Assembly (NCBI RefSeq): GCF_947495705.1
Contig: NZ_CANLZR010000003.1
Location: forward strand, 124,001-188,000
Length of the DNA: 64,000 bases
Direction of reading: 5' to 3'
Source of the DNA: an uncultured Phycicoccus sp.
GTDB taxonomy: Bacteria; Actinomycetota; Actinomycetes; Actinomycetales; Dermatophilaceae
The notes beneath the pieces were generated by a model that had not been told where the DNA came from, made no database searches, and saw only the letters and a list, made by a program, of their open reading frames with translations. The position numbers and the translations under genes are program-made. How positions within the stretch are numbered: position 1 is the first letter of the stretch; every line of letters begins with the position of its first letter. Of this stretch, positions 1 to 64,000 are shown piece by piece.

Positions 1-2
1 GG

Positions 3-287
3 GACGCCGAGCACATCGACCACTTCGACGTGCTCGCCGAGAAGGTGCGACCCGAGGACGTCGCCGAGGTCGTCAACGTCTCGAGCGATCTCGGGTGGCA
101 CACCGCCCGGCTCCAGGAGTACGTCGACGCCGGCTGGGACGAGCTGTACCTGCACTTCGTCGGCCAGGAGCAGCAGCGCTTCGTCGACGCATTCGGCGAG
201 CACGTGCTCCCGCAGCTCGAGCCGACCGCCCCCGCGCCGGCGACGACGGGCGTCCCCGCGGTCGAGCGCGAGGAGGCCGGCCGATGA
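3..287 (+). CDS. LLM-class (luciferase-like) flavin-dependent oxidoreductase, C-terminal fragment
   Basis: The reading frame is already open at the left edge, so only about the last 94 codons are visible. The segment reading HTARLQEYVDAGWDELYLHF followed by a FGEHVLPQL-type helix is typical of the final beta/alpha unit of luciferase-like TIM-barrel monooxygenases, where an amphipathic helix packs before the C-terminal tail. The last 20 or so residues are Ala/Pro/Thr-rich and probably disordered. Whether the cofactor is F420 or FMN cannot be told from this part. The stop overlaps the next start as ATGA, so the two genes are translationally coupled, which suggests a role tied to the trehalose/amylase-type enzyme that follows. 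Family assignment is likely; substrate is unknown. Confidence 0.65.
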   Translation, partial: DAEHIDHFDVLAEKVRPEDVAEVVNVSSDLGWHTARLQEYVDAGWDELYLHFVGQEQQRFVDAFGEHVLPQLEPTAPAPATTGVPAVEREEAGR

Positions 288-1960
288 GGGGCAGCGACGT
301 CGGGGACGTCTGGTGGAAGTCCGCGGTCTTCTACTGCGCTGACGTGCAGACCTTCCAGGACAGCGACGGCGACGGGCAGGGCGACCTCCGGGGGATGACT
401 GACCGTCTCCAGTACCTCGCCGACCTCGGGGTGACGGTGCTGTGGCTCATGCCGCTGTACCCCACCGCCGGGCGGGACGACGGCTACGACATCACCGACT
501 TCCTCGGCGTCGACCCGCGGCTGGGGGACCTGGGGGACTTCGTCGAGCTCGTGCGGACGGCGAACGCGTGCGGCATCCGGGTCATCGTCGACTTCGTCAT
601 GAACCACACCTCCGACCGGCACCCCTGGTTCCGCTCGGCCCGGCGCAGCACCGACGACCCGTACCGCGACTACTACGTGTGGAGCGCCACCGAGCCGCGC
701 TCGTCCAAGGCCGAGGTCGTCTTCCCCGACAAGGAGGACAGCATCTGGGAGCTCGACGAGAAGACCGGCGAGTACTACCTCCACCACTTCTACCGGACCC
801 AGCCGGACCTCAACGTCGCGAACCCGCGGGTCCGCGAGGAGATCGCCCAGACCCTCGGCTTCTGGCTCCAGCTCGGGGTCAGCGGCTTCCGCATCGACGC
901 GGTCCCCTTCCTCTTCGCGACGGACTCCTACCCGGGAGCCGACCCCGGCTCGTTCGACCCGTTCCGGTACCTCGGGGAGGTCCGCGACTACGTCACCCGC
1001 CGCATCGGTGACGCCGCCCTGCTCGGTGAGGTGAACCTGCCCTACGCGGGGCAGAAGGACTTCTTCGGCGGCGACGACGGCGACGGGCTCAACCTCCAGT
1101 TCGACTTCAACGGGATGCAGGCCCTGTACCTGTCGCTGGCCCGCCAGGACGCCGGCCCCATCGCCGCCGCGCTGCGCGAGCGCCCCGACCTCGACATCAC
1201 GAGCCAGTGGGCGAACTTCGTGCGCAACCACGACGAGCTCACCCTCGACAAGCTGACGACCGCCGAGCGCAAGGAGGTGTTCGCGGCGTTCGGGCCCGAG
1301 CCGCACATGCAGCTCTTCGACCGGGGGCTCCGGCGGCGGCTCCCGCCGATGCTCGGCGGCGACCAGCGCCGCATCCGGTCGGTGTACTCCCTGATGTTCT
1401 CGCTGCCGGGCACCCCGGTGCTCTTCTACGGCGAGGAGATCGGGATGGGCGAGAACCTCGACGTCGAGGGCCGGCTCGCCGTGCGCACCCCCATGCAGTG
1501 GAGTGCCGCCGAGAACGGCGGCTTCTCGACCGCCGCCCGGCGCCGGCTGCCGCGGCCGGTTGTCACCGGCGAGTACGGCCCGGAGCAGGTCAACGCCGCC
1601 GACCAGCGCCGCGACCCCGACTCGCTGTGGGCCTTCATCCGCACCCTCATCCACCGGTACCGCCAGATGCCCGAGCTGGGCTGGTCCGAGGTGGAGGTCC
1701 TCGACCACGGGACGCCTGCGGTCCTCGCGCACGTCGCGCGCCGCGACGAGTGGCGGATGCTCGCGGTGCACAACCTCGGCGCGGCCACGGCGACGGTCGA
1801 CCTGCGGCTCGAGGACGCCGCCGGCCTCGTCCTGGACGACGTCCTCGGCGCCGCGGGCCAGCAGCCGGTCGGCGACGGGGGCCGGGTCCGGCTCGTCCTC
1901 GAGCCGTACGAGGGGCGCTGGCTGCGCGTCCTGGCCCCGGGCCAGGAGCCGTTCGCCTGA
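284..1960 (+). CDS. GH13 alpha-amylase family enzyme, trehalose-synthase-like
   Basis: 558-residue cytosolic enzyme of glycoside hydrolase family 13, close to trehalose synthase (maltose to trehalose isomerisation) or a related alpha-glucan enzyme. Visible conserved regions are YDITDF, VMNHTSD (about 105-111), GFRIDAV with nucleophile Asp205, LLGEVNLPY with acid/base Glu249, and FVRNHDEL with Asp317, so the catalytic triad is complete. The C-terminal 100 residues look like the usual beta-sandwich domain. No signal peptide. The ATG at 284 was chosen because it overlaps the upstream stop (ATGA) and starts just ahead of the conserved WWK..VFY segment; an upstream in-frame Met at 95 would lie wholly inside the preceding gene. 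Family certain, exact reaction (trehalose synthase versus alpha-glucosidase) not certain. Confidence 0.85.
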   Translation: MRGSDVGDVWWKSAVFYCADVQTFQDSDGDGQGDLRGMTDRLQYLADLGVTVLWLMPLYPTAGRDDGYDITDFLGVDPRLGDLGDFVELVRTANACGIRVIVDFVMNHTSDRHPWFRSARRSTDDPYRDYYVWSATEPRSSKAEVVFPDKEDSIWELDEKTGEYYLHHFYRTQPDLNVANPRVREEIAQTLGFWLQLGVSGFRIDAVPFLFATDSYPGADPGSFDPFRYLGEVRDYVTRRIGDAALLGEVNLPYAGQKDFFGGDDGDGLNLQFDFNGMQALYLSLARQDAGPIAAALRERPDLDITSQWANFVRNHDELTLDKLTTAERKEVFAAFGPEPHMQLFDRGLRRRLPPMLGGDQRRIRSVYSLMFSLPGTPVLFYGEEIGMGENLDVEGRLAVRTPMQWSAAENGGFSTAARRRLPRPVVTGEYGPEQVNAADQRRDPDSLWAFIRTLIHRYRQMPELGWSEVEVLDHGTPAVLAHVARRDEWRMLAVHNLGAATATVDLRLEDAAGLVLDDVLGAAGQQPVGDGGRVRLVLEPYEGRWLRVLAPGQEPFA

Positions 1961-1967
1961 TGCCGGG

Positions 1968-2366
1968 TCACTCCGCCGCCGTCACCTCGCCGACGAGGAA
2001 CGGGGCGCCGTCGGGGCAGTCCGCGAAGGGGGTGTCGTCGGGGGCGCCGGTGAGGGCGAGCCGGTCCCCGACCGCGACCGCGGGCACCTCACCACGCAGC
2101 GCCCACGTCTCGCCCGACCCGCCGACGACGACGTAGACGCAGCCGTCCTCGACCGCCAGCACCTCGACCGTCGCGCTCGTCGGGATGCCGCGGGCGTCCG
2201 AGCCGGGGGTCGGGGTGCCGCTCGGGGTCGTCGTCGCCGGCGCGGGTGGCGCGGTCGTGGTGGGGGCGGCCTCCTCGCCGTCGGGCCCGTCGCCTCCCGC
2301 GCAGCCGCCCAGCACCAGGGCGGTCACGATGGCGAGCGTGGATCGGGAGAGGCGGGTGGGTGTCAT
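1968..2366 (-). CDS. Small secreted lipoprotein of unknown function
   Basis: 132 residues starting at the ATG ahead of TPTRLSRS. A short basic N-terminus, hydrophobic stretch and lipobox LGGC mark a type II (lipoprotein) signal peptide, so the mature protein should be anchored outside the cell membrane by its Cys. A Thr/Pro/Ala-rich linker of about 30 residues follows, then a compact domain of roughly 65 residues with two cysteines that could form a disulfide, rich in beta-strand-like Val segments (VEVLAVEDGCVYVVV). I do not recognise the domain. It converges on the GH13 gene with only 7 bases between stops, and diverges from the 2-oxoacid dehydrogenase operon. Confidence 0.6.
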   Translation of the reverse strand: MTPTRLSRSTLAIVTALVLGGCAGGDGPDGEEAAPTTTAPPAPATTTPSGTPTPGSDARGIPTSATVEVLAVEDGCVYVVVGGSGETWALRGEVPAVAVGDRLALTGAPDDTPFADCPDGAPFLVGEVTAAE

Positions 2367-2513
2367 CCCCTCACAATGCCCGCTCCCGTGACCCCCCGCG
2401 CGCCGGGTACGGTAAGCCCGACACCGGCCGTGACCGCATCGCCACACCCCGCACTGCAGTCGCGACGACCCCCAGCACGGCCCCCTACCCCGGGGCCGAC
2501 GAAGGAGTGCCTA

Positions 2514-3710
2514 GTGAGCGACAACGAGGTCGCCCCTCTCGAGACCGCGTTCGGCGTGGACCACCACGTCACCCGTGCGCAGGCCCCGGACCGTCCCGCC
2601 CAGGAGGGCGGGCCCGAGATGGTCCAGCTGCTCAACCCCGAGGGGGAGCGGGTCGCGCACCCCGAGCTCGACGCGATCGTCGACGACCTGTCCGACGAGG
2701 CCCTGCGCGGCCTCTACCGCGACCTGGTGCTCGTCCGGCGCTTCGACACCGAGGCCACCGCGCTGCAGCGGCAGGGCGAGCTGGGCCTGTGGGCCAGCCT
2801 GCTCGGCCAGGAGGCCGCCCAGGTCGGCTCCGGCCGCGCGCTGCGTCGCCAGGACTACGCCTTCCCCACGTACCGCGAGCACGGCGTCGCCTGGTGCCGC
2901 GGCGTCGACCCGGTGAACCTGCTCGGCATGTTCCGCGGGGTCAACCACGGCGGGTGGGACCCCAACGAGAAGAACTTCCACCTCTACACGATCATCATCG
3001 GCGCGCAGACCCTGCACGCCACGGGCTACGCCATGGGCGTCCAGCGCGACGGCGACGTGGGCACCGGGGACGAGCGCCGCGACACCGCCGTCATCGCCTA
3101 CTTCGGCGACGGCGCCACCTCGCAGGGCGACGTCAGCGAGGCGCTCGTGTTCGCGGGCGTCAACAACAGCCCCGTCGTCTTCTTCTGCCAGAACAACCAG
3201 TGGGCCATCTCCGAGCCGAACGAGAAGCAGACCCGGGCGCCGCTGTGGCACCGGGCCCGCGGCTTCGGCTTCCCCGGCATCCGGGTCGACGGCAACGACG
3301 TCCTGGCGGTCTACGCCGTGACGAAGCAGGCGCTGGACGCCGCCCGCACCGGGCAGGGCCCCACCTTCATCGAGGCCTTCACCTACCGGATGGGGGCGCA
3401 CACCACCTCCGACGACCCCTCGAAGTACCGCGTCTCCGCCGAGGTCGAGGTGTGGAAGCACCGCGACCCGATCCAGCGGTACAAGCGCTGGCTCACGACC
3501 ACCGGCCGGGCCGACGTCGACTTCTTCGACGCCGTCGACGCCGAGGCCGAGGAGCTCGGTGCGTCGGTGCGCGAGCGGTGCCTGTCGATGCCCGACCCCG
3601 ACGGCTCGGCGATGTTCGACCACGTCTACGCCGACGAGCACCCCGTGACGACCCGGGAGCGGCAGTGGTTCGAGCAGTACGCCGACTCCTTCGAGGGGGC
3701 CCACCGATGA
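2514..3710 (+). CDS. bkdA1: 2-oxoacid dehydrogenase E1 component, alpha subunit (branched-chain/pyruvate type)
   Basis: 398-residue thiamine-diphosphate-dependent E1 alpha subunit, which with E1 beta decarboxylates a 2-oxoacid and passes the acyl group to the E2 lipoyl arm. The ThDP/Mg motif runs from GDGATSQ at about 198 to the NN at 227-228, the usual spacing. The loop RMGAHTTSDDPSKYR is typical of the phosphorylation-loop region of branched-chain and Gram-positive pyruvate E1 alpha. Start is GTG at 2514 with GAAGGAG six bases upstream. Actinobacteria normally use a one-chain AceE for pyruvate, so a heterotetrameric E1 here more likely serves branched-chain 2-oxoacids; that is inference. 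A TACGGT box about 100 bases upstream may be the operon promoter. Stop and next start overlap (ATGA). Confidence 0.88.
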   Translation: MSDNEVAPLETAFGVDHHVTRAQAPDRPAQEGGPEMVQLLNPEGERVAHPELDAIVDDLSDEALRGLYRDLVLVRRFDTEATALQRQGELGLWASLLGQEAAQVGSGRALRRQDYAFPTYREHGVAWCRGVDPVNLLGMFRGVNHGGWDPNEKNFHLYTIIIGAQTLHATGYAMGVQRDGDVGTGDERRDTAVIAYFGDGATSQGDVSEALVFAGVNNSPVVFFCQNNQWAISEPNEKQTRAPLWHRARGFGFPGIRVDGNDVLAVYAVTKQALDAARTGQGPTFIEAFTYRMGAHTTSDDPSKYRVSAEVEVWKHRDPIQRYKRWLTTTGRADVDFFDAVDAEAEELGASVRERCLSMPDPDGSAMFDHVYADEHPVTTRERQWFEQYADSFEGAHR

Positions 3711-4678
3711 CCGCCACGACGCTCGCGAAGGGCATCACCTCGGGCCTGCGGGCCGCGATGGAGAACGACCCCAAGGTCGTCCTCATGGGCGAGGACATCG
3801 GCAAGCTCGGCGGCGTCTTCCGCGTCACCGAGGGCCTGCAGAAGGACTTCGGCGAGGACCGGGTCATCGACACCCCGCTCGCGGAGGCGGGGATCCTCGG
3901 GACCGCCATCGGGATGGCGCTGCGCGGGTACCGGCCGGTCGTCGAGATCCAGTTCGACGGGTTCGTCTACCCCGCCTTCGACCACATCGTCAGCCAGGTC
4001 GCCAAGCTGCGCGCCCGCTCCCTCGGCTACGTGTCGATGCCGATCGTCATCCGCATCCCGTTCGGTGGGGGCATCGGCGCGGTCGAGCACCACAGCGAGT
4101 CCAACGAGGCGTACTTCGCGCACACCGCCGGGCTGCGCGTCGTCGCCTGCTCCAACCCGCACGACGCGCACTGGATGATCCAGCAGGCCGTCGCGACCGA
4201 CGACCCGGTGATCTTCTACGAGCCCAAGCGCCGCTACTGGGACAAGGGCGAGGTCGGCGACGGGCCGGACGGGGCGCTCGGCACCGCGCGGGTGCTCCGC
4301 GAGGGCACCGACGCCACGCTCTTCGCCTACGGCCCGATGGTCAAGACGTGCCTCCAGGCGGCGCAGGCCGCCGACGAGGAGGGGCGCTCGCTCGAGGTCA
4401 TCGACCTCCGGTCGCTCTCGCCGCTCGACACCGGCGCGATCCTGGACTCCGTGCGCAAGACCGGGCGGGCCATCGTCGTCCACGAGGCCTCGACGTTCCT
4501 CGGCCTCGGCTCCGAGATCTCCGCGATGGTCACCGAGGAGGCGTTCCACCACCTCGAGGCGCCGGTGCTCCGCGTCGGCGGCTACAACGTGCCCTACCCG
4601 CCGAGCCGGCTGGAGGAGGAGTTCCTCCCCGACCTCGACCGCGTGCTCGATGCCGTCGACCGCTCCCTCGCGTACTGA
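3707..4678 (+). CDS. bkdA2: 2-oxoacid dehydrogenase E1 component, beta subunit
   Basis: 323 residues, full length for E1 beta. It pairs with the E1 alpha encoded immediately upstream (4-base overlap, ATGA). Recognisable transketolase-type features are VLMGEDIGKLGGVFRVT near the N-terminus (the Glu that activates ThDP lies in GEDIG), the TPLAEAGILGTAIGMA helix, EIQFDGFVYPAFDHI, and the C-terminal transketolase domain with VVHEAS and VPYPPS. No truncation or odd codon use. Together with the E2 gene 15 bases downstream it forms a complete E1/E2 set; no dihydrolipoamide dehydrogenase (E3) gene is in the window, so E3 must be supplied from elsewhere, as is common in actinobacteria. Confidence 0.9.
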   Translation: MTATTLAKGITSGLRAAMENDPKVVLMGEDIGKLGGVFRVTEGLQKDFGEDRVIDTPLAEAGILGTAIGMALRGYRPVVEIQFDGFVYPAFDHIVSQVAKLRARSLGYVSMPIVIRIPFGGGIGAVEHHSESNEAYFAHTAGLRVVACSNPHDAHWMIQQAVATDDPVIFYEPKRRYWDKGEVGDGPDGALGTARVLREGTDATLFAYGPMVKTCLQAAQAADEEGRSLEVIDLRSLSPLDTGAILDSVRKTGRAIVVHEASTFLGLGSEISAMVTEEAFHHLEAPVLRVGGYNVPYPPSRLEEEFLPDLDRVLDAVDRSLAY

Positions 4679-4693
4679 AAGGCGCTGCCGCAC

Positions 4694-6190
4694 ATGGCTC
4701 TTCGTGAGTTCAAGCTCCCCGACCCCGGCGAGGGCCTGACCGAGGCCGAGATCGTCACGTGGCACGTGAAGCCCGGCGACACGGTGAAGGTCAACGACGT
4801 CGTCGTCGAGGTCGAGACCGCCAAGTCCCTCGTCGAGCTGCCCGTGCCGTTCGCCGGCACCGTCGGTGAGCTGCTCGTCGCCGAGGGCGCCACCGTCGAG
4901 GTCGGCACCCCGATCATCACCGTCGACGACGGCAAGGACGCCCCCGCCACCCCCTCGAGCGCCCCCGAATCGACCGATAGGTCACAGCAGGGACAGGCCG
5001 GCGTCCCGGATTCGACCGATAGGTCACAGGAGGGACAGACCGGCGTCCCGGATTCGACCGATAGGTCACAGGAGGGACAGGCCGACGGCAAGACCGAAGG
5101 GTCGATGGCCGGGCGCACGGCGGTGCTCGTCGGGTACGGCGTCAAGCAGACCGAGGCCAAGCGGCGTCCCCGCAAGGGCGCCGGCCACGGGCAGGAGCCC
5201 CCCTCGGTCCGCCAGCCGGAGGCGCACCGCGAGCCTGCCGCGGGCCTCGGGTCCCCCTCCGGGCAGGCGCGGCCCCTGGCCAAGCCGCCGGTGCGCAAGC
5301 TCGCCAAGGACCTCGGGGTCGACCTCGGCTCGGTCACCCCCACCGGCGACGGCGGCGTCGTCACGCGCGCCGACGTCGAGTCGGCGGCCTCCGGCTCGAC
5401 GCCCGCCGACGTGGCGCCCGCCGCCAGCCGCTGGGGTCGACCCGCGGACGCCGGCGAGCGGCGGGCCTCTGGCTCTGCCAGGGAAACGCGCGTCCCCATC
5501 AAGGGAGTGCGCAAGATGACGGCGCAGGCGATGGTCGGCTCGGCCTTCACCGCCCCGCACGTCACCGAGTGGGTCACCGTCGACGTCACCGCGACGATGG
5601 AGCTCGTCGAGCGCCTGAAGCAGGACAGGGAGTTCCGCGACGTCAAGGTCACCCCGCTCCTGGTCCTCGCGAAGGCGATGTGCGTGGCGGTCCGCCGCAA
5701 CCCCGGCATCAACGCGTCGTGGGACGAGGCGGCTCAGGAGATCGTCCTCAAGAACTACGTGAACCTCGGCATCGCCGCCGCCACCCCGCGCGGCCTCGTC
5801 GTCCCGAACGTCAAGGACGCCGACACGATGTCGATGCGCGAGCTCGCTGACGCCATCGGCGCCCTCACCGCCACGGCCCGAGAGGGACGGACGCAGCCGG
5901 CCGACATGGCGGGCGGCACCATCACGATCACCAACGTCGGGGTCTTCGGGGTCGATGCCGGTACGCCGATCCTCAACTCGGGGGAGGCGGCGATCCTCGC
6001 GTTCGGCTCGGTGACCCGCAGGCCCTGGGTCGTCGGCACCGGCGCCGACGAGCGGATCGAGCCCCGCTGGGTCACGACCCTCGCGCTGTCCTTCGACCAT
6101 CGCCTCGTCGACGGCGAGCTCGGCTCGAAGTACCTCGCCGACGTCGCCGCCATCCTCGGCGACCCCGCTCGCGGACTCGTCTGGGGCTGA
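4694..6190 (+). CDS. bkdB: 2-oxoacid dehydrogenase E2 (lipoyl acyltransferase) with a repeat-derived linker
   Basis: 498-residue dihydrolipoyl acyltransferase core of the complex. Order: one lipoyl domain (about 1-80, lipoylated Lys44 in ETAKSLVEL), a long linker, the E3/E1-binding domain (about 198-233, PPVRKLAKDLGVDL), and the catalytic acyltransferase domain from about 267 with active-site HRLVDG (His469, Asp473). The linker holds three 14-residue repeats (about 92-133, consensus DSTDRSQEGQxGVP) encoded by 42-bp DNA repeats that match the intergenic repeat family found elsewhere in this window; most E2 linkers are Ala/Pro-rich instead. The rest of the linker is basic and Gly/Pro-rich. Fourth-from-first gene order E1a-E1b-E2 supports the role. 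Confidence 0.9.
   Translation: MALREFKLPDPGEGLTEAEIVTWHVKPGDTVKVNDVVVEVETAKSLVELPVPFAGTVGELLVAEGATVEVGTPIITVDDGKDAPATPSSAPESTDRSQQGQAGVPDSTDRSQEGQTGVPDSTDRSQEGQADGKTEGSMAGRTAVLVGYGVKQTEAKRRPRKGAGHGQEPPSVRQPEAHREPAAGLGSPSGQARPLAKPPVRKLAKDLGVDLGSVTPTGDGGVVTRADVESAASGSTPADVAPAASRWGRPADAGERRASGSARETRVPIKGVRKMTAQAMVGSAFTAPHVTEWVTVDVTATMELVERLKQDREFRDVKVTPLLVLAKAMCVAVRRNPGINASWDEAAQEIVLKNYVNLGIAAATPRGLVVPNVKDADTMSMRELADAIGALTATAREGRTQPADMAGGTITITNVGVFGVDAGTPILNSGEAAILAFGSVTRRPWVVGTGADERIEPRWVTTLALSFDHRLVDGELGSKYLADVAAILGDPARGLVWG
4969..5083 (+). repeat. Three 42-bp tandem repeats inside the E2 gene, related to the intergenic repeat family
   Basis: Three units with exact 42-base spacing begin CGACCGATAGGTCAC at 4971, 5013 and 5055. 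The core CGACCgATAGGTCAC differs by one base from the intergenic core CGACCAATAGGTCAC, and the flanking GGCGTCCCG is also shared with intergenic copies near 23202 and 37840. The period is a multiple of three, so the reading frame stays open. Confidence 0.85.
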
Positions 6191-6194
6191 CCGG

Positions 6195-7655
6195 ATGTCG
6201 GGTGAGCGGGGTGTCGTCTTCCCGGAGGTCGACGGGCGCCGGTCGACCTCCGCCACCGGACGAGCCGTCGTCGCCGACGCCCTCGAGCCGGTCGACCCGG
6301 TCGGGGCGGCGGCGGCCCGCCGCGAGACGAACTGGCGCAGCGGCTACCTCACCCACTTCCGGCGTCTCGTCGAGGCCGGCCTCCCGAGCTACGGCGACGC
6401 CCGGTCCATCGCGGAGTCCGGGCTCGCCGCGGTGCACGACCGGATGCGCTGGAGCCCCGACGGCACCGGTGAGCAGCCGTTGTCGGCGGCCGTCGGGGGC
6501 GCGGTCGGGGCGTCGCCCAGCCCGGTCGGCCCGGAGGTGCTCACCGGTGGCGGCGAGCCCGACACCGCGCTGACCATCCCGTACCACGGCCGGCGGCTCG
6601 CCGGCGACGACCTGCGGCGCCAGCTCGACGCCTGGGTCGACAGCGGTGTCGTCGAGCCGAGTCTGCGCGAGGCCGTCACCGCGGTGCTCGAGAACCCCGA
6701 CTGGCTGCGGCTCGACGGGCGCACCGTCGTCGTCCTGGGCGCAGCAGCCGAGATGGGGCCGCTGCGCTCGCTCCTGCGCTGGGGAGCCACCGTCGCGGCC
6801 GTCGACCTGCCCCGCCCCGAGCTGTGGTCGCGGCTCCTCGACGACACCAGCAGCCTGGCCGGGCGGCTCGTCCTGCCGGTCCGGGCCGGTGACGCACCGG
6901 TGCACGAGCGGGCCGGCCTCGACCTGCTGCACGACCTGCCGGTCGCCACCGCGTGGGTCGCCGGGCTCGAGGGCCCGCTCGTCCTCGGCAACTACGTCTA
7001 CGCCGACGGCGGCACGAACGTGCGGGTGAGCACCGCCGTCGACGCGCTCACCGAGGCGGTCCGTCGTCAGCGATCCGACACCGCGCTGTCCTTCCTCGCG
7101 ACGCCCACCGACGTCTTCGCCGTGCCGCCCGACGCGGTTGCGGCGGCGACGGAGGCGTACGCGCAGCGGCGGACCTCCAAGGTGCTGCGAGTGCCGCTGC
7201 GGACCCTGTCGGGTGGGCGGCTGCTGCGGCGCAACTACGTCCCGGGCGAGGATCCCGGCATCAACGACTCCGTCGTGCTCCAGCAGGGCCCGAACTACCT
7301 CCTGGCCAAGCGGATCCAGCGGTGGCGGGCCACTGCGGCCCGGGCCTCGGGGACGACCGTCTCGTTCAAGGTCGCCCCGCCGACGCGGACCCGCTCCGTC
7401 GTGAAGAACCGCGCCCTCGCCGCGGCGTACTCGGGCGCGCACCGGTTCGGGGTCGAGGTGTTCGAGCCCGGGACCGCCAACACGCTGATGGCGGCGCTGC
7501 TCGTCCACGACCTCGTGGCCCGGCCGGCGGCCCAGGACCATCCGTGGCAGGACGAGGCGTACGGCGCGGCGCACGGCGGGCTGTGGCGGTGCGCGTACGA
7601 CCCGCGCAGCGCGCTCGGGCTCGCGGCGCTGCTCGGCGCCGCCTCCGCCCGCTGA
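6195..7655 (+). CDS. Conserved protein of unknown function with Rossmann-like segment
   Basis: 486 residues, starting 4 bases after the E2 stop, so probably co-transcribed and coupled to the complex. I do not recognise a named family. Near residue 178-200 the segment TVVVLGAAAEMGPLRSLL followed by GATVAAVDLPRP resembles a dinucleotide-binding Rossmann crossover, although the Gly pattern (GAAAEMG) is closer to short-chain dehydrogenase type than to GxGxxG. No signal peptide; one moderately hydrophobic stretch but no clear membrane segment. The C-terminal third contains a basic patch (PPTRTRSVVKNRALAAAY) and a His/Trp-rich end. An oxidoreductase acting on an acyl or 2-oxoacid metabolite is possible but is only inference from context. 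Confidence 0.6.
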   Translation: MSGERGVVFPEVDGRRSTSATGRAVVADALEPVDPVGAAAARRETNWRSGYLTHFRRLVEAGLPSYGDARSIAESGLAAVHDRMRWSPDGTGEQPLSAAVGGAVGASPSPVGPEVLTGGGEPDTALTIPYHGRRLAGDDLRRQLDAWVDSGVVEPSLREAVTAVLENPDWLRLDGRTVVVLGAAAEMGPLRSLLRWGATVAAVDLPRPELWSRLLDDTSSLAGRLVLPVRAGDAPVHERAGLDLLHDLPVATAWVAGLEGPLVLGNYVYADGGTNVRVSTAVDALTEAVRRQRSDTALSFLATPTDVFAVPPDAVAAATEAYAQRRTSKVLRVPLRTLSGGRLLRRNYVPGEDPGINDSVVLQQGPNYLLAKRIQRWRATAARASGTTVSFKVAPPTRTRSVVKNRALAAAYSGAHRFGVEVFEPGTANTLMAALLVHDLVARPAAQDHPWQDEAYGAAHGGLWRCAYDPRSALGLAALLGAASAR

Positions 7656-7768
7656 CCCCGTCCCGACGACCCCGCGCCCGGTGTGGGCGGACTGGCGGCG
7701 GGACGGGTCGGCCCGGGGAGGGGGACGTCACATCGGGGCGGGCCGTCGTGCCGGGCATGATGTGGGCC

Positions 7769-8965
7769 ATGAGCCCGTCGATGCCGAAGCGCCCCGCCGA
7801 CCCCCTCGACCTCGTCGACGTCGACTCGATGCTCACCGACGAGGAGAAGGCGATCCGGGCCACCGTCCGCCAGGTCTGCGACGACCTCGTCGAGCCCGAC
7901 GTCGCCCGGTGGTACGAGCAGGGAGACCTGCCGGCCCGCGAGCTGGCGAAGGAGTTCGGCAAGGTCGGGCTGCTCGGCATGCACCTCGAGGGGTACGGCT
8001 GCGCCGGGATGTCCTCGGTCGACTACGGCCTCGCCTGCCTCGAGCTGGAGGCCTGCGACTCCGGCATCCGGTCCCTCGTCTCCGTCCAGGGCAGCCTCGC
8101 GATGTACGCGATCCACGCGTTCGGCAGCGAGGAGCAGAAGCAGCGGTGGCTCCCGCAGATGGCGGCCGGGGACGCGATCGGGTGCTTCGGCCTCACCGAG
8201 CCCGACCACGGCTCGGACCCCGGCGCGATGCGCACCCGCGCCCGGCGCGACGGGGCCGACTGGGTCCTCGACGGCTCGAAGATGTGGATCACGAACGGCA
8301 CCATCGCCGACGTCGCCGTCGTCTGGGCCAACGCGGGCGAGGAGCACGGGGGCATCCGCGGGTTCGTCGTCCCCACCGACACCCCCGGGTTCGAGGCCCA
8401 CGAGATCACCCACAAGATGTCGCTCCGTGCCTCCGTGACGGCCGAGCTGACGCTGCGCGGGGTCCGGCTCCCGGCCGACGCGGTCCTGCCGGACGTCACC
8501 GGGCTCAAGGGTCCGCTCGCCTGCCTGTCCGAGGCGCGCTACGGGATCGTCTGGGGATGCCTCGGGGCGGCCCGGTCGGCGCTGGAGACGGCCCGCCGCT
8601 ACTCCATGGAGCGCACCCAGTTCGACCGCCCGATCGCCGGCTTCCAGCTGACCCAGGCCAAGCTCGCGCACATGTCCACCGAGCTCCAGCTCGGCCGGCT
8701 CCTCGCCCTGCACCTCGGTCGCCGCAAGGACTCCGTCGGGCTCCGGCCCGAGCAGGTGTCGGTCGGCAAGTACAACAACGTGACGAAGGCGATCGAGATC
8801 TGCCGGACGGCGCGAACCATCCTCGGCGGCAACGGGATCAGCGGCGAGTACCCGGTGATGCGGCACGCGAACAACCTCGAGTCGGTGCTCACCTACGAGG
8901 GGACCGTCGAGATGCACACCCTCGTCATCGGGCAGGCCCTGACCGGCGAGGCCGCCTTCCGCTGA
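7769..8965 (+). CDS. Acyl-CoA dehydrogenase, glutaryl-CoA-dehydrogenase-like
   Basis: 398-residue flavoprotein of the acyl-CoA dehydrogenase family. Visible are the N-terminal helical domain with LGMHLEGYGCAGM, the flavin/substrate segment CFGLTEPDHGSDP, the WITNGTIADV strand, and the C-terminal YEGTVEMHTLVIGQALTG in which Glu377 is the catalytic base; the EGT..xHTL context and about 400-residue length match glutaryl-CoA dehydrogenase (FAD-dependent oxidation and decarboxylation to crotonyl-CoA). Several in-frame ATGs lie at 7757-7781; 7769 is preferred because a CATGAT box ends 7 bases before it, the leaderless spacing seen in many genes here. The neighbouring 2-oxoacid dehydrogenase fits amino-acid catabolism. 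Specificity for glutaryl versus other short acyl-CoAs is not proven. Confidence 0.83.
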   Translation: MSPSMPKRPADPLDLVDVDSMLTDEEKAIRATVRQVCDDLVEPDVARWYEQGDLPARELAKEFGKVGLLGMHLEGYGCAGMSSVDYGLACLELEACDSGIRSLVSVQGSLAMYAIHAFGSEEQKQRWLPQMAAGDAIGCFGLTEPDHGSDPGAMRTRARRDGADWVLDGSKMWITNGTIADVAVVWANAGEEHGGIRGFVVPTDTPGFEAHEITHKMSLRASVTAELTLRGVRLPADAVLPDVTGLKGPLACLSEARYGIVWGCLGAARSALETARRYSMERTQFDRPIAGFQLTQAKLAHMSTELQLGRLLALHLGRRKDSVGLRPEQVSVGKYNNVTKAIEICRTARTILGGNGISGEYPVMRHANNLESVLTYEGTVEMHTLVIGQALTGEAAFR

Positions 8966-9069
8966 CCTCGGGCGCCGCAGAACCGGTTTGATCCCCGGCC
9001 CCGCGACAGGGACGATGGGCCGTCCCCCTACTTCCTCGCCCGGCGCCCCCAGCGCCCGGCGCCTGCGTG

Positions 9070-10305
9070 ATGAGCGAGCCCATCGTGCTGTCGGCGTACC
9101 TCCCCCTCTTCCGCGTCCCCGGCGCGCTCCCGTTCATCGCGGGCACGATGTTCTCGCGGATCGGTGGCGCGATGTTCGGCGTCGCCGTCATCGTCATGGT
9201 CAGCGAGCGCCAGGGCTCCTACGGGCTCGCGGGCGCGGTGTCGGCCGTGGGCTTGGCGGTCCTCGCCGTCGCCGGCCCTCTGCTCGGCCGGCTCATCGAC
9301 AAGCACGGCCAGCGGCGGGTGGCGCTGCCGTTCGTCGCGGTCTCGGCGGCGTCCGGGCTCGGAGCGGCGGCCTCCTCGGCCTTCAGTGCACCGGTCTGGA
9401 CCCTGTTCGTCCTGTACGGCCTCAGCGCCTTCCTGCCGGAGCCCGGCCCGATGTCGCGGGCCCGCTGGGCGCACATCTTCCGCGACGACCCGGACCGCCT
9501 GCACACCGCGATGTCCTTCGAGCAGGTCGCGGACGAGGCGTCGTTCGTCATCGGCCCGGTCCTCGCGGTGCTCGCGTCGACCCTCTGGTTCCCGGAGGCA
9601 GGGCTCATCATGGCCGAGGTGCTGTTCACCGCCGGGGTCGTCACCTTCCTCTCGGCGCGTCAGACCGAGCCGCCGGTCGTCCCGCACGCGGAGCGGCCCA
9701 CGGGCCTCGCGGTACGCCGGCCGGGGCTGCTCGTCGTCGCGGGGGCCCTGGTGCTCACGGGCGTGATCTTCGGCGCCAACGAGGTGATCGCCGTCGCGTA
9801 CGCGGAGGCCGACGGATCCAAGAGCCTGTCGAGCCTCGTGCTCGGCCTCTTCGCGGTCGGGTCGACGGTGTCGGGCGTCATCTTCGGCAGCAGGGTGTTC
9901 ACCTCGACGCTCACCCGGCGGCTCCTGCTGTCGGCGGTGGCGATGTGCGTCCTGGAGGTGCCGGCGCTGTTCGTCGGCAGCACCTGGCAGCTGGCCGTCG
10001 TCATGCTCGTCGCGGGGTCCGCCACGGCACCGATGCTCATCACGAGCCTCACGCTGGCGCAGCGCCTCGTCCCGAAGGCGCTCGTCACCGAGGGGATGGC
10101 GGTGGCGGTCACCGGGATCCTCGTCGGCATCTCGCTCGGCTCGGTCGTCGGTGGCTGGGCGGTCGAAGCGCTCGGCCCCCAGCGCGCCTACCTGCTGCCG
10201 GTGCTCGCCGGGGCGGTCGCCGTCGCCGTCGTGGGCATCCGCTACCGAGGGCTCGCCCGGGCCGAGGCCGCCGGCACGCCGTGGCGGAACCCGGGCCCCG
10301 CCTGA
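9070..10305 (+). CDS. MFS transporter, 12-TM
   Basis: About 411 residues with roughly twelve hydrophobic segments and the loop between helices 2 and 3 reading GRLIDKHGQRRV, the major facilitator signature. Helices contain many Gly/Ala/Val, and the central loop near PHAERPTGLAVRRPG separates the two six-helix halves. Likely a small-molecule or drug exporter in the cytoplasmic membrane; the substrate cannot be inferred. The first codons are GTG-ATG (9067/9070); ATG is taken. Upstream 104 bases separate it from the acyl-CoA dehydrogenase gene. It converges with the next MFS gene with a hairpin across the stop. Confidence 0.8.
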   Translation: MSEPIVLSAYLPLFRVPGALPFIAGTMFSRIGGAMFGVAVIVMVSERQGSYGLAGAVSAVGLAVLAVAGPLLGRLIDKHGQRRVALPFVAVSAASGLGAAASSAFSAPVWTLFVLYGLSAFLPEPGPMSRARWAHIFRDDPDRLHTAMSFEQVADEASFVIGPVLAVLASTLWFPEAGLIMAEVLFTAGVVTFLSARQTEPPVVPHAERPTGLAVRRPGLLVVAGALVLTGVIFGANEVIAVAYAEADGSKSLSSLVLGLFAVGSTVSGVIFGSRVFTSTLTRRLLLSAVAMCVLEVPALFVGSTWQLAVVMLVAGSATAPMLITSLTLAQRLVPKALVTEGMAVAVTGILVGISLGSVVGGWAVEALGPQRAYLLPVLAGAVAVAVVGIRYRGLARAEAAGTPWRNPGPA

Positions 10306-10314
10306 GGCCCGGGT
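10289..10314. terminator. Hairpin at the convergent MFS gene ends
   Basis: A perfect 9-base stem ACCCGGGCC/GGCCCGGGT with an 8-base loop lies over the stop of the left gene and 23 bases beyond the stop of the right gene. There is no T-run, as is usual in this GC-rich DNA; it could serve both strands. Confidence 0.5.
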
Positions 10315-10336
10315 CCCAGGGTCGTCGCGCCGTCGG

Positions 10337-12094
10337 TCAGGGGGTGGGCGCCCCCGCGGCCGCCTCCCGCTCGGCGCGACCGGCGGCCGCGTTGCGCTCG
10401 CTGTAGGCCGACCCGCCGCGCAGCTCGACCTGCGGCAGGAGCAGCATGACGAGGAACCCGGCGACCATGACGATGGACCCCACGAGGAACACGGTGTCCA
10501 TCGCCTCGGAGAAGCCGATGAGGAAGGGCTTGGCGAGCGCCGGGTCCAGCTGGCCGAGGAAGGAGGAGTCGGTGAGGATCCCGCTCGCCGTCGCCGCCGA
10601 TGCGTCCCCGCCCGCGGCGGCCTGCTGGAGCGCGGTGGCGACCTCGTTGTCGACCGAGCCGGCCGGTGCCTGGAGCCCCCGGGCCACCGCGGCCTGGAAC
10701 TCCTCGGTCGGGGCGACGGTCCGGAACGCCGACGAGATGCGGTCGGGCACGGCGGCGAAGAGGATCGACAGGAACACCGCCGTCCCGATGGTGCCGCCGA
10801 GCTGGCGCGTCGTGGTGGCCGTCGACGTGGCGACGCCGATCTGCTGGGCGGGCACCGCGTTCTGGACGGCGAGGGTCAGCGGCTGGAAGTTGAAGCCGAG
10901 GCCCACGCCGAAGAAGACCATGATGATCATCGTCTGCCACAGCGGGGTGTCGTACTGGACGAAGTGGAAGCCGAACAGGCCGAGGACGAGCAGCCCGGAC
11001 CCGATGATCGGGAAGATCCGGTAGCGCCCCGTGCGCGAGATGATCTGGCCGGAGCTGATCGACCCGGCCATGATGCCGCCGACGAGCGGGATGAGCTGGA
11101 GCCCGGCCTCGGTGGGCGACGCGCCCTTGACGATCTGCAGGTACAGCGGCAGCGAGGCGAGGCCGCCGAACATCGCGATGCCGATGATGACCGAGGCCGC
11201 CGAGGCCACCCCGACCGTCCGGTTCCGGAACATCCGCAGCGGGAGGATGGCCTCCTCCTTCATCCGCATCTCCTGGAGGACGAACGCGACCGCGGCGACG
11301 ACCGAGATGACGTAGCCGGCCCAGGAGCGCCCCGAGCCCCAGCCCCACTCGCGGCCCTGCTCGAGGACGATGAGGAGGGGGACGAGAGCGGCCGACAGCA
11401 AGGCCGCGCCGGTCCAGTCGATGCGGTGGTCGAGGCGCTGGTGCCGCAGGTGCAGCGTCCGGGACACGACGACGAGGGCGGCGATGCCGATCGGCACGTT
11501 GACGAGGAAGACCCAGCGCCAGCCGGTGACGCCGAGGATGGAGTCGGCGCCGGCGAAGAACCCGCCGACGACCGGACCGGCCACGCTGGAGGTGCCGAAG
11601 ACGGCGAGGAAGTAGCCCTGGTACTTGGCCCGCTCCCGCGCCGGGACGATGTCGCCGATGATGGCGAGCGCGAGCGACATGAGGCCGCCCGCTCCCATGC
11701 CCTGGACGGCGCGGAACGCGGCGAGGCTGTACATCGAGGTGGCGAAGGACGCCAGCGCCGAGCCGACGATGAAGATCGAGATGGCGAGGACGAACAGCTT
11801 CTTGCGCCCGTAGATGTCGCCGAGCTTGCCGTAGAGCGGCGTGACGATCGTCGCCGTGATGAGGTAGGCCGTCGTCGCCCAGGCCTGCTGGTCGAGCCCC
11901 TGGAGGTCGTCGGCGATGGTGCGGATCGAGGTCGCGACGATCGTCTGGTCGAGGGCAGCGAGGAACATGCCCATCATGAGCCCGCCGAGGATCGTGACGA
12001 TCTGCCGGTGGGTCAGCGGTTCGTCGTCGGGAACGGCCGGGAGCGCGCCACCGGCGGGCGCGTCGGTCGCGGGTGGCTGGGCGTCGGCGCTCAT
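10337..12094 (-). CDS. DHA2-family MFS drug efflux transporter (EmrB/QacA type)
   Basis: 585 residues with about 14 predicted membrane helices, the hallmark of the DHA2 drug:proton antiporter branch. The first helix carries FLAALDQTIVATSIRTI, the D1 motif of this family, and the helix 2-3 loop reads GKLGDIYGRKKLF. A long extracellular or periplasmic loop before the last helices (RISSAFRTVAPTEEF...) is also usual for the 14-TM group. It overlaps by 4 bases with the upstream MarR gene and is almost certainly in its operon, so expression should respond to a ligand that releases the MarR repressor. Exported compound unknown. Confidence 0.88.
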   Translation of the reverse strand: MSADAQPPATDAPAGGALPAVPDDEPLTHRQIVTILGGLMMGMFLAALDQTIVATSIRTIADDLQGLDQQAWATTAYLITATIVTPLYGKLGDIYGRKKLFVLAISIFIVGSALASFATSMYSLAAFRAVQGMGAGGLMSLALAIIGDIVPARERAKYQGYFLAVFGTSSVAGPVVGGFFAGADSILGVTGWRWVFLVNVPIGIAALVVVSRTLHLRHQRLDHRIDWTGAALLSAALVPLLIVLEQGREWGWGSGRSWAGYVISVVAAVAFVLQEMRMKEEAILPLRMFRNRTVGVASAASVIIGIAMFGGLASLPLYLQIVKGASPTEAGLQLIPLVGGIMAGSISSGQIISRTGRYRIFPIIGSGLLVLGLFGFHFVQYDTPLWQTMIIMVFFGVGLGFNFQPLTLAVQNAVPAQQIGVATSTATTTRQLGGTIGTAVFLSILFAAVPDRISSAFRTVAPTEEFQAAVARGLQAPAGSVDNEVATALQQAAAGGDASAATASGILTDSSFLGQLDPALAKPFLIGFSEAMDTVFLVGSIVMVAGFLVMLLLPQVELRGGSAYSERNAAAGRAEREAAAGAPTP

Positions 12095-12561
12095 CGGTCG
12101 GTCCTGGGGGTCGAGGTGAGTGAGGTTTCGAGCTCGCCGGCGAGGCGAGCGAGCTGGGTGCTGAGCGAACGGACCTCGTCGTCGGTCCAGTCGGCGAGCA
12201 GGCCCTGGAGCCAGCGGTCACGGCTCTCACGGATCGCGGTGAGCAGGGCGGTGCCCTCCTCCGTGACGCCGAGGACCTGGGCGCGGCCGTCGTCGGGGTC
12301 GGGGCCACGCGTCACGAAGCCGAGGTCGACGAGGGTGCTGACCTGCCGGCTCACCGTCGACACGTCGGCGTGGACGGCGTCCGCAAGGTCGGAGACCCGC
12401 AGCGCCCCGCGGCTGAGGTTGAACAGCAGCGGGTAGGCCATCGGGTCGACGAGCGGGTGGTGCCGCGGCGCCCGCTGGCGGGCGACGTGGAGCAGCTTGA
12501 CGACCCGGATGAGCTCGTCACCGAGGGCGGTGGTCGGGGTCGTGGCCTGGGGTGACGGCAC
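12091..12561 (-). CDS. MarR-family transcriptional repressor
   Basis: 156-residue winged-helix regulator. The recognition part reads LRVSDLADAVHADVSTVSRQ followed by the wing GFVTRGPDPDDGRAQVLGVTEEG, a classical MarR arrangement, flanked by N- and C-terminal dimerisation helices. It is the first gene of a two-gene operon with the DHA2 efflux pump (ATGA-type overlap), which indicates local autorepression and control of efflux. AGGAAGGA lies upstream of the ATG as ribosome binding site, and an inverted repeat overlaps the likely promoter (next entry). Confidence 0.9.
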   Translation of the reverse strand: MPSPQATTPTTALGDELIRVVKLLHVARQRAPRHHPLVDPMAYPLLFNLSRGALRVSDLADAVHADVSTVSRQVSTLVDLGFVTRGPDPDDGRAQVLGVTEEGTALLTAIRESRDRWLQGLLADWTDDEVRSLSTQLARLAGELETSLTSTPRTDR

Positions 12562-12581
12562 GGTCGGGCGTCCTTCCTAGC

Positions 12582-12602
12582 AGTTGCTTGCAGCATACAA
12601 CT
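12582..12602 (-). promoter_or_regulatory. Probable MarR operator
   Basis: A 21-base inverted repeat with arms AGTTG and CAACT and imperfect inner symmetry lies 21 bases upstream of the marR ATG. On the minus strand it spans TATGCT, a plausible -10 box, so binding would block transcription. Typical MarR sites have this length and layout. Confidence 0.55.
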
Positions 12603-12641
12603 ATCAGGAGGAGTGAGGCATTCCGTGTCCTGCGGGTCCGC

Positions 12642-13118
12642 TCAGACGTTCCGGGCGCCCAGGTGGTGCAGGAGGTTCTGCGAGAACCGCTGCCCCATGA
12701 GGGTGACGACGCCCTTCATCGCGGCCGTCACCGCGGGCCGGGTGACTCCGGGGAAGGGCAGGTCGACGCTGATCGCCATCGACGTCTCCAGATGCGTCCC
12801 GGCCGAGCGGGGCTCCAGGTCGTACCAGCCCTCGACCCCGGCCGTCTCGTGCTCGTCACCCGCGGCCGGGTCGTGCGAGAACTCCATGCGGCGCGGAGCG
12901 TCGAACGACATCCGCTCGGTGAAGGTGAAGGAGAAGGACTTGCCGAGCACCGGGACCTTGCTCATCTCCCACACCCAGTGCTCGCCCCGCGCGGTGACGC
13001 GGTGCAGGAAGGGCGTGAGCGCGGCGACGCGGTCCGGGTCGGTCAACGCCGCCCACACCTCGTCGGGGGAGGCGGTCACGGTCGCGCGGGACCGGGTGGA
13101 GGTCGTGAAGGTGGCCAT
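12642..13118 (-). CDS. SRPBCC/START-like fold protein
   Basis: 158 residues. The N-terminus ATVTASPDEVWAALTDPDRV followed by a run of beta strands and the final long helix (VTAAMKGVVTLMGQRFSQNL) match the SRPBCC ligand-binding fold, in particular the actinobacterial DUF2505-type group. Such proteins enclose a hydrophobic cavity for lipids or aromatic compounds; the ligand here is unknown. It follows the mycothiol-type gene by only 11 bases and should share its transcript. No signal peptide or membrane segment. Confidence 0.7.
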   Translation of the reverse strand: MATFTTSTRSRATVTASPDEVWAALTDPDRVAALTPFLHRVTARGEHWVWEMSKVPVLGKSFSFTFTERMSFDAPRRMEFSHDPAAGDEHETAGVEGWYDLEPRSAGTHLETSMAISVDLPFPGVTRPAVTAAMKGVVTLMGQRFSQNLLHHLGARNV

Positions 13119-13129
13119 GTCGTCCGGGG

Positions 13130-13978
13130 TCAGGGGGTGATGGCCATGGCGGCCAGGACGCGACGGGCGACGCCCTCGTCGCCGTGGACGGTGATGGGCA
13201 GGTCCTCGGGCGAGCGCCGCCCGCCCGCGAGCCGCATCGCCACCCGCGTCGACATCGACAGCGAGGTCGTGACGACGTCGGGGTGCTCCTCGGCCTCGCC
13301 GGTGAACAGGGGGACCCCCACGGCCTTGCCGTCGTGCTCCTCGACCCGGGCGCCGGCCCGGCCGACGGTGGGCCCGGTGAGGTCGAGCACGACCGCGTTG
13401 CCCGGTTCGATGCCGGCGTCGCGCGCGACGACGCGCGGGAGCACCGCGAAGAGCCGCGAGACGCTGTGCGCCGCGGCCGGGGTGTCGAGGCCTCCGGGGC
13501 GCTCGATGGCCTCGCGGATGTCCTGCTCGTGCAGCCACACGTCGAAGGTGCGGATCCCGAGGAGGGCCTCGAGGCTGGTCGGCCCGAACGGACCGACGAT
13601 GTCCTCCTCGCCGGTCACCCCGTCGGCGCGGTAGACGGCGAGGCGCTCCTCGAGCCGCCACTCCAGCTCGTCGAGCAGGTCCTCGAGCGCCCGCCCGCGG
13701 CGCGACTCCAGGAGCTGCTCGACCCGGGCGCCGAACTCGTGGCGCACGTGGTCGTACCCGCCGACATCGAGGTCGGGCACGGCCTCGCCGGCGATCATGG
13801 CCTCGGTGCTCGCGACGTGCGCGATCTGGTCGGCCACGGTCCAACCCGGGCAGTCGGTGGCGAGCCCGGCGTGCTCGGGCCGCATGGTGCGGCCGAGGTC
13901 CGCGACGGACCGGACGGTCTGGGCCCACGCATCGACGGTCTCGGCGAACCCCGTGGGGGCCGGGGGGTGCAACGACAT
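13130..13978 (-). CDS. Maleylpyruvate isomerase-family (mycothiol-dependent) protein
   Basis: 282 residues of the DinB-like four-helix bundle family. The N-terminal LATDCPGWTVADQIAHVAST with the conserved Trp and His, the middle IRTFDVWLHEQDIREA with the second metal-ligand His, and a C-terminal SCP2-like domain (LTGPTVGRAGARVEEHD) are characteristic of the mycothiol-dependent maleylpyruvate isomerase group. Reaction of this member is not known. The start is leaderless: TACTGT at 13985-13990 (minus strand) ends 6 bases before the ATG. Its promoter is packed against the divergent copD-ctaG promoter in a 27-base gap. Confidence 0.72.
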   Translation of the reverse strand: MSLHPPAPTGFAETVDAWAQTVRSVADLGRTMRPEHAGLATDCPGWTVADQIAHVASTEAMIAGEAVPDLDVGGYDHVRHEFGARVEQLLESRRGRALEDLLDELEWRLEERLAVYRADGVTGEEDIVGPFGPTSLEALLGIRTFDVWLHEQDIREAIERPGGLDTPAAAHSVSRLFAVLPRVVARDAGIEPGNAVVLDLTGPTVGRAGARVEEHDGKAVGVPLFTGEAEEHPDVVTTSLSMSTRVAMRLAGGRRSPEDLPITVHGDEGVARRVLAAMAITP

Positions 13979-13984
13979 GCAGCC

Positions 13985-13998
13985 ACAGTACCTAGGCT
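13985..13998. promoter_or_regulatory. Two abutting divergent -10 boxes
   Basis: TACTGT on the minus strand (13985-13990) and TAGGCT on the plus strand (13993-13998) lie 2 bases apart and sit 6 and 7 bases before the two divergent start codons. Transcription from both sides would start at or next to the ATG, and polymerase cannot occupy both at once. Confidence 0.55.
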
Positions 13999-14005
13999 GT
14001 CGTCC

Positions 14006-16009
14006 ATGGCCGTCCCGGAGCGCTCCCCGTCCGGCTCGCCGGCGCCGGCCGCGACGCTGCGGCCGCTCCCGGTCGCCGTCGGAGCGGCGCTGCTCGCCAT
14101 CGTCCCGGCGGCCCTGCTCACCGGCGCGGTCGCCCCGCTCGCGCTGGCGGACCCCGGCCCGTTCGTCCGCTGGGGGGTGCCGGTGGTCGACGCCGTCGCC
14201 ACCATCGCCGCCGTCACCGTGGTCGGGCTGCTGGGCCTGGCCGCGTTCGTCGTGCCCGAGCGCCGGCACACGCGCCGCCGCCTCGAGGCCACGCGGCTGG
14301 CCGGCGCCGTGGCGGCGGGATGGTTCGTCGCGATGGTGCTCCAGGTCGTGCTCACCTTCGCCGACCTCGCCGGGAGCCCCGTCACCGCCCCCGGGCTGCT
14401 CGACCAGCTCGTCTCGTTCGCGGTGGAGCTCGAGACCACCCGGGTGCTCCTGCTGAGCGCCGCCGCCGCCCTCGTCGTGTCGGTCGGCGCGCAGCTGGCC
14501 ACGCGCCGGGCGGCGATGGGCTGGCTCGCCCTGCTCGCGCTCACCGGGATCGTCGTCCAGGCGCTGACCGGGCACGCCGCCGGGTCGGCGAGCCACGAGG
14601 ACGCCGTCAACGGCCTCGCGGTCCACCTCCTCGGGGTCGTCGTGTGGGTCGGCGGCCTCATCGCGCTCGTCATCCTCCGGCCGCGGCTGGGCCGCGACCT
14701 CGGGGCGAGCGTCGCCCGCTTCTCGGTGCTCGCCACCTGGGCCTTCGCCGCGGTCGCGCTCTCGGGGGTGCTCCAGGCGTCGATCCGGATCGGGGGCCCG
14801 TCGGGCCTGGCCACCGGCTACGGCGTCGTCGTCGTCGCGAAGACGGCGCTCCTCGTCGCGCTCGGGGTCCTGGGGTGGCGGCAGCGTCGGGTCCTCGCGG
14901 GGCGGCTGTCCGCGGACCCGTCCGACGGGCGGGCCTTCACCCGCCTCGCGGTCGGCGAGATCGTCCTCATGGGGCTCGCCACCGGGCTCGCGGCCGTGCT
15001 GGCCCGCAGCCTGCCCCCCGTGCCCGACGCGCTGCCCGACCCCAGCCGGGTCCTCGAGCTGACCGGCTACCCCGACCCGGGGCCGGTCGCGATGGCCGAC
15101 TGGCTGGGGACCTGGCGCATCGACTGGCTCTTCGTCGGGATCGCCGTGCTCGCGATCGGGCTCTACCTCGCCGGGGTCCGCCGGCTCCGGGCGCGGGGTG
15201 ACCGGTGGCCGGTGCTGCGGCTCGTCCTGTGGGTCCTCGGCTGGGGGGTCTTCGTCTGGGCGACGTGCGGCGCACCGGGCATCTGGGGGCGGGTGCTGTT
15301 CAGCGCGCACATGGTGATGCACATGGCGGTCGCGATGATCGTCCCGCTCTTCCTCGTCCCCGCGGCGCCGGTCACCCTCGCGCTCCGGGCGCTGCCGGCG
15401 CGGCCGGACCGGACGTGGGGGCCGCGCGAGGTGCTGCTGGAGGTGGTCCACTCACGGGCCATGCGGGTGCTGGCGAACCCGGTCGTCGCCGCGAGCCTGT
15501 TCTTCTTCAGCCTCGCCGCGTTCTACTACACCGGCCTGTTCGAGCTGGCGCTGACGACCCACACGGGCCACCTGCTGATGATGGCCCACTTCCTGCTCAC
15601 CGGGTACCTGTTCGTCTGGGTGATGATCGGAATCGACCCCGGGGTGCCGCGCTGGTCGCCGCTCATGCTGCTCGTCATCCTCTTCGCGACGGTGTCCTTC
15701 CACGCGTTCTTCGGGGTCGCGCTCACCAGCAGTGCCGACCTGCTCGCGCCCGACTTCTTCCGCGCGCTCGACCTGCCGTGGGCGCCGGACCCCCTCGCCG
15801 ACCAGCACACCGCCGGGGAGATCGCGTGGGGTGTCGGTGAGGCGCCCACGCTCGTCCTCGCCGTCATCGTCGCCGTCCAGTGGTTCCGCCGCGAGACCCG
15901 CGAGGCCGTCCGTCAGGACCGGCAGGCCGACCGGGACGGCGACGCCGAGCTCGCCGCCTACAACGCCCGCCTCGCCGCGCTGCGGGACGAGGCCGAGCGT
16001 CTCGACTGA
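14006..16009 (+). CDS. CopD-CtaG fusion: copper resistance D domain plus cytochrome c oxidase assembly factor
   Basis: 667-residue polytopic membrane protein. The first half (to about 330) has eight or so helices and ends in the CopD domain (LAVHLLGVVVWVGGLIALVI, with conserved His), associated with copper uptake or tolerance. The second half is a CtaG/Caa3_CtaG domain with the His-rich segment MVMHMAVAMIVPLFL and the THTGHLLMMAHF motif, which helps load copper into cytochrome oxidase subunit I in Gram-positives. The fusion suggests handling of copper for oxidase assembly across the membrane. Start is leaderless (TAGGCT 7 bases upstream). The C-terminal 50 residues are charged and probably cytoplasmic. 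Confidence 0.85.
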   Translation: MAVPERSPSGSPAPAATLRPLPVAVGAALLAIVPAALLTGAVAPLALADPGPFVRWGVPVVDAVATIAAVTVVGLLGLAAFVVPERRHTRRRLEATRLAGAVAAGWFVAMVLQVVLTFADLAGSPVTAPGLLDQLVSFAVELETTRVLLLSAAAALVVSVGAQLATRRAAMGWLALLALTGIVVQALTGHAAGSASHEDAVNGLAVHLLGVVVWVGGLIALVILRPRLGRDLGASVARFSVLATWAFAAVALSGVLQASIRIGGPSGLATGYGVVVVAKTALLVALGVLGWRQRRVLAGRLSADPSDGRAFTRLAVGEIVLMGLATGLAAVLARSLPPVPDALPDPSRVLELTGYPDPGPVAMADWLGTWRIDWLFVGIAVLAIGLYLAGVRRLRARGDRWPVLRLVLWVLGWGVFVWATCGAPGIWGRVLFSAHMVMHMAVAMIVPLFLVPAAPVTLALRALPARPDRTWGPREVLLEVVHSRAMRVLANPVVAASLFFFSLAAFYYTGLFELALTTHTGHLLMMAHFLLTGYLFVWVMIGIDPGVPRWSPLMLLVILFATVSFHAFFGVALTSSADLLAPDFFRALDLPWAPDPLADQHTAGEIAWGVGEAPTLVLAVIVAVQWFRRETREAVRQDRQADRDGDAELAAYNARLAALRDEAERLD

Positions 16010-16057
16010 GAGGTCTTCGCCCGCGGGCTGCCCGTCTGCCCGACCCACCCGTCCCCC

Positions 16058-16194
16058 CATCGACCAATAGGTCACGTCAGGTACGGGTCGGCCGGCCTCC
16101 GCCCGCGTACGCACATCGACCAATAGGTCACGTCAGGTACGGGTCGGCCGGCGGCTCGTGTGCGCACATCGACCAATAGGTCACGTCAGGTCCA
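16058..16194 (+). repeat. Three direct copies of the CATCGACCAATAGGTCACG repeat
   Basis: Copies at 16058-16089, 16114-16145 and 16167-16194, all on the plus strand, spaced 56 and 53 bases apart and followed by the shared tail GTCAGGTACGGGTCGGCCGG (the third copy diverges after AGGT). They fill the 222-base gap between ctaG and the nitrilase gene. Same family as the clusters at 23.2 and 37.8 kb. Confidence 0.9.
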
Positions 16195-16231
16195 GGGCCC
16201 GGGCGCCCGGTCGATGGACGAAGATGGGTCC

Positions 16232-17038
16232 ATGCGTATCGCCGTCGTCCAGCTCGCCTACGGGGACGAGGAGACCGCCGACGCGCGGGTCGACCGGGTG
16301 GCCGGGCTCGTGGCCCGCCAGACCGGGCACGACCTCGTCGTCCTCCCCGAGCTCTGGGCCCCCACCGGCTTCGACTACCGGCGCTGGGACGCTCAGGCCC
16401 AGGCCGTCGACGGTCCCTGGGCCGCGGCGATGGCCGACGCCGCGCGCGCTGCGGGGGTGACGCTGCACGCGGGCTCCTTCATCGAGCGACTCCCCGCCCC
16501 GGGCGTCGACGGCAACGACCTCGCCAACACCTCCCTCGTCTTCGGCGCCGACGGCACCCTGCTCGCGAGCTACCGCAAGATCCACCGCTTCGGCTTCGGC
16601 AGCGGCGAGCCGAAGCTCATGGAGGCCGGCGAGGACGTCGTCGTCATCGACCTGCCCGACGGCGCCGGCAGCACGGTACGCACCGGCCTGTCGACCTGCT
16701 ACGACCTGCGCTTCCCCGAGCTGTACCGGAGGCAGCAGCAGGCCGGTGCCGAGATGTTCGTCGTGCCGGCCGCCTGGCCCGCCGCGCGCGTGCACCACTG
16801 GACACTCCTCGGGCGGGCCCGAGCCGTCGAGAACCAGTGCCTCGTCGTCCAGGCGAACACCGGCGGGACACACGCCGGCACCCCGATGGGCGGGCGCAGC
16901 CAGGTCGTCGCCGCGACCGGGGACGTGCTCGCCGAGGCCGCTCACACCGACGAGACCGTGCTCAGCGTCGACGTCGACCTCGGGACGACCGCCGGCTACC
17001 GCGACGCGTTCCCCGTGCTCGCCGACCGCCGCCTCTGA
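16232..17038 (+). CDS. Carbon-nitrogen hydrolase (nitrilase superfamily, Nit2/omega-amidase-like)
   Basis: 268-residue amidase. The Glu-Lys-Cys catalytic triad is visible in LVVLPELW, YRKIHRF and STCYDLRFPELYR, and the overall length fits branch 10 (Nit and NitFhit) enzymes, which hydrolyse omega-amides such as 2-oxoglutaramate or deaminated glutathione. The actual substrate cannot be read from sequence. Start at ATG 16232 begins directly with the MRIAVVQL strand; an in-frame Met 24 codons upstream would be encoded inside the repeat cluster and is rejected. GAAGAT 6 bases before the ATG may be a degenerate leaderless -10 box. Confidence 0.85.
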   Translation: MRIAVVQLAYGDEETADARVDRVAGLVARQTGHDLVVLPELWAPTGFDYRRWDAQAQAVDGPWAAAMADAARAAGVTLHAGSFIERLPAPGVDGNDLANTSLVFGADGTLLASYRKIHRFGFGSGEPKLMEAGEDVVVIDLPDGAGSTVRTGLSTCYDLRFPELYRRQQQAGAEMFVVPAAWPAARVHHWTLLGRARAVENQCLVVQANTGGTHAGTPMGGRSQVVAATGDVLAEAAHTDETVLSVDVDLGTTAGYRDAFPVLADRRL

Positions 17039-17087
17039 CCCGGTCCCCCACGGCGCCACCCCTGCTCGCCCGTGCGAGAGTTGGGCC

Positions 17088-18452
17088 ATGGACGACGTCG
17101 TCAAGGAGCTCGTGGACGCCCTGCCGCCCGGGGTGGTCGTCACCGAGGAGGCCGCCCTCGAGAAGTACCGGCACGACTGGACGCACGACGCCAGTGCCGG
17201 CACCCCCCGGGCGGCGGTCCGCGCCGAGACCGCCGCGCACGTCCAGGAGACCCTGCGCTGGGCCGGCCGGCACGGCGTCGGCGTCGTCCCCCGCGGGGCC
17301 GGGACGTCCCTGTCGGGCGGCTCGATGGCCGTCGACGGCTGCATCACGCTCAGCCTGGAGCGGATGACCGCGGTCGAGATCGACACCGCCGCCCGCGTCG
17401 CCGTCGTCGAGCCAGGTGCGCTCAACGTCGACGTCAAGCGGGCCGCGGCCGCCGAGAACCTCTGGTACCCGCCGGACCCCAGCTCGTTCGAGATCTGCTC
17501 CATCGGCGGCAACGTCGCGACCAACGCCGGCGGCCTGTGCTGCGTCAAGTACGGCGTGACGACCGACTACGTCCTCGGGATGGACGTCGTCCTCGCCGAC
17601 GGCACCCTCGTCACCCTGGGCGGCAAGCGGGTCAAGGACGTCGCGGGCCTGTCGCTGCTCAAGCTCTTCGTCGGGTCCGAGGGCTCGCTCGGCATCGTGA
17701 CCAAGGCGGTGCTGCGGCTCGTCCCGGCCCAGCAGCCGTCCTCGACGGTCGTCGCCACCTTCCCCACCGTGGCCGCCGCGGCCGCCGCGGTCGTGGAGCT
17801 CGGCCGCACCGTGCGCGCATCGATGGTCGAGCTCATGGACCACGCCTCCATCAACGTCGTCGAGGACTTCCGGCCGATGGGCCTCGACCGCGACGCCGGC
17901 GCGCTGCTGCTCGTCCAGTCCGACGCCCCCGGGGCCTCCCGCGCCGAGGAGGTCGCGGCCATCGTCGCGGCGTGCGAGCTGTCGGGCGCCAAGGACGTCA
18001 TCGACACCGACGACCCCGAGGACGGCGAGATGTTCGTCCAGGCGCGACGCGTGCACTTCACCGCGCTCGAGCCTCGTGGCGCCGTGCTCCCCGAGGACGT
18101 CGGCGTCCCGGTGCCGCAGCTGCCGGAGCTGCTGGCCGAGATCGCCGACATCGCCGAGCGTCACGGGGTCGAGATCCCGGTCGTCGCACACGCCGGTGAC
18201 GGCAACACGCACCCCGCGATCGTCTACGACGCCACCGACCCTGACTCCGAACGCCGGGCCCGGCTCGCGTTCGACGACGTCATGCACGCGGCGATCCGCC
18301 TGGGCGGGACGATCACCGGCGAGCACGGCGTCGGCCGGCTCAAGGCGGGGTGCCTGGAGGACCAGGTCGGCCCCGACGTTATGGACCTCAACCGGAAGGT
18401 GAAGGCGGCGCTGGACCCCCAGGGGATCCTCAACCCCGGCTCCTTCGTCTGA
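17088..18452 (+). CDS. FAD-linked oxidase of the glycolate oxidase GlcD / D-lactate dehydrogenase family
   Basis: 454-residue cytosolic flavoprotein. The N-terminal FAD-binding (PCMH-type) domain shows RGAGTSLSGGSMAV and GGNVATNAGGLCCVKYG, where FAD pyrophosphate binds. The C-terminal domain has HAGDGNTHPAI, the metal-coordinating and substrate-binding motif, then GEHGVGRLK and DPQGILNPG at the end. This is the pattern of 2-hydroxyacid dehydrogenases that oxidise glycolate or D-lactate. No partner subunits (GlcE, GlcF) are adjacent, so it probably acts alone. It starts 49 bases after the nitrilase stop. Confidence 0.85.
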   Translation: MDDVVKELVDALPPGVVVTEEAALEKYRHDWTHDASAGTPRAAVRAETAAHVQETLRWAGRHGVGVVPRGAGTSLSGGSMAVDGCITLSLERMTAVEIDTAARVAVVEPGALNVDVKRAAAAENLWYPPDPSSFEICSIGGNVATNAGGLCCVKYGVTTDYVLGMDVVLADGTLVTLGGKRVKDVAGLSLLKLFVGSEGSLGIVTKAVLRLVPAQQPSSTVVATFPTVAAAAAAVVELGRTVRASMVELMDHASINVVEDFRPMGLDRDAGALLLVQSDAPGASRAEEVAAIVAACELSGAKDVIDTDDPEDGEMFVQARRVHFTALEPRGAVLPEDVGVPVPQLPELLAEIADIAERHGVEIPVVAHAGDGNTHPAIVYDATDPDSERRARLAFDDVMHAAIRLGGTITGEHGVGRLKAGCLEDQVGPDVMDLNRKVKAALDPQGILNPGSFV

Positions 18453-18530
18453 TTCCTCGACAGCGCGGCCGGCACGGGCTGATACTGCGGGGAGTGGTCC
18501 CGTCGGGGGCTCGAGTGGAGGGACCAGGTC

Positions 18531-18653
18531 ATGGAGTTGCGTCTGCTCGTCATCGTCGCCGTCGTCGTCGGGGTGGCTGTCCTGGCGGTCCTCGTCGGAG
18601 TCGTTGTCCATGCCGCGAGCCGCTCGTCCTCCGGATCCGGCGACGGCCGGTAG
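18531..18653 (+). CDS. Predicted 40-residue single-pass membrane peptide
   Basis: A short open frame starts at ATG 18531 after GTGGAGGGACC, a good ribosome binding site. It encodes MELRLLVIVAVVVGVAVLAV and continues as a hydrophobic Val/Leu helix of about 25 residues, then a Ser/Gly-rich polar tail ending in DGR. The composition (hydrophobic start, Ser-rich tail) looks like a real bitopic peptide rather than chance, but its size gives little statistical weight and the function is unknown. It occupies most of the 304-base gap between the FAD oxidase gene and the next small membrane gene. Confidence 0.4.
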   Translation: MELRLLVIVAVVVGVAVLAVLVGVVVHAASRSSSGSGDGR

Positions 18654-18756
18654 CCCTGCGGCACAGCCGGAGACCCGTGTGCACCAACGGGCGTCGACCG
18701 GTGTTTCCGCAGGTAGAGTCGGCGCGCCCGCCACTCCCACTGCCAGAGGAGACCGC

Positions 18757-19005
18757 ATGTACATCGGACTCGGCATCTTCCTGCTCGTCATCGGCGCGAT
18801 CGTGTTCGCCGTCGACGTCAACATCCCGTTCATCAGCGACGACGTGCTCGGCATCATCCTGATCGCTGCCGGCCTGCTCGCCATCGTGCTGTCCTTCGCG
18901 ATGCGTGGCCGCGCCGGCCGCGGCTACACCGCCACCCGGCAGTCCACCGTGGACCCCGCCACCGGCACCCGCGTCGAGCGCACCGACGTCGACCCCGGCG
19001 TCTGA
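18757..19005 (+). CDS. Small two-TM membrane protein (DUF6458-like)
   Basis: 82 residues. Two hydrophobic segments, IGLGIFLLVIGAIVFAVDV and LGIILIAAGLLAIVLSFAM, are joined by NIPFISDD, followed by a basic hinge and the tail TATRQSTVDPATGTRVER. This is the layout of the small actinobacterial DUF6458 proteins; function unknown. ATG 18757 has AGAGGA upstream at good spacing. A strong hairpin just downstream ends the transcript. Confidence 0.72.
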   Translation: MYIGLGIFLLVIGAIVFAVDVNIPFISDDVLGIILIAAGLLAIVLSFAMRGRAGRGYTATRQSTVDPATGTRVERTDVDPGV

Positions 19006-19020
19006 CAGCACCCCCGCGCA

Positions 19021-19057
19021 CCGACGGCCCGCCCCTCGCGAAGGGGCGGGCCGTCGG
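19021..19057. terminator. Strong bidirectional hairpin terminator
   Basis: A perfect 15-base-pair stem beginning CCGACGGCCCGCCCC with a 7-base loop TCGCGAA lies between the convergent DUF6458-like gene and fadE5. No U-tract on either side, as is common in actinobacteria. Confidence 0.8.
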
Positions 19058-19124
19058 CAATGTGGGGCCGGGTCGGGAACACGCTGCTCGCGGCGCTCCC
19101 GACCCGGGGTTCGGTGGGGTGGTG

Positions 19125-20996
19125 TCAGAACGCCGACTCGGGGACGTCCATGAGGCTGGTGTCGGTGGCTTCGGCGATGGCCCGCTCGGCGGCCAGGCGC
19201 GGCAGCACCTGCCGTGCGTAGAACTGGGCCGCGGCGACCTTGCCGTCGTAGAAGTCCTTGTCCTTGCCCTCGGCCCCGGCGGCGAGCGCGTCGAGGGCGA
19301 CCGCGGCCTGGCGCAGCAGCAGCCACCCGACGACGAGGTCGCCGGCGGCGAGCAGCAGGCGGGAGGTGTTCTGCCCGACCGTGTAGAGGTTCGTGACGTC
19401 GCCCCCCATCCGCGGGTCGGACTTGGTCAGCTCGCCGACCATGGCGCCGAGGATGCCCTGGACGTCCTCGAGGCCCTTGCCGAGCAGCTCGCGCTCGCGG
19501 TCGATGCGGCCCTCGTGCTGGCCGAGGTCCTTGGCGAACTCCTGGATCTGGCTCGCGAGGTAGGTGAGCGCCTGGCCCTTGTCGCGGACGATCTTGCGGA
19601 AGAAGAAGTCCATCCCCTGGATGGCGGTCGTGCCCTCGTACAGGGTGTCGATCTTGGCGTCACGGACGTACTGCTCGATGGGGTAGTCCTGGAGGAACCC
19701 GGAGCCGCCGATCGTCTGGAGCGACTCGGTGCCGAGCAGCACCCAGGCGCGCTCGGACCCCAGGCCCTTGACGATCGGCAGGAGGAGGTCGTTGACCCGG
19801 TTCGCGATGTCCGCGGCGGAGCCCTCCTCGAAGGACTGCTGGCCGGTCGTGAGCACGTGCTGGTCGACGACGTCCTGCTGGGTGGCGGTGTACAGGACGA
19901 GCGCGCGCAGCCCCTCGGCGTAGGACTTCTGCATCATGAGCGACCGGCGCACGTCGGGGTGGTTGATGATCGTGACGCGCGGCGCGGTCTTGTCGGTCAT
20001 CTGGGTGAGGTCGGCGCCCTGGACGCGCTCCTTGGCGTACTCGAGGGCGTTGAGGTAGCCGGTCGACAGCGTCGCGATGGCCTTGGTGCCCACCATCATC
20101 CGCGCGTTCTCGATGACGTGGAACATCTGCGCGATGCCGTCGTGGCGGTCGCCCAGCAGGGTGCCGGTGGCGGGGACGTCGCCGCCGAAGGTCAGCTCGC
20201 AGGTGGGGGAGACCTTGAGCCCCATCTTCTTCTCGACGTTCGTCACGTAGACGCCGTTGCGCTCGCCGAGCTCGCCGGTCTCGAGGTCGACCTGGAACTT
20301 CGGGAGGATGAAGAGCGAGAGGCCCTTGGTGCCCGGGCCGGCCCCCTCGGGGCGGGCGAGGACGAAGTGGACGACGTTGTCGACCATGTCGGACTCGGCG
20401 CTCGTGATGAACCGCTTGACCCCGGTGAGGGTCCAGGTGCCGTCGTCGTTCTGCACTGCCTTGGTGCGGCCGGCCCCGACGTCGGAGCCGGCGTCGGGCT
20501 CGGTGAGCACCATGGTGCAGTGCCAGCCCTTCTCGACGATCCACCGGGCGAGCTGCTGCTGCTCGGGCGTGCCGAGCTCGTGGAGCAGCTTCGCGAAGCC
20601 GTACGACGCCGCGAACATCGACAGCGCCGGGTTCGCGCCGAGGAACATCTCGTTGACCGCCCAGCGCAGGCTCGGCGGGGCGACGGTGCCGTCGAGCTCG
20701 GCGGGCAGGTCGATGGCCCAGAAGCCGCTCTCGCGGTAGGCGTCGAAGGACTTCGCGAACGACTCCGGCATCGTCACGGCCTGGGTCTTCGGGTCGTACA
20801 CCGGCGGGTTGCGGTCGGAGTCGACGAAGGAGTCGGCGATCTCGTTCTCGGCGAGCCGGGCGACCTCCTTGAGCATCTCGCGCGCGGTGTCGGTGTCGAG
20901 GTCCGCGTACGGGCCCGCGCCGAGCACGTCGCCGCGGCCGAGGACCTCGAAGAGGGTGAACTCGATGTCCCGCAGGTTGCTCTTGTAGTGACCCAT
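19125..20996 (-). CDS. fadE5: Long-chain-type acyl-CoA dehydrogenase, FadE5-like
   Basis: 623 residues, the long form of acyl-CoA dehydrogenase with an extra C-terminal domain. The start [20 protein letters not shown] closely resembles the N-terminus of mycobacterial FadE5, a broad-specificity fatty acyl-CoA dehydrogenase of beta-oxidation. The flavin-contact segment [14 protein letters not shown] and the catalytic-base region [14 protein letters not shown] are intact. Cytosolic, no signal peptide. GGAAGGGA precedes the ATG. A TetR-type palindrome 25 bases upstream is nearly identical to one in front of the Fe-S oxidoreductase gene at 36.0 kb, so both are probably in one fatty-acid-responsive regulon. 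Confidence 0.88.
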
Positions 20997-21020
20997 GGCG
21001 GTCCCTTCCGGTGGTGGCGA

Positions 21021-21036
21021 GTGAGCGCTTGCTTAC
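21021..21036 (-). promoter_or_regulatory. Putative TetR-type operator of fadE5
   Basis: The 16-base site reads GTAAGCAAGCGCTCAC on the minus strand, with hexamer arms GTRAGC/GCTYAC. It lies between the gene start and a TTGTTA element further upstream. It differs by one base from the site at 36022-36037. Length and symmetry fit TetR-family fatty-acid repressors. Confidence 0.55.
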
Positions 21037-21146
21037 CAGTGTGCTACCAGCGGGTAACAAACGCAAGCGTTCCGGTTGGGCGACACCGCCGGCACTGTGC
21101 CCCGGATGGCGAGCCGTGGCGTCCCGGGCGCGGCATACTCGGTGTC

Positions 21147-21206
21147 GTGAGCGTGATCCCCGTTCGGCAGCGTCGGCCGGTCCGCCCCAGGGTGGCCCCG
21201 GGATGA
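21147..21206 (+). CDS. Possible 19-codon leaderless leader peptide
   Basis: GTG 21147 lies 7 bases after CATACT, the leaderless pattern used by many genes here. The frame encodes a basic peptide (VSVIPVRQRRPVRPRVAPG) and its TGA overlaps the ATG of the next gene as ATGA. It may exist only to couple translation of the downstream gene. Evidence is positional; no conservation could be checked. Confidence 0.3.
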   Translation: MSVIPVRQRRPVRPRVAPG

Positions 21207-21745
21207 CGCGGTCGTCGTCAGAGGTCGTCGCCGAGGCCCGCAGCCTCCTCGACGCGGGGCGGGCGTGGCAGGCGCGCGACATCCTGGCCGACCACATCGA
21301 GCAGGAGCGGGACCCCGACGCGCTGCTGCTACTCGGGCACGTCTACCACGGGATGGGGGACCTGCCCCGCGCCGGTGCCGCCTGGTTCGCGGTCGGGAGT
21401 CGTGGCCCGGAGGCCGACGAGGCGGTCGCGGCCTGGCGCCAGCAGGCACACGACGACTTCGCCGTCATGTGGCGCTCGTTGCCGCGCTCGTTCCGCACCG
21501 AGCCGTGGCCACCGCGGATCGAGGCGCTGCGCGAGCGCGCCCTCGCGAGCGACCCGGACCTCGACACCCCCCGGTCCCCGCTGGTGCCCGACACCGTGTC
21601 GGCCGACGAGCCGCTGGCGGAGCCGGTGTCCGGCAGGGGCCTCGACGGGGCTCAGGTCATCGGGTGGATCCTCGGCGCCCTGTTCGTCGTGTGCGCCGTC
21701 ATCGGGTTCGTCACGGTGCTCGGCTGGGTGGTCCCCGGCGAGTGA
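21203..21745 (+). CDS. TPR-like protein with C-terminal membrane anchor (DUF6584-like)
   Basis: 180 residues. The N-terminal half forms two or three helical hairpins of TPR character (LLDAGRAWQARDILADHI, ALLLLGHVYHGMGDLPRAGA), followed by a helical region rich in Arg and Trp (FRTEPWPPRIEALRERAL), a Pro/Ser linker, and a final hydrophobic helix (VIGWILGALFVVCAVIGFV) that should anchor it in the membrane. It resembles the actinobacterial DUF6584 family; no function known. The ATG at 21203 overlaps the end of a possible short leader frame. It converges on the dacB-like gene with 22 bases between. Confidence 0.6.
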   Translation: MTRSSSEVVAEARSLLDAGRAWQARDILADHIEQERDPDALLLLGHVYHGMGDLPRAGAAWFAVGSRGPEADEAVAAWRQQAHDDFAVMWRSLPRSFRTEPWPPRIEALRERALASDPDLDTPRSPLVPDTVSADEPLAEPVSGRGLDGAQVIGWILGALFVVCAVIGFVTVLGWVVPGE

Positions 21746-21767
21746 TCCTCTGCCGACGGCGCGGGGG

Positions 21768-23078
21768 TCAGTAGCAGCCGTTGACGGTCGCGGCGAGCAT
21801 GTCGACGCTCTGCTTGAGCGAGAGCGTGGAGGACTTGCCGTTGACGACGAACGCGAAGACCTTGAGCCTGCCGTCCGTGCCGTAGGTGTAGCCGGCGAGG
21901 GACACGACGTCGTTGAGGGTGCCGGTCTTCGCCCACACCTTCCCGACGGCACAGCGGGACTGGGACGTGGCGAAGCGGCTGTACTTGGCCGCCAAAGAAC
22001 CGGTGCGCCCGGCTGTCGGCATGGCTTGCGAGCTGCGCAGCGGCCACAGCGCCGAGGCGTCGGAGTCCTGACCGCGGTCGACGAGCGACGCGAGCTGGAG
22101 TGAGCTGAGGCGGTTGGCGCGCGAGAGGCCCGACCCGTCGTACAGCGCGGTCATCGCGAGATCCTCCTGCGCCATGACACCGGCCTGCGCCGTCTTCGCG
22201 TTGCTCCAGGTCGCCGACCTCCCGGTGGCGCGGGCGACCATCTTGTGCAGGGACTCGGCGACCTCGTTGTCGCTCCTGAGCAGCATCCGGCTCACGATCG
22301 ACGAGACGTACCACCCCTGGCTCGACGCGAGGGTGGAGGCCCCGGACCGGACGTTGTCGCGGCCCCAGTACCGGACGCTGCTGATCCCGTGCGCCTTGAG
22401 CCGGCTCGCGAAGTACGTCCCGACATCTGCACTCGTGTCCGGGACGTCGCGCTGGTCACGGACCAGGGCCCGGACCGGGTTGACCGCCTTCGGGACGTAG
22501 CTCGACTTCCAGCCGTAGGCGAGGCTGGGCTTGGGGAAGGCGTCGTCGTCGACGTACACGCGCACGCTCGTGAGTCCTCGCGACTTGAGTTTGGCGGCGG
22601 TCGTCGCGGCCATCCGGTCGAGATGGCTGCTCGAGAGCGACGGGTCGCCGAAGCCTTGGACGATGACCCGGTTCGAGCTCGGGCCCTGCTTGACGCTCGT
22701 GCTGAAGCGGTGCTTCGGCCCGAAGACCGTCAGGGCGTTGTGCGCGGTGACCAGCTTGGTCGTCGAGGCGGAGATGAGCGACGACGTTGCGCCCTTGGAC
22801 CAGATGCGCCGGTCCGATGCGGCGTCCAGGACGGTTCCCGAGAAGGAGGTGCCGAACCGCGAGGTGGTGACCCGGTTCTTCAGTGCCCGCTGGATGCGCA
22901 GGTCCGCGGCGGTGTACTCGTAGTCCGTGCTGGCCAGGCTCTGCGTGGCCGGGGCCGGCGCCGCGAGCGGTCTCGACGGGGTCGCGGCCGCGGCTCCGCT
23001 GAGCGTGCCGAGGGCGGTCAGGGCGGACGCCAGAGTGGCGGCGGCGAGTCGGCTGGTGCGGCGAGCGGTCGTGCGCAT
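21768..23078 (-). CDS. dacB: D-alanyl-D-alanine carboxypeptidase/endopeptidase, PBP4 (DacB) type
   Basis: 436 residues with a Tat-like or Sec signal peptide (MRTTARRTSRLAAATLASAL). The penicillin-binding catalytic motifs are all present: STTK (nucleophile Ser, general base Lys), SDN in LLRSDNEVAES, and KTG in WAKTGTLNDV. The large insertion between motifs 1 and 2 is the mark of class C PBP4 enzymes, which trim peptide cross-links in peptidoglycan outside the cell. Start ATG 23078 chosen at the signal peptide; the frame stays open another 62 codons upstream into the repeat cluster but that extension looks non-coding. A 5' region loaded with repeats separates it from tRNA-Gly. Confidence 0.88.
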   Translation of the reverse strand: MRTTARRTSRLAAATLASALTALGTLSGAAAATPSRPLAAPAPATQSLASTDYEYTAADLRIQRALKNRVTTSRFGTSFSGTVLDAASDRRIWSKGATSSLISASTTKLVTAHNALTVFGPKHRFSTSVKQGPSSNRVIVQGFGDPSLSSSHLDRMAATTAAKLKSRGLTSVRVYVDDDAFPKPSLAYGWKSSYVPKAVNPVRALVRDQRDVPDTSADVGTYFASRLKAHGISSVRYWGRDNVRSGASTLASSQGWYVSSIVSRMLLRSDNEVAESLHKMVARATGRSATWSNAKTAQAGVMAQEDLAMTALYDGSGLSRANRLSSLQLASLVDRGQDSDASALWPLRSSQAMPTAGRTGSLAAKYSRFATSQSRCAVGKVWAKTGTLNDVVSLAGYTYGTDGRLKVFAFVVNGKSSTLSLKQSVDMLAATVNGCY

Positions 23079-23212
23079 GGGGGTCCCTCGGGCCGGAGTC
23101 GTTGCGTGCCGCACCCCTGCGCCGCAGCGATTGGAGGCTAACCCGTGGGTCCCCGCCCTGTCCTCGAGACGCGCGAATGCGCACCGAACGGATGCGCCCG
23201 CCGGCGTCCCGA

Positions 23213-23410
23213 CATCGACCAATAGGGCACACGGGGTACGGCGCGCTGTCCCCACATCGACCAATAGGTCACCCGGGGTACGGGTTGGGTGTACCTACCG
23301 TGACCTATCGGTCGTTCGGGGTACGCCTGGGTGTACCTGCCTTGACCTATTGGTCGTTCGGGGTACCGGTGGGGGTGGGGGTGTACCTGCCGTGACCTAT
23401 TGGTCGGTCG
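23213..23410. repeat. Five-copy repeat cluster, two forward then three inverted
   Basis: Plus-orientation copies at 23213-23241 and 23255-23284, minus-orientation copies at 23291-23320, 23333-23360 and 23383-23410. Core GACCWATWGGTC; one copy has GGGCAC for GGTCAC and another has TATCGG for TATTGG. The opposed arrangement could fold into one long imperfect hairpin. It lies upstream of dacB and 20 bases beyond the 3' end of tRNA-Gly. Confidence 0.9.
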
Positions 23411-23430
23411 GGGTACGGGCCAGGCAGTGG

Positions 23431-23501
23431 AGCCGGTGACGAGAATCGAACTCGCGTGTCCAGCTTGGGAAGCTGGCGCTCTACCATTGAGCTACACCGG
23501 C
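23431..23501 (-). tRNA. glyT: tRNA-Gly (anticodon CCC)
   Basis: A 71-base cloverleaf on the minus strand. Acceptor arms GCCGGTG and CACCGGC pair fully; the D arm contains TAGCTCAATGGTAGAGC; the anticodon arm is CCAGC-TTCCCAA-GCTGG, giving anticodon CCC; the T arm holds GTTCGATTC. CCA is not encoded. The repeat cluster starts shortly after its 3' end. Confidence 0.93.
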
Positions 23502-23605
23502 GAGCCGGGTCGAGGACCACTGAAGATCCTCCCCGGCGCCCGGAAGTCTAGCCCACACCTCGGGGTCGTCCGCACCCGCATCCCGCGCTCGGCGACCCGC
23601 CCCGG

Positions 23606-23611
23606 TAGCCT
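23606..23611 (+). promoter_or_regulatory. Leaderless -10 box of dcd
   Basis: TAGCCT lies 6 bases before the GTG start of dcd, leaving no space for a ribosome binding site, so the transcript should begin at the start codon. Confidence 0.5.
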
Positions 23612-23617
23612 GACGCC

Positions 23618-24193
23618 GTGCTCCTCTCCGACCGCGACATCCGCGCCGAGGTCGAGTCCGGACGGGTCAGCCTCGACCCGTGGGACCCCGACATGATCCA
23701 GCCGAGCAGCGTCGACGTCCGGCTCGACAAGTTCTTCCGGCTGTTCGACAACCACAAGTACCAGGTGATCGACCCGGCCCTGGACCAGGCCGACCTCACC
23801 CGGCTCCTCGAGGTCGACCCGCAGGAGGGCTTCGTCCTCCACCCGGGCGAGTTCGTCCTCGGCTCGACCCTCGAGACCGTCTCGCTGCCCGACGACCTTG
23901 CCGCCCGCGTCGAGGGCAAGTCCAGCCTCGGCCGGCTCGGGCTCCTGACCCACGCAACCGCCGGGTTCGTCGACCCCGGCTTCACCGGCCACGTCACCCT
24001 CGAGCTCTCGAACGTCGCGACCCTGCCGATCATGCTGTGGCCGGGGATGAAGATCGGCCAGCTGGCCTTCTTCAAGCTGTCCTCGCCCGCCGAGAGCCCG
24101 TACGGCTCCCAGGGCTACGGCTCGCACTACCAGGGGCAGCGCGGGCCCACCGCCAGCCGCAGCTTCCAGAACTTCCACCGCGCCGACGTCTGA
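23618..24193 (+). CDS. dcd: dCTP deaminase (dUMP-forming type)
   Basis: 191 residues beginning [15 protein letters not shown] and containing [13 protein letters not shown], the catalytic region [20 protein letters not shown], and the C-terminal [12 protein letters not shown] that closes over the nucleotide. The whole protein closely follows the mycobacterial enzyme, which both deaminates dCTP and hydrolyses dUTP to give dUMP for dTTP synthesis; the bifunctional reading is from that family. GTG start with a leaderless -10 box. Trimeric trimmer of dUTP pools, cytosolic. cutA follows 4 bases after the stop. Confidence 0.94.
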
Positions 24194-24197
24194 GCCG

Positions 24198-24572
24198 ATG
24201 GCCGGGACCGCGGACGACCTCGTCGAGATCCGCGTCGCGACGCCCGACCGCGCCACCGCGCTCCGGCTCGCCCATCTGCTCGTCGACGAAGGGCTCGCGG
24301 CCTGTGTGCAGGTCATCCCGGGGGTGACGTCGGTCTACCGGTGGGACGGCGTCGTGCACGAGGACGCGGAGCATCTGCTGCTCGCGAAGTCGACGGCGGG
24401 CCGGTTCGCACCCATCCGTGAGCGGGTCGGCGCCGAACACCCCTACGACACGCCGGAGGTGATCGCCGTCCCCGTGTCGGACGCTGAAAGCCGGTACGCA
24501 TCGTGGGTGCGGGAGGCAGTCCGACAGGGCGGACCGGCCGGACCCGCCACGACTGACGAGGACGCCCGATGA
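24198..24572 (+). CDS. cutA: CutA1 divalent-ion tolerance family protein
   Basis: 124 residues with the CutA ferredoxin-like core: VEIRVATPDRATALRLAHLL, LAACVQVIPGVTSVYRWDG, EHLLLAKSTAGRF, and HPYDTPEVIAVPV. These small trimeric proteins were linked to copper tolerance in enteric bacteria but their biochemical role is still unclear. Begins 4 bases after dcd and overlaps the following hydrolase gene by 4 bases, so the three genes form one transcription unit. Confidence 0.9.
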   Translation: MAGTADDLVEIRVATPDRATALRLAHLLVDEGLAACVQVIPGVTSVYRWDGVVHEDAEHLLLAKSTAGRFAPIRERVGAEHPYDTPEVIAVPVSDAESRYASWVREAVRQGGPAGPATTDEDAR

Positions 24573-25291
24573 ACCGTCGACAGGTGCAGGTGCAGCACGC
24601 TCGGGCCGCGAGCCCGAACGCGGACCCCAAGGATGTGCGGGCCGCACTCCTCTCGACGGCCGGCGGCGGTGGAGCGCAGCTGCGCGGCCACGTGCCGGAC
24701 CGGCCCGAGGGCGTCGTGCTCGTCCTGCACGGCGGGGCCGAGCGCGGCAGCAACCCGGTGACGTGGCTGCGGCTCGCGGTGCTGCGCATGCTCCCCTTCG
24801 CGACCGCCCTGCGCGAGCGGGGCGGCGACCGGCTGGTCGTGCTCCGGCTCAAGAACCGGGTCCGCGGCTGGAACGGCACCCGCCAGGACCCGGTGCAGGA
24901 CGCCCGCTGGGCCCTCGAACGGATCCGCCGGGTCCTCCCCGGGGTGCCCATCGCCCTCGTCGGCCACTCGATGGGCGGACGCGTGGCGCTCCTGCTCGCG
25001 TCCGACGCCGGGGTGGCGGCCGTGGCGGCGCTCGCCCCGTGGATCGAGGGCGACACCCGCCAGCCCCGTCCGGGGACCGCCGTGCTGCTCATGCACGGCA
25101 CCCGCGACCGGATGACCGACCCTCGACGCACCGCCATCGTCGCGAGGCGCTGGGACGAGTCGGGTGCCGACGTCCGGCACCTCGAGGTCCCGGACGCGGC
25201 CCACGCGATGCTGCGCCGGGCGTCCTACTGGCACCGGACCGTCGCGGACTTCGTCAGCGCCGAGCTCCTCGGCCGAGCCCGACCCAGCTGA
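24569..25291 (+). CDS. Alpha/beta hydrolase
   Basis: 240 residues. The oxyanion strand VVLVLHGGAERG, nucleophile elbow GHSMGG (Ser), the acid in LLMHGTRDRMTD (Asp) and the C-terminal His in DAAHAMLRRA give a complete catalytic triad. No signal peptide, so probably cytosolic esterase or dienelactone-hydrolase-like; substrate unknown. It is translationally coupled to cutA (ATGA). Its 3' end overlaps by 38 bases the 3' end of the convergent MFS gene. Confidence 0.8.
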   Translation: MNRRQVQVQHARAASPNADPKDVRAALLSTAGGGGAQLRGHVPDRPEGVVLVLHGGAERGSNPVTWLRLAVLRMLPFATALRERGGDRLVVLRLKNRVRGWNGTRQDPVQDARWALERIRRVLPGVPIALVGHSMGGRVALLLASDAGVAAVAALAPWIEGDTRQPRPGTAVLLMHGTRDRMTDPRRTAIVARRWDESGADVRHLEVPDAAHAMLRRASYWHRTVADFVSAELLGRARPS

Positions 25292-26660
25292 CCGCGGCCC
25301 CGACCGTCAGGAGCCCGGCGCACCACAGCATCGCCGCCCGGTACCCGGGGGTCATCGTCGCCGCGGACAGGTAGTCGTCCCCGGAGAGCCCGACGAGCGC
25401 CGGCAGCGCCGCGACGGCCAGCAGGGACCCCGCCCGGGCGACCGCGTTGTTCACCCCGCTCGCCACCCCCGCGTGCCGATCGGGCGCCGCCGCGAGCACC
25501 GCCGCCGTCAGCGGCGCGACCAGGGCCGCGAGACCCAGCGCGAAGACGACCATCCCGGGAAGGACGTCGAGCCAGCCGGCCCCGTCGCCCACCCGCAGCA
25601 GCAGGAGCGTGCCGGCCGCGCACACGAGCGGGCCGACCGTCATCGGGATCCGTGGGCCGATCCGCGCCGCGACCGAGGCGGCCCGGGAGGAGAGCAGCAG
25701 GAGCGCGACGGTGATGGGCAGGCTCGCCACCCCGGCTTCGAGCGCGGTCCAGCCGGTGGCCTGGAGCTCGAGGACGACGAACACGCTGACCGCTCCGAGG
25801 GCTCCGTACACGAGCAGCGTCATCCCGTTGGCGGCCGAGAACACCCGCGAGCGGAAGATCCCCAGCGGAACGAGCGGGTGCGCGCTGCGGTGCTCGACGG
25901 CGACGAACGCCGCCGCGGTCCCGGCCGCCACCGCTGAGACGGCGACGACGACGCCGGTGCTCAGGGTCGCGGCCGCGGTGAGGACGTAGGTGAAGACCGC
26001 GAGCGTCGCTGCTGCGAGCGCGGCCCCGGTCACGTCGAAGGGGCGCCCCTGGACCTCGGCATCCCGGGACTCCGGCGTCGTCGCGCTCGTGAGCGCGATG
26101 ACGCCCAGACAGAGCGGGATGTTGATGCCGAACACCCACCGCCAGCTCGCGTTGTCGACGAGCCAGCCCCCGACCAGCGGCCCGAGGGCGGCGGCGATGC
26201 CCGAGAGCCCGGCCCAGGTCCCGATGGCGGCGGCCCGGTCCTGCGGGCGGAACGAGGACTGGATGACCGACAGCGCCCCCGGTGTCAGCAGTGCCGCCCC
26301 CACGCCCTGGAGGACCCGGAGCCCGACGAGCTGCCCGGGCGTCTGGGCGACCGCGCACAGGGCGGACGCCACGGCGAACCACACGACCCCCGCGAGGTAG
26401 ACCCGCCGACGCCCCCACCGGTCCCCGAGGGCGCCGCCGACGAGGACGAGGGAAGCGAGCGCGAGGAGGTACCCGTTGACGACCCACTGCAGCTGCGCGA
26501 GGGAGGCTCCCAGGTCGGCGCCGAGCGCACGCAGCGCGACGTTGACGACGGTGCCGTCGAGGATGGCGACCCCGGTCCCCAGGGTCAGCCCGGCCAGGGC
26601 GGCCCGACCGCGGGGTGACCGGCGGTCGAGCAGGTCGGCCTCGGGCACGGGCTCGCTCAT
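25254..26660 (-). CDS. DHA2-type MFS transporter
   Basis: 468 residues with around 14 hydrophobic segments. Helix 1 carries TGVAILDGTVVNVALRAL, the motif that distinguishes the drug:H+ antiporter-2 family, and the next loop reads GGALGDRWGRRRV. Probable multidrug or antibiotic exporter. ATG 26660 selected: TAGCGT on the minus strand (26668-26673) ends 7 bases before it, giving a leaderless start. The open frame runs another 147 codons upstream without coding character. Confidence 0.85.
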   Translation of the reverse strand: MSEPVPEADLLDRRSPRGRAALAGLTLGTGVAILDGTVVNVALRALGADLGASLAQLQWVVNGYLLALASLVLVGGALGDRWGRRRVYLAGVVWFAVASALCAVAQTPGQLVGLRVLQGVGAALLTPGALSVIQSSFRPQDRAAAIGTWAGLSGIAAALGPLVGGWLVDNASWRWVFGINIPLCLGVIALTSATTPESRDAEVQGRPFDVTGAALAAATLAVFTYVLTAAATLSTGVVVAVSAVAAGTAAAFVAVEHRSAHPLVPLGIFRSRVFSAANGMTLLVYGALGAVSVFVVLELQATGWTALEAGVASLPITVALLLLSSRAASVAARIGPRIPMTVGPLVCAAGTLLLLRVGDGAGWLDVLPGMVVFALGLAALVAPLTAAVLAAAPDRHAGVASGVNNAVARAGSLLAVAALPALVGLSGDDYLSAATMTPGYRAAMLWCAGLLTVGAAVSWVGLGRGARR

Positions 26661-26746
26661 GGGGCGAACGCTAGCCCTGGGGCCGGCCCACACGCTGTGA
26701 GTCCGCCACCGCGACACCGTCGCGAGCGGCTGAGAGCATGGGCCCG

Positions 26747-26836
26747 ATGACACCTGCAGGAAGCCACAGTCGCCCGATGCCCACCGACACGTCACGACGC
26801 AGCGCTGCGAGGAAGCATCGGGAGCGGGTCTCATGA
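26747..26836 (+). CDS. Possible 29-codon upstream peptide coupled to a lipoprotein gene
   Basis: ATG 26747 follows GAGCAT by 7 bases (leaderless spacing). The frame encodes a basic, Ser/Arg-rich peptide and ends in TGA that overlaps the next ATG as ATGA at 26833-26836. It could be a coupling leader or a small regulator. Supported only by position and overlap. Confidence 0.3.
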   Translation: MTPAGSHSRPMPTDTSRRSAARKHRERVS

Positions 26837-27261
26837 GGGCGGTCCGCTGGGTGGCGGTCGGCCTCGCCGGGGTCGTCCTCACCGGCTGCAGCACCGTGCA
26901 GCAGGAGGCCGACGACGAGGCGGCCCGGGTCGCCGACCACGTGCTGCCGGGGGCCCTCGACGGCGCCATCGCCGAGTCCGGCGCCCTGACGCCGCAGGAG
27001 CGAGCGACTGCCGCAGCGGACTGGCTGGCCGAGCCCGGCCCGTCCGCCATGGACAGCCAGGGGAGCACCACGTGGGCGGTGCGGGGCCAGGACGGCGTCA
27101 CGATCCGGGTCGACGTCTACGCCTGGGTGGAGTCGGGCTCGTTCTTCCCACCCGACCAGGGGAAGGCCGTCTGGGGTCTGGCCTGCCGGAGCTACGACGT
27201 GACGGACACGGTGGCGTCGACCCCGGTCGAGTGCCCCCCCGGGACCCCCGCCGCGCCCTGA
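26833..27261 (+). CDS. Lipoprotein of unknown function
   Basis: 142 residues. The N-terminus MRAVRWVAVGLAGVVLTGCS has a clear lipobox (LTGC), so the mature protein is lipid-anchored on the outer face of the membrane. The exported part is acidic at first (QQEADDEAARVADHV), then a mixed alpha/beta region with two Cys residues near the C-terminus that could form a disulfide. No family recognised. It converges with an MFS gene (14 bases between stops) and may be coupled to a 29-codon frame upstream. Confidence 0.65.
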   Translation: MRAVRWVAVGLAGVVLTGCSTVQQEADDEAARVADHVLPGALDGAIAESGALTPQERATAAADWLAEPGPSAMDSQGSTTWAVRGQDGVTIRVDVYAWVESGSFFPPDQGKAVWGLACRSYDVTDTVASTPVECPPGTPAAP

Positions 27262-27275
27262 AACGGCCACCCGGG

Positions 27276-28607
27276 TCAGACCGGCTCGGTGGCAGGCTCC
27301 GGGCCTGCCCGGCGCAGCTCGGGGGCGAGGGCCGCGAGGCCGAGCAGCGGCAGGAGGGCGAGGACGGCGAGGCTCGCGGGCACGCCGACGAGATCGCCCA
27401 GACCCGCGACCCCCGCCGAGCCGACGCTCCCGCCGACGAGGAACAGCAGGGTCGCCACCCCGAGCGCGACCCCGCGCACGTCGTGGTGGACCGCGTCGCT
27501 GACGGCAGCGCTCAATGTGGGCTGGCCGATGCCGAAGGCGACGGCCACGGCCAGCAGCCCGGCCACCACGAGCGGCACGTTGACCAGGGCCGTCCCCGCG
27601 GCGGCCAGGCCGAGCGACAGGGATGCCAGCAGGCCCGCCCCGGCGAGGGTCCGCGGTGCTCCCAGGCGCTCGAGCAGGGTCCCGGTCAGCCGGGGGATGA
27701 GGGGGGCCACGAGGATGCTCGGGACGAGGAGCAGCCCGATCTCCCACGACGCCCACCCCTCACGCAGCAGGACGACGGGCACCGCGATGAGCTGCCCGAA
27801 CCAGGCGGCCGGAACGGCAGCCGCGGCCAGCGCGCCGCGGACGACGGTGGGGTTGCGGATGACCGAGGCCGGAAGGAACCCGTCGGGACGGCGGCGGACC
27901 CAGGCCAGGACGGCCGGGACGCCCAGCAGCAGCAGGAGCCCGCCCGCGACCGCGATGGTGAGCCCGGTGGTCGGGGACTGGACGAGCAGGACGAGCCCGC
28001 CGGCCGTCGCCGCGACGAGCCCCGCGCCGAGGACGTCGAGCCGGTCGCCGGTGCCCTCACGGGTCAGGGCGGGCCAGATCGCCGGCAGGACGGCGAGCCC
28101 CAGGATCGGGAGCGCCATGACGGCCCGCCAGCCCAGCCACTGGTCGACGAGGCCTCCCACGAGCGGTCCGGCGCACACGATGACGGTGGCGGTGGCCGCG
28201 AGGCGCCCCAGGGCCACTCCGCGGATCGCGCCCTGGTACCGCCCGTTGAGCACTGCGACGCCGAGCGTCGGCACGGCCGCGGCACCGGCGCCCTGGGCCA
28301 TCCTGGCGACGACCTCGACGGCGAAGGTCGGGGCGAGCGCGGAGACGAGCGACCCCGTGGCCATGAGCGTGAGCCCGACGACGAGCGGCAGCCGGATGCC
28401 GACGAGGTCGGCGACGCGGCCGTACACGGCGGTCGTCACGGCGAGCATGAGCACGTAGAGGCTGATGGTCCACGCCGCGACGCCCACACCGACGCCGAGG
28501 TCGGCGGCGAGGTCGCGCAGCACGATGGACGCCGAGGAGGACCCCATGCCCGCCAGCCCGAAGAGCACACCGAGGTAGAGCGGGATGCGCCGGGCGTCAG
28601 AGGTCAC
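27276..28607 (-). CDS. MFS transporter
   Basis: 443 residues with about 12-14 hydrophobic segments; helix 2-3 loop GRVADLVGIRLPL is a weakened version of the family signature. The opening LYLGVLFGLAGMGSSSASIVL and the later helix GQPTLSAAVSDAVHHDVRGV resemble efflux proteins of the drug antiporter group. Substrate unknown. The GTG at 28607 is taken because it precedes the first transmembrane helix by only a few residues; the frame remains open far upstream through the antisense of the ABC operon, which is not coding. Divergent from the osmolyte ABC operon, 162 bases apart. Confidence 0.8.
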   Translation of the reverse strand: MTSDARRIPLYLGVLFGLAGMGSSSASIVLRDLAADLGVGVGVAAWTISLYVLMLAVTTAVYGRVADLVGIRLPLVVGLTLMATGSLVSALAPTFAVEVVARMAQGAGAAAVPTLGVAVLNGRYQGAIRGVALGRLAATATVIVCAGPLVGGLVDQWLGWRAVMALPILGLAVLPAIWPALTREGTGDRLDVLGAGLVAATAGGLVLLVQSPTTGLTIAVAGGLLLLLGVPAVLAWVRRRPDGFLPASVIRNPTVVRGALAAAAVPAAWFGQLIAVPVVLLREGWASWEIGLLLVPSILVAPLIPRLTGTLLERLGAPRTLAGAGLLASLSLGLAAAGTALVNVPLVVAGLLAVAVAFGIGQPTLSAAVSDAVHHDVRGVALGVATLLFLVGGSVGSAGVAGLGDLVGVPASLAVLALLPLLGLAALAPELRRAGPEPATEPV

Positions 28608-28757
28608 TGCCCGACAACCTCGGGCGCGGTCCGCGCATTCCACGGTGCGGCCGAGGCCGCCTGCACCGGTCCCGGGATCCGCCACGCCACCCTCGCCAGC
28701 GGGGGGTCGCGTGTCGAGGTTCCGGAGTGGGGCCTCCGACTGGCGCCGCTTTGTCGC

Positions 28758-28763
28758 TAGGGT
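28758..28763 (+). promoter_or_regulatory. Leaderless -10 box of the osmolyte ABC operon
   Basis: TAGGGT stands 6 bases before the ATG of the ATP-binding subunit gene. No ribosome binding site fits between, so transcription should begin at the start codon. Confidence 0.5.
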
Positions 28764-28769
28764 CTCAGG

Positions 28770-29912
28770 ATGATCCGGTTCGACGCCGTGACCAAGGAGT
28801 TCCCCGACGGCACGGTCGCCGTCGACGACCTCACGCTCACCGCACCCACGGGAAAGATCACCGTGCTCGTCGGGCCGTCGGGGTGCGGCAAGACGACGAG
28901 CCTGCGCATGGTCAACCGGATGATCGAGCCCACCCGCGGTTCGATCTCGCTGGACGGCCAGGACACCGGGCGGATGGACCAGGCCGAGCTGCGGCGCGGC
29001 ATCGGCTACGTCATCCAGCACGCCGGGCTGTTCCCGCACCGGACCGTCCTGGACAACATCGGCACCGTGCCACGCCTGCTCGGCTGGGACCGGAAGAAGA
29101 TCCGGGAGCGCTCCAGCGAGCTGCTCGAGCGGGTCGGTCTCGAGGCGCACCTCGGCGAGCGGTACCCGTCGCAGCTCTCGGGCGGGCAGCAGCAGCGCGT
29201 CGGCGTGGCCCGGGCGCTGGCCGCGGACCCGCCCGTGATGCTCATGGACGAGCCGTTCTCGGCGGTGGACCCGATCGTGCGCGAGCAGCTGCAGGACGAG
29301 TTCCTGCGGCTCCAGGACGAGCTCGGCAAGACCATCGTCTTCGTGACCCACGACATCGACGAGGCGATCAAGCTCGGCGACCAGGTCGCGGTGCTGCGGG
29401 TCGGCGGCACGCTGGCGCAGGTCGCCGAGCCGGCGTACCTCCTGGCCCACCCGGCCGACGACTTCGTCGCCGACTTCGTCGGCCGCGACCGGGGGTACCG
29501 GGCGCTGCAGTTCCAGGAGACGCCGCGCCTGCCGCTGCGCCCGGAGCGCTGCGTCGTCCTCGGCGAGCGGCCCGAGGGGCGGGGCTCGACCTGGCTCCTC
29601 GTCGTCGACGACGACCGGAAGCCGCTCGGCTGGGTGGAGCCGGCCCGGGTGGGCGACCGTGCCGTCGAGGACGCCGACCTGCACCGGGGTGGGACCGTCG
29701 CCCGCGCCGGGGGCACGCTGCGCGGGGCGCTCGACGCCGCGCTGTCGTCGCCGTCGCGCCGGGGCGTGGTCGTCGACGACAGCGGCACCCTCGTCGGCAC
29801 CGTCATGGCGCACGAGGTGCTGAGCGCCATCGAGGACACCGACCGACCCGAGCGCGACGAGGGTGACCCGGTGCGCGGCGGGGCCGTGACCGTCGCGGGG
29901 GACGAGGCCTGA
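28770..29912 (+). CDS. opuCA: Osmolyte (glycine betaine/choline/carnitine) ABC transporter, ATP-binding protein
   Basis: 380 residues. Walker A GPSGCGKTT, signature LSGGQQQRVGVARAL, Walker B VMLMDEPFSAVDP and the H-loop FVTHDIDEAIKLGDQ are all intact, in the order and context of OpuCA/ProV proteins. The last 120 residues hold a CBS-like regulatory region (GTVARAGGTLRGALDAALSS, RRGVVVDDSGTLVGTVMAHEVL), which in OpuA/OpuC senses ionic strength or nucleotides. It couples ATP hydrolysis to osmoprotectant import through the two permeases downstream. The permease gene starts 1 base after the stop. Confidence 0.9.
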   Translation: MIRFDAVTKEFPDGTVAVDDLTLTAPTGKITVLVGPSGCGKTTSLRMVNRMIEPTRGSISLDGQDTGRMDQAELRRGIGYVIQHAGLFPHRTVLDNIGTVPRLLGWDRKKIRERSSELLERVGLEAHLGERYPSQLSGGQQQRVGVARALAADPPVMLMDEPFSAVDPIVREQLQDEFLRLQDELGKTIVFVTHDIDEAIKLGDQVAVLRVGGTLAQVAEPAYLLAHPADDFVADFVGRDRGYRALQFQETPRLPLRPERCVVLGERPEGRGSTWLLVVDDDRKPLGWVEPARVGDRAVEDADLHRGGTVARAGGTLRGALDAALSSPSRRGVVVDDSGTLVGTVMAHEVLSAIEDTDRPERDEGDPVRGGAVTVAGDEA

Positions 29913-29913
29913 C

Positions 29914-30561
29914 GTGGACTGGCTGGCCTCGAACTGGCGCACCGTCGGCGAGCTCACGCTGAGCCACCTGTACCTCGCGGGCGTGCCGCTCCTCCTCGGG
30001 CTGGCCCTGTCGGTGCCGCTCGGCTGGACCGCCAAGCGGTGGCGCGGGTCGTACGCGGCGGTCGTCACCTCGACCGGCCTGCTCTACACGATCCCCTCGC
30101 TCGCGCTCTTCGTCATCATGCCGCTGGTGCTCGGGACGAAGATCCTCGACCCGGTCAACGTGCTCGTCGCGATGACCATCTACACGGTCGCGCTCCTCAC
30201 CCGCACCGTCGCCGACGGCCTGATGTCGGTGCCCGACCATGTCGAGCAGGCTGCGACGGCGATGGGGTACGGGGGGTTGCGTCGGCTGTTCGGGGTCGAG
30301 CTGCCGCTCGCGGTTCCCGTCATCGCCGCAGGGCTGCGGGTGGCGGCCGTCTCCAACGTCAGCATCGTGAGCATCGCCTCCGTCATCGGGGTCTCCCAGC
30401 TCGGTGACCTGCTGCTCGACGGGTACCGCCGGATCATCTGGGGCGAGCTGCTCACCGGCATCGTCGCCACCCTGCTCCTGGCGCTCCTGCTCGACGCCGT
30501 CATCCAGCTGGGATCCCGGGCGCTCACTCCGTGGCAGCGCGTGGCGGGGGGCCGGCCGTGA
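29914..30561 (+). CDS. opuCB: Osmolyte ABC transporter permease
   Basis: 215 residues, about five or six membrane helices, with the binding-protein-dependent transport EAA-like loop VPDHVEQAATAMGYGGLRRL that contacts the ATPase, and the segment GLLYTIPSLALFVIMPLVLG typical of OpuCB/OpuCD proteins. GTG start at 29914, one base after the upstream stop; the stop itself overlaps the next GTG (GTGA). Together with the second permease it forms the membrane channel. Confidence 0.9.
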   Translation: MDWLASNWRTVGELTLSHLYLAGVPLLLGLALSVPLGWTAKRWRGSYAAVVTSTGLLYTIPSLALFVIMPLVLGTKILDPVNVLVAMTIYTVALLTRTVADGLMSVPDHVEQAATAMGYGGLRRLFGVELPLAVPVIAAGLRVAAVSNVSIVSIASVIGVSQLGDLLLDGYRRIIWGELLTGIVATLLLALLLDAVIQLGSRALTPWQRVAGGRP

Positions 30562-31319
30562 TCGCCAGCCTTCTCGACTGGTTCCTCGACCCGGCGAACT
30601 GGTCGGGCGAGGACGGCATCCCGGCGCGGCTGTTCGAGCACCTCTGGTACAGCGCCCTCGCCGTGGGCCTCGGCCTGGTCGTCGCACTGCCCCTCGGCCT
30701 GTGGGTGGGCCACTCCGGGCGCGGCCGTTGGGTCGTCTCCGTCGCCAACTCCGCGCGCGCCGTCCCCACCCTGGGCCTGCTCTTCGCGGTGGCGCTGTGG
30801 GTGGGCCCGGCCTTCCGGGGCGACCTCGCCTACCTCGTGCCGAGCACCCTCGTCCTCGTGCTGCTCGCCCTGCCGCCGCTGCTCGCCGGCACCTACGCCG
30901 GGGTCGAGGCGGTCGACCCCGCGGCGCGGGACGCCGCGCAGGGGGTCGGCATGACCGGCTGGCAGGTGCTCCGCCAGGTCGAGCTGCCGTGCGCGCTCCC
31001 CCTGCTCCTGTCCGGGGTTCGCACTGCCGTCCTCCAGGTGGTCGCGACGACGACGATCGCCGCGCTCATCGGGCTCGGCGGGCTGGGCCGCTACCTCATC
31101 GACGGCATCGCGCTCGGCGACTACCCGCGGGCGGCCGGGGGTGCGCTGCTCGTGGCGCTGCTCGCCGTCGTCCTCGAGGGGATGCTCGCCCTGCTGCAAC
31201 GGAAGGTGGTCTCGCCCGGCCTGTCCGGGCGGGCTGTCGGCAGGTCACGAAACGATGACGATGCCGGAACGGGGAAGGAAACGGCGCAGGAACCGGTTGA
31301 CCTGCGCGCGCCTGCCTGA
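30558..31319 (+). CDS. opuCD: Osmolyte ABC transporter second permease
   Basis: 253 residues with about six helices. NSARAVPTLGLLFAVALWVG and the EAA loop VDPAARDAAQGVGMTGWQVLRQVELP place it with OpuC/YehY permeases; the paired-permease arrangement is the normal one for this subfamily. GTG start at 30558 overlaps the previous stop. The last 30 residues are polar and charged. The solute-binding gene follows after a 72-base gap that contains its own ribosome binding site. Confidence 0.9.
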   Translation: MIASLLDWFLDPANWSGEDGIPARLFEHLWYSALAVGLGLVVALPLGLWVGHSGRGRWVVSVANSARAVPTLGLLFAVALWVGPAFRGDLAYLVPSTLVLVLLALPPLLAGTYAGVEAVDPAARDAAQGVGMTGWQVLRQVELPCALPLLLSGVRTAVLQVVATTTIAALIGLGGLGRYLIDGIALGDYPRAAGGALLVALLAVVLEGMLALLQRKVVSPGLSGRAVGRSRNDDDAGTGKETAQEPVDLRAPA

Positions 31320-31391
31320 TGCCGCGATGCGGCACTTCGCACTGATCGAGGACACACCAGCGGCCTCCGGCCACCACGAAGGGACCGACCG

Positions 31392-32309
31392 ATGAAGCGC
31401 AGAACCGTCCTGACCACCGTCGCCGTCGCCGCCGCGATCGGGCTCTCCGCCTGTGGAGGGGGCAGTGACCCCCTCGCGTCCGAGGCCCCGACGGACACCG
31501 GCACCGCGGCAGCCGGGGGCTCGATCGTCGTCGGCGGCGCCGACTTCTCGGAGTCGACCCTCCTCGCCGAGATCTACGCCGGCGCGCTGCGCGCCAAGGG
31601 TGTCGACGCCACGACGAAGACCAACATCGGGTCCCGCGAGGTGTACCTGCGGGCCCTCGAGGACAACTCGGTGCAGGTCTTCCCCGAGTACACCGGGGCG
31701 CTCGCCGTGTACTACGACAAGGAGTTCACCGGCACTGACCCCGACGAGGTCTACGCCCACGTCCAGGAGGTCGTCCCCGACACCCTCGCGGTGCTCGAGA
31801 AGTCGGCCGCCGAGGACGTCGACTCCCTCGCCGTGACCGAGGAGACCGCCAGGACCCGGGGGTTGACGACGATCGAGGACCTCGCGGGCCCCGCCGGCGA
31901 CCTCACCATCGCGGCCCAGCCCGAGTTCAAGGAGCGTCAGCAGGGTGCCATCGGCCTCGAGGAGGTCTACGGCGTGACGTTCGGGACGATCCGCCCGCTC
32001 ACCGGGCAGGCCGTCGTCCAGGCCCTGGTCAACGGTCAGGCCGACGTCGCCAACGTCTTCTCCACGGACCCCGCGATCGCGGCGAACAACCTCGTCGTGC
32101 TCGAGGACACCAAGAAGGTGTTCGGCTCGCAGAACATCATCCCGCTCGTGCGCGCCGACAAGGTCGACCAGGTCCAGGACACCCTGAACGCGGTGTCGGC
32201 CAAGCTGACCACCGAGGCCATCACCCAGATGCTCAAGCAGACCGACATCGACAAGCAGGACCCGAAGGCCGTCGCTGAGGAGTTCCTCACGAGCAACGGC
32301 CTGGCCTGA
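31392..32309 (+). CDS. opuCC: Osmolyte ABC transporter substrate-binding lipoprotein
   Basis: 305 residues. Lipoprotein signal MKRRTVLTTVAVAAAIGLSA with lipobox Cys, a short Gly/Ser linker, then an OpuAC/QAT-type binding domain: VVGGADFSESTLLAEIYAGA, IGSREVYLRALEDNSVQVFP, YTGALAVYY, and GQADVANVFSTDPAI. These elements line the quaternary-amine pocket in glycine betaine/choline receptors. It would deliver the osmoprotectant to the opuCB-CD channel. GAAGGGACC precedes the ATG. A strong hairpin after the stop ends the operon. Confidence 0.9.
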   Translation: MKRRTVLTTVAVAAAIGLSACGGGSDPLASEAPTDTGTAAAGGSIVVGGADFSESTLLAEIYAGALRAKGVDATTKTNIGSREVYLRALEDNSVQVFPEYTGALAVYYDKEFTGTDPDEVYAHVQEVVPDTLAVLEKSAAEDVDSLAVTEETARTRGLTTIEDLAGPAGDLTIAAQPEFKERQQGAIGLEEVYGVTFGTIRPLTGQAVVQALVNGQADVANVFSTDPAIAANNLVVLEDTKKVFGSQNIIPLVRADKVDQVQDTLNAVSAKLTTEAITQMLKQTDIDKQDPKAVAEEFLTSNGLA

Positions 32310-32345
32310 CCCTCCGGCCGTTCGCCGGCCAGGTCCCGAACGCCG

Positions 32346-32382
32346 AGCGCCCCGGTCCTCCATCGCGGAGGACCGGGGCGCT
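32346..32382. terminator. Bidirectional hairpin terminator
   Basis: A 15-base-pair stem starting AGCGCCCCGGTCCTC with loop CATCGCG lies between the convergent ABC operon and the Fe-S oxidoreductase gene, ending 19 bases before the latter's stop. Followed by TTCGTC on the plus strand. Confidence 0.8.
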
Positions 32383-32401
32383 TCGTCGTGTCGTTCCCTG
32401 C

Positions 32402-33490
32402 TCAGTCCCAGGGGTCGGGCTCGTCGACGAGCCCGGGATCCCCGCCGAACGAGCCGTCGTCGGGCGTGGCCTTCGCGCGGGGCTTCTCGTCCGGTGCGTC
32501 CTCGACGGCCGGCTCCGTGGTGGCCTCGACAGGTGCCGGTGCCTCGACCGCCGCGCCGACAGCGGGTTCCTCGTCCGTCGGCTCGTCGGGCTCGGGGGTG
32601 GGCTGCGTGTCGGCGGCCTCGTCCTCAGGCTCGGGGGACGACGCGTCAGCATCCTCCGGGGTCGGCGTCCGGTCCGCCGGAGCGCCCGGGGCCGGCTCGT
32701 CCCACGGGTCGGGCTCGTCGAGGAGGGCCTCGTCGCCCGCGAAGTCCGTGGCGGCCTCGGCTCCCGTCGCCGGCTCGTCGTCGGCACCGGCCGTCGCAGG
32801 GGCCTCGTGGCCCGGGTCGGCCGCGGCAGGTTCATCCTCGGTCGGCGCGGGGGCCTCGGATGCCGTGTCGGTGGCGTCCGTGGCAGCGGGTGCCGCGGCG
32901 GGTTCGTCCCAGGGGTCGGCTTCGTCGGTGGCGACCGTATTGGCGGGGGCCGGGGTGGTGTCCGCGGCAGCGGCGGTGGCGGGTTCGTCCCAGGGGTCGG
33001 GCTCGTCCGTGGCGACGGTGTCGGCGGGGGCCGGGGTGGTGGTCGCCGCAGCGGCGGTGGCGGGTTCGTCCCAGGGGTCGGCTTCGTCGGTGTCGGCGGG
33101 AGCTGTGTTCGGAGTGGTCTCGGGGCCGGTGTCGGTGGTGTCCGTGGGTGCGGCGGCCGGCTCGTCCCAGGGGTCGGCTTCGTCTGTGTCGGCGGGAGCT
33201 GCGCTCGGAGTGGTCTCGGGGCCGTCGTCGGTGGTGTCCGTGGGTGCGGCGGCCGGCTCGTCCCAGGGGTCGGCTTCGTCGGTGGCGACCGTGTCGGCAG
33301 GGGCTGGGGTGGTGTCCGCGGCAGGGGCGGCGGCAGTCGCGGGTTCGTCCCAGGGGTCGGCTTCGTCGGTGGCGACCGTGTCGGCGGGGGCTGGGGTGGT
33401 GGCCGCGGCAGGGGCAGCGGCAGTCGCGGGTTCGTCCCAGGGGTCGGCTTCGTCGGTGGCGGGGGGCGCCGCGCTCGGGGCCTGCTCAAC
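32402..33490 (-). repeat. Imperfect tandem repeats encoding DEADPWDEPA units
   Basis: Within the oxidoreductase gene, the core GACCCCTGGGACGAACCC-type sequence recurs at least nine times with spacers of roughly 30-120 bases. Spacers of several units are near identical (ATAAAPAAxTTPAPADTVAT), showing expansion by duplication. Confidence 0.8.
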
Positions 33491-36001
33491 GTCGACTGCC
33501 GTGGTGGTGGTGGCCGTGGCGGTCGCGGCGGCCGCGGCGTCCGGCTCGGAGACGGTGACCGGGGCCGCCGCCTCGACGAGGCCGCTCGCGCCCTCCTCGT
33601 CCTGCCCGCGGCGCACCGCGGCGAGGAGCATCTGCGCGACGTCGACGACCTCGACCTGCTCGGCGACGCCCTCGGACTGCTTTGCGGTCAGCCCGTCGGA
33701 CATCATGACGCGGCAGAACGGGCAGCCGATGGCGATGCGGTCGGCCCCGGTGGCGATGGCCTCGTCGGTGCGGTTGGTGTTGATCCGGGTGCCGAGCTTC
33801 TCCTCCATCCACATCCGCGCACCGCCCGCGCCGCAGCAGAACGACGTCTCGCCCGAGCGCGGCATCTCGCGCATCTCGACGCCGGGCAGCGCCCCGATCA
33901 GCTCGCGCGGAGGGGCGTAGACCCCGTTGTGCCGGCCGAGGTAGCACGGGTCGTGGTAGGTGACGGTGGGTGCCGTCGAGGCGACGTTCTTCGCCGACGA
34001 CATCCCGGGCGTCTCGTCGGGACGCGCGACCGGGGTCAGCTTCTTCTCGCGGACGAGCCGGTTGAGCAGCTGGGTGTGGTGCAGCACCTCGTAGTTGCCG
34101 CCGAGCTGGGGGTACTCGTTCTTGATGGTGTTGAAGCAGTGCGCGCAGGTGACGACGACCTTGGTGACGCCGAACTCGCCGAAGGTCTCGACGTTCTGCT
34201 GCGCGAGCGTCTGGAAGAGCAGCTCGTTGCCGGCGCGCCGCGCCGAGTCGCCGGTGCACGTCTCGCCGTCGCCGAGGACCGCGAAGGACACCCCGGCGGT
34301 GTCGAGCAGCTCGGCCACCGCGCGGCTCGTCTTCTTCGCGCGGTCCTCGTAGGCGCCGGCGCACCCGACCCAGAACAGCCACTCGACGTCGGTGGCCTGC
34401 TCGACGTCCTGGCCGAGCACCTTGACCGGGAACGGCAGGTCCTTGGCCCAGTCGAGCCGCGCCCGGGCGCCCATGCCCCACGGGTTGCCCTTGCTCTCGA
34501 GGTTCTTGAACAGACCGCCCAGCTCGCTCGGGAAGGCCGACTCGATGAGCGTGGCGTACCGGCGCATGTCGATGATGTGGTCGACGTGCTCGATGTCGAC
34601 GGGGCACTGCTCGACGCAGGCGCCGCACGTCGTGCACGACCACAGGACGTCCTGGTCGATGACGGCGTCCGGGCCGTGCGGGTTGTAGGCGGTCAGCGGC
34701 GCCGAGGGGTCGTAGCCGGTGTCGCCGACGAGCGCCATCTGCGACCAGTCGACGACGTCGACCGACCCGGCGGGCTCGATGCCGTCCGTGGGCACGGTCT
34801 GGGCCGCCGCGGCAACCGAGGCCATGGCCCGCGCCGGGTCGCCGGCGGTGTCGGCCAGCGCCCGCAGGTACGGCGCCTTCGCGTCGGCGTGGTCGCGCAG
34901 GGCCATCATGAGCAGCTTCGGCGACAGCGGCTTCTCGGTGTTCCAGGCCGGGCACTGGCTCTGGCAGCGACCGCACTCCGTACACGTCGAGAAGTCGAGC
35001 AGGCCCTTCCAGGTGAAGTCCTCGACCGCGCCGACGCCGAGGGCGTCGCCCTCCTCCATGTCCTCCATGGCGTCGAGGTCGAAGGCGCGGCCGCCCACCG
35101 TCATCGGCTTCGCGGCGCCGAGCGCGGTCCGCCCGGACGCCTCGCGCTTGAACCAGATGTTCGGGAAGGCCAGGAAGCGGTGCCAGGCGACACCCATCGT
35201 CGGCTGCAGCGCGATGGTGATCATCCAGGCGAACGAGACGAGGATCTTCAGGGTCGCCACCACGTACACCCAGGCCGCGAGCGCGGGCAGGGTCGCGCCG
35301 GACCACCAGCCGGCCATCCAGCCGGTGAGCGGGAAGTGCAGGAGCAGGGAGCTCTCCGGCTCGATCCGGGTGACCATCGCCGCCTCGAGCCCGCGCAGCA
35401 GCAGGATGCAGATGGTGACGACGAGGATCGTCAGCTCGACGTAGTACGCCTGCCAGAACGTCGACCCGAAGAAGCGCGAGGACCGCCCGCTCTCGCCCGC
35501 GGCCCGCCGGGGGTGCTCCTTCTGGCGGACCGCCATGAGCACGACGATGCCGACGAGACCGCCCCAGGCGAACAGCTCGATGAGCCACTCGAAGGGCGGG
35601 AAGTGGCCGATGACGGGGAGCCGGTAGTCGGGCTGGATCAGCTGGAAGAAGGCGTTGACGAGGGTGGCGAAGAGGATGAGGAACGCGAGCGCAGTGAACC
35701 AGTGGGCGGCCGCGACGACCTTGAGCCGGCTCATCCGGGTGTGGCCGAGGAACTCCTTGGCCAGGGTCCAGGTGCGGGCGCCGGGGGCGTTGGTGCGGCT
35801 GCCGTCCGGCTGGCCCATCCGGTAGAGCCCGACGAACCGCCCGACCTGCCGGAAGAGCAGCGCCCAGCCGACGGTCGGGACGATGACGCACAGGACGATC
35901 GCGACGACCTGGACGGCGGTGACCCCGCCGAACCGCTCGTCGAGCGTCGGGACGACGTCGCTGGCCAGGGCGGGTGCGAGGGCAGGCGCGGCGAGCAGCA
36001 T
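32402..36001 (-). CDS. Membrane-bound Fe-S heterodisulfide-reductase-like oxidoreductase with DPWDEP-repeat tail
   Basis: 1199 residues. The N-terminal ~300 residues hold about six membrane helices, similar to respiratory gamma/cytochrome b subunits. Next comes a ferredoxin-type pair of 4Fe-4S motifs (CTECGRCQSQCP from Cys340 and CTTCGACVEQCPVD near 454), then two cysteine-rich CCG domains (CAHCFNTIKNEYP, YHDPCYLGRH, SFCCGAGG), as in HdrB/GlpC-like electron carriers. Mycobacteria have a homologue of about 880 residues near fadE genes; it is thought to pass electrons from acyl-CoA oxidation to the respiratory chain. Here ~400 extra residues form a Pro/Ala/Thr/Glu-rich tail with eight DPWDEP motifs and a terminal DPWD. 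Leaderless start: TAGGCT (36009-36014, minus) 7 bases before ATG; a TetR-type site lies just upstream. Confidence 0.87.
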   Translation of the reverse strand: MLLAAPALAPALASDVVPTLDERFGGVTAVQVVAIVLCVIVPTVGWALLFRQVGRFVGLYRMGQPDGSRTNAPGARTWTLAKEFLGHTRMSRLKVVAAAHWFTALAFLILFATLVNAFFQLIQPDYRLPVIGHFPPFEWLIELFAWGGLVGIVVLMAVRQKEHPRRAAGESGRSSRFFGSTFWQAYYVELTILVVTICILLLRGLEAAMVTRIEPESSLLLHFPLTGWMAGWWSGATLPALAAWVYVVATLKILVSFAWMITIALQPTMGVAWHRFLAFPNIWFKREASGRTALGAAKPMTVGGRAFDLDAMEDMEEGDALGVGAVEDFTWKGLLDFSTCTECGRCQSQCPAWNTEKPLSPKLLMMALRDHADAKAPYLRALADTAGDPARAMASVAAAAQTVPTDGIEPAGSVDVVDWSQMALVGDTGYDPSAPLTAYNPHGPDAVIDQDVLWSCTTCGACVEQCPVDIEHVDHIIDMRRYATLIESAFPSELGGLFKNLESKGNPWGMGARARLDWAKDLPFPVKVLGQDVEQATDVEWLFWVGCAGAYEDRAKKTSRAVAELLDTAGVSFAVLGDGETCTGDSARRAGNELLFQTLAQQNVETFGEFGVTKVVVTCAHCFNTIKNEYPQLGGNYEVLHHTQLLNRLVREKKLTPVARPDETPGMSSAKNVASTAPTVTYHDPCYLGRHNGVYAPPRELIGALPGVEMREMPRSGETSFCCGAGGARMWMEEKLGTRINTNRTDEAIATGADRIAIGCPFCRVMMSDGLTAKQSEGVAEQVEVVDVAQMLLAAVRRGQDEEGASGLVEAAAPVTVSEPDAAAAATATATTTTAVDVEQAPSAAPPATDEADPWDEPATAAAPAAATTPAPADTVATDEADPWDEPATAAAPAADTTPAPADTVATDEADPWDEPAAAPTDTTDDGPETTPSAAPADTDEADPWDEPAAAPTDTTDTGPETTPNTAPADTDEADPWDEPATAAAATTTPAPADTVATDEPDPWDEPATAAAADTTPAPANTVATDEADPWDEPAAAPAATDATDTASEAPAPTEDEPAAADPGHEAPATAGADDEPATGAEAATDFAGDEALLDEPDPWDEPAPGAPADRTPTPEDADASSPEPEDEAADTQPTPEPDEPTDEEPAVGAAVEAPAPVEATTEPAVEDAPDEKPRAKATPDDGSFGGDPGLVDEPDPWD

Positions 36002-36021
36002 GCGCCGCAGCCTACCGCCGG

Positions 36022-36037
36022 GTAAGCGAGCGCTCAC
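36022..36037 (-). promoter_or_regulatory. Putative TetR-type operator of the Fe-S oxidoreductase
   Basis: GTAAGCGAGCGCTCAC on the plus strand, one base different from the fadE5 site at 21021-21036. It sits 8 bases upstream of the TAGGCT -10 box on the minus strand, where a bound repressor would exclude RNA polymerase. Confidence 0.55.
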
Positions 36038-36129
36038 CGCTGTGTGACGACCATCAACCGGCCTGTCACGGCGGGCAGATCCGTCGTCTGCGCGTCCCCT
36101 CCGATGCGCGGCGGCTACCAGGGCCGAGA

Positions 36130-36176
36130 CGCCGTTGTCCCCATGGATAACTATCTGTTGGAATACACATAACGTG
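36130..36176 (+). promoter_or_regulatory. AT-rich promoter region of cysK
   Basis: The only clearly AT-rich stretch in the 261-base gap, around GGATAACTATCTGTTGGAAT and ACACATAACG, about 90-130 bases before cysK. TTGTCC at 36135 followed by TATCTG or TTGGAA boxes are possible -35/-10 elements; the exact pair cannot be fixed by eye. Confidence 0.35.
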
Positions 36177-36262
36177 TCGGGGGTTGGCCCCGACAGTACG
36201 TGCGCTGCAGCGCGCCGCCGCCCCTCCGGGACGCCGGCGGTTCCCGACCGAAAGGTGATGCG

Positions 36263-37192
36263 ATGCCCATCCTCGACGACGTGACCCAGGCGGTCGGTAA
36301 CACCCCGCTCGTCCGGCTCAACCGGATCATCGACGGGGATGCGACCGTCGCGGCCAAGCTGGAGTTCTACAACCCGGCGAGCTCGGTCAAGGACCGCATC
36401 GGGGTGGCCATCGTCGACGCCGCGGAGGCGTCCGGGCAGCTGGAGGCCGGCGGCACGATCGTCGAGGCCACGTCGGGCAACACCGGCATCGCACTGGCCA
36501 TGGTCGGGGCAGCCCGCGGCTACCAGGTCGTCCTCGCCATGCCCGAGTCGATGAGCAAGGAGCGACGGGCCCTGCTGCGCGCGTACGGTGCCGAGCTGAT
36601 CCTCACCGACCCGTCGCTCGGGATGAAGGGTGCCGTGGCCAAGGCCGACGAGATCGTCGCCGAGCGCGAGGGCGCGGTGCTCGCCCGCCAGTTCGCCAAC
36701 GCCGCGAACCCCGAGATCCACCGTCGGACGACGGCCGAGGAGATCTGGAAGGACACCGACGGCCAGGTCGACATCGTCGTCGCGGGCATCGGCACCGGTG
36801 GCACCATCACCGGCGTCGGCGAGGTGCTCAAGGCCCGCAAGCCGGGTGTCCAGATCATCGCCGTCGAGCCCGAGGAGTCCCCGATCCTCAACGGCGGCCA
36901 GCCCGGCCCGCACAAGATCCAGGGCATCGGCGCCAACTTCGTCCCGGAGATCCTCAACACCGACATCTACGACGAGGTCATCGACGTCAACGCGCAGACC
37001 TCGGTCGAGTGGGCCCGCAAGGCGGCGACCCACGAGGGCCTGCTCGTCGGCATCTCCTCCGGTTCCGCGCTCGCCGCCGCCGCCCAGGTGGCCGCGCGCC
37101 CCGAGAACGCGGGCAAGACGATCGTCGTCATCATCCCGAGCTTCGGTGAGCGGTACCTGTCGACGATCCTGTTCGAGGGGCTCGTCGACTGA
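36263..37192 (+). CDS. cysK: Cysteine synthase A (O-acetylserine sulfhydrylase)
   Basis: 309-residue PLP enzyme making L-cysteine from O-acetylserine and sulfide. PLP Lys lies in the N-terminal [11 protein letters not shown], the substrate-sensing loop is [12 protein letters not shown], and the phosphate-binding [12 protein letters not shown] loop and the C-terminal [13 protein letters not shown] are conserved. ATG 36263 has GAAAGGTG upstream. cysE starts 2 bases after its stop, so the two successive steps of cysteine synthesis are in one operon and the proteins can form the cysteine synthase complex. Confidence 0.95.
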
Positions 37193-37194
37193 CC

Positions 37195-37791
37195 ATGTCC
37201 TTCCTCCAGCAGGCGCGGGCGACGATCCGCGACGACCTCGACGCGGCGATGCGGCGCGACCCGGCGGCCGAGACGCGTGCCGATGTAGCGCTCAACTCGC
37301 CTGGGCTGCACGCGATCTGGGCCTACCGGCTCGCGCACCGGCTCTGGGGCAAGGGGCCCGGATGGCGCCCCGCCGCGCGCCTGCTGTCGACCGTGGCACG
37401 CGCCGTGACGGGGGTGGAGATCCACCCCGGGGCCAGGATCGGGCAGCGGTTCTTCATCGACCACGGCATGGGCGTCGTCATCGGCGCCACCGCCGTCGTC
37501 GGCGACGACGTCATGCTCTACCACGGGGTCACCCTCGGTGGCCGGTCCCTGCAGCGCGGGGTCAAGCGGCACCCGACCGTGGGCGACCGGGTGACGATCG
37601 GCGCGGGGGCGCGCGTCCTCGGCGACATCCGGATCGGGGACGACGTGCAGATCGGGGCGAACTCGGTCGTCGTCAAGGACGTCCCGGACGGCGCGGTCGC
37701 GACGGGGGTGCCGGCCACGGTCCGCTTCCCCCGGCTTCCCGAGGAGGACCCCTACGACGCGCTGTTCGCCGAACCCGCGATCTTCATCTGA
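37195..37791 (+). CDS. cysE: Serine O-acetyltransferase
   Basis: 198 residues, the short Gram-positive form (EpsC-like). A helical N-terminus is followed by the left-handed beta helix of hexapeptide repeats: [20 protein letters not shown] with the catalytic His/Asp, then [36 protein letters not shown]. Transfers acetyl from acetyl-CoA to L-serine for cysK encoded just upstream. The C-terminus ([10 protein letters not shown]) ends in Ile, as in CysE proteins that dock this residue into the CysK active site. Confidence 0.94.
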
Positions 37792-37808
37792 GCGCACCCC
37801 CGTCCCCC

Positions 37809-37956
37809 CATCGACCAATAGGTCACGCCGGGTACGGACCCCGGTGTCCCGACATCGACCAATAGGTCACGGCAGGTACGAGGTAGGTGTACCTGCCGTG
37901 ACCTGTTGGTCGGTTGGGGTGCGGGGCGTGTACCGGGTGTGACCTATTGGTCGGGT
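37809..37956. repeat. Four-copy repeat cluster, two forward then two inverted
   Basis: Plus copies at 37809-37836 and 37853-37880; minus copies at 37889-37916 and 37930-37956. They lie between the convergent cysE and CHAT genes and could form a large cruciform or hairpin that also acts as a transcription barrier. One inverted copy has TGTTGG for TATTGG. Confidence 0.9.
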
Positions 37957-37987
37957 GGGGTGCGGGTGTCGGCGACCGGGCTGCTGG

Positions 37988-40516
37988 TCAGCGGCCTGCG
38001 GGGCTCCCGTCCGACCCGTGCAGGGAGCTCCCGTCCGACCCGTGCAGGGAGCTCCCGTCCGACCCGTGCAGGGAGCTCCCGTCCGACCCGTGCAGGCAGC
38101 TCCAGTCCGACCCGTACAGGCAGAAGACGCCCGCGTCCGGATGAAGCTCGACGACCTCGGCCCACGCCTGGGCCGCGTCCGCACCCTGCGCGAGCAGCCG
38201 GTGGTAGCCGACCATCGCCTCGGCGGCCAGGTCGTCGGCGACCGGGGACACGGCGGCCAGGACGCTCGTCGCCCCGAGCGAGAGCAGCGCGACGGCCAGC
38301 CCCAGCGGCTCCGCCCCCGGGCGGCTCGAGAACTGGCCGACGTCGCAGGCCGCGAGCGCCACGTGTTCGGCGGCCACGGGGCGGGGGAACTCGTGCGCGA
38401 ACACGGGACCGTCGGACATCCGGACCGACGAGAACAGCGGGCTCTGCGGCTCATGGATGCCGTGGGCGGCGAGATGGACGACCCGCGCGCAGGCCAGGGC
38501 CTCGAGGACATCGGCGCTGGAGGCGAGCCCGACGGCGGCCGGCTCGGCCGTCGCGGAGCCGTCCCCAACGGCCCAGGCGTCCCGGACCGCGTCGACCTCG
38601 GCCGCGCTCCGGGCCAGCCCCGGCCCGTGCACGGCCCGCAGTGCCTCGCTCGCCCGTGGACCGCCGCCGCGCGCCGGACCGCGCACCCAGCGGGTGACGC
38701 TCGGCGCCACGGTGACCGGCCGGCCGCGCAACGACGGGAGCAGGCTCCACGGCATCGCCGCGAGCGACCCGGACGGAACGACGACGACCCGGCCGTCCCC
38801 GCGCCACAGCGGACGCAGCACGGCGTCGACGGTGTCGAGCGACGCGCGGGTGGCTCGCGCGAGCACCGGGGTCATCGGGGACGACGGCCCGAGCGCGGCG
38901 CGCGCCCGCAGGTCTCGGCGGAGCCTGGTGCCGAGCGCCGCGACCTCCGCGGTGTCGCCCACGTCGTGGACGGAGGGCGGCTCGGCGCCGAGGGTCACGG
39001 CGTGCAGCCGGCCGCCGGACTCGAAGAACTCCACGACGACCGTGGCGCGCTCGCGGGCTGCGGCCGCGCCCTCGTCGGCGGCCACGGCCGGGGCGGCGCC
39101 TCCGGCGGCGGCGTCGGTGGCCAGGCTCCACTCCCGCTGCGCGATCAGCGGCTCGAGCTCGCTGACGCGGGCCGTGATGTCTCGGATGACCGCCCCGTCG
39201 CTGTCGACGAGCAGCTGCCGCAACCGTCGCAGCTCGCGGGTCAGCTCGGCGAGCCCGGGGTCCGGCGAGGCGCTGACCGGGTTGATCCGGTGCGAGATGG
39301 CACGCCATCGCTCGACGGTGGTGGCGACCTCGGCCGGGGTCCCCGAGCGCAGGACGCCGGCGATGTCGAACTCCGCCAGCCGGCGGCCGTGCAGGGCCAT
39401 GGCGGCCCGCACGTCGAGACTCGAGGAGAGGAACTGGTGCGCGGCCAGCAGCCGGTTGCCGTCGGTGACGTGGCGTTCGGTGTCCGCCCGATGCCCGCGC
39501 GCCGCCTCGACCCGGGCCCGGACCAGCGCGTCGTGGAGACCGGCCGCGAGGGAGTCGGTACCGGTGTCGTCGAGGGCACTGAGGCAGCGCTGTGCCCCCG
39601 AGACATCCCCGAGCAGGACCCGGGCCTCGGCTTCGAGCCGGATCGCCGCCCGGTCCGAGGGCGAGGCGGTGCGCGCCGCGCCATTGCGTTCGGCGAGGGT
39701 CGCCACCACTGCCGGGAGGTCGGTCCCGGCGGCGACGTCCACCGTGGTCCGGACGAGGTCGGCCTCGCGGACGAGCTCGGACGCCTGCCGGGTCCGGTAG
39801 GCGGCGACCGCGCCCCGGACGTGCTGCCGGGCCGGCTCGAGGTCGTCGACGAGGAGGTCACAGCGGGCGAGCCGTAGGGCGATCTCGCCCTCCTCGATGC
39901 GATGGCCCTCCCGGTGCGCGGCGTCGAGGGCGATGCGCAGCGCCCGGCGGGCCGCGTCGACGAGGCCGGCGTCGAGGAGCACGTCGGCCTCGTCGAGCCG
40001 GCTGCGGTCGCGCGACACCGCGGTCTCCATGGCGTCGGCCGCTCGCATCAGGGTGAGCGCGCGGGGCAGGTCGCCCGCGACGAACGCGACGACCGCGCGG
40101 TTGTGGCGGGCCTTGAACTCGAGGTCGACGAGGCCGTGCCGCGCCGCGACGGCGGCCGCGGCGTCGGCGTGCTCGGCCGCCGCGCGGATGTTGCCGACAC
40201 CGAGCTCGCCCTGCCCGAGGTTGAGCCGCAGCGCCCACGTCTGCGCCGGGTCGAGCAGGTCCTCGTGCGCCGCCGCCCGGCTCAGCGAGTCGACGCAGTC
40301 GCGCCACGCCCCGACGCGACCCTGGATGGTCCCCTCCTGGATGTGGGTCAGGGCGACGAGCAACGGGTCGCCGAGGGCGTCGGCGTCCTGCCGGGCGGCG
40401 CGGAGCATCGCGAGGGCCGGGCGGACTCCGCGCAGCTCGAGCTCGGCCCACGACCGGGTGATGACGATCCGGATGCGCATCCAGCCCGCCGCGTGGTCGG
40501 TCCGCCCGCTCAGCAT
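37988..40516 (-). CDS. TPR-CHAT domain protein (caspase-like protease)
   Basis: At least 842 residues from the first canonical ATG; coding character continues upstream to about 40630, where an ATC with well-placed GGAG may be the true start. The N-terminal ~450 residues are TPR-like helical pairs (DALGDPLLVALTHIQEGTIQ, AHEDLLDPAQTWALRLNLGQ). The C-terminal CHAT domain has the His-Cys dyad in HLAAHGIHEP (His685) and LAACDVGQFS (Cys724), preceded by VVVVPSGSLAAMPWSLLP. It ends in four copies of an eight-residue GSDGSSLH repeat encoded by 24-bp repeats. Last gene of the protease/sigma operon. Cytosolic; substrate unknown, though sigma-control partners are natural candidates. Confidence 0.88.
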   Translation of the reverse strand: MLSGRTDHAAGWMRIRIVITRSWAELELRGVRPALAMLRAARQDADALGDPLLVALTHIQEGTIQGRVGAWRDCVDSLSRAAAHEDLLDPAQTWALRLNLGQGELGVGNIRAAAEHADAAAAVAARHGLVDLEFKARHNRAVVAFVAGDLPRALTLMRAADAMETAVSRDRSRLDEADVLLDAGLVDAARRALRIALDAAHREGHRIEEGEIALRLARCDLLVDDLEPARQHVRGAVAAYRTRQASELVREADLVRTTVDVAAGTDLPAVVATLAERNGAARTASPSDRAAIRLEAEARVLLGDVSGAQRCLSALDDTGTDSLAAGLHDALVRARVEAARGHRADTERHVTDGNRLLAAHQFLSSSLDVRAAMALHGRRLAEFDIAGVLRSGTPAEVATTVERWRAISHRINPVSASPDPGLAELTRELRRLRQLLVDSDGAVIRDITARVSELEPLIAQREWSLATDAAAGGAAPAVAADEGAAAARERATVVVEFFESGGRLHAVTLGAEPPSVHDVGDTAEVAALGTRLRRDLRARAALGPSSPMTPVLARATRASLDTVDAVLRPLWRGDGRVVVVPSGSLAAMPWSLLPSLRGRPVTVAPSVTRWVRGPARGGGPRASEALRAVHGPGLARSAAEVDAVRDAWAVGDGSATAEPAAVGLASSADVLEALACARVVHLAAHGIHEPQSPLFSSVRMSDGPVFAHEFPRPVAAEHVALAACDVGQFSSRPGAEPLGLAVALLSLGATSVLAAVSPVADDLAAEAMVGYHRLLAQGADAAQAWAEVVELHPDAGVFCLYGSDWSCLHGSDGSSLHGSDGSSLHGSDGSSLHGSDGSPAGR
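38002..38117 (-). repeat. 24-bp tandem repeats at the end of the CHAT gene
   Basis: About five units of CTCCCGTCCGACCCGTGCAG plus spacer, period 24 bases, three of them identical. In frame they give LHGSDGSS repeats at the extreme C-terminus. Confidence 0.9.
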
Positions 40517-40639
40517 CCCGAGGGCGTCGTCGAGCCCCGCGGCAGCCTTCTCGAACCGGCCGACCTCGTTGTCGTGGCGCGCCGTGGCGAGGAGGCGCTG
40601 CGCCTGCGCGATCAGCGGGTCGTCCTCGATGAGCCTCTC

Positions 40640-41140
40640 CTAGAGCTCGATCGCGGGGGTGATGATGGGCGGGGCGTCCGGGGCGGACAGCCGCCGGAGC
40701 ACGAAGCTCGCGAGTCCCCGCTCGACTCCGAGGAACGAGAAGCGCCCCTCGTCGTCGGTCGTCGTCGTCCGGGTCCGGCCGCGTTCGCGGAGCTCGACCT
40801 CGACGTCGTTCTCGCTGACCCAGCCGATGACGTCGGAGAGGGTGGACTCGCCGTGCTCGATCGTCACCATGACGCTCAGGCCGTCGCGGGCGAAGGTCAC
40901 GGTGTCGGCGCGGTCGTAGTCGGCGCCGCGCACGGACGCGAGCGTGGACCCGGACACGATCTCGGCCACCTGGGCCTCCAGCGAGGCGACGCTCATCGCG
41001 AACTTGATCCGGTCGAGCAGGTCGCCGGGCATGGGGTCGAGGTGGATGTGGGCCTCGCGCAGCTCGGCCAGGACGAGCTCGTCGACGGCGTCGATCGGTT
41101 CGGCGGCGAGCAGGAACTCGTGGTCGGGCGTCGGGGTCAT
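40640..41140 (-). CDS. Small regulator-like protein with transthyretin-like C-terminal domain
   Basis: 166 residues. Start ATG 41140 overlaps the sigma-factor stop (ATGA). The N-terminal part is acidic and helical (DAVDELVLAELREAHIHLDP, GDLLDRIKFAMSV), reminiscent of the helical N-termini of anti-sigma or sigma-partner proteins but without the HxxxCxxC zinc motif. The second half (VEVELRERGRTRTTTTDDEG, RFSFLGVERGLASFVL) resembles a carboxypeptidase-regulatory/transthyretin-like beta sandwich. I do not recognise a named family; similar small genes sit between ECF sigma and CHAT genes in other actinobacteria as far as I recall. It is a plausible sigma partner and protease target, by position only. 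Confidence 0.6.
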   Translation of the reverse strand: MTPTPDHEFLLAAEPIDAVDELVLAELREAHIHLDPMPGDLLDRIKFAMSVASLEAQVAEIVSGSTLASVRGADYDRADTVTFARDGLSVMVTIEHGESTLSDVIGWVSENDVEVELRERGRTRTTTTDDEGRFSFLGVERGLASFVLRRLSAPDAPPIITPAIEL

Positions 41141-41733
41141 CTCGACATCTCCCATCGGGGGTCGGCGGTGAGCGCAGCGCGGAGCTTGGCCAGGCAGCGG
41201 CCCCGGGTCGGGCCGATCGAGCCGACGGGCATCCCGAGGGCCTCGGCGACGTGCGCGTAGTCGGGGCGTTCGGCGAAGGCGATGGCACGGAGCAGGGTCC
41301 GGCAGCGCTCGGGCAGCTCGGCGAAGTGGGCCCACACGACGGATCCCTCCTCGGCCGCGAGGACGGCCTCCTCGGGGGACGGCTCGGTCTGCTCCGGCTC
41401 GACGTCGCGGACGTCGTCGTAGGTCCCCGTCTCCTCACGCCGGCCGCGCCGGGTGGACGTCCACGCGTCGCGCTTGGTCGTCGTGATGAGCCACTTCAGG
41501 ACGGCCTGCGGGTCGGCGATGGACGGCGCATGCTCGATGAGCTTGAGCCAGGTGTTCTGCACGACGTCCTCGGCCGCCTGCCGGGTCAGCCCCTGCTGCC
41601 GGGCGACCGCCCACAGCAGCGGGGTCACGGCGTCGACGAGCGTCGACATGCCCGACGGGTCCCCGTCCCGGAAGGCCCGGAAGGCGTCGGCCGCGCGCAC
41701 CGCCAGGCTCTCGGCGCCGGCCCCGGTCTGCAT
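41137..41733 (-). CDS. ECF-type RNA polymerase sigma factor
   Basis: 198 residues with only sigma regions 2 and 4. Region 2 includes PLLWAVARQQGLTRQAAEDV and VVQNTWLKLIEHAPSI (core-binding and -10 recognition), region 4 has ELPERCRTLLRAIAFAERPD and the helix-turn-helix YAHVAEALGMPVGSIGPTRG. The separating linker is acidic (DDVRDVEPEQTEPSPEEAV). It should direct transcription of a small regulon, probably including this operon. No membrane anti-sigma factor is encoded nearby. The ATG overlaps the protease stop (TGATG) and the stop overlaps the next ATG, so translation is coupled throughout. Confidence 0.9.
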   Translation of the reverse strand: MQTGAGAESLAVRAADAFRAFRDGDPSGMSTLVDAVTPLLWAVARQQGLTRQAAEDVVQNTWLKLIEHAPSIADPQAVLKWLITTTKRDAWTSTRRGRREETGTYDDVRDVEPEQTEPSPEEAVLAAEEGSVVWAHFAELPERCRTLLRAIAFAERPDYAHVAEALGMPVGSIGPTRGRCLAKLRAALTADPRWEMSR

Positions 41734-43322
41734 CACGGCGAGCCTCCGAGCACGGTGCCGAGAGCCGCGCGGACCCGGTCGGCACGCTTCTCGGGGGACT
41801 CCGGTGCCTCGGTGCCGGCCAGCTCGGCCGCGACCCGGCCGGCGCACCGCGGGCACGCGAAGGACGTCCCGCTCCAGGTCCCGAAGCCGGTGCGGTAGCG
41901 GTCGGGGTCGGCCGTGGCCCGGGCCGGGCTGGCGCCGTGCGCCGGTACGGCCAGCCCACCACGGCCGGACCCGTCGAGCGTGACCGGCATCGTGCTCACG
42001 ACCGCGACGCCGGGCTCGTACGTCGTCACCCAGTCGCCGGTGTTCGAGAAGACGGCGACGGTGCCGTCGGCGGGGTTCGCCGCCCCGACACTCGTGACGG
42101 GCACCGCGGTCGCGGCGCGGGTGGTGAGGGCGGCCGGCCAGAAGTGCTCGGTCGTGGCGCCGTTGCCCGCCGCGGCGACGACGGCCACGCCGTCCTCCGC
42201 CAGCGCGCGCAGGAGGCCGAAGAGGGCGCCCTCGTCCTCCACCGCGCCAGGGCTCTCGTGGTAGTAGCCGAGCGACAGGTTGACGACGTCGACGGGGTCG
42301 CCGTCGCCGCGCCCGTCGAGGGCGGCCCAGTGGTAGAGCGCCAGGGCGCCGAGCGCCTCGATGACGTCGCGCTCGTCGGCCGCGCCGTCGCCGTACATGA
42401 CCGGGACGATGACGAGGCGCGCGTCGGGGCAGTGCTGCCGGATGACGCCCGCCACGAACGTGCCGTGGCCGGCGAGCGCGTCGAGGGTGCCGTTGACGTG
42501 GTCGATGGTGACCCCGGCGCGCTCGGGGTCGTCCGCGGCAGCGAACCGCAGGCCGATGGGGACACCGCCGACGCGCGGGTCGCGCTCGACGAGCGGTGAC
42601 CCGTCGAACCACGGGTGCTCGCCGAGGCCCGTGTCGAGGACGGCGACGACGGGGGAGCACCGCCCCGTGCCGGCCGGCGCCGGGACGTCGAGGACGACGG
42701 GGCCACGCCCGGTGGCCGTGCCCGGGGCGCCGACGCCGCCCATGTAGCCGACGCCGCCCATGTACCCGACGCCGCCCATGTACCCGACGCCGCCCATGTA
42801 CCCGACGCCGCCCATGTACCCGACCCCCTCGAGCGAGCCGGCGCTCATGAGGACGTGGTTCAGACCCCAGCGGGCGACCTTCTCGCCGAACTCGGCACGG
42901 GCCCGCTGGAGGACGCTCCAGGCGTCGAGCGGCGCGGCGAGCCGCGCCGCCGCGGGGACGAGCTCCACCGCGGTGTGCATCACCCGCCCGAGCCGGTCGT
43001 CGTACCCCAGCTCCGCGGCTGGGCCGACCACGGCACTGGGCAGGACCCGTGCGCTGAAGCCCATCTGGTCGCCGAGCTCCGCGAGGATGCCGAGCGGGTC
43101 GCCCAGCTGGTCCTGCGTGAGACCCGGGACGAGGAGCCGGTGCGGGATGTAGCCGACCGGATGAGGGGCCGGCTCGTCACCGATGCGGTCCGCGGTCGCC
43201 GGGTCGAGCACCGTCGCGTGGAACCGCCGCAGGGCCGAGTCGGGGATCCCGAAGACGGGCGTCGGGGGGCGTCGGCCGCGCCCGTTGCCGCCGGTCGCGG
43301 ACTCGGGACCGTTGGCGTCCAT
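41733..43322 (-). CDS. S8 family (subtilisin-like) serine protease
   Basis: 529 residues, first gene of the operon. Catalytic triad: Asp230 in VVAVLDTGLG, His286 in GHGTFVAGVI, Ser487 in GTSFACPRCAG. No signal peptide is visible (the protein starts MDANGPESATGGNGRGRRPP), so unlike most subtilases it seems to stay in the cytosol. Before the catalytic domain, residues ~165-198 consist of five VGYMGG repeats. The N-terminal 150 residues may be a prodomain. Cytosolic S8 plus ECF sigma plus CHAT points to a proteolytic signalling pathway rather than nutrient degradation. Confidence 0.88.
   Translation of the reverse strand: MDANGPESATGGNGRGRRPPTPVFGIPDSALRRFHATVLDPATADRIGDEPAPHPVGYIPHRLLVPGLTQDQLGDPLGILAELGDQMGFSARVLPSAVVGPAAELGYDDRLGRVMHTAVELVPAAARLAAPLDAWSVLQRARAEFGEKVARWGLNHVLMSAGSLEGVGYMGGVGYMGGVGYMGGVGYMGGVGYMGGVGAPGTATGRGPVVLDVPAPAGTGRCSPVVAVLDTGLGEHPWFDGSPLVERDPRVGGVPIGLRFAAADDPERAGVTIDHVNGTLDALAGHGTFVAGVIRQHCPDARLVIVPVMYGDGAADERDVIEALGALALYHWAALDGRGDGDPVDVVNLSLGYYHESPGAVEDEGALFGLLRALAEDGVAVVAAAGNGATTEHFWPAALTTRAATAVPVTSVGAANPADGTVAVFSNTGDWVTTYEPGVAVVSTMPVTLDGSGRGGLAVPAHGASPARATADPDRYRTGFGTWSGTSFACPRCAGRVAAELAGTEAPESPEKRADRVRAALGTVLGGSP
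42733..42832 (-). repeat. 18-bp tandem repeats in the S8 protease gene
   Basis: Five units of GCCCATGTACCCGACGCC (plus-strand reading), nearly identical, with one TAGCCG variant at the edge. They encode consecutive VGYMGG hexapeptides between prodomain and catalytic domain. Confidence 0.9.
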
Positions 43323-43368
43323 GGGCAGCTCCTGTGCGCGAGACCGCGGTCAAGGGACCGTGGCGACT

Positions 43369-43394
43369 CAGCGTAGTGATGATCGTCGACGCTG
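43369..43394 (-). promoter_or_regulatory. Inverted repeat upstream of the protease/sigma/CHAT operon
   Basis: Arms CAGCGT and ACGCTG separated by 14 bases, 47 bases before the protease ATG. On the minus strand the right arm contains TACGCT, which could be a -10 box. Could be a regulator site or promoter for the operon; nothing else is apparent in the 288-base gap 43323-43610. Confidence 0.35.
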
Positions 43395-43610
43395 AACAGG
43401 AGCGTGTTGTGGGGCCGGTGATACATGGCAGCCGGCAGCGGACCCCGGGGTCCGAGGTATCAGGGCGTCGTCGGGACGCTCCTTCGTTCGAGGAGCCGTC
43501 GTGGCGGTGCCTCCGAGGTCTGCGCGCAGGGGCGCAGGCGTCGGGGCAGCGTCACGCGTCCTGCCGACGCAGGCAGGGAACGTGGCGGTGCCCGCCCAGG
43601 ACGGACCCGG

Positions 43611-44006
43611 TCAGTCGGTGCCCGTCGGCGGCCGGGTGGCTGCCGACCAGGCGTCCTCGTGCTCGGCGCCGTTCGTGTCGGCCCGCGTCGAGGGCGCACC
43701 TGCGGTGGATGCGCCACCGGAGTGCTTCCCGCTCGAGGAGTCGTGCGAGATGGCCTCGGAGGCGATGGTCTTGCCCTGGCGCAGCGTCGATGCGGTGGCG
43801 CGGGCGGCGTCGGCGACCATGTCGGCGACGACGGGGGCGGCCTTGGTCCGGGCGACCTCCTTGGCGTGCGCGACCTGCTTCTGCACCGGCGGGGAGTTCC
43901 ACACCTTGGTGGAGGTCCGCTGGATCTGCTCGTAGCGTCGCGTCCCGGCCTTGGCCCCGAGGACGTAGCCCGCGGCCATACCCGCGAGGAAGGACAGCTT
44001 GCCCAT
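43611..44006 (-). CDS. Small YtxH-like membrane-associated protein
   Basis: 131 residues. The N-terminus KLSFLAGMAAGYVLGAKAGT followed by RRYEQIQRTSTKVWNSPPVQ matches a small actinobacterial family, sometimes mislabelled protoporphyrinogen oxidase, with one short Gly-rich hydrophobic helix like YtxH proteins. The middle is a charged amphipathic helix (KQVAHAKEVARTKAAPVVAD) and the tail is Ser/Thr/Gly-rich and disordered. Function unknown, possibly envelope stress. AAAGGAG precedes the ATG. Confidence 0.7.
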   Translation of the reverse strand: MGKLSFLAGMAAGYVLGAKAGTRRYEQIQRTSTKVWNSPPVQKQVAHAKEVARTKAAPVVADMVADAARATASTLRQGKTIASEAISHDSSSGKHSGGASTAGAPSTRADTNGAEHEDAWSAATRPPTGTD

Positions 44007-44116
44007 GGGGGCTCCTTTCGTCGTCCTCGACCTTACCTACCAGGCCTCCGCCGTAGTCCCCGGGTGCACCGACGTTCAGGGCATACCCTTGACCCTCGTC
44101 CGGCCTGTCCGGGTGA

Positions 44117-44203
44117 GGAGGGCTCGCATAGTGGCCTAGTGCGGCGGTCTTGAAAACCGCTATGGCGGCAACGTCATCGTGGGTTCGAATCCCACGCCCT
44201 CCG
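44117..44203 (+). tRNA. serT: tRNA-Ser (anticodon UGA)
   Basis: 87-base class II tRNA. Acceptor GGAGGGC pairs with GCCCTCC; anticodon arm GCGGT-CTTGAAA-ACCGC gives UGA; a long variable arm (TATGGCGGCAACGTCATC region) and T arm GTGGGTTCGAATCCCAC follow. CCA is not encoded. A lower-GC gene follows about 200 bases downstream. Confidence 0.95.
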
Positions 44204-44396
44204 CCCACCATCTGCTGGCAGGTGCCTCCCACCACTGCTGGGACGGCCTCAATGCCCGTGAGACGGTACGGGCCTCTCAATCCCCCTGCCCCGGGGATGC
44301 ACGGGCGCAAGGCCCGGCGGCTCGAAATTCGGCGTGCGTTCGACCCGAACGGAGCGTCAGAGGGCGAGACAGGGCGCAGAGGCCTAGTTCGCGGCG
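44204..44396. other. Non-coding stretch behind tRNA-Ser
   Basis: About 190 bases with no supported gene, more mixed in composition than the surroundings. No second copy of the tRNA 3' end was found downstream inside the window, so an attachment site cannot be shown. Confidence 0.4.
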
Positions 44397-44402
44397 TAAC
44401 GT
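44397..44402 (+). promoter_or_regulatory. Leaderless -10 box of the low-GC membrane protein gene
   Basis: TAACGT ends 6 bases before the GTG start at 44409. Confidence 0.45.
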
Positions 44403-44408
44403 GCAGGG

Positions 44409-44897
44409 GTGAATCTGGAATGGGTGGTACCGCTGCTCACGGCGGTTTTGGGGTTCCTCGGAGGTAATGGCTGGTCGCGTCTTCAGTTAAGCGGCCGGCT
44501 GCGTGCTGACGTCGCGGCCGAGGTTGAGATCCTCAACCAGATGCCTGCCGGGCGTGCCCGTGACGCGCTCGCTCAACACATCGACGGCCGGGTGCTTCTC
44601 CTGGTCGCCGAGCAAGAAGGCCGTACATCAACTGAGCGGCAGAATGTGCGTTGGGCTGTCGTATTCATTCTGCTTGGACTGCTCCTTCCGGTATTGGCCT
44701 ACGTAGAACCTGAGTTTGCTGCCTCGCCGTGGCTTCCCAGCGCCTTCAGGGTTATGGGGGTAGCGATGATGGCATTTGGCTTCTTCTCCTTGATGCGTGT
44801 TCGGGAGCAACATCAGCAACGCAAGTGGGCCAAGCGTCGAGCAGCAGAGACCGATGTGATCGCTGCCCAGGGTTCCTCGTCGTCGCAGCCGGACTGA
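44409..44897 (+). CDS. Two-to-three-TM membrane protein of unknown function, atypical base composition
   Basis: 162 residues. An N-terminal hydrophobic helix (VVPLLTAVLGFLGGNGW), a polar helical segment (ADVAAEVEILNQMPAGRARD), two further hydrophobic helices (AVVFILLGLLLPVLAYV and FRVMGVAMMAFGFFSLM) and a basic, Gln-rich cytoplasmic tail. Family not recognised. Codon use includes many A/T-ending codons (ATT, GTA, CTT, TCA), visibly unlike neighbouring genes, which together with its place behind tRNA-Ser suggests recent acquisition. GTG start in leaderless context. Confidence 0.6.
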   Translation: MNLEWVVPLLTAVLGFLGGNGWSRLQLSGRLRADVAAEVEILNQMPAGRARDALAQHIDGRVLLLVAEQEGRTSTERQNVRWAVVFILLGLLLPVLAYVEPEFAASPWLPSAFRVMGVAMMAFGFFSLMRVREQHQQRKWAKRRAAETDVIAAQGSSSSQPD

Positions 44898-44994
44898 GAC
44901 CCGCAGCCAGAGGGAGCAGCGCCGGCGTGGGTGTGGGCAGGATCGAAGGAGGTTGAAGATTGCCGAGCTACGAGTGCCTCGCGGTGATTGGTCG

Positions 44995-45801
44995 TCAGAA
45001 GAGCGCCGGCGCGCTGCGCGCCCCGGTGTAGAGCGCGACCCCCACGAGCATCACGGCGAACGTGCCGGACAGGTGGCGGGCGTCCACCCGGCTCGCGACC
45101 CGGCCGCCGACGAGGCTGGCGGCCAGGGCCGCCACCGTGAACCCGGCGATGAGGCGCCAGTCGAGGTCGCCAGCGCCCGCGGAGACCCGGCTCGCGAGGG
45201 CGGTGGCGCTGTTGACGGCGATGACGAGCAGCGAGGTGCCCACCGCCACCGGCATGGGGAACGCCAGCGCGAGCACGAGGGCGGGAACGACGACGAACCC
45301 GCCGCCGACCCCGAAGAACCCGGTGAACAGGCCGGCGACGCTGGCGGTGACGACGAGCTTGACCACCCGGGGGCAGGCGCAGCGCAGCGGCCGCAGGCTC
45401 AGCATGGGCTCGGCGGTCGGGTCCGCGTCGGGGGCGGAGCCGGGTCGCAGGGCCTTGCGCAGCATCAGCGTCGCGACGACGAGCATGAGGCCGGCGAAGG
45501 CGGTGAGCAGGACCTGCTGGGGCACCCGCGCCGCGAGGAGGGACCCGAGGATCGCTCCGCCCGCGCCGAGGCCACCGAAGAGCAGGCCCTGGCCCGCCCG
45601 GACCCGACCGGCGCGGGCGTGCTGGATCACCGCGCCCAGCGAGGTGAGCCCCACGATGACGAGCGAGGTCGTCGTCGCGGTCCGCGGGTCCTGCCCGAGC
45701 GCGTAGACGAGAGCGGGGACGGTGAGGACCGACCCGCCCCCGCCCAGCGCGCCGAGCGAGAGACCGATGAGCAGGCCGAGCGGGATCGCCAGGATCGGCA
45801 C
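44995..45801 (-). CDS. TauE/SafE family sulfur-anion exporter
   Basis: 268 residues with about eight membrane helices. The paired Gly-rich motifs GALGGGGSVLTVPALVYALG near the N-terminus and TGFFGVGGGFVVVPALVLAL in the second half are diagnostic of TauE/SafE permeases, which export sulfite or similar sulfur anions. It ends a three-gene operon with a small Cys protein and an MBL-rhodanese enzyme, so export of sulfite or thiosulfate formed from persulfides is the likely job, as with TauE of the staphylococcal cst locus. A cytoplasmic loop with LRCACP adds two Cys residues. Confidence 0.85.
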   Translation of the reverse strand: MPILAIPLGLLIGLSLGALGGGGSVLTVPALVYALGQDPRTATTTSLVIVGLTSLGAVIQHARAGRVRAGQGLLFGGLGAGGAILGSLLAARVPQQVLLTAFAGLMLVVATLMLRKALRPGSAPDADPTAEPMLSLRPLRCACPRVVKLVVTASVAGLFTGFFGVGGGFVVVPALVLALAFPMPVAVGTSLLVIAVNSATALASRVSAGAGDLDWRLIAGFTVAALAASLVGGRVASRVDARHLSGTFAVMLVGVALYTGARSAPALF

Positions 45802-45819
45802 GTGCTGCTCTCGCCCGGC

Positions 45820-45987
45820 TCAGCGACGGCTGAGAACGCGGTCCAGGAAGGACGCCCCTTGCGGCTCGTCGCCGTGGCCCGGGCAGCGCTGGGGCTGCGG
45901 GACCCCGGCCATGACCTGGTCGACGTGCTGGCCGCAGCCGGCCCAGGTGGTCTTGCCGCAGATGGAGCAGTTGGCGGGTCGGCACAT
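45820..45987 (-). CDS. Small cysteine-rich protein of the sulfur operon
   Basis: 55 residues: MCRPANCSICGKTTWAGCGQ, then HVDQVMAGVPQPQRCPGH and a polar tail. Five Cys and three His residues in CxxC..C..H..C order suggest a zinc-ribbon or a small thiol/metal-binding protein. GGAGATCCATC precedes the ATG. Short proteins of this kind are common in actinobacterial genomes beside rhodanese genes; their role is unknown. It lies 61 bases after the MBL-rhodanese gene and 18 before tauE. Confidence 0.65.
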   Translation of the reverse strand: MCRPANCSICGKTTWAGCGQHVDQVMAGVPQPQRCPGHGDEPQGASFLDRVLSRR

Positions 45988-46048
45988 GATGGATCTCCTC
46001 GAGAGGTTGGGGGGTGGCGCAGAAGTACAGGGAAGGACGGACGGACGG

Positions 46049-47428
46049 TCAGGCGGCGGCGACCATCGGCAGCCCGGTCTCGCCGGCCTTCTCGAACTCG
46101 TCGTCGATGGCGACGACCCGGCGGCCGCGGGCGGCCAGAACGGAGGCCGCGATCGAGGCGCGGTAGCCGCTGGCGCAGTGGACCCACACCTCGCCGTCCG
46201 GCACCTCGTCGATCCGGTCGAGCAACTCGTGCAGGGGGATCGCGACGGCACCCTCGATGTGCCCGTCGCCGACCTCGGAGTCCCGGCGGACGTCGAGGAC
46301 GGTGACCGGGCGGTGGTGCCGGACCTCCGCGAGGTCGGCGAAGACCGCCCGCGGGAAGGTGCCGAGCGGGGCGTCGGTCCACTCGCTCGGGTCGCCGGTG
46401 GCGGCGCCCTCGAGCCGGTCGATGCCGATCCGCACCAGCTCACGCTGGGCCTCGGCGACCTGCTCCGGGGTGTCGCCCAGCAGCGTGAGCGGGGTGCCCC
46501 ACGGGATGAGCCAGCCGAGGTACGTGGCGAACTGCCCGTCGACGCCGATGTTGAGGGTGCCGGTGACATGGCCCGCGGCGAACGCGGTGCGGTTGCGCAG
46601 GTCGACGACCCACTCGCCGGCGGCGATACGCGCCGCGACGGTGTCCTTGTCGGCCGACTCCGGCGTCGACAGCTCGGGGGCGTCGGGGCCGGCGCTGTTC
46701 ATCGGGCCCATGTGCACGTAGTAGGCGGGGTAGTCGTCGAGCCCGGCGAGGGTGTCGGCGACCCAGCGGTCCTCGTCCTCGGTGAGGACGGGGTTCTCGC
46801 GGCGCTCGGTGCCGATCGTCGAGGACGTGGAGTTCCCGGAGGAGCCGGACGAGCAGAAGGAGCCGAACCCGTGCGTGGGCAGCACGTCGGCGTCGTCGGG
46901 GAGGGTGTCGGCCAGCCGGTGCGCGGAGGCGAACTGGTGGTGGACGAGGTCGTCGGTGTGCTCGGGGCCGAGCAGGTCCGGCCGGCCGGTCGCGCCGAAC
47001 AACAGCGACCCGCCGGTGAAGACGGCGACCGTCTCGGCCGCTGCGGTCTCGAGGGCGTACGACAGGTGGGTGTAGGTGTGTCCCGGGGTGGCGATGGCGC
47101 GGACCTTGAGGTCGGCGGACACCTCCACGACGTCACCGTCGCTCACGGGCGTGCGGTCGAAGGAGACCTCGTCCGCCGCGTTGACGTGGTACGCCGCGCC
47201 GGTCGCCTCGGCGAGGGCCAGGCCGCCGGTGACGTAGTCGTTGTGGATGTGGGTCTCGAAGACGTGCGTGATGGTGACGCCGGCCTCCGCGGCGAGGTCG
47301 AGGACCCGGTCGATGTCGCGCTGCGGGTCGACGACGAGGGCGACCGAGCCGTCGTGCGCGAGGTACGAGCGGTCGCCCAGCGTGGGGGTCTCCACGGGGA
47401 GGATGACAGGGGTGGTGCCGTTGCTCAT
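46049..47428 (-). CDS. MBL-fold persulfide dioxygenase-like/rhodanese fusion
   Basis: 459 residues. N-terminal metallo-beta-lactamase domain with metal ligands in THIHNDYVTGG (HxHxD variant), TPGHTYTH and THGFGSFC, typical of ETHE1/CstB persulfide dioxygenases. Two rhodanese modules follow: the first (VDLRNRTAFAAGHVTGTLNI) lacks an active-site Cys at the loop, the second (VLDVRRDSEVGDGHIEGAV) carries catalytic Cys in VWVHCASGYRAS. It should oxidise low-molecular-weight persulfides to sulfite/thiosulfate. Start ATG 47428 is supported by GGAAGG; 12 codons upstream another Met exists. A CstR/CsoR-like palindrome lies in its promoter. Confidence 0.87.
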   Translation of the reverse strand: MSNGTTPVILPVETPTLGDRSYLAHDGSVALVVDPQRDIDRVLDLAAEAGVTITHVFETHIHNDYVTGGLALAEATGAAYHVNAADEVSFDRTPVSDGDVVEVSADLKVRAIATPGHTYTHLSYALETAAAETVAVFTGGSLLFGATGRPDLLGPEHTDDLVHHQFASAHRLADTLPDDADVLPTHGFGSFCSSGSSGNSTSSTIGTERRENPVLTEDEDRWVADTLAGLDDYPAYYVHMGPMNSAGPDAPELSTPESADKDTVAARIAAGEWVVDLRNRTAFAAGHVTGTLNIGVDGQFATYLGWLIPWGTPLTLLGDTPEQVAEAQRELVRIGIDRLEGAATGDPSEWTDAPLGTFPRAVFADLAEVRHHRPVTVLDVRRDSEVGDGHIEGAVAIPLHELLDRIDEVPDGEVWVHCASGYRASIAASVLAARGRRVVAIDDEFEKAGETGLPMVAAA

Positions 47429-47513
47429 GGCGGGGACCTTCCTGGTGGCTGTCGGTGAGTCCATGGTGGCGCGGTCGGGTGGGTGCCGGCGTGGACGTTG
47501 CGCACCACTTTAG

Positions 47514-47527
47514 TACCCCCGGGGGTA
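47514..47527. promoter_or_regulatory. CstR/CsoR-like operator palindrome
   Basis: Perfect palindrome TACCCCCGGGGGTA between the divergent MBL-rhodanese and DUF302 genes. On the minus strand it falls between TTGGAA (-35-like) and a TACTAA/CTAAAG -10 region. CsoR-family repressors bind G/C-tract sites flanked by TA of this form; the persulfide-sensing member CstR controls rhodanese-MBL and tauE genes. Confidence 0.6.
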
Positions 47528-47640
47528 TTGTTCCAAACCGAGCGGGAGGGCGCCGCCTCCAAGGTCGCAGGTGGCTCCGGGCCTGGGCCACCGTTCCGCG
47601 CGGCACAATCCGATGCGACCACCAGTGAAGGGAGCACGCC

Positions 47641-48045
47641 ATGGGCTACGCCATGACCACCACCCTCGACACCCCGTTCGACCGGGCCGTCGAGGACGTC
47701 CGTTCCGCCCTCGGGGACCAGGGCTTCGGGGTCCTCACCGAGATCGACCTCGCCGGGACGCTCAAGGAGAAGATCGACGCGGACATCGCCCCCCAGGTGA
47801 TCCTCGGGGCGTGCCGGCCGCCCCTGGCCCACGCCGCCGTTCAGGCGGAGCCGTCGATCGGCCTGCTGCTCCCGTGCAACGTCGTCGTCCGGTCCCTCGA
47901 GGACGGGCGGACCGCCGTCGAGGCGATGGACCCCCGCGTCATGGTCACGGTCACCGGCAACGAGGCCCTCGGGGAGGTGGCCGCCGACGCGCACGCGCGA
48001 CTCGACGCGGCGCTGGCCGCCCTCGGCGGAACCGCCGGGAACTGA
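47641..48045 (+). CDS. DUF302 domain protein
   Basis: 134 residues. The pattern PFDRAVEDVRSALGDQGFGV, IDLAGTLKEKIDADI, ILGACRPPLAHAAVQAEPSI and GLLLPCNVVV is the DUF302 family, small dimeric proteins often encoded with sulfur and thiol-stress genes but of unknown biochemistry; the conserved ACRP and PCN cysteines are present. GAAGGGAG precedes the ATG. Divergent from the persulfide operon across the CstR-like site, so probably co-regulated. Confidence 0.85.
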   Translation: MGYAMTTTLDTPFDRAVEDVRSALGDQGFGVLTEIDLAGTLKEKIDADIAPQVILGACRPPLAHAAVQAEPSIGLLLPCNVVVRSLEDGRTAVEAMDPRVMVTVTGNEALGEVAADAHARLDAALAALGGTAGN

Positions 48046-48071
48046 GGCCTCGCCACCCCCGGAGTGACGGC

Positions 48072-48077
48072 TAGCGT
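48072..48077 (+). promoter_or_regulatory. Leaderless -10 box of the cupin gene
   Basis: TAGCGT lies 6 bases before the ATG of the cupin gene. Confidence 0.45.
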
Positions 48078-48083
48078 GGCGGG

Positions 48084-48470
48084 ATGGTCGACCGGGAGCC
48101 CGTGCGCGTCGTCGGCGACGACGAGCTCGTCGCCGCCGACCCGACCGAGGGGATGCTGCGGCGGCGGGCGTTCGAGGTGCCGGGTCTGTGGGCTGGGCAG
48201 GTCGTCACCGCGCCCGGCTCGGTGTCCGGGTGGCACCACCACGACTCCAACACGAGCATGCTCTACGTCGTCCGCGGCGTGCTGCGCCTCGAGTGCGAAG
48301 GGGTCGACGGGTGGCTCGACGCACCGGCCGGCAGCTACGTCCATGTGCCGGCGTTCACCGTGCACCGCGAGTCCAACCCCGGGCAGGAGCCGTCGCTCGC
48401 CGTCATCGCGCGCTCGGGCATCGGGATCCCCACGGTCAACGTCGACGCGGCGCCACCGCCGCACCGCTGA
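48084..48470 (+). CDS. Cupin-domain protein
   Basis: 128 residues. The cupin signature is present as GWHHHDSNTSMLYVVRGVLR (metal-ligand His cluster and Glu/Val turn) and the second motif as APAGSYVHVPAFTVHRESN. Likely a metal-binding single-domain beta barrel; reaction unknown. No signal peptide. Leaderless start. It lies in a same-strand run with DUF302 and DUF1206 genes with short gaps. Confidence 0.8.
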   Translation: MVDREPVRVVGDDELVAADPTEGMLRRRAFEVPGLWAGQVVTAPGSVSGWHHHDSNTSMLYVVRGVLRLECEGVDGWLDAPAGSYVHVPAFTVHRESNPGQEPSLAVIARSGIGIPTVNVDAAPPPHR

Positions 48471-48516
48471 TGCCCTCCGTCTCGGTGCGCCGACGGGGCG
48501 CGGCCAGGGTCGCCGC

Positions 48517-49488
48517 GTGAGCGCCGACCAGGCCGCCGCGGCCCCCGACGAGCCGCGGGTCTCGACCCCCGACAACTCACTCGCGGCCGCGGTCCGGGGC
48601 CTCGAGGACGCCGCCGCCCCCGTCGTCGACGTCACCCGGCAGGCCGTCGAGACGGTGCGCCACCAGTCCGAGGCTGTGGCCGAGGTGGCCCATCAGGTCG
48701 CCGACGCCACGATCGAGGCGGCCGAGGTCGCCGAGACCCACGCCGCGGTCAGCACCGGGGCCCGCGTCGGCTTCTTCCTCGACGGGCTCCTCCATGCGGC
48801 GATGGGATGGGCCGGGCTCCAGATCGTGTGGATGGGCCGCAGCAGCAGCACCGCGGACGAGTCCGGCGCGTTGACCGGGATCGCGTCCTCGCTCGGCGGC
48901 CGGGCGGTGCTCTGGGTCGGCTTCCTCGGGTTCGCGGTCGTCGCTCTGTGGAACCTGTCGCGGGGGCTCACCGGGCGACACTGCCGGACCGGCCGCAAGC
49001 GGCTCGAGCACGCGGCCGACGGCCTCACCTACGTCACGGTGGCCTGGTCGGCCGCTGCCTTCGCCGTCGGCACGGGGCAGACGAGCCGGGAGTCGACGAT
49101 GGGGATCACGCGCACCCTGCTCGCCCTGCCCGCCGGGGTGCTGCTCGTCGTCGGCACCGGTGTGGCCGTCGCCGGGGTGGGGGCCTTCAGCGTCTGGTCG
49201 GGCCTGTCGCGGGACTTCCTCCTCGACCTCGCCCAGCGGCCCGGGCGTCTCGTCGTCGCGGTCGGGATCCTGGGCTTCGTCGCCCGCGGGGTCGTGTACG
49301 GGCTCGTCGGCGTGCTCTTCTTCGTCGCGGCCTGGACCCACGACGTGGACGAGTCGACCGGGATCGACGGGGCGCTGCGCTTCCTGCAGGGCGTGCCGGG
49401 TGGCGAAGCGGCGCTCGCCCTCCTGTCGGCGGGACTGGTCGCGTTCGGGGTCTACCTCATGACGCGCGCCCGCCACCTGCGCGCCTGA
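48517..49488 (+). CDS. DUF1206 family six-TM membrane protein
   Basis: 323 residues. A helical, Ala/Val-rich cytoplasmic N-terminus of about 80 residues (VVDVTRQAVETVRHQSEAVA, coiled-coil-like) precedes three repeats of a two-helix unit (ARVGFFLDGLLHAAMGWAGL, LEHAADGLTYVTVAWSAAAF, VAVGILGFVARGVVYGLVGV), the arrangement of DUF1206 proteins. Function unknown. GTG 48517 is taken as start; no better codon is present between the cupin stop and the conserved region. Converges with the lacI-type gene with 15 bases between stops. Confidence 0.8.
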   Translation: MSADQAAAAPDEPRVSTPDNSLAAAVRGLEDAAAPVVDVTRQAVETVRHQSEAVAEVAHQVADATIEAAEVAETHAAVSTGARVGFFLDGLLHAAMGWAGLQIVWMGRSSSTADESGALTGIASSLGGRAVLWVGFLGFAVVALWNLSRGLTGRHCRTGRKRLEHAADGLTYVTVAWSAAAFAVGTGQTSRESTMGITRTLLALPAGVLLVVGTGVAVAGVGAFSVWSGLSRDFLLDLAQRPGRLVVAVGILGFVARGVVYGLVGVLFFVAAWTHDVDESTGIDGALRFLQGVPGGEAALALLSAGLVAFGVYLMTRARHLRA

Positions 49489-49503
49489 GTGTGATCCGAG
49501 AGG

Positions 49504-50574
49504 TCAGGCCGGTGGGGGGATCTCGCCGGATCCCCGGGTGACCAGGGTCGGCTCGATGACCACCTGCCGCGGGGTCTGGGTGTCGCCCCCGATCCGGCCG
49601 AAGACCATCTCGGCCGCCGTCCGTCCGATCCGGCCGACGTCCTGGCGGATGACGGTGAGTGGCGGGTCGAGCAGGTCGGCGAGGGGGAAGTCGTCGAAGC
49701 CCACCAGGGCGACAGTGCGGCGCAACCCCCGCTCTGCCAGTGCCGCGACCGCCCCGGCGGCGAGGATGTTGCGCCCGGCGAAAATCGCCGTCGGCGGGTC
49801 CGCCAGGTCCAGGAGTGCCAGGACGGCGGCTGCCGCCTCGTCCGCGGTCGAGAGGTCGGTGACGACGAGCCCGGGGTCGGGGGTGAGGCCCAGGGCCTCG
49901 TGGGCAGCCCGGTACCCGGCGAGCCGGTCCTGGACCGTCGAGATCCGGGCGAGGTGGAACAGGCCGGCCACGCGCCGGTGCCCCTGCTCGAGCAGGTGCG
50001 CCGCCGCGAGCCGCGCGCCGAGAGCATGGTCGACCATGACCGAGTCGGCGACGATCCCGCGGGGCGGACGGTCGACGAAGACGACGGGAGGCCCGCTGCG
50101 CAACTCGGTCACGAGGTAGTCCTGGCGCTCGCTCGCCGGCATGATGACGAGGCCGTCGACCCGCCGGCTGACGAGGTCGTGGACGAGCTCCCGCTCGCGC
50201 TCGATGCCCTCGTCCAGACTGGCGGCGAGGACGGCGGTCCGGTGGGGGCGGGCGCCGTCCTCGAGCGCGCGGAGCAGGCCGGCGGAGTAGGAGTTCGACA
50301 GGTCCTGGACCAACGCTCCGAGCAGCCCCGTGCGGGCCACGGTGCGACGCAGGTTGCTCGCGGCGAGGTTGGGCCGGTAGTCGAGCCGCAGCACCGCGGC
50401 CGCCACCCGGTCCCGGACGTCCGCGGACACGCCGCTCTCCCCGTTGACCACCCGGGACACCGTCTTGAGGCTGACCCCGGCCAAGGCGGCGACGTCCCGC
50501 ATGGTGGCGCGCGAGGGGCCGTCTGACAACGATGTCACGTTCACGTCTCGATGTGTATCGGATGTCTTGACCAC
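49504..50574 (-). CDS. LacI-family transcriptional regulator of sugar transport
   Basis: 356 residues. N-terminal LacI helix-turn-helix MRDVAALAGVSLKTVSRVVN, hinge helix RPNLAASNLRRT, then a periplasmic-binding-protein-like sensor domain (TGLLGALVQDLSNSYSAGLL, DGLVIMPASERQDYLV, VALVGFDDFPLADLL). It is divergent from a sugar ABC transporter operon with an almost perfect operator palindrome in between and a second one inside its own 5' coding region, so it should repress both itself and the transporter until its sugar ligand binds. Confidence 0.92.
   Translation of the reverse strand: MVKTSDTHRDVNVTSLSDGPSRATMRDVAALAGVSLKTVSRVVNGESGVSADVRDRVAAAVLRLDYRPNLAASNLRRTVARTGLLGALVQDLSNSYSAGLLRALEDGARPHRTAVLAASLDEGIERERELVHDLVSRRVDGLVIMPASERQDYLVTELRSGPPVVFVDRPPRGIVADSVMVDHALGARLAAAHLLEQGHRRVAGLFHLARISTVQDRLAGYRAAHEALGLTPDPGLVVTDLSTADEAAAAVLALLDLADPPTAIFAGRNILAAGAVAALAERGLRRTVALVGFDDFPLADLLDPPLTVIRQDVGRIGRTAAEMVFGRIGGDTQTPRQVVIEPTLVTRGSGEIPPPA
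50525..50536. promoter_or_regulatory. Second LacI-type operator inside the regulator gene
   Basis: GACAACGATGTC, one mismatch from palindromic and from the main operator, centred 78 bases from it and inside the first codons of the regulator gene. Paired sites allow looping and autoregulation. Confidence 0.5.
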
Positions 50575-50602
50575 ATCGCAAGCAAACGATAGACATCGTC
50601 AC

Positions 50603-50614
50603 GACAACGTTGTC
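50603..50614. promoter_or_regulatory. LacI-type operator
   Basis: Perfect 12-base palindrome GACAACGTTGTC with the central CG typical of LacI-family sites, 53 bases before the solute-binding gene and 28 bases before the regulator. A further small inverted repeat ACGAT..ATCGT lies next to it (50586-50599). Confidence 0.65.
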
Positions 50615-50666
50615 AGGCGGATGTCCCCAGGGGGCGCGCGCCGGGAACTCGAAGGAGTCACGCACC

Positions 50667-51770
50667 ATGAACCTGAGTCACATCACGGCAGTCCCGGCAG
50701 CCCGCCGGCTCGTCGCCTCCGCCGGCATCGTCGGCCTCGCGCTCACCGCCGCCGCCTGCGGCTCCGACGACGGCGGCGGCACCGGTGGCGACGCGGGTGG
50801 CGAGGAGACCATCGGCATCGCCCTCATCACGAAGGACTCCTCGAACCCGTTCTTCGTCGCCATGCAGAAGGGCGCCCAGGAGGACGCGGCCAAGAACAAC
50901 GTCGACCTCACCATCGCCTCGGGCAAGCAGGAGGGTGACGACGCGGGCCAGATCGCGGCCATCGAGCAGGCCATCGTCCGCGGCGACAAGGGCATCCTCA
51001 TCACCCCGATGTCCACGGGCGTCAACGACGCCATGACCAAGGCCCGCGACGCCGGCCTCTACGTCATCGCCCTCGACACCCCGCCGGACCCGCCGGACAC
51101 CGTCGACATCACCTTCGCCACCGACAACCGCCTCGCGGGCAAGCTCATCGGCCAGTGGGCCGCGGGCCAGCTGGACGGGGAGAAGGCGACCATCGCCCTG
51201 CTCGACCTCTTCAACGACAAGATCGTCTCGGTCGACTACGACCGGGACCAGGGCTTCCTCGAGGGCATGGGCATCGACGTCGCGGACCCCAAGCGGAACG
51301 GGGACGAGGCGAAGACCGGCTCCTACTCCGGCGGCGACTACGAGATCGTCTGCAACGAGCCGAGCAACGGTGCCGAGGACGGCGGCCGGACGGCGATGGA
51401 GACCTGCCTGACCAAGAGCGACGGCATCAACGTCGTCTACACGATCAACGAGCCCGCCGCGGTCGGCGCCTCGGCGGCCCTCAAGACCGCCGGCATCACC
51501 GACGCGATCATCGTCTCGGTCGACGGCGGCTGCGCCGGTGTGGCGTCGGTCAAGGACGGCACGATCGGAGCCACCAGCCAGCAGTACCCGCTGAAGATGG
51601 CGACCCTCGGGATGGAGGCGATCGCCGAGATCGCCCGCGGCGGTGAGAAGCCGCAGACCACCGAGGGCCTGGACTTCTTCAACACCGGGGTGGCGCTGGT
51701 CACCGACAAGCCGGTCGACGGCGTCGAGTCGATCGACACCGACGAGGCATCGCAGATCTGCTGGGGCTGA
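50667..51770 (+). CDS. Sugar ABC transporter solute-binding lipoprotein (FrcB/RbsB-type)
   Basis: 367 residues. Lipoprotein signal with LTAAACGSDD lipobox, Gly/Asp linker, then a type I periplasmic-binding fold: IGIALITKDSSNPFFVAMQK, GILITPMSTGVNDAMTKARD, VIALDTPPDPPDTVDITFAT, SVDGGCAGVASVKDGTIGAT. This resembles ribose and fructose receptors (FrcB). It delivers a monosaccharide to the permease encoded next. GAAGGAG precedes the ATG. The exact sugar is not determined. Confidence 0.88.
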   Translation: MNLSHITAVPAARRLVASAGIVGLALTAAACGSDDGGGTGGDAGGEETIGIALITKDSSNPFFVAMQKGAQEDAAKNNVDLTIASGKQEGDDAGQIAAIEQAIVRGDKGILITPMSTGVNDAMTKARDAGLYVIALDTPPDPPDTVDITFATDNRLAGKLIGQWAAGQLDGEKATIALLDLFNDKIVSVDYDRDQGFLEGMGIDVADPKRNGDEAKTGSYSGGDYEIVCNEPSNGAEDGGRTAMETCLTKSDGINVVYTINEPAAVGASAALKTAGITDAIIVSVDGGCAGVASVKDGTIGATSQQYPLKMATLGMEAIAEIARGGEKPQTTEGLDFFNTGVALVTDKPVDGVESIDTDEASQICWG

Positions 51771-51774
51771 CCTG

Positions 51775-52797
51775 ATGTCGTCGTCCACATCAGCTGCTGC
51801 CGCCGAGTTCGCTCGGCGGCAGCACAGCCCGCTCCAGCGGGTCCAGCACCTCCTCCACGGTTACCCGTGGCTCAGCCCGCTGGTGCTGCTCGTTCTCACG
51901 ACGATCGTCTTCACGATCCTCAACCCGAGGTACATCTCGCCCAACGCCCAGTCACTGCTGCTCCAGCAGGTGGCGGTCATCGCGTGTCTCGCGATCGGGC
52001 AGACCCTCGTCATCCTCACCGCCGGCATCGACCTGTCGGTCGGGGCGGTCGCCATCCTCGCGATGATGGTCATGGCCACGCTGGCCGCCGAGAACGGCGT
52101 GCCCGGCCTGCTCGCGATCGTCATCGGGGTCACCCTGGCGGTGGGGGCCGGGCTGCTCAACGGCTTCCTCGTCACCCGGGTCAACCTCCCACCGTTCATC
52201 GTGACGCTGGGGACGCTGTCGATCTTCACGGCCATCGCCCTGCTCTACTCGGGTGGGTCGAGCATCCAGAACAACCGGCTCCCGGACATCATGAACGTCA
52301 CGGGCAGGACGTTCTCGATCGGTGGGTTCCGGCTCACCATCGGGGTCGTCATCGTCCTGGCCCTCTACGCGATCGTCGGGTTCGCCCTCTCGCAGACCGC
52401 CTGGGGACGGCACGTCTTCGCGGTCGGTGACGACCCGGAGTCGGCCCGGCTCTCGGGTGTCGCCAGCAAGCGGGTCCTGCTGTCGGTCTACACGGTGGCG
52501 GGCCTCATCTACGGCCTCGCCGCCTGGATCCAGATCGGCCGCGCCGGGGCAGCGACGCCCAACGGCATCCCCGACGCCAACCTCGACAGCATCACCGCGG
52601 TCGTCATCGGCGGCACCTCGCTCTTCGGTGGCCGCGGCGGCCTGATCGGCAGCCTCCTCGGCGCCATCATCGTCGGCGCGTTCACGCTCGGGCTCTCTCT
52701 CGCGGGCGTCGACCAGCAGTGGCGGCTCCTCGCCATCGGTGTCCTCGTCATCGTCGCGGTCTCGGTCGACCAGTGGATCCGGAGGGTCAAGGCATGA
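51775..52797 (+). CDS. Sugar ABC transporter permease (FrcC/RbsC-type)
   Basis: 340 residues with about eight to ten helices. QTLVILTAGIDLSVGAVAIL is the hallmark of carbohydrate permeases of the BPD_transp_2 family, and AVGDDPESARLSGVASKRVL with ITAVVIGGTSLFGGRGGLIG completes the conserved regions. ATG 51775 starts 4 bases after the receptor stop; its own stop overlaps the ATPase start (ATGA). Confidence 0.9.
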   Translation: MSSSTSAAAAEFARRQHSPLQRVQHLLHGYPWLSPLVLLVLTTIVFTILNPRYISPNAQSLLLQQVAVIACLAIGQTLVILTAGIDLSVGAVAILAMMVMATLAAENGVPGLLAIVIGVTLAVGAGLLNGFLVTRVNLPPFIVTLGTLSIFTAIALLYSGGSSIQNNRLPDIMNVTGRTFSIGGFRLTIGVVIVLALYAIVGFALSQTAWGRHVFAVGDDPESARLSGVASKRVLLSVYTVAGLIYGLAAWIQIGRAGAATPNGIPDANLDSITAVVIGGTSLFGGRGGLIGSLLGAIIVGAFTLGLSLAGVDQQWRLLAIGVLVIVAVSVDQWIRRVKA

Positions 52798-53630
52798 GCA
52801 CCATCGAGCGGCTTCCGCTGACCGTCGACCACATCCGGGACGACAAGCAGCACATCTACGAGGCCGAGCCGGTGCTGTCGGCGCGCAAGCTCGTCATCAC
52901 CTTCGGGCGGGTCATCGGGCTCGACGGCGTCGACGTCGACCTGTACCAGGGCGAGGTCCTGGCGGTCATCGGGGACAACGGTGCCGGCAAGTCGACCCTG
53001 ATCAAGTGCCTGACCGGGGCGTACGTCCCGGACTCCGGCCAGATCTACGTCGACGGCTCCCCGGTGCACCTGCGCCGGCCCCAGGACGCCCGTGAGGTCG
53101 GCATCGAGACCGTCTACCAGCAGCTGGCGGTCATCCCGGCACTCGACATCGCGAGCAACCTGTACCTCGCCCGCGAGGAGCGTCGTCCGGGCCCGCTCGG
53201 CTCGGTGCTGCGGATGCTCGACAAGAAGGGGATGAAGGAGCGCGCCGGTGGCGCCGTCCAGAACCTCGGCATCCAGACCATCCAGAACATGGGTCAGGCC
53301 GTCGAGACCCTCTCGGGTGGCCAGCGGCAGGCCGTCGCCGTCGCGCGGGCTGCCGCATTCGGGTCCAAGGTCGTCATCCTCGACGAGCCGACCGCGGCCC
53401 TGGGCGTCAAGGAGTCTGCCGCCGTCCTCGGGATGATCAAGCAGCTCCGCGACAGCGGCCTGGCGGTCATCCTCATCAGTCACAACATGCCGCACGTGTG
53501 GGAGGTCGCCGACCGGATCCACATCCAGCGGCTCGGCGGCTGCGCCGGTGTCATCACCCCGCAGTCGCACGACATGGGCGAGGGCGTCGCCATCATGACC
53601 GGCGCCACGACGCTGGAGCCCACCCCCTGA
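52794..53630 (+). CDS. Sugar ABC transporter ATP-binding protein (FrcA-type, single NBD)
   Basis: 278 residues, one nucleotide-binding domain rather than the double one usual for ribose-type systems; single-NBD proteins are found in fructose-type (Frc) transporters. Walker A GDNGAGKSTLIKCL, signature ETLSGGQRQAVAVARAAAFG, Walker B VVILDEPTAALGV and H-loop ILISHNMPHVWEVAD are present. The N-terminal 30 residues are an unusual extension before the first strand. Completes the operon, which a strong hairpin terminates. Confidence 0.9.
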   Translation: MSTIERLPLTVDHIRDDKQHIYEAEPVLSARKLVITFGRVIGLDGVDVDLYQGEVLAVIGDNGAGKSTLIKCLTGAYVPDSGQIYVDGSPVHLRRPQDAREVGIETVYQQLAVIPALDIASNLYLAREERRPGPLGSVLRMLDKKGMKERAGGAVQNLGIQTIQNMGQAVETLSGGQRQAVAVARAAAFGSKVVILDEPTAALGVKESAAVLGMIKQLRDSGLAVILISHNMPHVWEVADRIHIQRLGGCAGVITPQSHDMGEGVAIMTGATTLEPTP

Positions 53631-53636
53631 GAACGC

Positions 53637-53675
53637 GGGCCGCCGCACCCGCCGGACGACCGGGTGCGGCGGCCC
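53637..53675 (+). terminator. Strong hairpin terminator of the sugar ABC operon
   Basis: Perfect 15-base-pair stem beginning GGGCCGCCGCACCCG with 9-base loop, 7 bases after the ATPase stop, followed by GTTCC. Confidence 0.85.
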
Positions 53676-53778
53676 GTTCCACCGCCCGCCGGGTGGGCGT
53701 CGGGGCGCGGTCGCAGACCGTGTGTCCGTTCCCCGAAACCGTCCCGCCGCACATCCGGCCCGCTCGCTGAGGGTCTGC

Positions 53779-53784
53779 TAGGTT
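53779..53784 (+). promoter_or_regulatory. Likely -10 box of the cold-shock gene with long leader
   Basis: TAGGTT at this position would start a transcript near 53791, leaving an untranslated leader of about 125 bases, typical of cold-shock mRNAs. The leader up to 53917 contains no other gene. Confidence 0.4.
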
Positions 53785-53917
53785 CGCTGGCGGTTGCAGC
53801 AACAGCAGTACCTCGAACGGTCGAAACACCACGCGCCACAGGGGGCTGGAGTCGCATCCACGGCCGGCGCGAGGTGCGCCGGGCGAGCGCTACAGATGCA
53901 AAGGAAGTTGTCCCCAT

Positions 53918-54121
53918 ATGGCACAGGGCACCGTGAAGTGGTTCAACGCCGAGAAGGGCTTCGGGTTCATCGCCCAGGATGATGGCGGCCCCGACGTGTT
54001 CGTTCACTACTCCGCCATCGACGTCCAGGGCTACCGGTCCCTCGACGAGGCACAGCGGGTCGAGTTCGAGGTCACCCAGGGTCCGAAGGGCCCGCAGGCC
54101 GACCAGGTCCGCCCCATCTGA
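53918..54121 (+). CDS. cspA: Cold-shock protein
   Basis: 67-residue OB-fold nucleic acid chaperone. RNP1 is KGFGFI and RNP2 is VFVHYSAI, with the conserved aromatic residues that stack on single-stranded RNA/DNA. Starts [15 protein letters not shown]. It melts RNA structures and helps translation at low temperature or during growth. Long 5' leader and strong hairpin after the stop. Confidence 0.96.
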
Positions 54122-54142
54122 CCCGGTCCACCGAGTCTCACG

Positions 54143-54176
54143 ACGACCCCCGCCCGGCCTGCCGGGCGGGGGTCGT
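54143..54176 (+). terminator. Terminator hairpin of cspA
   Basis: Perfect 15-base-pair stem ACGACCCCCGCCCGG with loop CCTG, 22 bases after the cspA stop. Confidence 0.85.
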
Positions 54177-54198
54177 CCGCGTCCCACCCGTCCCGGCA

Positions 54199-54257
54199 TT
54201 CCGGGGTCACCCCGGAAAGTCAGCGCAGCAGGGGGTGCGAGGTCGTGCTGCGCTGAC
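54199..54257. terminator. Two further hairpins between convergent genes
   Basis: A 19-base near-perfect palindrome starting TTCCGGGG (54199-54217) is followed directly by a 12-base-pair stem GTCAGCGCAGCA/TGCTGCGCTGAC with a 15-base loop (54219-54257). They can terminate transcription from the phosphoesterase gene on the minus strand and back up the cspA terminator. Confidence 0.65.
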
Positions 54258-54332
54258 GATGTCGTGCGTCGGCCCTGCAGACCTGCCCGGCCGGCCCACG
54301 AGCAGCGTCCGGGCGCCCGTCGTCCGGCGACG

Positions 54333-57300
54333 TCAGTACGACGACGTGACGACCAGGGTGGGCGCTGTCGCCCCTCCGGCCTCCCTGCTGGCGTAGGCGA
54401 CGGCGGTGCTCCCGGTCTGGGTCAGGACGAAGGTCACCGACCCGTTGCCGGTGACGGCCACGGTGACCGGCACCTCGACCCAGCCGCCCTGCGTCGTGGG
54501 TGGCGCCGTCGCGACCGTCCCGCCGAAGGCCGGCGCGTTGGCGTAGGTGATCGTGCCCTCGTCCCAAGCGCCGGAGGACGTGCGGACGTCGAAGCCGCTG
54601 GTGTTCTTCGCGTTCGCGGAGATCCGCAGCACCGCCGAGGTGACGGTCGGGTAGAGGCCGCTCGGGGTGAACCGCAGGTACGAGTTGACCACCGGGTCGC
54701 CGTCCAGCCGCAGGGTCGTCGCGGTGCCGTACTTGGACGACGGCGAGCCCGCGTTGACGTACGCGTCGGCGGCGACGGCGAACGAGAGGGTCGCGGGCGG
54801 CGGCACCTGCGTGCGGGCGGTCACCGGGGCCGACCGGTCCGACCGGTTGCCCGCACCGTCGACCGCGTCGACGGCGTAGCCGTGGCTCGCGCCGGTGGTG
54901 AGGCCGGTGTCGGTCCACGACGTCTGGGTGGCCGCGAGGTTCGCGACCGTCGCGCCGTCGCGGTAGACCCGGTAGCCCGCGACCCCGCGCTCGTCGGTGG
55001 ACGCCGTCCACGACACGGCGATGGAGGTGAGGCTCGCCCCGGCGGCCGACACGGCGGACGGGACGGTCGGCGGGGTGACGTCGACGGCCCACGTCCGCGC
55101 GGTGGCCGGGGGCGAGAGGGCGGAGTAGTTGGCGGCGGTGTCGACGGCCCGGACCTGGTACGAGTACGACGTGTCGGGGGTGCGTCCCGAGTCCAGCCAG
55201 GCGTCGGTGGACCCGCTGACGAGACCGACCGACGCCCCGTCCCGGAAGATCTCGTACCCGCTCACGCCGTTGTCGTCGGTGGACAGGGTCCACCCGAGCG
55301 CCACCGTGGTCTCCCCGGTCGCCGTGGCCTGGACCGACCCGGGCACCGTGGGCGGCGTCGTGTCGCTGGTGTCGGCGGGGATCGTCACCGACCCGGTCAC
55401 CGGTTCCGAGACGTTGCCGGCGGCGTCGCTCGCAGTCAGGGCGTAGATGTAGGTCTCACCCGGCGCCACCGTGTCGTCGTCCCACGCCTCGGCGCCCGGC
55501 CCGAGCTGGGCCACGGTGCTGCCGTTGCGCTGGAGCCGGTAACCGGTGACGCCGACGTTGTCGGTCGAGGCGCCCCACCGCACGCCGACCGACGTGGGGC
55601 CGGTGAGGACGACGTCGAAGGGGTCGGGCAGCTCGGGTGGGGTCTCGTCCGGTGGCCGGACCGACGCCGTCGCGGACGTCGCCGAGCGGTTGTCGGAGGG
55701 GTCGACCGCGTCGACGGCGTAGACGTAGGTGCGCTGCGCGTTGACGTTGGTGTCGACGTACGTCGTCCCCGGGACGCTGTCGACGGCCACGCCGTCCCGG
55801 TACACGGTGTAGGAGGCCACGGAGTCGGCGTCGGTCGAGGCGTTCCACGACAGCTCGACCCGGTTCTGGCTCGGCGCCGTGGCGGTCAGGCCGGTGGGGG
55901 TCGTCGGTGGCGTCGTGTCCGGCGGCGGGACGCTGTCGACGACGAGGGTCGGCGCGGTGCTGCCGCTCTCGCGGCTGTCCACGGTGAACGCGGTCGTCTG
56001 CGTCGTCCGGAGCTGGAAGGCGTACGTGCCGTTGCCGGGGACGGCCGGGGTGACGTCGATGTCGACCCACGTCCCGGCGCTGAACGAGGTCACCGAGCCG
56101 GCGACCGCTCCCGGGGTCGGGGCGTTGGTCGCCGTCATCGTGAGCTCGGACCAGGAGGGCGACACCGTCCGGGCCGTGAAGGCCGTCCCCTTCTGGTTCG
56201 CCCACACCCGCAGGGTCGCCTTCGTCACCGTCGAGTGTGACCCCGTCACGGCGAACTTGACGTAGGACTGCATGAGCGGGTCACCGTCGTGCCGGAGCGT
56301 CGTGCTGCGGCCGTAGTTCTTCGTCGGGGACTGTTCGGAGGTGTAGGTGTCCTCGCTGGCGGTGACCGTCAGCGTCACCGGCTGGGGTGCCGGTGTCGTG
56401 ACGGACGCGGTCGACGACGGCTCCGACTCGTTGCCCGCCGCGTCCAGGGCCGTCACGGTGAAGTCGTAGCGGGTCGACGCCTTGAGGGACTTGGCCTGGT
56501 AGGTCCGGGCGCCGACGGGCAGCGTCGCGACGACGACGCCGTCCCTGCGGACCCGGTACTGCGCCACCCCACGGTTGTCGTCGGCGGCGGTCCACGCGAG
56601 ATCGGCGGTGAACGAGGCTCCGAGCGGCGCGCCCAGCGCGGCGGTGAGGCCCGCGGGGGCGGTCGGGGCGGTGGTGTCGGGGGACAGCGCAGGGCACCCG
56701 AGGAAGCCCGAGGCCAGGGTCTTCCCGGTGCCGCCGTTCGGGGTGCGGTAGGTGTAGTCGATGCGCTCCGGGTACACCTCGAGCCGCAGGGCGCCGTAGG
56801 CCTGGGCGGACTCCACGACCCGGGCGTCGGTGCTCTGCACGCCCTGGCTGGAGTGACCACCGGCACCCGCGACCATCTGGACCACGCCCTGGGGGTCCGG
56901 CTGCTGGTCGGCGCCGAGCGGCATCCAGTGCTGGTACTGGTGGTCGTGCCCGTTGAGGACCAGGGTCACGTCGTGCTGCCGGAGCAGGCTCCAGATGGCG
57001 GACATCCGCTGGGAGGGGGCCTCGCTCCCGACGGTGTTGAGCGGGTGGTGGTACATGACGACGGTGCACGGGTTCGCGCGGGTGGCGAGGTCGTTCGCCA
57101 GCCACTGGTACTGCGACGAGCCTGCCGCCGTCTGGCCGTACTGCGTCGTCGAGTCCAGCGCGATGAAGTGCCAGCCGCCCGCGTCGAAGCTGTAGTAGTG
57201 CGGGATGTCGTTCCAGTAGCGGAAATACCCGTCGGCGACGTACTGCCCCTGCACCTTGTTGTACTCGTGGTTGCCGACCACCGGGGCGGTGATGTCGCGG

Positions 57301-57956
57301 AACCGGCCGAACCACGTCGAGGGGCCGCCGTACCAGTTCTTGAACTCGGTGATCGTCCCGTCCTCATAGACGTCGCCGAGGTAGGTGAACAGCTGGGGAC
57401 TCCAGGACGCCATCATGTCGGTCACGTCGGTCGCCGCCTGCTCACCGCCGGCCCCGTCGCCGACCGCCGCGAACACGACGGGCTCGGTCTTCGTGGCCAC
57501 CGGTGCTGTCGGAGGCGTCCATGACCCCGTGGGGCCGGGCTGCGTCGTCACGCCGTTCGACAGGGTGATGGTCGCCGACACCGGGGTGGACGTCGTCCCG
57601 TCGCGGAAGACGGCGGTGGCGACGATCTCCGCGGGCCCGTCGACGTAGTCGGCGGTGTCGAGGTCGAACCGGTACGGCGCCTCGTAGTCGGTGATGAGGT
57701 ACTCGTCGCGCATCGAGTACTCGACCTTCGCGACGCGGGGGCCCGCGGTGCTGACGTCGACCGTCGTCGACACCTGCACGGTGCCCGAGGCGGTGCTCGT
57801 GCTGGCGACCGCGAGACACGTGGACGCGCCCCACCCGCCACCGTTGGTGGTGGCGCACGCACTGACGGCCGCTCCGCTGGGTGGGGCCGCGGCGAGCGCG
57901 GCGACCAGAGTCGAGACGACTGCAACTGCGACGGTCCACCGGCGCCTACCCACCAT
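54333..57956 (-). CDS. Large secreted metallophosphoesterase with FN3 and DNRLRE/CBM-like modules
   Basis: 1207 residues with an N-terminal signal peptide (WTVAVAVVSTLVAALAAAPP). A ~100-residue Ig-like domain precedes the calcineurin-type phosphoesterase domain, with VFAAVGDGAGG, LGDVYEDG, VVGNHEYN, MYHHPLN and LNGHDHQYQ providing the two-metal site. The C-terminal half has several fibronectin type III modules (TAPTAPAGLTAALGAPLG, TPPTTPTGLTATAPSQNR and similar) alternating with two DNRLRE-type beta domains (EDTYTSEQSPTKNYGRSTTL, ADAYVNAGSPSSKYGTATTL). A secreted phosphatase or nuclease-like enzyme binding an extracellular polymer is probable; substrate unknown. No anchor motif seen. Confidence 0.87.
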   Translation of the reverse strand: MVGRRRWTVAVAVVSTLVAALAAAPPSGAAVSACATTNGGGWGASTCLAVASTSTASGTVQVSTTVDVSTAGPRVAKVEYSMRDEYLITDYEAPYRFDLDTADYVDGPAEIVATAVFRDGTTSTPVSATITLSNGVTTQPGPTGSWTPPTAPVATKTEPVVFAAVGDGAGGEQAATDVTDMMASWSPQLFTYLGDVYEDGTITEFKNWYGGPSTWFGRFRDITAPVVGNHEYNKVQGQYVADGYFRYWNDIPHYYSFDAGGWHFIALDSTTQYGQTAAGSSQYQWLANDLATRANPCTVVMYHHPLNTVGSEAPSQRMSAIWSLLRQHDVTLVLNGHDHQYQHWMPLGADQQPDPQGVVQMVAGAGGHSSQGVQSTDARVVESAQAYGALRLEVYPERIDYTYRTPNGGTGKTLASGFLGCPALSPDTTAPTAPAGLTAALGAPLGASFTADLAWTAADDNRGVAQYRVRRDGVVVATLPVGARTYQAKSLKASTRYDFTVTALDAAGNESEPSSTASVTTPAPQPVTLTVTASEDTYTSEQSPTKNYGRSTTLRHDGDPLMQSYVKFAVTGSHSTVTKATLRVWANQKGTAFTARTVSPSWSELTMTATNAPTPGAVAGSVTSFSAGTWVDIDVTPAVPGNGTYAFQLRTTQTTAFTVDSRESGSTAPTLVVDSVPPPDTTPPTTPTGLTATAPSQNRVELSWNASTDADSVASYTVYRDGVAVDSVPGTTYVDTNVNAQRTYVYAVDAVDPSDNRSATSATASVRPPDETPPELPDPFDVVLTGPTSVGVRWGASTDNVGVTGYRLQRNGSTVAQLGPGAEAWDDDTVAPGETYIYALTASDAAGNVSEPVTGSVTIPADTSDTTPPTVPGSVQATATGETTVALGWTLSTDDNGVSGYEIFRDGASVGLVSGSTDAWLDSGRTPDTSYSYQVRAVDTAANYSALSPPATARTWAVDVTPPTVPSAVSAAGASLTSIAVSWTASTDERGVAGYRVYRDGATVANLAATQTSWTDTGLTTGASHGYAVDAVDGAGNRSDRSAPVTARTQVPPPATLSFAVAADAYVNAGSPSSKYGTATTLRLDGDPVVNSYLRFTPSGLYPTVTSAVLRISANAKNTSGFDVRTSSGAWDEGTITYANAPAFGGTVATAPPTTQGGWVEVPVTVAVTGNGSVTFVLTQTGSTAVAYASREAGGATAPTLVVTSSY

Positions 57957-58327
57957 GTTCACGCTGGCGCTCCTGTCCCGCCTCCGGGGCGGACCTCGAT
58001 CCGGCGATCCGACGAGTCGTCCGGGCGGACTGCGTCGTGCGCGGAAGGCTCGCCGAGGAGCGTGGCGCACCCCTGCGGCCCGAACACAACGTAGGGGCCG
58101 CGCCGTTGCCGCGGCTATAGCCCGACTGAGGCATTCCCGACTCGGCGACGTTGCGTTAGGTTCGGCGACTGTCATCGTCGGACGGACGGGAATACAGGGC
58201 TCCTGCGTCGGCGATGGCGGTACAGGACAGGGGTGTCCACCATGCAGGGACTGTTGACGTGCCATGGGCCGGAGTCGGCGAGCCGACTGCCGAGACCAGC
58301 GACGAGCCGAGGCCCGGGGGGTCTCCG
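57957..58327. other. 371-base divergent intergenic region
   Basis: No supported gene. It separates the secreted phosphoesterase (minus) from the glycan cluster (plus). TATAGC on the minus strand near 58117 and TAGGTT on the plus strand at 58157-58162 are possible -10 boxes; the latter would leave a ~160-base leader before the glycosyltransferase gene. No operator was recognised. Confidence 0.4.
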
Positions 58328-60853
58328 ATGACGGCAATCGACGCACCACGCAACGAGATCGGGATCCGACACGACAACGAGCCGGCGGACCAGGTCCGCG
58401 TGCGGACGCCGGCGACGGTCATCGTGCCGACGCGCAACGAGGAGGGGAACGTCCGCGAGCTGCTCCGCCGTCTCGTGCCCGTGCTTCCGGCCGGCAGCGA
58501 GGTCATCTTCGTCGACGACAGCGACGACGACACGGTCGCTGTGATCGAGGAGGCAGCGGCCGATCGTGCTCTGCCGGTTCGGGTTCACCACCGCGAGCCG
58601 GGCCAGCGCGGTGACGGGCTCGGCGGCGCGGTCGCCGCGGGGCTCGCCAAGGCGACATGCGACTGGTGCGTCGTCATGGACGCCGACCTCCAGCACCCGC
58701 CCGAGCTCGTCCCGGTGCTCGTCGCCGAGGGGCAGGCGACCGAGAGCCAGCTCGTGGTCGCGAGCCGCTACGGCGGGGCCGGGGACGCGGACACCTTCAG
58801 TGCGGGCCGGGCGGCGCTGTCGACCTGGGCGACCCGGCTGACCAAGGCGTTCTTCCCTCGCCGCCTGGCGGCGGTGCACGACCCGATGTCCGGCTTCTTC
58901 GCCGTTCGGCGCGACGCGGTCGACGTGACCTCGCTGCGCCCGAACGGCTTCAAGATCCTCCTCGAGATCGCGGTGCGCTGCGGCCCGTTGCGGACCATCG
59001 AGGTGCCGTTCCACTTCGGCCGGCGCTTCGCCGGCGAGAGCAAGGCCAACCTCGCCGAGTGCGCGCGCCTCGTGAGCTCGCTGTCGCGGCTGTGGTTCGC
59101 CGCGCGGAGCACCCGGCCGGCCGGGCGGATGCTCGGGTTCGGTCTCGTGGGCCTGAGCGGCCTGCTCGTCAACACCGTCGCGCTGTGGTTCGTCGCGCAG
59201 GTCGTCGGGCTGCACTACGCCCCGGGCGTGGTCCTGGCGACGGTGGCGTCGACGGTCTGGAACTGGGCGCTGCTCGAGCGGCTCGTCTACCCCTCCGGCG
59301 CACGCCGGGCGAGGATGGCGCGGCTGGGTGCGTTCGCGGGCCTCAACGTGCTGGCGCTGTTCCTGCGCGTCCCCCTGATCGCGTTGCTCGTGGAGTCCCT
59401 CGCGGTCAACTACCTCGTCGCGAACGCCGCCACCATCGTGCTCATCTTCGCGCTGCGGTTCGTCCTCAGTGACAGCGTCATCTTCCGGGGTACGACGACG
59501 GCCGCGACGGCGCCCGAGGCGCCATCCACGGCCGCGCCCGTCGCGGACACCACTGTCGCGGCCGCGGCGGCACCCGTCGCGGCGCCCGTTGCGGCACCCG
59601 CTGCCGTGGTCCCGACCCCGGTCGCGGCGACCGTCGCGCCCACCCTGGACGAGGTCGCTCCCGAGGAGCCGGCGGTGGTCGCCACCGCGACCAACGCCCC
59701 CGGCAACGACGGCTACCTGCCACACCGGTACGTCGTTCCCGGCGTGGCGACGATCGGCTCCGAGGTCCCGCTGCCCGAGCTGCAGTGGTTCCTCACGCCG
59801 TTCCGGACCCGCGGCCCGTTCGACATCGAGATCCGCGTCGGCCGGATCGGCCACCTCCACGGCCACGTCCAGTTCGTCGCCGAGGACGCGTCACGCCGCT
59901 ACGAGGAGCACCTCGGCGCGTTCGGGGCGAACTTCCACATCGAGATGGGCGATCGGATCCGAATCACGGTCGGGCCGCTGCTCGAGCACTCGCCGCACGT
60001 GCTGTACACCAACGTCGTCGAGGCCCTGCTGCGCTTCCTCGCCGTCACCCACAAGCGGGTGCTGCTGCACTCCGCCTGTGTCCGCCTGGGCAACACCGGG
60101 ATCATGCTGTCGGCGCGGACGGACACCGGGAAGACCGGGACGATCCTGCGGCTCATCCGCGAGGAGGGCGCGACGTTCCTCTCGGACGACATGACGATCA
60201 TCTCGCCCAAGGGACGAGCCCACTGCTTCCCCAAGCCGCTGACGATCAGCCATCACACGCTGCTCGCGGTGGACTCCCACGGTCTGTCGAAGCGGGAGTG
60301 GCGGTGGCTGCGGCTGCAGAGTCGGCTCCACTCCAAGGAGGGCCGCCAGTTCGGGATGCGGCTCGCTGCGATGAACCTCCCGATCATGACGGTGAACGCG
60401 ATGACCCAGGCCGTCGTGCCGCCACCGAAGTACGACGTGGACCGTCTCGTGCCATGCGACGTGGCCCGGCGCGTGGACGTGTCGGACCTGTTCATCATCG
60501 AGCGGGGACTCAACGAGATCGCCGATGTCTCCACCGGGGACGCGCTCCCCGAGCTCATCGACAACACCGACGACGCGTACGGGTTCCCGCCATTCGCGAC
60601 GTTGGCTCCGACGCTGGTGGTGGGCGGCATGGACTATGCCCAGCTCCGCCGGCGTGAGGAGGAGCTGCTGGCGAAGGCGTTGCGCCACATCCGAGTCCGT
60701 CGGGTCGTCCGCGACGACTTCGGCTGGCCCGCAGCGATCAGGTCGCTGGTGGCCGAGGACTCCATCCGTGCTGCGGACGGCGAGGGGGCGGGCCGACGCG
60801 CGCGGCGTGGGCTCCGTCGAGGAAAGGTCCATGCGCCAGTCGCTGCATCCTGA
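58328..60853 (+). CDS. GT2 glycosyltransferase / GtrA membrane domain / HPr-kinase-like P-loop domain fusion
   Basis: 841 residues. First, a family 2 glycosyltransferase (about 35-255) of dolichol-phosphate-mannose-synthase type: VIVPTRNEEGNVRELLRRLV, IFVDDSDDDT, CVVMDADLQHPPEL. Second, a GtrA-like four-helix membrane domain (about 265-385, GFGLVGLSGLLVNTVALWFV). After an Ala/Pro/Thr linker (about 390-455) comes a soluble domain with a P-loop-like SARTDTGKTG (595-604) and TFLSDDMTIISPKGRAHCFP, resembling HPr kinase/PEP carboxykinase-fold proteins. The first two modules make a polyprenyl-phosphate sugar and flip it; the third has no known role here. Start ATG 58328 with GGGGGG-type site; another in-frame ATG exists at 58214. 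Confidence 0.8.
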   Translation: MTAIDAPRNEIGIRHDNEPADQVRVRTPATVIVPTRNEEGNVRELLRRLVPVLPAGSEVIFVDDSDDDTVAVIEEAAADRALPVRVHHREPGQRGDGLGGAVAAGLAKATCDWCVVMDADLQHPPELVPVLVAEGQATESQLVVASRYGGAGDADTFSAGRAALSTWATRLTKAFFPRRLAAVHDPMSGFFAVRRDAVDVTSLRPNGFKILLEIAVRCGPLRTIEVPFHFGRRFAGESKANLAECARLVSSLSRLWFAARSTRPAGRMLGFGLVGLSGLLVNTVALWFVAQVVGLHYAPGVVLATVASTVWNWALLERLVYPSGARRARMARLGAFAGLNVLALFLRVPLIALLVESLAVNYLVANAATIVLIFALRFVLSDSVIFRGTTTAATAPEAPSTAAPVADTTVAAAAAPVAAPVAAPAAVVPTPVAATVAPTLDEVAPEEPAVVATATNAPGNDGYLPHRYVVPGVATIGSEVPLPELQWFLTPFRTRGPFDIEIRVGRIGHLHGHVQFVAEDASRRYEEHLGAFGANFHIEMGDRIRITVGPLLEHSPHVLYTNVVEALLRFLAVTHKRVLLHSACVRLGNTGIMLSARTDTGKTGTILRLIREEGATFLSDDMTIISPKGRAHCFPKPLTISHHTLLAVDSHGLSKREWRWLRLQSRLHSKEGRQFGMRLAAMNLPIMTVNAMTQAVVPPPKYDVDRLVPCDVARRVDVSDLFIIERGLNEIADVSTGDALPELIDNTDDAYGFPPFATLAPTLVVGGMDYAQLRRREEELLAKALRHIRVRRVVRDDFGWPAAIRSLVAEDSIRAADGEGAGRRARRGLRRGKVHAPVAAS

Positions 60854-62336
60854 GACGCCCGTGGTGGCGGGCGGCAGAGGTCGTCTGCCCGCCTCACGGT
60901 CCGCGGTCGGAGCCCGGTGGGTCTTTCCCGCCGGGCTTTCGGCCATGCTCGTCGGCGCGGCATGGGTGCGGATGTCGGGGCTGTCCGGTGCCGGCCTCTC
61001 GAGCGACGAGGCGGTGTACATCGGCCAGGGTGTCGCGGTGGCGGGGGACCCGTCCTGGTCGGCCGTGCGAGCCCACCCTCCGCTGCTCGGGGTCATCGTC
61101 GAGGTGGTCACCGGCGGCGGCGCCGGTGACCTCGGCGCGCGCTCCCTGAGCGTCGCGTTCGGGCTCGCCGCGGTCGTCGTCGCGGCGCTGCTCGCCCGTG
61201 AGCTCGGCGGGGTCACCGCCGGGCTCACCGCCGGGGCCGTGGTGGCGCTCATGCCGTACCACCGCGACGTCACCCGACTCGCCCTCGTCGAGGTCCCGAT
61301 GGCGACCGTCGCGGGGCTGGGCCTCCTCCTCGTCGTTCGCGGGGCGCGGACGGGGCGGCCACGGCTGCTCGCCGCGGCGGGCGCCACGTTCGGCGTCGCG
61401 ACGCTCTTCAAGGAGACCGCGCTCCTGACGGTGCTGGCCGTCGTGCTGGCGCTCCTCGTCGGTGACCCGCGCGTGCCGGCCCGCGTGGCACTGCGGGCCG
61501 GGGCCTGGTTCGCGGGTGTCGCGGCGCTCTACCCCGCGTGGCTCGCGGCGACCGGCGGCCTGGCCCGGGCGGCCGACTATCTCTTCTGGCAGACGGGGCG
61601 TCGCGGCACCGACCCGGTGCCGTTCTACCTCGACCTCGTCGCGCCGCGCGTCGGGTGGGCCGTGCTGGCCGCCGCCTGCGTGGGCGCCGTCGTCGCCGGG
61701 CGGGCCCGGCTGCCGGGCGTGACCGCCGTCGTGCTCGCCGTCGTCGTCCCGCTGGGGTTCTACCTCGTGTGGCCGGTGCACGGCTACCCCTACCTGCTCG
61801 TCGTCGTCGTGCCCCTCTCGGCGCTCGTGGGGGTGGCGGTCGCGGCCCTCGCCGACCGGCTGCGGCAGGGTCGGCTGCTGCGCCTCGCCCCGTGGGTCCT
61901 CGCTGTCGCGGTGGCGCTCGCCGGCCCGGCCGCCGCGAGCCCCCAGCCGCCGGACGTCGCCGGAGCGAGCGGCGTCGCCGGCCTGCGGGAGGCCTCCTCC
62001 TGGCTCCGCGCGGCCGACGCCCGGACGGTCGTCACCGCGGCGCCGTGGGTGGCCAACATCGTGCGGCACTACACCCCCGAGGCCACCGTGACGAGCCTCG
62101 CGCGTGAGCTCGACCTCGATGCCGTCAACCCGGCGTACCGGGGCGGCCCACCAGCGCTGCCCGGTGGTCGCGTGCACGTCGTGTGGGACGCCTGGTCGGC
62201 AGCCTCCGACCCCATGGGGACCGCGGCGCTGCTGGCCGAGGCGCGGGGCCGGGGCGCCCGGGTCGCACACGTCGAGCTGGCCGAGCCCGGGTCAAGACCG
62301 CGGATCCTCCTCGTCGTCCTGGCGGTCGACCCGTGA
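60831..62336 (+). CDS. GT39/ArnT-like membrane glycosyltransferase
   Basis: 501 residues with about ten to twelve membrane helices. The N-terminal loop GLSSDEAVYIGQGVAVAGDP holds the acidic DE motif that in PMT/ArnT-type GT-C enzymes coordinates metal and the lipid-linked donor, followed by RAHPPLLGVI. It would transfer a sugar from polyprenyl phosphate, probably the one made by the upstream GT2-GtrA protein, onto an exported acceptor. ATG 60831 has GGAAAGG and overlaps the preceding gene by 23 bases. Next gene starts in overlap or shortly after. Confidence 0.82.
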   Translation: MRQSLHPETPVVAGGRGRLPASRSAVGARWVFPAGLSAMLVGAAWVRMSGLSGAGLSSDEAVYIGQGVAVAGDPSWSAVRAHPPLLGVIVEVVTGGGAGDLGARSLSVAFGLAAVVVAALLARELGGVTAGLTAGAVVALMPYHRDVTRLALVEVPMATVAGLGLLLVVRGARTGRPRLLAAAGATFGVATLFKETALLTVLAVVLALLVGDPRVPARVALRAGAWFAGVAALYPAWLAATGGLARAADYLFWQTGRRGTDPVPFYLDLVAPRVGWAVLAAACVGAVVAGRARLPGVTAVVLAVVVPLGFYLVWPVHGYPYLLVVVVPLSALVGVAVAALADRLRQGRLLRLAPWVLAVAVALAGPAAASPQPPDVAGASGVAGLREASSWLRAADARTVVTAAPWVANIVRHYTPEATVTSLARELDLDAVNPAYRGGPPALPGGRVHVVWDAWSAASDPMGTAALLAEARGRGARVAHVELAEPGSRPRILLVVLAVDP

Positions 62337-62401
62337 CCCGCACAGCAGCCAGGACTATGCTGCCGAGCCTCCGAGGTTCGGCCGACGGAGGGAGGGACCT
62401 C

Positions 62402-63544
62402 GTGGTCATCGCGATGATCCGCGCCCTCCTCGTCGTGCTGGCCGTGGCCCTCGGCCCGCTGGCCGGCACCGCCCCGGCGGTGGGCGCACCGGCCGAGGCC
62501 CCGCCGCCTGCGGGCGTCGAAGCCCCGTCCCCCGACGCGGTCCCCATCTGGGCCTACTACTACATCTGGTTCGACCCGTCGTCGTGGGACCGAGCCAAGT
62601 CAGACACCCCGCTGCTGGGCACGTACAGCTCCGACGAGCGCACCGTGATGCGCCGCCACGTCGAGCTCGCGCAGTCTGCCGGGATCGACGGCTTCCTCGT
62701 GTCGTGGAAGGACATGGCGACCCTCAGTGAGCGCCTCGAGCGGCTCGCCGGGGTGGCGCGCGAGGCGAACTTCCGGCTGGGGATCGTCTACCAGGGCCTC
62801 GACTTCGCCCGGCGCCCCATCGAGACGCGCCAGGCCTGTGCGGATCTCGAGACGTTCGCGACGACATGGTCCGCCGACCCGGTCTTCCATCTCCTGGGAG
62901 ACCGTCCCGTCGTCGTGTGGACGGGCACGGACCAGTTCCCGACCGCGGACATCGAGCAGTGCGTCGCCCCCGTCCGCGGCCGCCTCCAGGTCTTGGCGTC
63001 CTCGCGGAGCGTCGAGGAGTGGGACCGCGTGTCGACGGTGCTCGAGGGGAGCGCCTACTACTGGTCCTCGGTCGACCCGCGCAAGGAGTGGTACCCCCGC
63101 AAGCTCGCCGAGATGGGGAACGCGGTCCACGCGGACGGGGGGCTCTGGGTGGCGCCCGCGGCCCCGGGGTTCGACGCCCGGCTCATCGGGGGCAAGACCG
63201 TCGTTCCACGCGAGGGTGACCGGACTCTCACCACTGAGCTCGAGGCGGCCGTGGCAACGTCCCCGGACGCCATCGGCCTCATCTCGTGGAACGAGTTCAG
63301 CGAGAACTCGCACGTCGAGCCCAGCGAGCGCTACGGCATGTCCGCGCTGCGGACGCTGGCGTCCTTCACCGGCAGCGGGGCGACCCTCCCGGTGCTCGAC
63401 TCGAGCGCCCCTCCGCCCCGGCCCACGGCCTCCGGGGTCAACGGGGTGGCCGCGCTGCTCATCATGGGGACCATCCTCGGCGGACTCCTCGTGTGGACAC
63501 GATGGCGGCGCGAGCCACTCACCCCCGACGGCGGGACGCCGTGA
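62402..63544 (+). CDS. Secreted, membrane-anchored GH99/GH71-like glycoside hydrolase
   Basis: 380 residues with a signal peptide (MIRALLVVLAVALGPLAGTA) and a C-terminal membrane helix (AALLIMGTILGGLLVWTRW), so the enzyme faces outward and is anchored at its C-terminus. The catalytic region begins VPIWAYYYIWFDPSSWD, with LLGTYSSDERTVMRRHVELA and GIDGFLVSWKD, and near the end LISWNEFSENSHVEPSERYG; this pattern resembles GH99 endo-mannanase-type and GH71 barrels, where NE(W/F).E residues are catalytic. GTG 62402 is preferred because of the strong GGAGGGAGGGACC site; a GTG at 62333 overlapping the upstream stop is possible. Sits among glycosyltransferases and probably trims their product. Confidence 0.7.
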   Translation: MVIAMIRALLVVLAVALGPLAGTAPAVGAPAEAPPPAGVEAPSPDAVPIWAYYYIWFDPSSWDRAKSDTPLLGTYSSDERTVMRRHVELAQSAGIDGFLVSWKDMATLSERLERLAGVAREANFRLGIVYQGLDFARRPIETRQACADLETFATTWSADPVFHLLGDRPVVVWTGTDQFPTADIEQCVAPVRGRLQVLASSRSVEEWDRVSTVLEGSAYYWSSVDPRKEWYPRKLAEMGNAVHADGGLWVAPAAPGFDARLIGGKTVVPREGDRTLTTELEAAVATSPDAIGLISWNEFSENSHVEPSERYGMSALRTLASFTGSGATLPVLDSSAPPPRPTASGVNGVAALLIMGTILGGLLVWTRWRREPLTPDGGTP

Positions 63545-64000
63545 TGACGCCGGAAGCCCGCACCGCCGTGCTGCGCCGGTACCTTCCCCCCGGAGTCGCG
63601 GACCGGCGGGCGCGCCTCCCGGTGGCGTTCACGGCGGCCCGGGTCCGGGCGGTCCGCCCGGCCGCCGAGGCGTTGGCTCGCCGGGTCCTGCCGCTGACGG
63701 GCATCCTCGTGCTCGCTCTGGCTCTGCGCGTCTGGCGCCTCGACGCCGTCGGCTTCAACAGCGACGAGGCCGTCTACGCGGGGCAGGCGGCGAGCATCAC
63801 GGGTGACCCCGAGTCGCTGCCGTTCTTCCCGGTCTTCCGGGCCCACCCGCTGTTGTTCCACACAACCGTCTCGGTCGTCTTCGAGGTCTTCGGGGTGAGC
63901 GACCTCGCGGCCCGTCTCACCTCGGTCGCGTTCGGGGTGGGTGGCGTCGTCGTCGCCTACCTCATCGGGAAGGAGCTCTACGGCCGCACCACCGGGCTGC
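63544..64000 (+). CDS. GT39/ArnT-like glycosyltransferase, N-terminal part (cut by window edge)
   Basis: 152 codons visible, no stop before the end of the window. After a basic cytoplasmic N-terminus (PGVADRRARLPVAFTAARVR) a first membrane helix (LPLTGILVLALALRVWRL) leads to AVGFNSDEAVYAGQAASITG, the same DE loop as in the upstream transferase, then FRAHPLLFHTTVSVVFEVFG. Probably a paralogue acting on the same glycan. ATG 63544 overlaps the preceding stop (TGATG); a GTG codon lies three bases earlier. Confidence 0.78.
   Translation, partial: MTPEARTAVLRRYLPPGVADRRARLPVAFTAARVRAVRPAAEALARRVLPLTGILVLALALRVWRLDAVGFNSDEAVYAGQAASITGDPESLPFFPVFRAHPLLFHTTVSVVFEVFGVSDLAARLTSVAFGVGGVVVAYLIGKELYGRTTGL

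Follow-up and report, generated by a model that had tools for sequence, protein, structure and literature searches.

The window, that is the whole analysed stretch of 64,000 nucleotides from an uncultured Phycicoccus sp., carries four closely coupled genes:

41733..43322, minus strand: S8 (subtilisin-like) protease, 529 aa, without signal peptide
41137..41733, minus strand: ECF-type sigma factor, 198 aa
40640..41140, minus strand: small protein, 166 aa, a candidate cytosolic anti-sigma
37988..40630, minus strand: TPR-CHAT protease, 880 codons counted from ATC

The four genes and their junctions were read from the sequence as the first-pass annotation had described them. The S8 gene (43322-41733) overlaps the sigma gene (41733-41137) by TGATG, the sigma gene overlaps the small gene (41140-40640) by ATGA, and the CHAT frame opens immediately 3' of the TAG of the small gene. 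The neighbours of the operon in the window are a PALP (cysteine-synthase-like) gene and a serine-acetyltransferase-like gene.

The order S8, sigma, small and TPR-CHAT on one strand was found at 80 of 101 loci, from 22 genera, in the window's family (Dermatophilaceae, judged by its named relatives), which is far beyond chance. At another 33 loci, almost all from outside the family, the sigma, small and CHAT genes co-occur in 28 cases. The expected conservation of the order across genera and beyond the family was borne out. S8 was not found at three of the 101 family loci, which possess the other three genes, and at 12 of the 33 distant loci. In the search of genome contigs, a single CHAT protein as query gave no match, and a CHAT alignment as query gave matches.

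Three conserved elements lie upstream of the operon:

43457..43483, minus strand: conserved upstream element AGGAG-N16-TGATAC
43398..43424, plus strand: inverted copy of this element, also conserved
43369..43402, minus strand: conserved promoter-like block CTCCTGTTCAGCG...TCACTACGCTG, with a single occurrence in the genome

The genome contains 12 occurrences of the pattern AGGAS-N15-17-TGATAC and none of its reversed control. Two of the 12 occurrences are at the operon; the contexts of the other ten, judged by eye, had no common theme.

The start codon of the CHAT gene

The following features belong to the CHAT gene:

40634..40640, minus strand: Shine-Dalgarno-like GGAGAGG, overlapping the TAG of the small gene
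40628..40630, minus strand: most likely start codon ATC (AUC), from comparative sequence
38464-38462 and 38347-38345, minus strand: catalytic His723 and Cys762, numbered from ATC, from an alignment of 20 sequences
38003..38120, minus strand: tandem repeat in the C-terminal tail, 24 bp x 4.9, GSDGSSLH

The window protein matched the CHAT domain PF12770 at 2.4e-20 (Pfam). Its His-Cys dyad is intact, as proposed earlier, and both residues are invariant across the 20 aligned sequences. Solved 'CHAT domain protein' chains gave weak matches (E 0.009). The real 5' end of the gene holds no ATG, GTG or TTG in the window, and the first canonical codon lies 38 codons downstream of the ATC. That codon, the ATG at 40516, had been taken as the start in the first-pass annotation, which led to the numbering Cys724; with this choice 38 residues would be lost, over which relatives show coding constraint. 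Translation most likely begins at the ATC at 40630-40628, so the catalytic Cys is residue 762.

In a codon alignment of nine g1 and g15 loci, pN/pS was 0.65 over the 38 codons after the ATC and 0.72 in the CHAT body, against 1.18-1.24 in the other frames and 1.08 upstream of the ATC. The contrast was weaker when all 13 loci were pooled (0.77 vs 1.09-1.16 in the other frames and 0.99 upstream). Judged from these ratios, coding constraint begins at the ATC. The Shine-Dalgarno-like sequence of the window has an anti-SD energy of -7.6 kcal/mol, which was matched by 2.8% of control positions. Across 45 loci the mean energy before the ATC was -8.1 vs -3.9 for controls, and only 13 of the 45 sites individually ranked among the best 5% of control positions. 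The ATC is usually preceded by a Shine-Dalgarno-like sequence.

Among 83 family loci, ATC alone was found at 38, in 14 genera, ATC together with a nearby canonical codon at 7, a canonical codon alone at 18, and neither at 15. The start codon is ACG or CTG in g30 and mostly ATG or GTG in g42. At 28 of the 83 loci there is an in-frame upstream stop and no ATG, GTG or TTG ahead of the conserved first motif; 20 of these 28 have the ATC. Outside the family, a canonical codon was present near the CHAT 5' end at all nine loci with CHAT in the examined stretch (20 loci from the order examined). The small gene precedes CHAT at 23 of the 33 distant loci, with a canonical start at 18, ATC at one (L159, a Micrococcales MAG) and neither at four (L143, L188, L192 and L210). 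The idea that every copy of the module uses AUC was rejected, because canonical starts dominate outside the family and in g42. The canonical starts outside the family (9/9 and 18/23) also imply that the module can do without an AUC throttle.

It is very improbable that CHAT starts at an ordinary downstream ATG or GTG and that the ATC is incidental. The seven loci with the two codons close together and the canonical codons in many g42 relatives and outside the family would suit such a start, but it is opposed by the coding constraint from the ATC onward, by the Shine-Dalgarno-like sequences before it and, in the window, by the 38-codon distance to the nearest canonical codon. Stop-codon readthrough fusing the small protein with CHAT was rejected as well, since the ATC is spread over all three possible frames with respect to the upstream stop of the small gene (17, 16 and 12 loci). 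For the same reason the in-frame TAG of the window is ascribed to chance.

In the C-terminal tail, the GSDGSSLH repeat did not turn up in any of the relatives for which this region was read. An amyloid-signalling motif at CHAT C-termini (Q-I/M-Q/K-x-AGS-x-N...) was rejected as the antisense of the 3' end of the convergent gene; in the window these letters are present too, without being part of the CHAT frame.

The sigma factor, the small protein and the S8 protease

The features discussed here are as follows:

40928..40930, minus strand: Arg71 codon of the small gene, a candidate CHAT cleavage site
42843..43241, minus strand: S8 N-terminal domain, residues 28-160, prodomain-like (I9-like) by predicted fold
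42730..42824, minus strand: tandem array of GVGYMG units, 18 bp x 5.3, between the N-terminal and catalytic domains

The sigma factor matched TIGR02937 (sigma70-ECF) at 3.8e-17 over residues 30-188 (model positions 4-165 of 165) and Sigma70_r2 at 2.2e-8 (Pfam). There was no separate sigma4 match in Pfam; by the TIGR02937 match both regions, sigma2 and sigma4, are present. In the predicted structure of the small protein, three helices (7-64), in agreement with the helical N-terminus claimed before, are followed by a linker (65-79) and a beta-sandwich (80-150). A CarboxypepD_reg match is below threshold in the window (4e-4, Pfam) and appears in 21 of 25 members, the best at 1.9e-6. Foldseek gave nothing for the helical part at E <= 0.001, and the profile of the small protein had no credible match in the PDB (best E 0.25).

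For 55 of 58 called sigma genes, the gene directly downstream, where an anti-sigma partner is looked for, is the small gene in the same orientation. The adjacency holds even at loci with S8 and CHAT rearranged. The small protein is a candidate cytosolic anti-sigma. Its Arg71 is conserved without exception in 127 sequences and stands in a linker of variable length, with pLDDT below 50 at residues 64-76. Arg71 in this predicted disordered linker is a plausible cut site for CHAT, and its invariance could be structural instead.

The S8 protein matched Peptidase_S8 at 1.6e-21 (Pfam). Its triad, D230 (42635-42633), H286 (42467-42465) and S487 (41864-41862) on the minus strand, is invariant in 23 aligned sequences. 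The claim that it lacks a signal peptide stands: there is no hydrophobic N-terminus, and the best 19-residue hydropathy in the first 50 residues is 0.43. Residues 31-160 form a block with pLDDT 85-96 in the AF2 model. Among the Foldseek matches listed, 474-507 columns were aligned with pro-subtilisins and 285-311 with most mature subtilisins; the query TM-scores with pro-subtilisins were low, at 0.38-0.43, and the rmsd 6.5-9.4. The N-terminal domain had no Pfam I9 match in 23 members and no PDB match by profile.

A junction array is present in 78 of 97 S8 proteins, with 3-12 near-identical units of 6-9 residues, and in the window protein the region (residues 164-210) is disordered in AF2. Differences between neighbouring units in 77 arrays were 797 synonymous vs 53 non-synonymous. 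By this comparison the unit stays alike within each gene; between lineages it turns over. The composition is Gly- and aromatic-rich, and S8 proteins of another architecture have units including PFTTSN and NPVGRG. There is a real possibility that the array is a structural spacer or a multivalent binding strip rather than a set of cleavage sites, in keeping with its composition and predicted disorder. Units like PFTTSN or NPVGRG do not look like subtilisin cleavage sites, which favours this reading too. On the other hand, pro-subtilisins are cut between the prodomain and the catalytic domain, and the array lies in that very region: it comes right after the final strand predicted for the N-terminal domain and ahead of the catalytic domain.

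A possible proteolytic switch

We tentatively propose an ECF54-like cytosolic proteolytic switch as a serious possibility, though as a whole it falls somewhat short of being probable. The small protein would keep the sigma factor bound, probably with its N-terminal helices as the anti-sigma part. A signal on the TPR part would trigger TPR-CHAT, which would cut the small protein in the disordered linker, most likely at Arg71. The beta-sandwich and the helical domain would then come apart, and the sigma factor would be set free. The AUC start, which comparative sequence supports, would throttle CHAT synthesis; with this codon, weak initiation and, by analogy with infC and Streptomyces sigR, control by IF3 are expected. 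The S8 protease would be a zymogen at synthesis, with an N-terminus that is prodomain-like by predicted fold, and the array may be a row of self-cleavage sites required to match S8's own specificity. S8 might degrade the cut small protein further or act downstream.

A bolder version, with CHAT made from an AUC codon alone, is doubtful. Here the trigger level would be set at translation initiation: lowered initiation fidelity or IF3, possibly caused by stress, ribosome damage or phage takeover, would raise CHAT, the anti-sigma would be cut at one conserved Arg and a sigma response would follow, with the S8 array as a self-cleavage barcode co-evolving with specificity.

Two other arrangements were weighed against release of sigma by cutting of the small protein. 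It is unlikely that the proteases degrade sigma itself and keep the system off, with the small protein as an adaptor or sensor. CHAT and S8 are co-encoded, and ECF54 is listed among sigma factors kept inactive by proteolysis (PMC8999054); against this, the small gene follows sigma even where the proteases move, as in sigma/anti-sigma pairs, and the small protein, the one covered by the search, has an invariant residue in its disordered linker. A cascade of mutually acting proteases, with CHAT triggering S8 as one example and the small protein regulating one of the two, is quite unlikely. Both proteases are usually co-encoded and S8 is predicted to be zymogen-like with a conspicuous junction, but the array units vary across lineages while the CHAT catalytic motifs are constant, and modules of sigma, small and CHAT exist in which S8 was not found. 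The switch suggested by the first-pass annotation is partly sustained, by the conserved gene order, the sigma-small adjacency, the negative searches for cas1 and for a CRISPR-like array (given below) and the invariant Arg in the disordered linker; possible control by proteolysis is already in print for ECF54.

The AUC start of CHAT, the S8 junction array and the invariant Arg71 are apparently unreported: no AUC-started CHAT gene, no subtilase junction array and no account of the module beyond ECF54 were found in the open-licence literature. An AUC on a caspase-like protease, kept in 14 genera, would link initiation fidelity to protease control, and annotation assuming ATG, GTG or TTG starts would overlook such a gene. 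The array is unusual in that the copies within one protein resemble each other, whereas different lineages have different units. The invariant Arg71 makes the vague idea that ECF54 is regulated by proteolysis a single-residue question.

Relation to known systems

The four-gene neighbourhood is already known, since it matches the published description of ECF54 sigma factors, which adjoin 'carboxypeptidase', subtilase and CHAT genes and are possibly controlled by proteolysis (ECF54 section of PMC8999054). The likeness is one of neighbourhood. What is called a 'carboxypeptidase' there probably corresponds to the CarboxypepD_reg-like domain in the small protein, a beta-sandwich and no enzyme. In that section, the sigma is described without an anti-sigma, the proteolysis is of the sigma factor itself, and the start-codon throttle, the peptide array and the conserved Arg linker are absent (PMC8999054).

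In type III-E CRISPR systems, Csx29 cuts Csx30 and the inhibition of CASP-sigma is relieved; as far as this account goes, they combine a TPR-CHAT protease with an ECF sigma and with a third protein that contains a flexible linker, as does the present locus (PMC10028731). Csx30 has 565 aa and the small protein 166 aa, and the present locus has an additional S8 protease. Its CHAT is only weakly similar to 8d9f/8d9g, which we take to be Csx29 structures. Independence from CRISPR, as first proposed, agrees with the searches: cas1 was not found in the genome, and no CRISPR-like array in window positions 30000-52000. The defence role proposed with it gained no support. The only PADLOC match was a weak one, between sigma and an 'Effector' model (E 0.004), so identity as a defence system was rejected, and the operon lies next to the PALP and serine-acetyltransferase-like genes.

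The caspase-type conflict systems (EACC2/TRADD-N), as outlined in PMC8195603, bring together the same kinds of genes, for a caspase-like peptidase, TPR and an ECF sigma. In the present operon a single protein carries both CHAT and TPR, S8 and the small beta-sandwich protein are added, and Pfam gave no EACC2 or TRADD-N domain for the four proteins. With pro-subtilisins the S8 protease shares the Pfam catalytic domain and, by Foldseek on the model with low query TM-scores, may share a zymogen-like arrangement; it differs in having no signal peptide, no I9 match by sequence and a 3-12-unit array before the catalytic domain.

Regulatory non-canonical start codons are described as very few in PMC5472188; in Streptomyces, sigR has a GTC start and is repressed by IF3, and infC has an ATC start (PMC5472188). 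The infC of the Phycicoccus genome also has ATC, behind AAGGAG. The CHAT gene likewise has a conserved start other than ATG, GTG or TTG behind a Shine-Dalgarno-like sequence, and shares with these genes a non-canonical codon behind an RBS in an actinobacterial regulatory operon (PMC5472188). The gene that would be throttled here is that of a protease, not of a sigma factor or IF3, and it has AUC as its codon, replaced by ACG or CTG in g30.

Conservation of the operon

Direct reading of the sequence bore out the four minus-strand genes and the junctions described in the first-pass annotation, and domain searches found the domains expected of the four proteins. A protein search with CHAT gave matches (E <= 1e-20) in 104 of 186 Dermatophilaceae genomes, representing 30 of 53 genera. 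From 92 of these genomes, 101 loci including the window were compared. The four-gene order S8-sigma-small-CHAT, for which a neighbourhood search had been proposed, was recovered on one strand in 80 of the 101 loci, across 22 genera. The order sigma-small-S8-CHAT appeared in five; S8 and CHAT were divergent in nine, with sigma beyond CHAT or ahead of S8; four loci were partial, and S8 was not found in three. The small protein adjoined sigma in three of the nine divergent loci by tblastn and in all nine by profile. A divergent version, with sigma and small placed elsewhere, was seen in other genera (loci L076-L085). Profile search placed small directly after sigma on the same strand for 55 of 58 called sigma genes. 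Among the exceptions, L043 is a gene-caller miss where tblastn locates small; the other two, L054 and L077, are additional sigma genes lying outside the module.

In a distant set, 33 loci were examined of 80 fetched (Nocardioides, Propionibacteriaceae, Cellulomonas, Occultella, Nonomuraea and MAGs of other orders; L173 is labelled Dermatophilaceae). Sigma, small and CHAT were present in 28 of the 33, an S8 match in 21 and all four genes in 18. Across the order, family included, small was present in 44 of 248 sampled genomes.

Sulfur-related genes lie on both sides of the operon, and an inverted element pair stands upstream:

36200-47464, flanking genes: PALP enzyme (cysteine-synthase-like), serine-acetyltransferase-like protein, TauE/SafE exporter, rhodanese/metallo-beta-lactamase-like protein
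43369-43483, upstream of the operon: inverted AGGAG-N16-TGATAC pair

In most loci of the window's genus (g1) and of genus g15, the stretch ahead of the operon contains AGGAS-N16-TGATAC, an inverted copy of this element and a block TCACTA..CT. In genus g44 the inverted copy was found in 10 of 10 loci and the forward copy in two. Other genera gave scattered matches, and many gave none (e.g. g50 and most of g42). The window's genome (3.54 Mb) holds 12 AGGAG-N16-TGATAC-type elements vs 0 for a reversed control.

Downstream of CHAT, intergenic repeats with CGACCAATAGGTCAC occur in both orientations (37802-37966), possibly a REP-like element or terminator. Six to seven DEADPWDEPA-type repeats, spaced by 81-96 nt (32893-33455), lie within the C-terminus of a large minus-strand reading frame. 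An apparent conserved C-terminal motif of CHAT, QIQxAGSxNIAS, proved false: the gene downstream is convergent and the CHAT frame reads into its 3' end, an overrun found in L039-L041, L051, L054 and L056.

Start codon of the CHAT gene

The window has no ATG, GTG or TTG from the TAG of small to an ATG 41 codons into the CHAT frame. The 5' end reads GGAGAGG, then CTC ATC GAG, and the first canonical codon (ATG) sits 38 codons past the ATC. A rule-based census of 83 loci with small adjoining CHAT gave ATC only in 38 (14 genera), ATC plus a nearby canonical codon in seven, a canonical codon in 18, neither in 15 and no anchor motif in five. Genus g30 supplies seven of the 15 "neither" loci, six with ACG or CTG in ATC's place and the seventh with ACG displaced by one codon. 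An in-frame upstream stop with no canonical codon ahead of the anchor motif marked 28 loci, 20 of them with ATC. Of the 45 ATC loci, 28 have the ATC 8-15 nt past the stop of small and 17 have it 30-75 nt past; the frame of ATC relative to small is split 17/16/12.

When 13 ATC loci were aligned by codon, coding constraint was apparent from ATC onward, at a level similar to the CHAT body. For nine g1 and g15 loci, pN/pS was 0.65 from ATC vs 0.72 in the body, 1.18-1.24 in control frames and 1.08 upstream; for four g44 loci, the values were 0.48, 0.50, 0.99-1.40 and 3.81. Pooling all 13 weakened the contrast (0.77, 0.83, 1.09-1.16 and 0.99). Mean anti-SD energy was -8.1 at ATC vs -3.9 at control positions over the 45 loci, with only 13 single loci within the top 5% of controls.

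Outside the family, starts were canonical in all nine readable loci of a first set; a second set of 23 gave 18 canonical, one ATC (a MAG of unknown family) and four neither. These last four (L143, L188, L192 and L210) come from Nocardioides and from three MAGs of Propionibacteriaceae or Propionicimonas, and their CHAT 5' ends carry no ATG, GTG, TTG or ATC. The AUC start looks like a derived trait with its centre in Dermatophilaceae.

The S8 array and the small protein

The AF2 model of S8 (mean pLDDT 72) has a confident N-terminal domain (31-160), a disordered stretch (164-210) and then the catalytic domain. Of the listed Foldseek matches (50), those to pro-subtilisins span 474-507 alignment columns and those to PCSK9 479-486; most mature subtilisins align over 285-311 columns, with other mature subtilases in some cases reaching 366. 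Since the alignments are longer with pro-subtilisins than with mature subtilisins, the modelled N-terminal domain may occupy the I9 prodomain place, with query TM-scores against zymogens of only 0.38-0.43. Sequence searches did not recover I9 for this domain.

In 78 of 97 S8 proteins this disordered region consists of a tandem array, scored as an exact peptide repeat with 2.5 copies or more. Among the proteins without one are those of nine of the ten loci of divergent type (L076-L085) and some others whose arrays are degenerate or cut. Units vary with lineage (GYMGGV, GYGSGV, GYTSGV, GYWGGVG, GETHGV, GQWGSV, GYLQGV, PYWMSM; PFTTSN and NPVGRG in the other architecture). Neighbouring copies in 77 arrays differ synonymously at 797 codons and non-synonymously at 53, with 1374 identical, counts from a finder that is seeded by exact peptide repeats and biased toward low non-synonymous counts. 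This bias leaves unexplained copies so different in DNA yet alike in peptide. The window's own array gives small counts (2, 2 and 26). We read the units as probably kept alike by selection, and self-cleavage sites are their preferred, putative function.

For the small protein, AF2 predicts (mean pLDDT 82) helices at 7-13, 18-34 and 41-64, seven strands and a linker whose pLDDT falls below 50 over 64-76. Foldseek matches were all partial, most of them to beta-sandwich proteins, and none reached E <= 0.001. Arg71, in the linker, is present in 127 of 127 aligned homologues, and adjoining linker residues vary. The alignment includes paralogues, other families and many close relatives, and the aligner is possibly biased toward matching up an Arg; even so, the column is very unlikely to have arisen by chance. 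Other conserved residues are D35 (100%), P36 (98%), P38 (99%), F83 (98%) and T161 (99%).

Proposed mechanism and known systems

The sequence itself supports the conservation of the operon, an AUC start for CHAT, the S8 array, the invariance of Arg71 in small and intact active sites. In the proposed proteolytic switch, sigma and small would form a sigma/anti-sigma pair, CHAT would cleave near R71, its start may be controlled by IF3, and S8 would process itself. No published report of the AUC start of CHAT, the S8 array or the invariant Arg of small was found in the open-licence literature.

In infC of the window's genome, ATC follows AAGGAG where the IF3 start is expected (locus L091, G000:C13:17535-21038, minus strand), and ATC appears to be the start codon. 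This agrees with an ATC start stated for Streptomyces infC in PMC5472188. The review PMC8999054 gives ECF54 sigma factors conserved neighbours with carboxypeptidase, subtilase and CHAT domains and proposes control by proteolysis. Therefore, the neighbourhood type was already known. The module, likened to ECF54 by gene neighbourhood, is real, well conserved and of this ECF54-like type.
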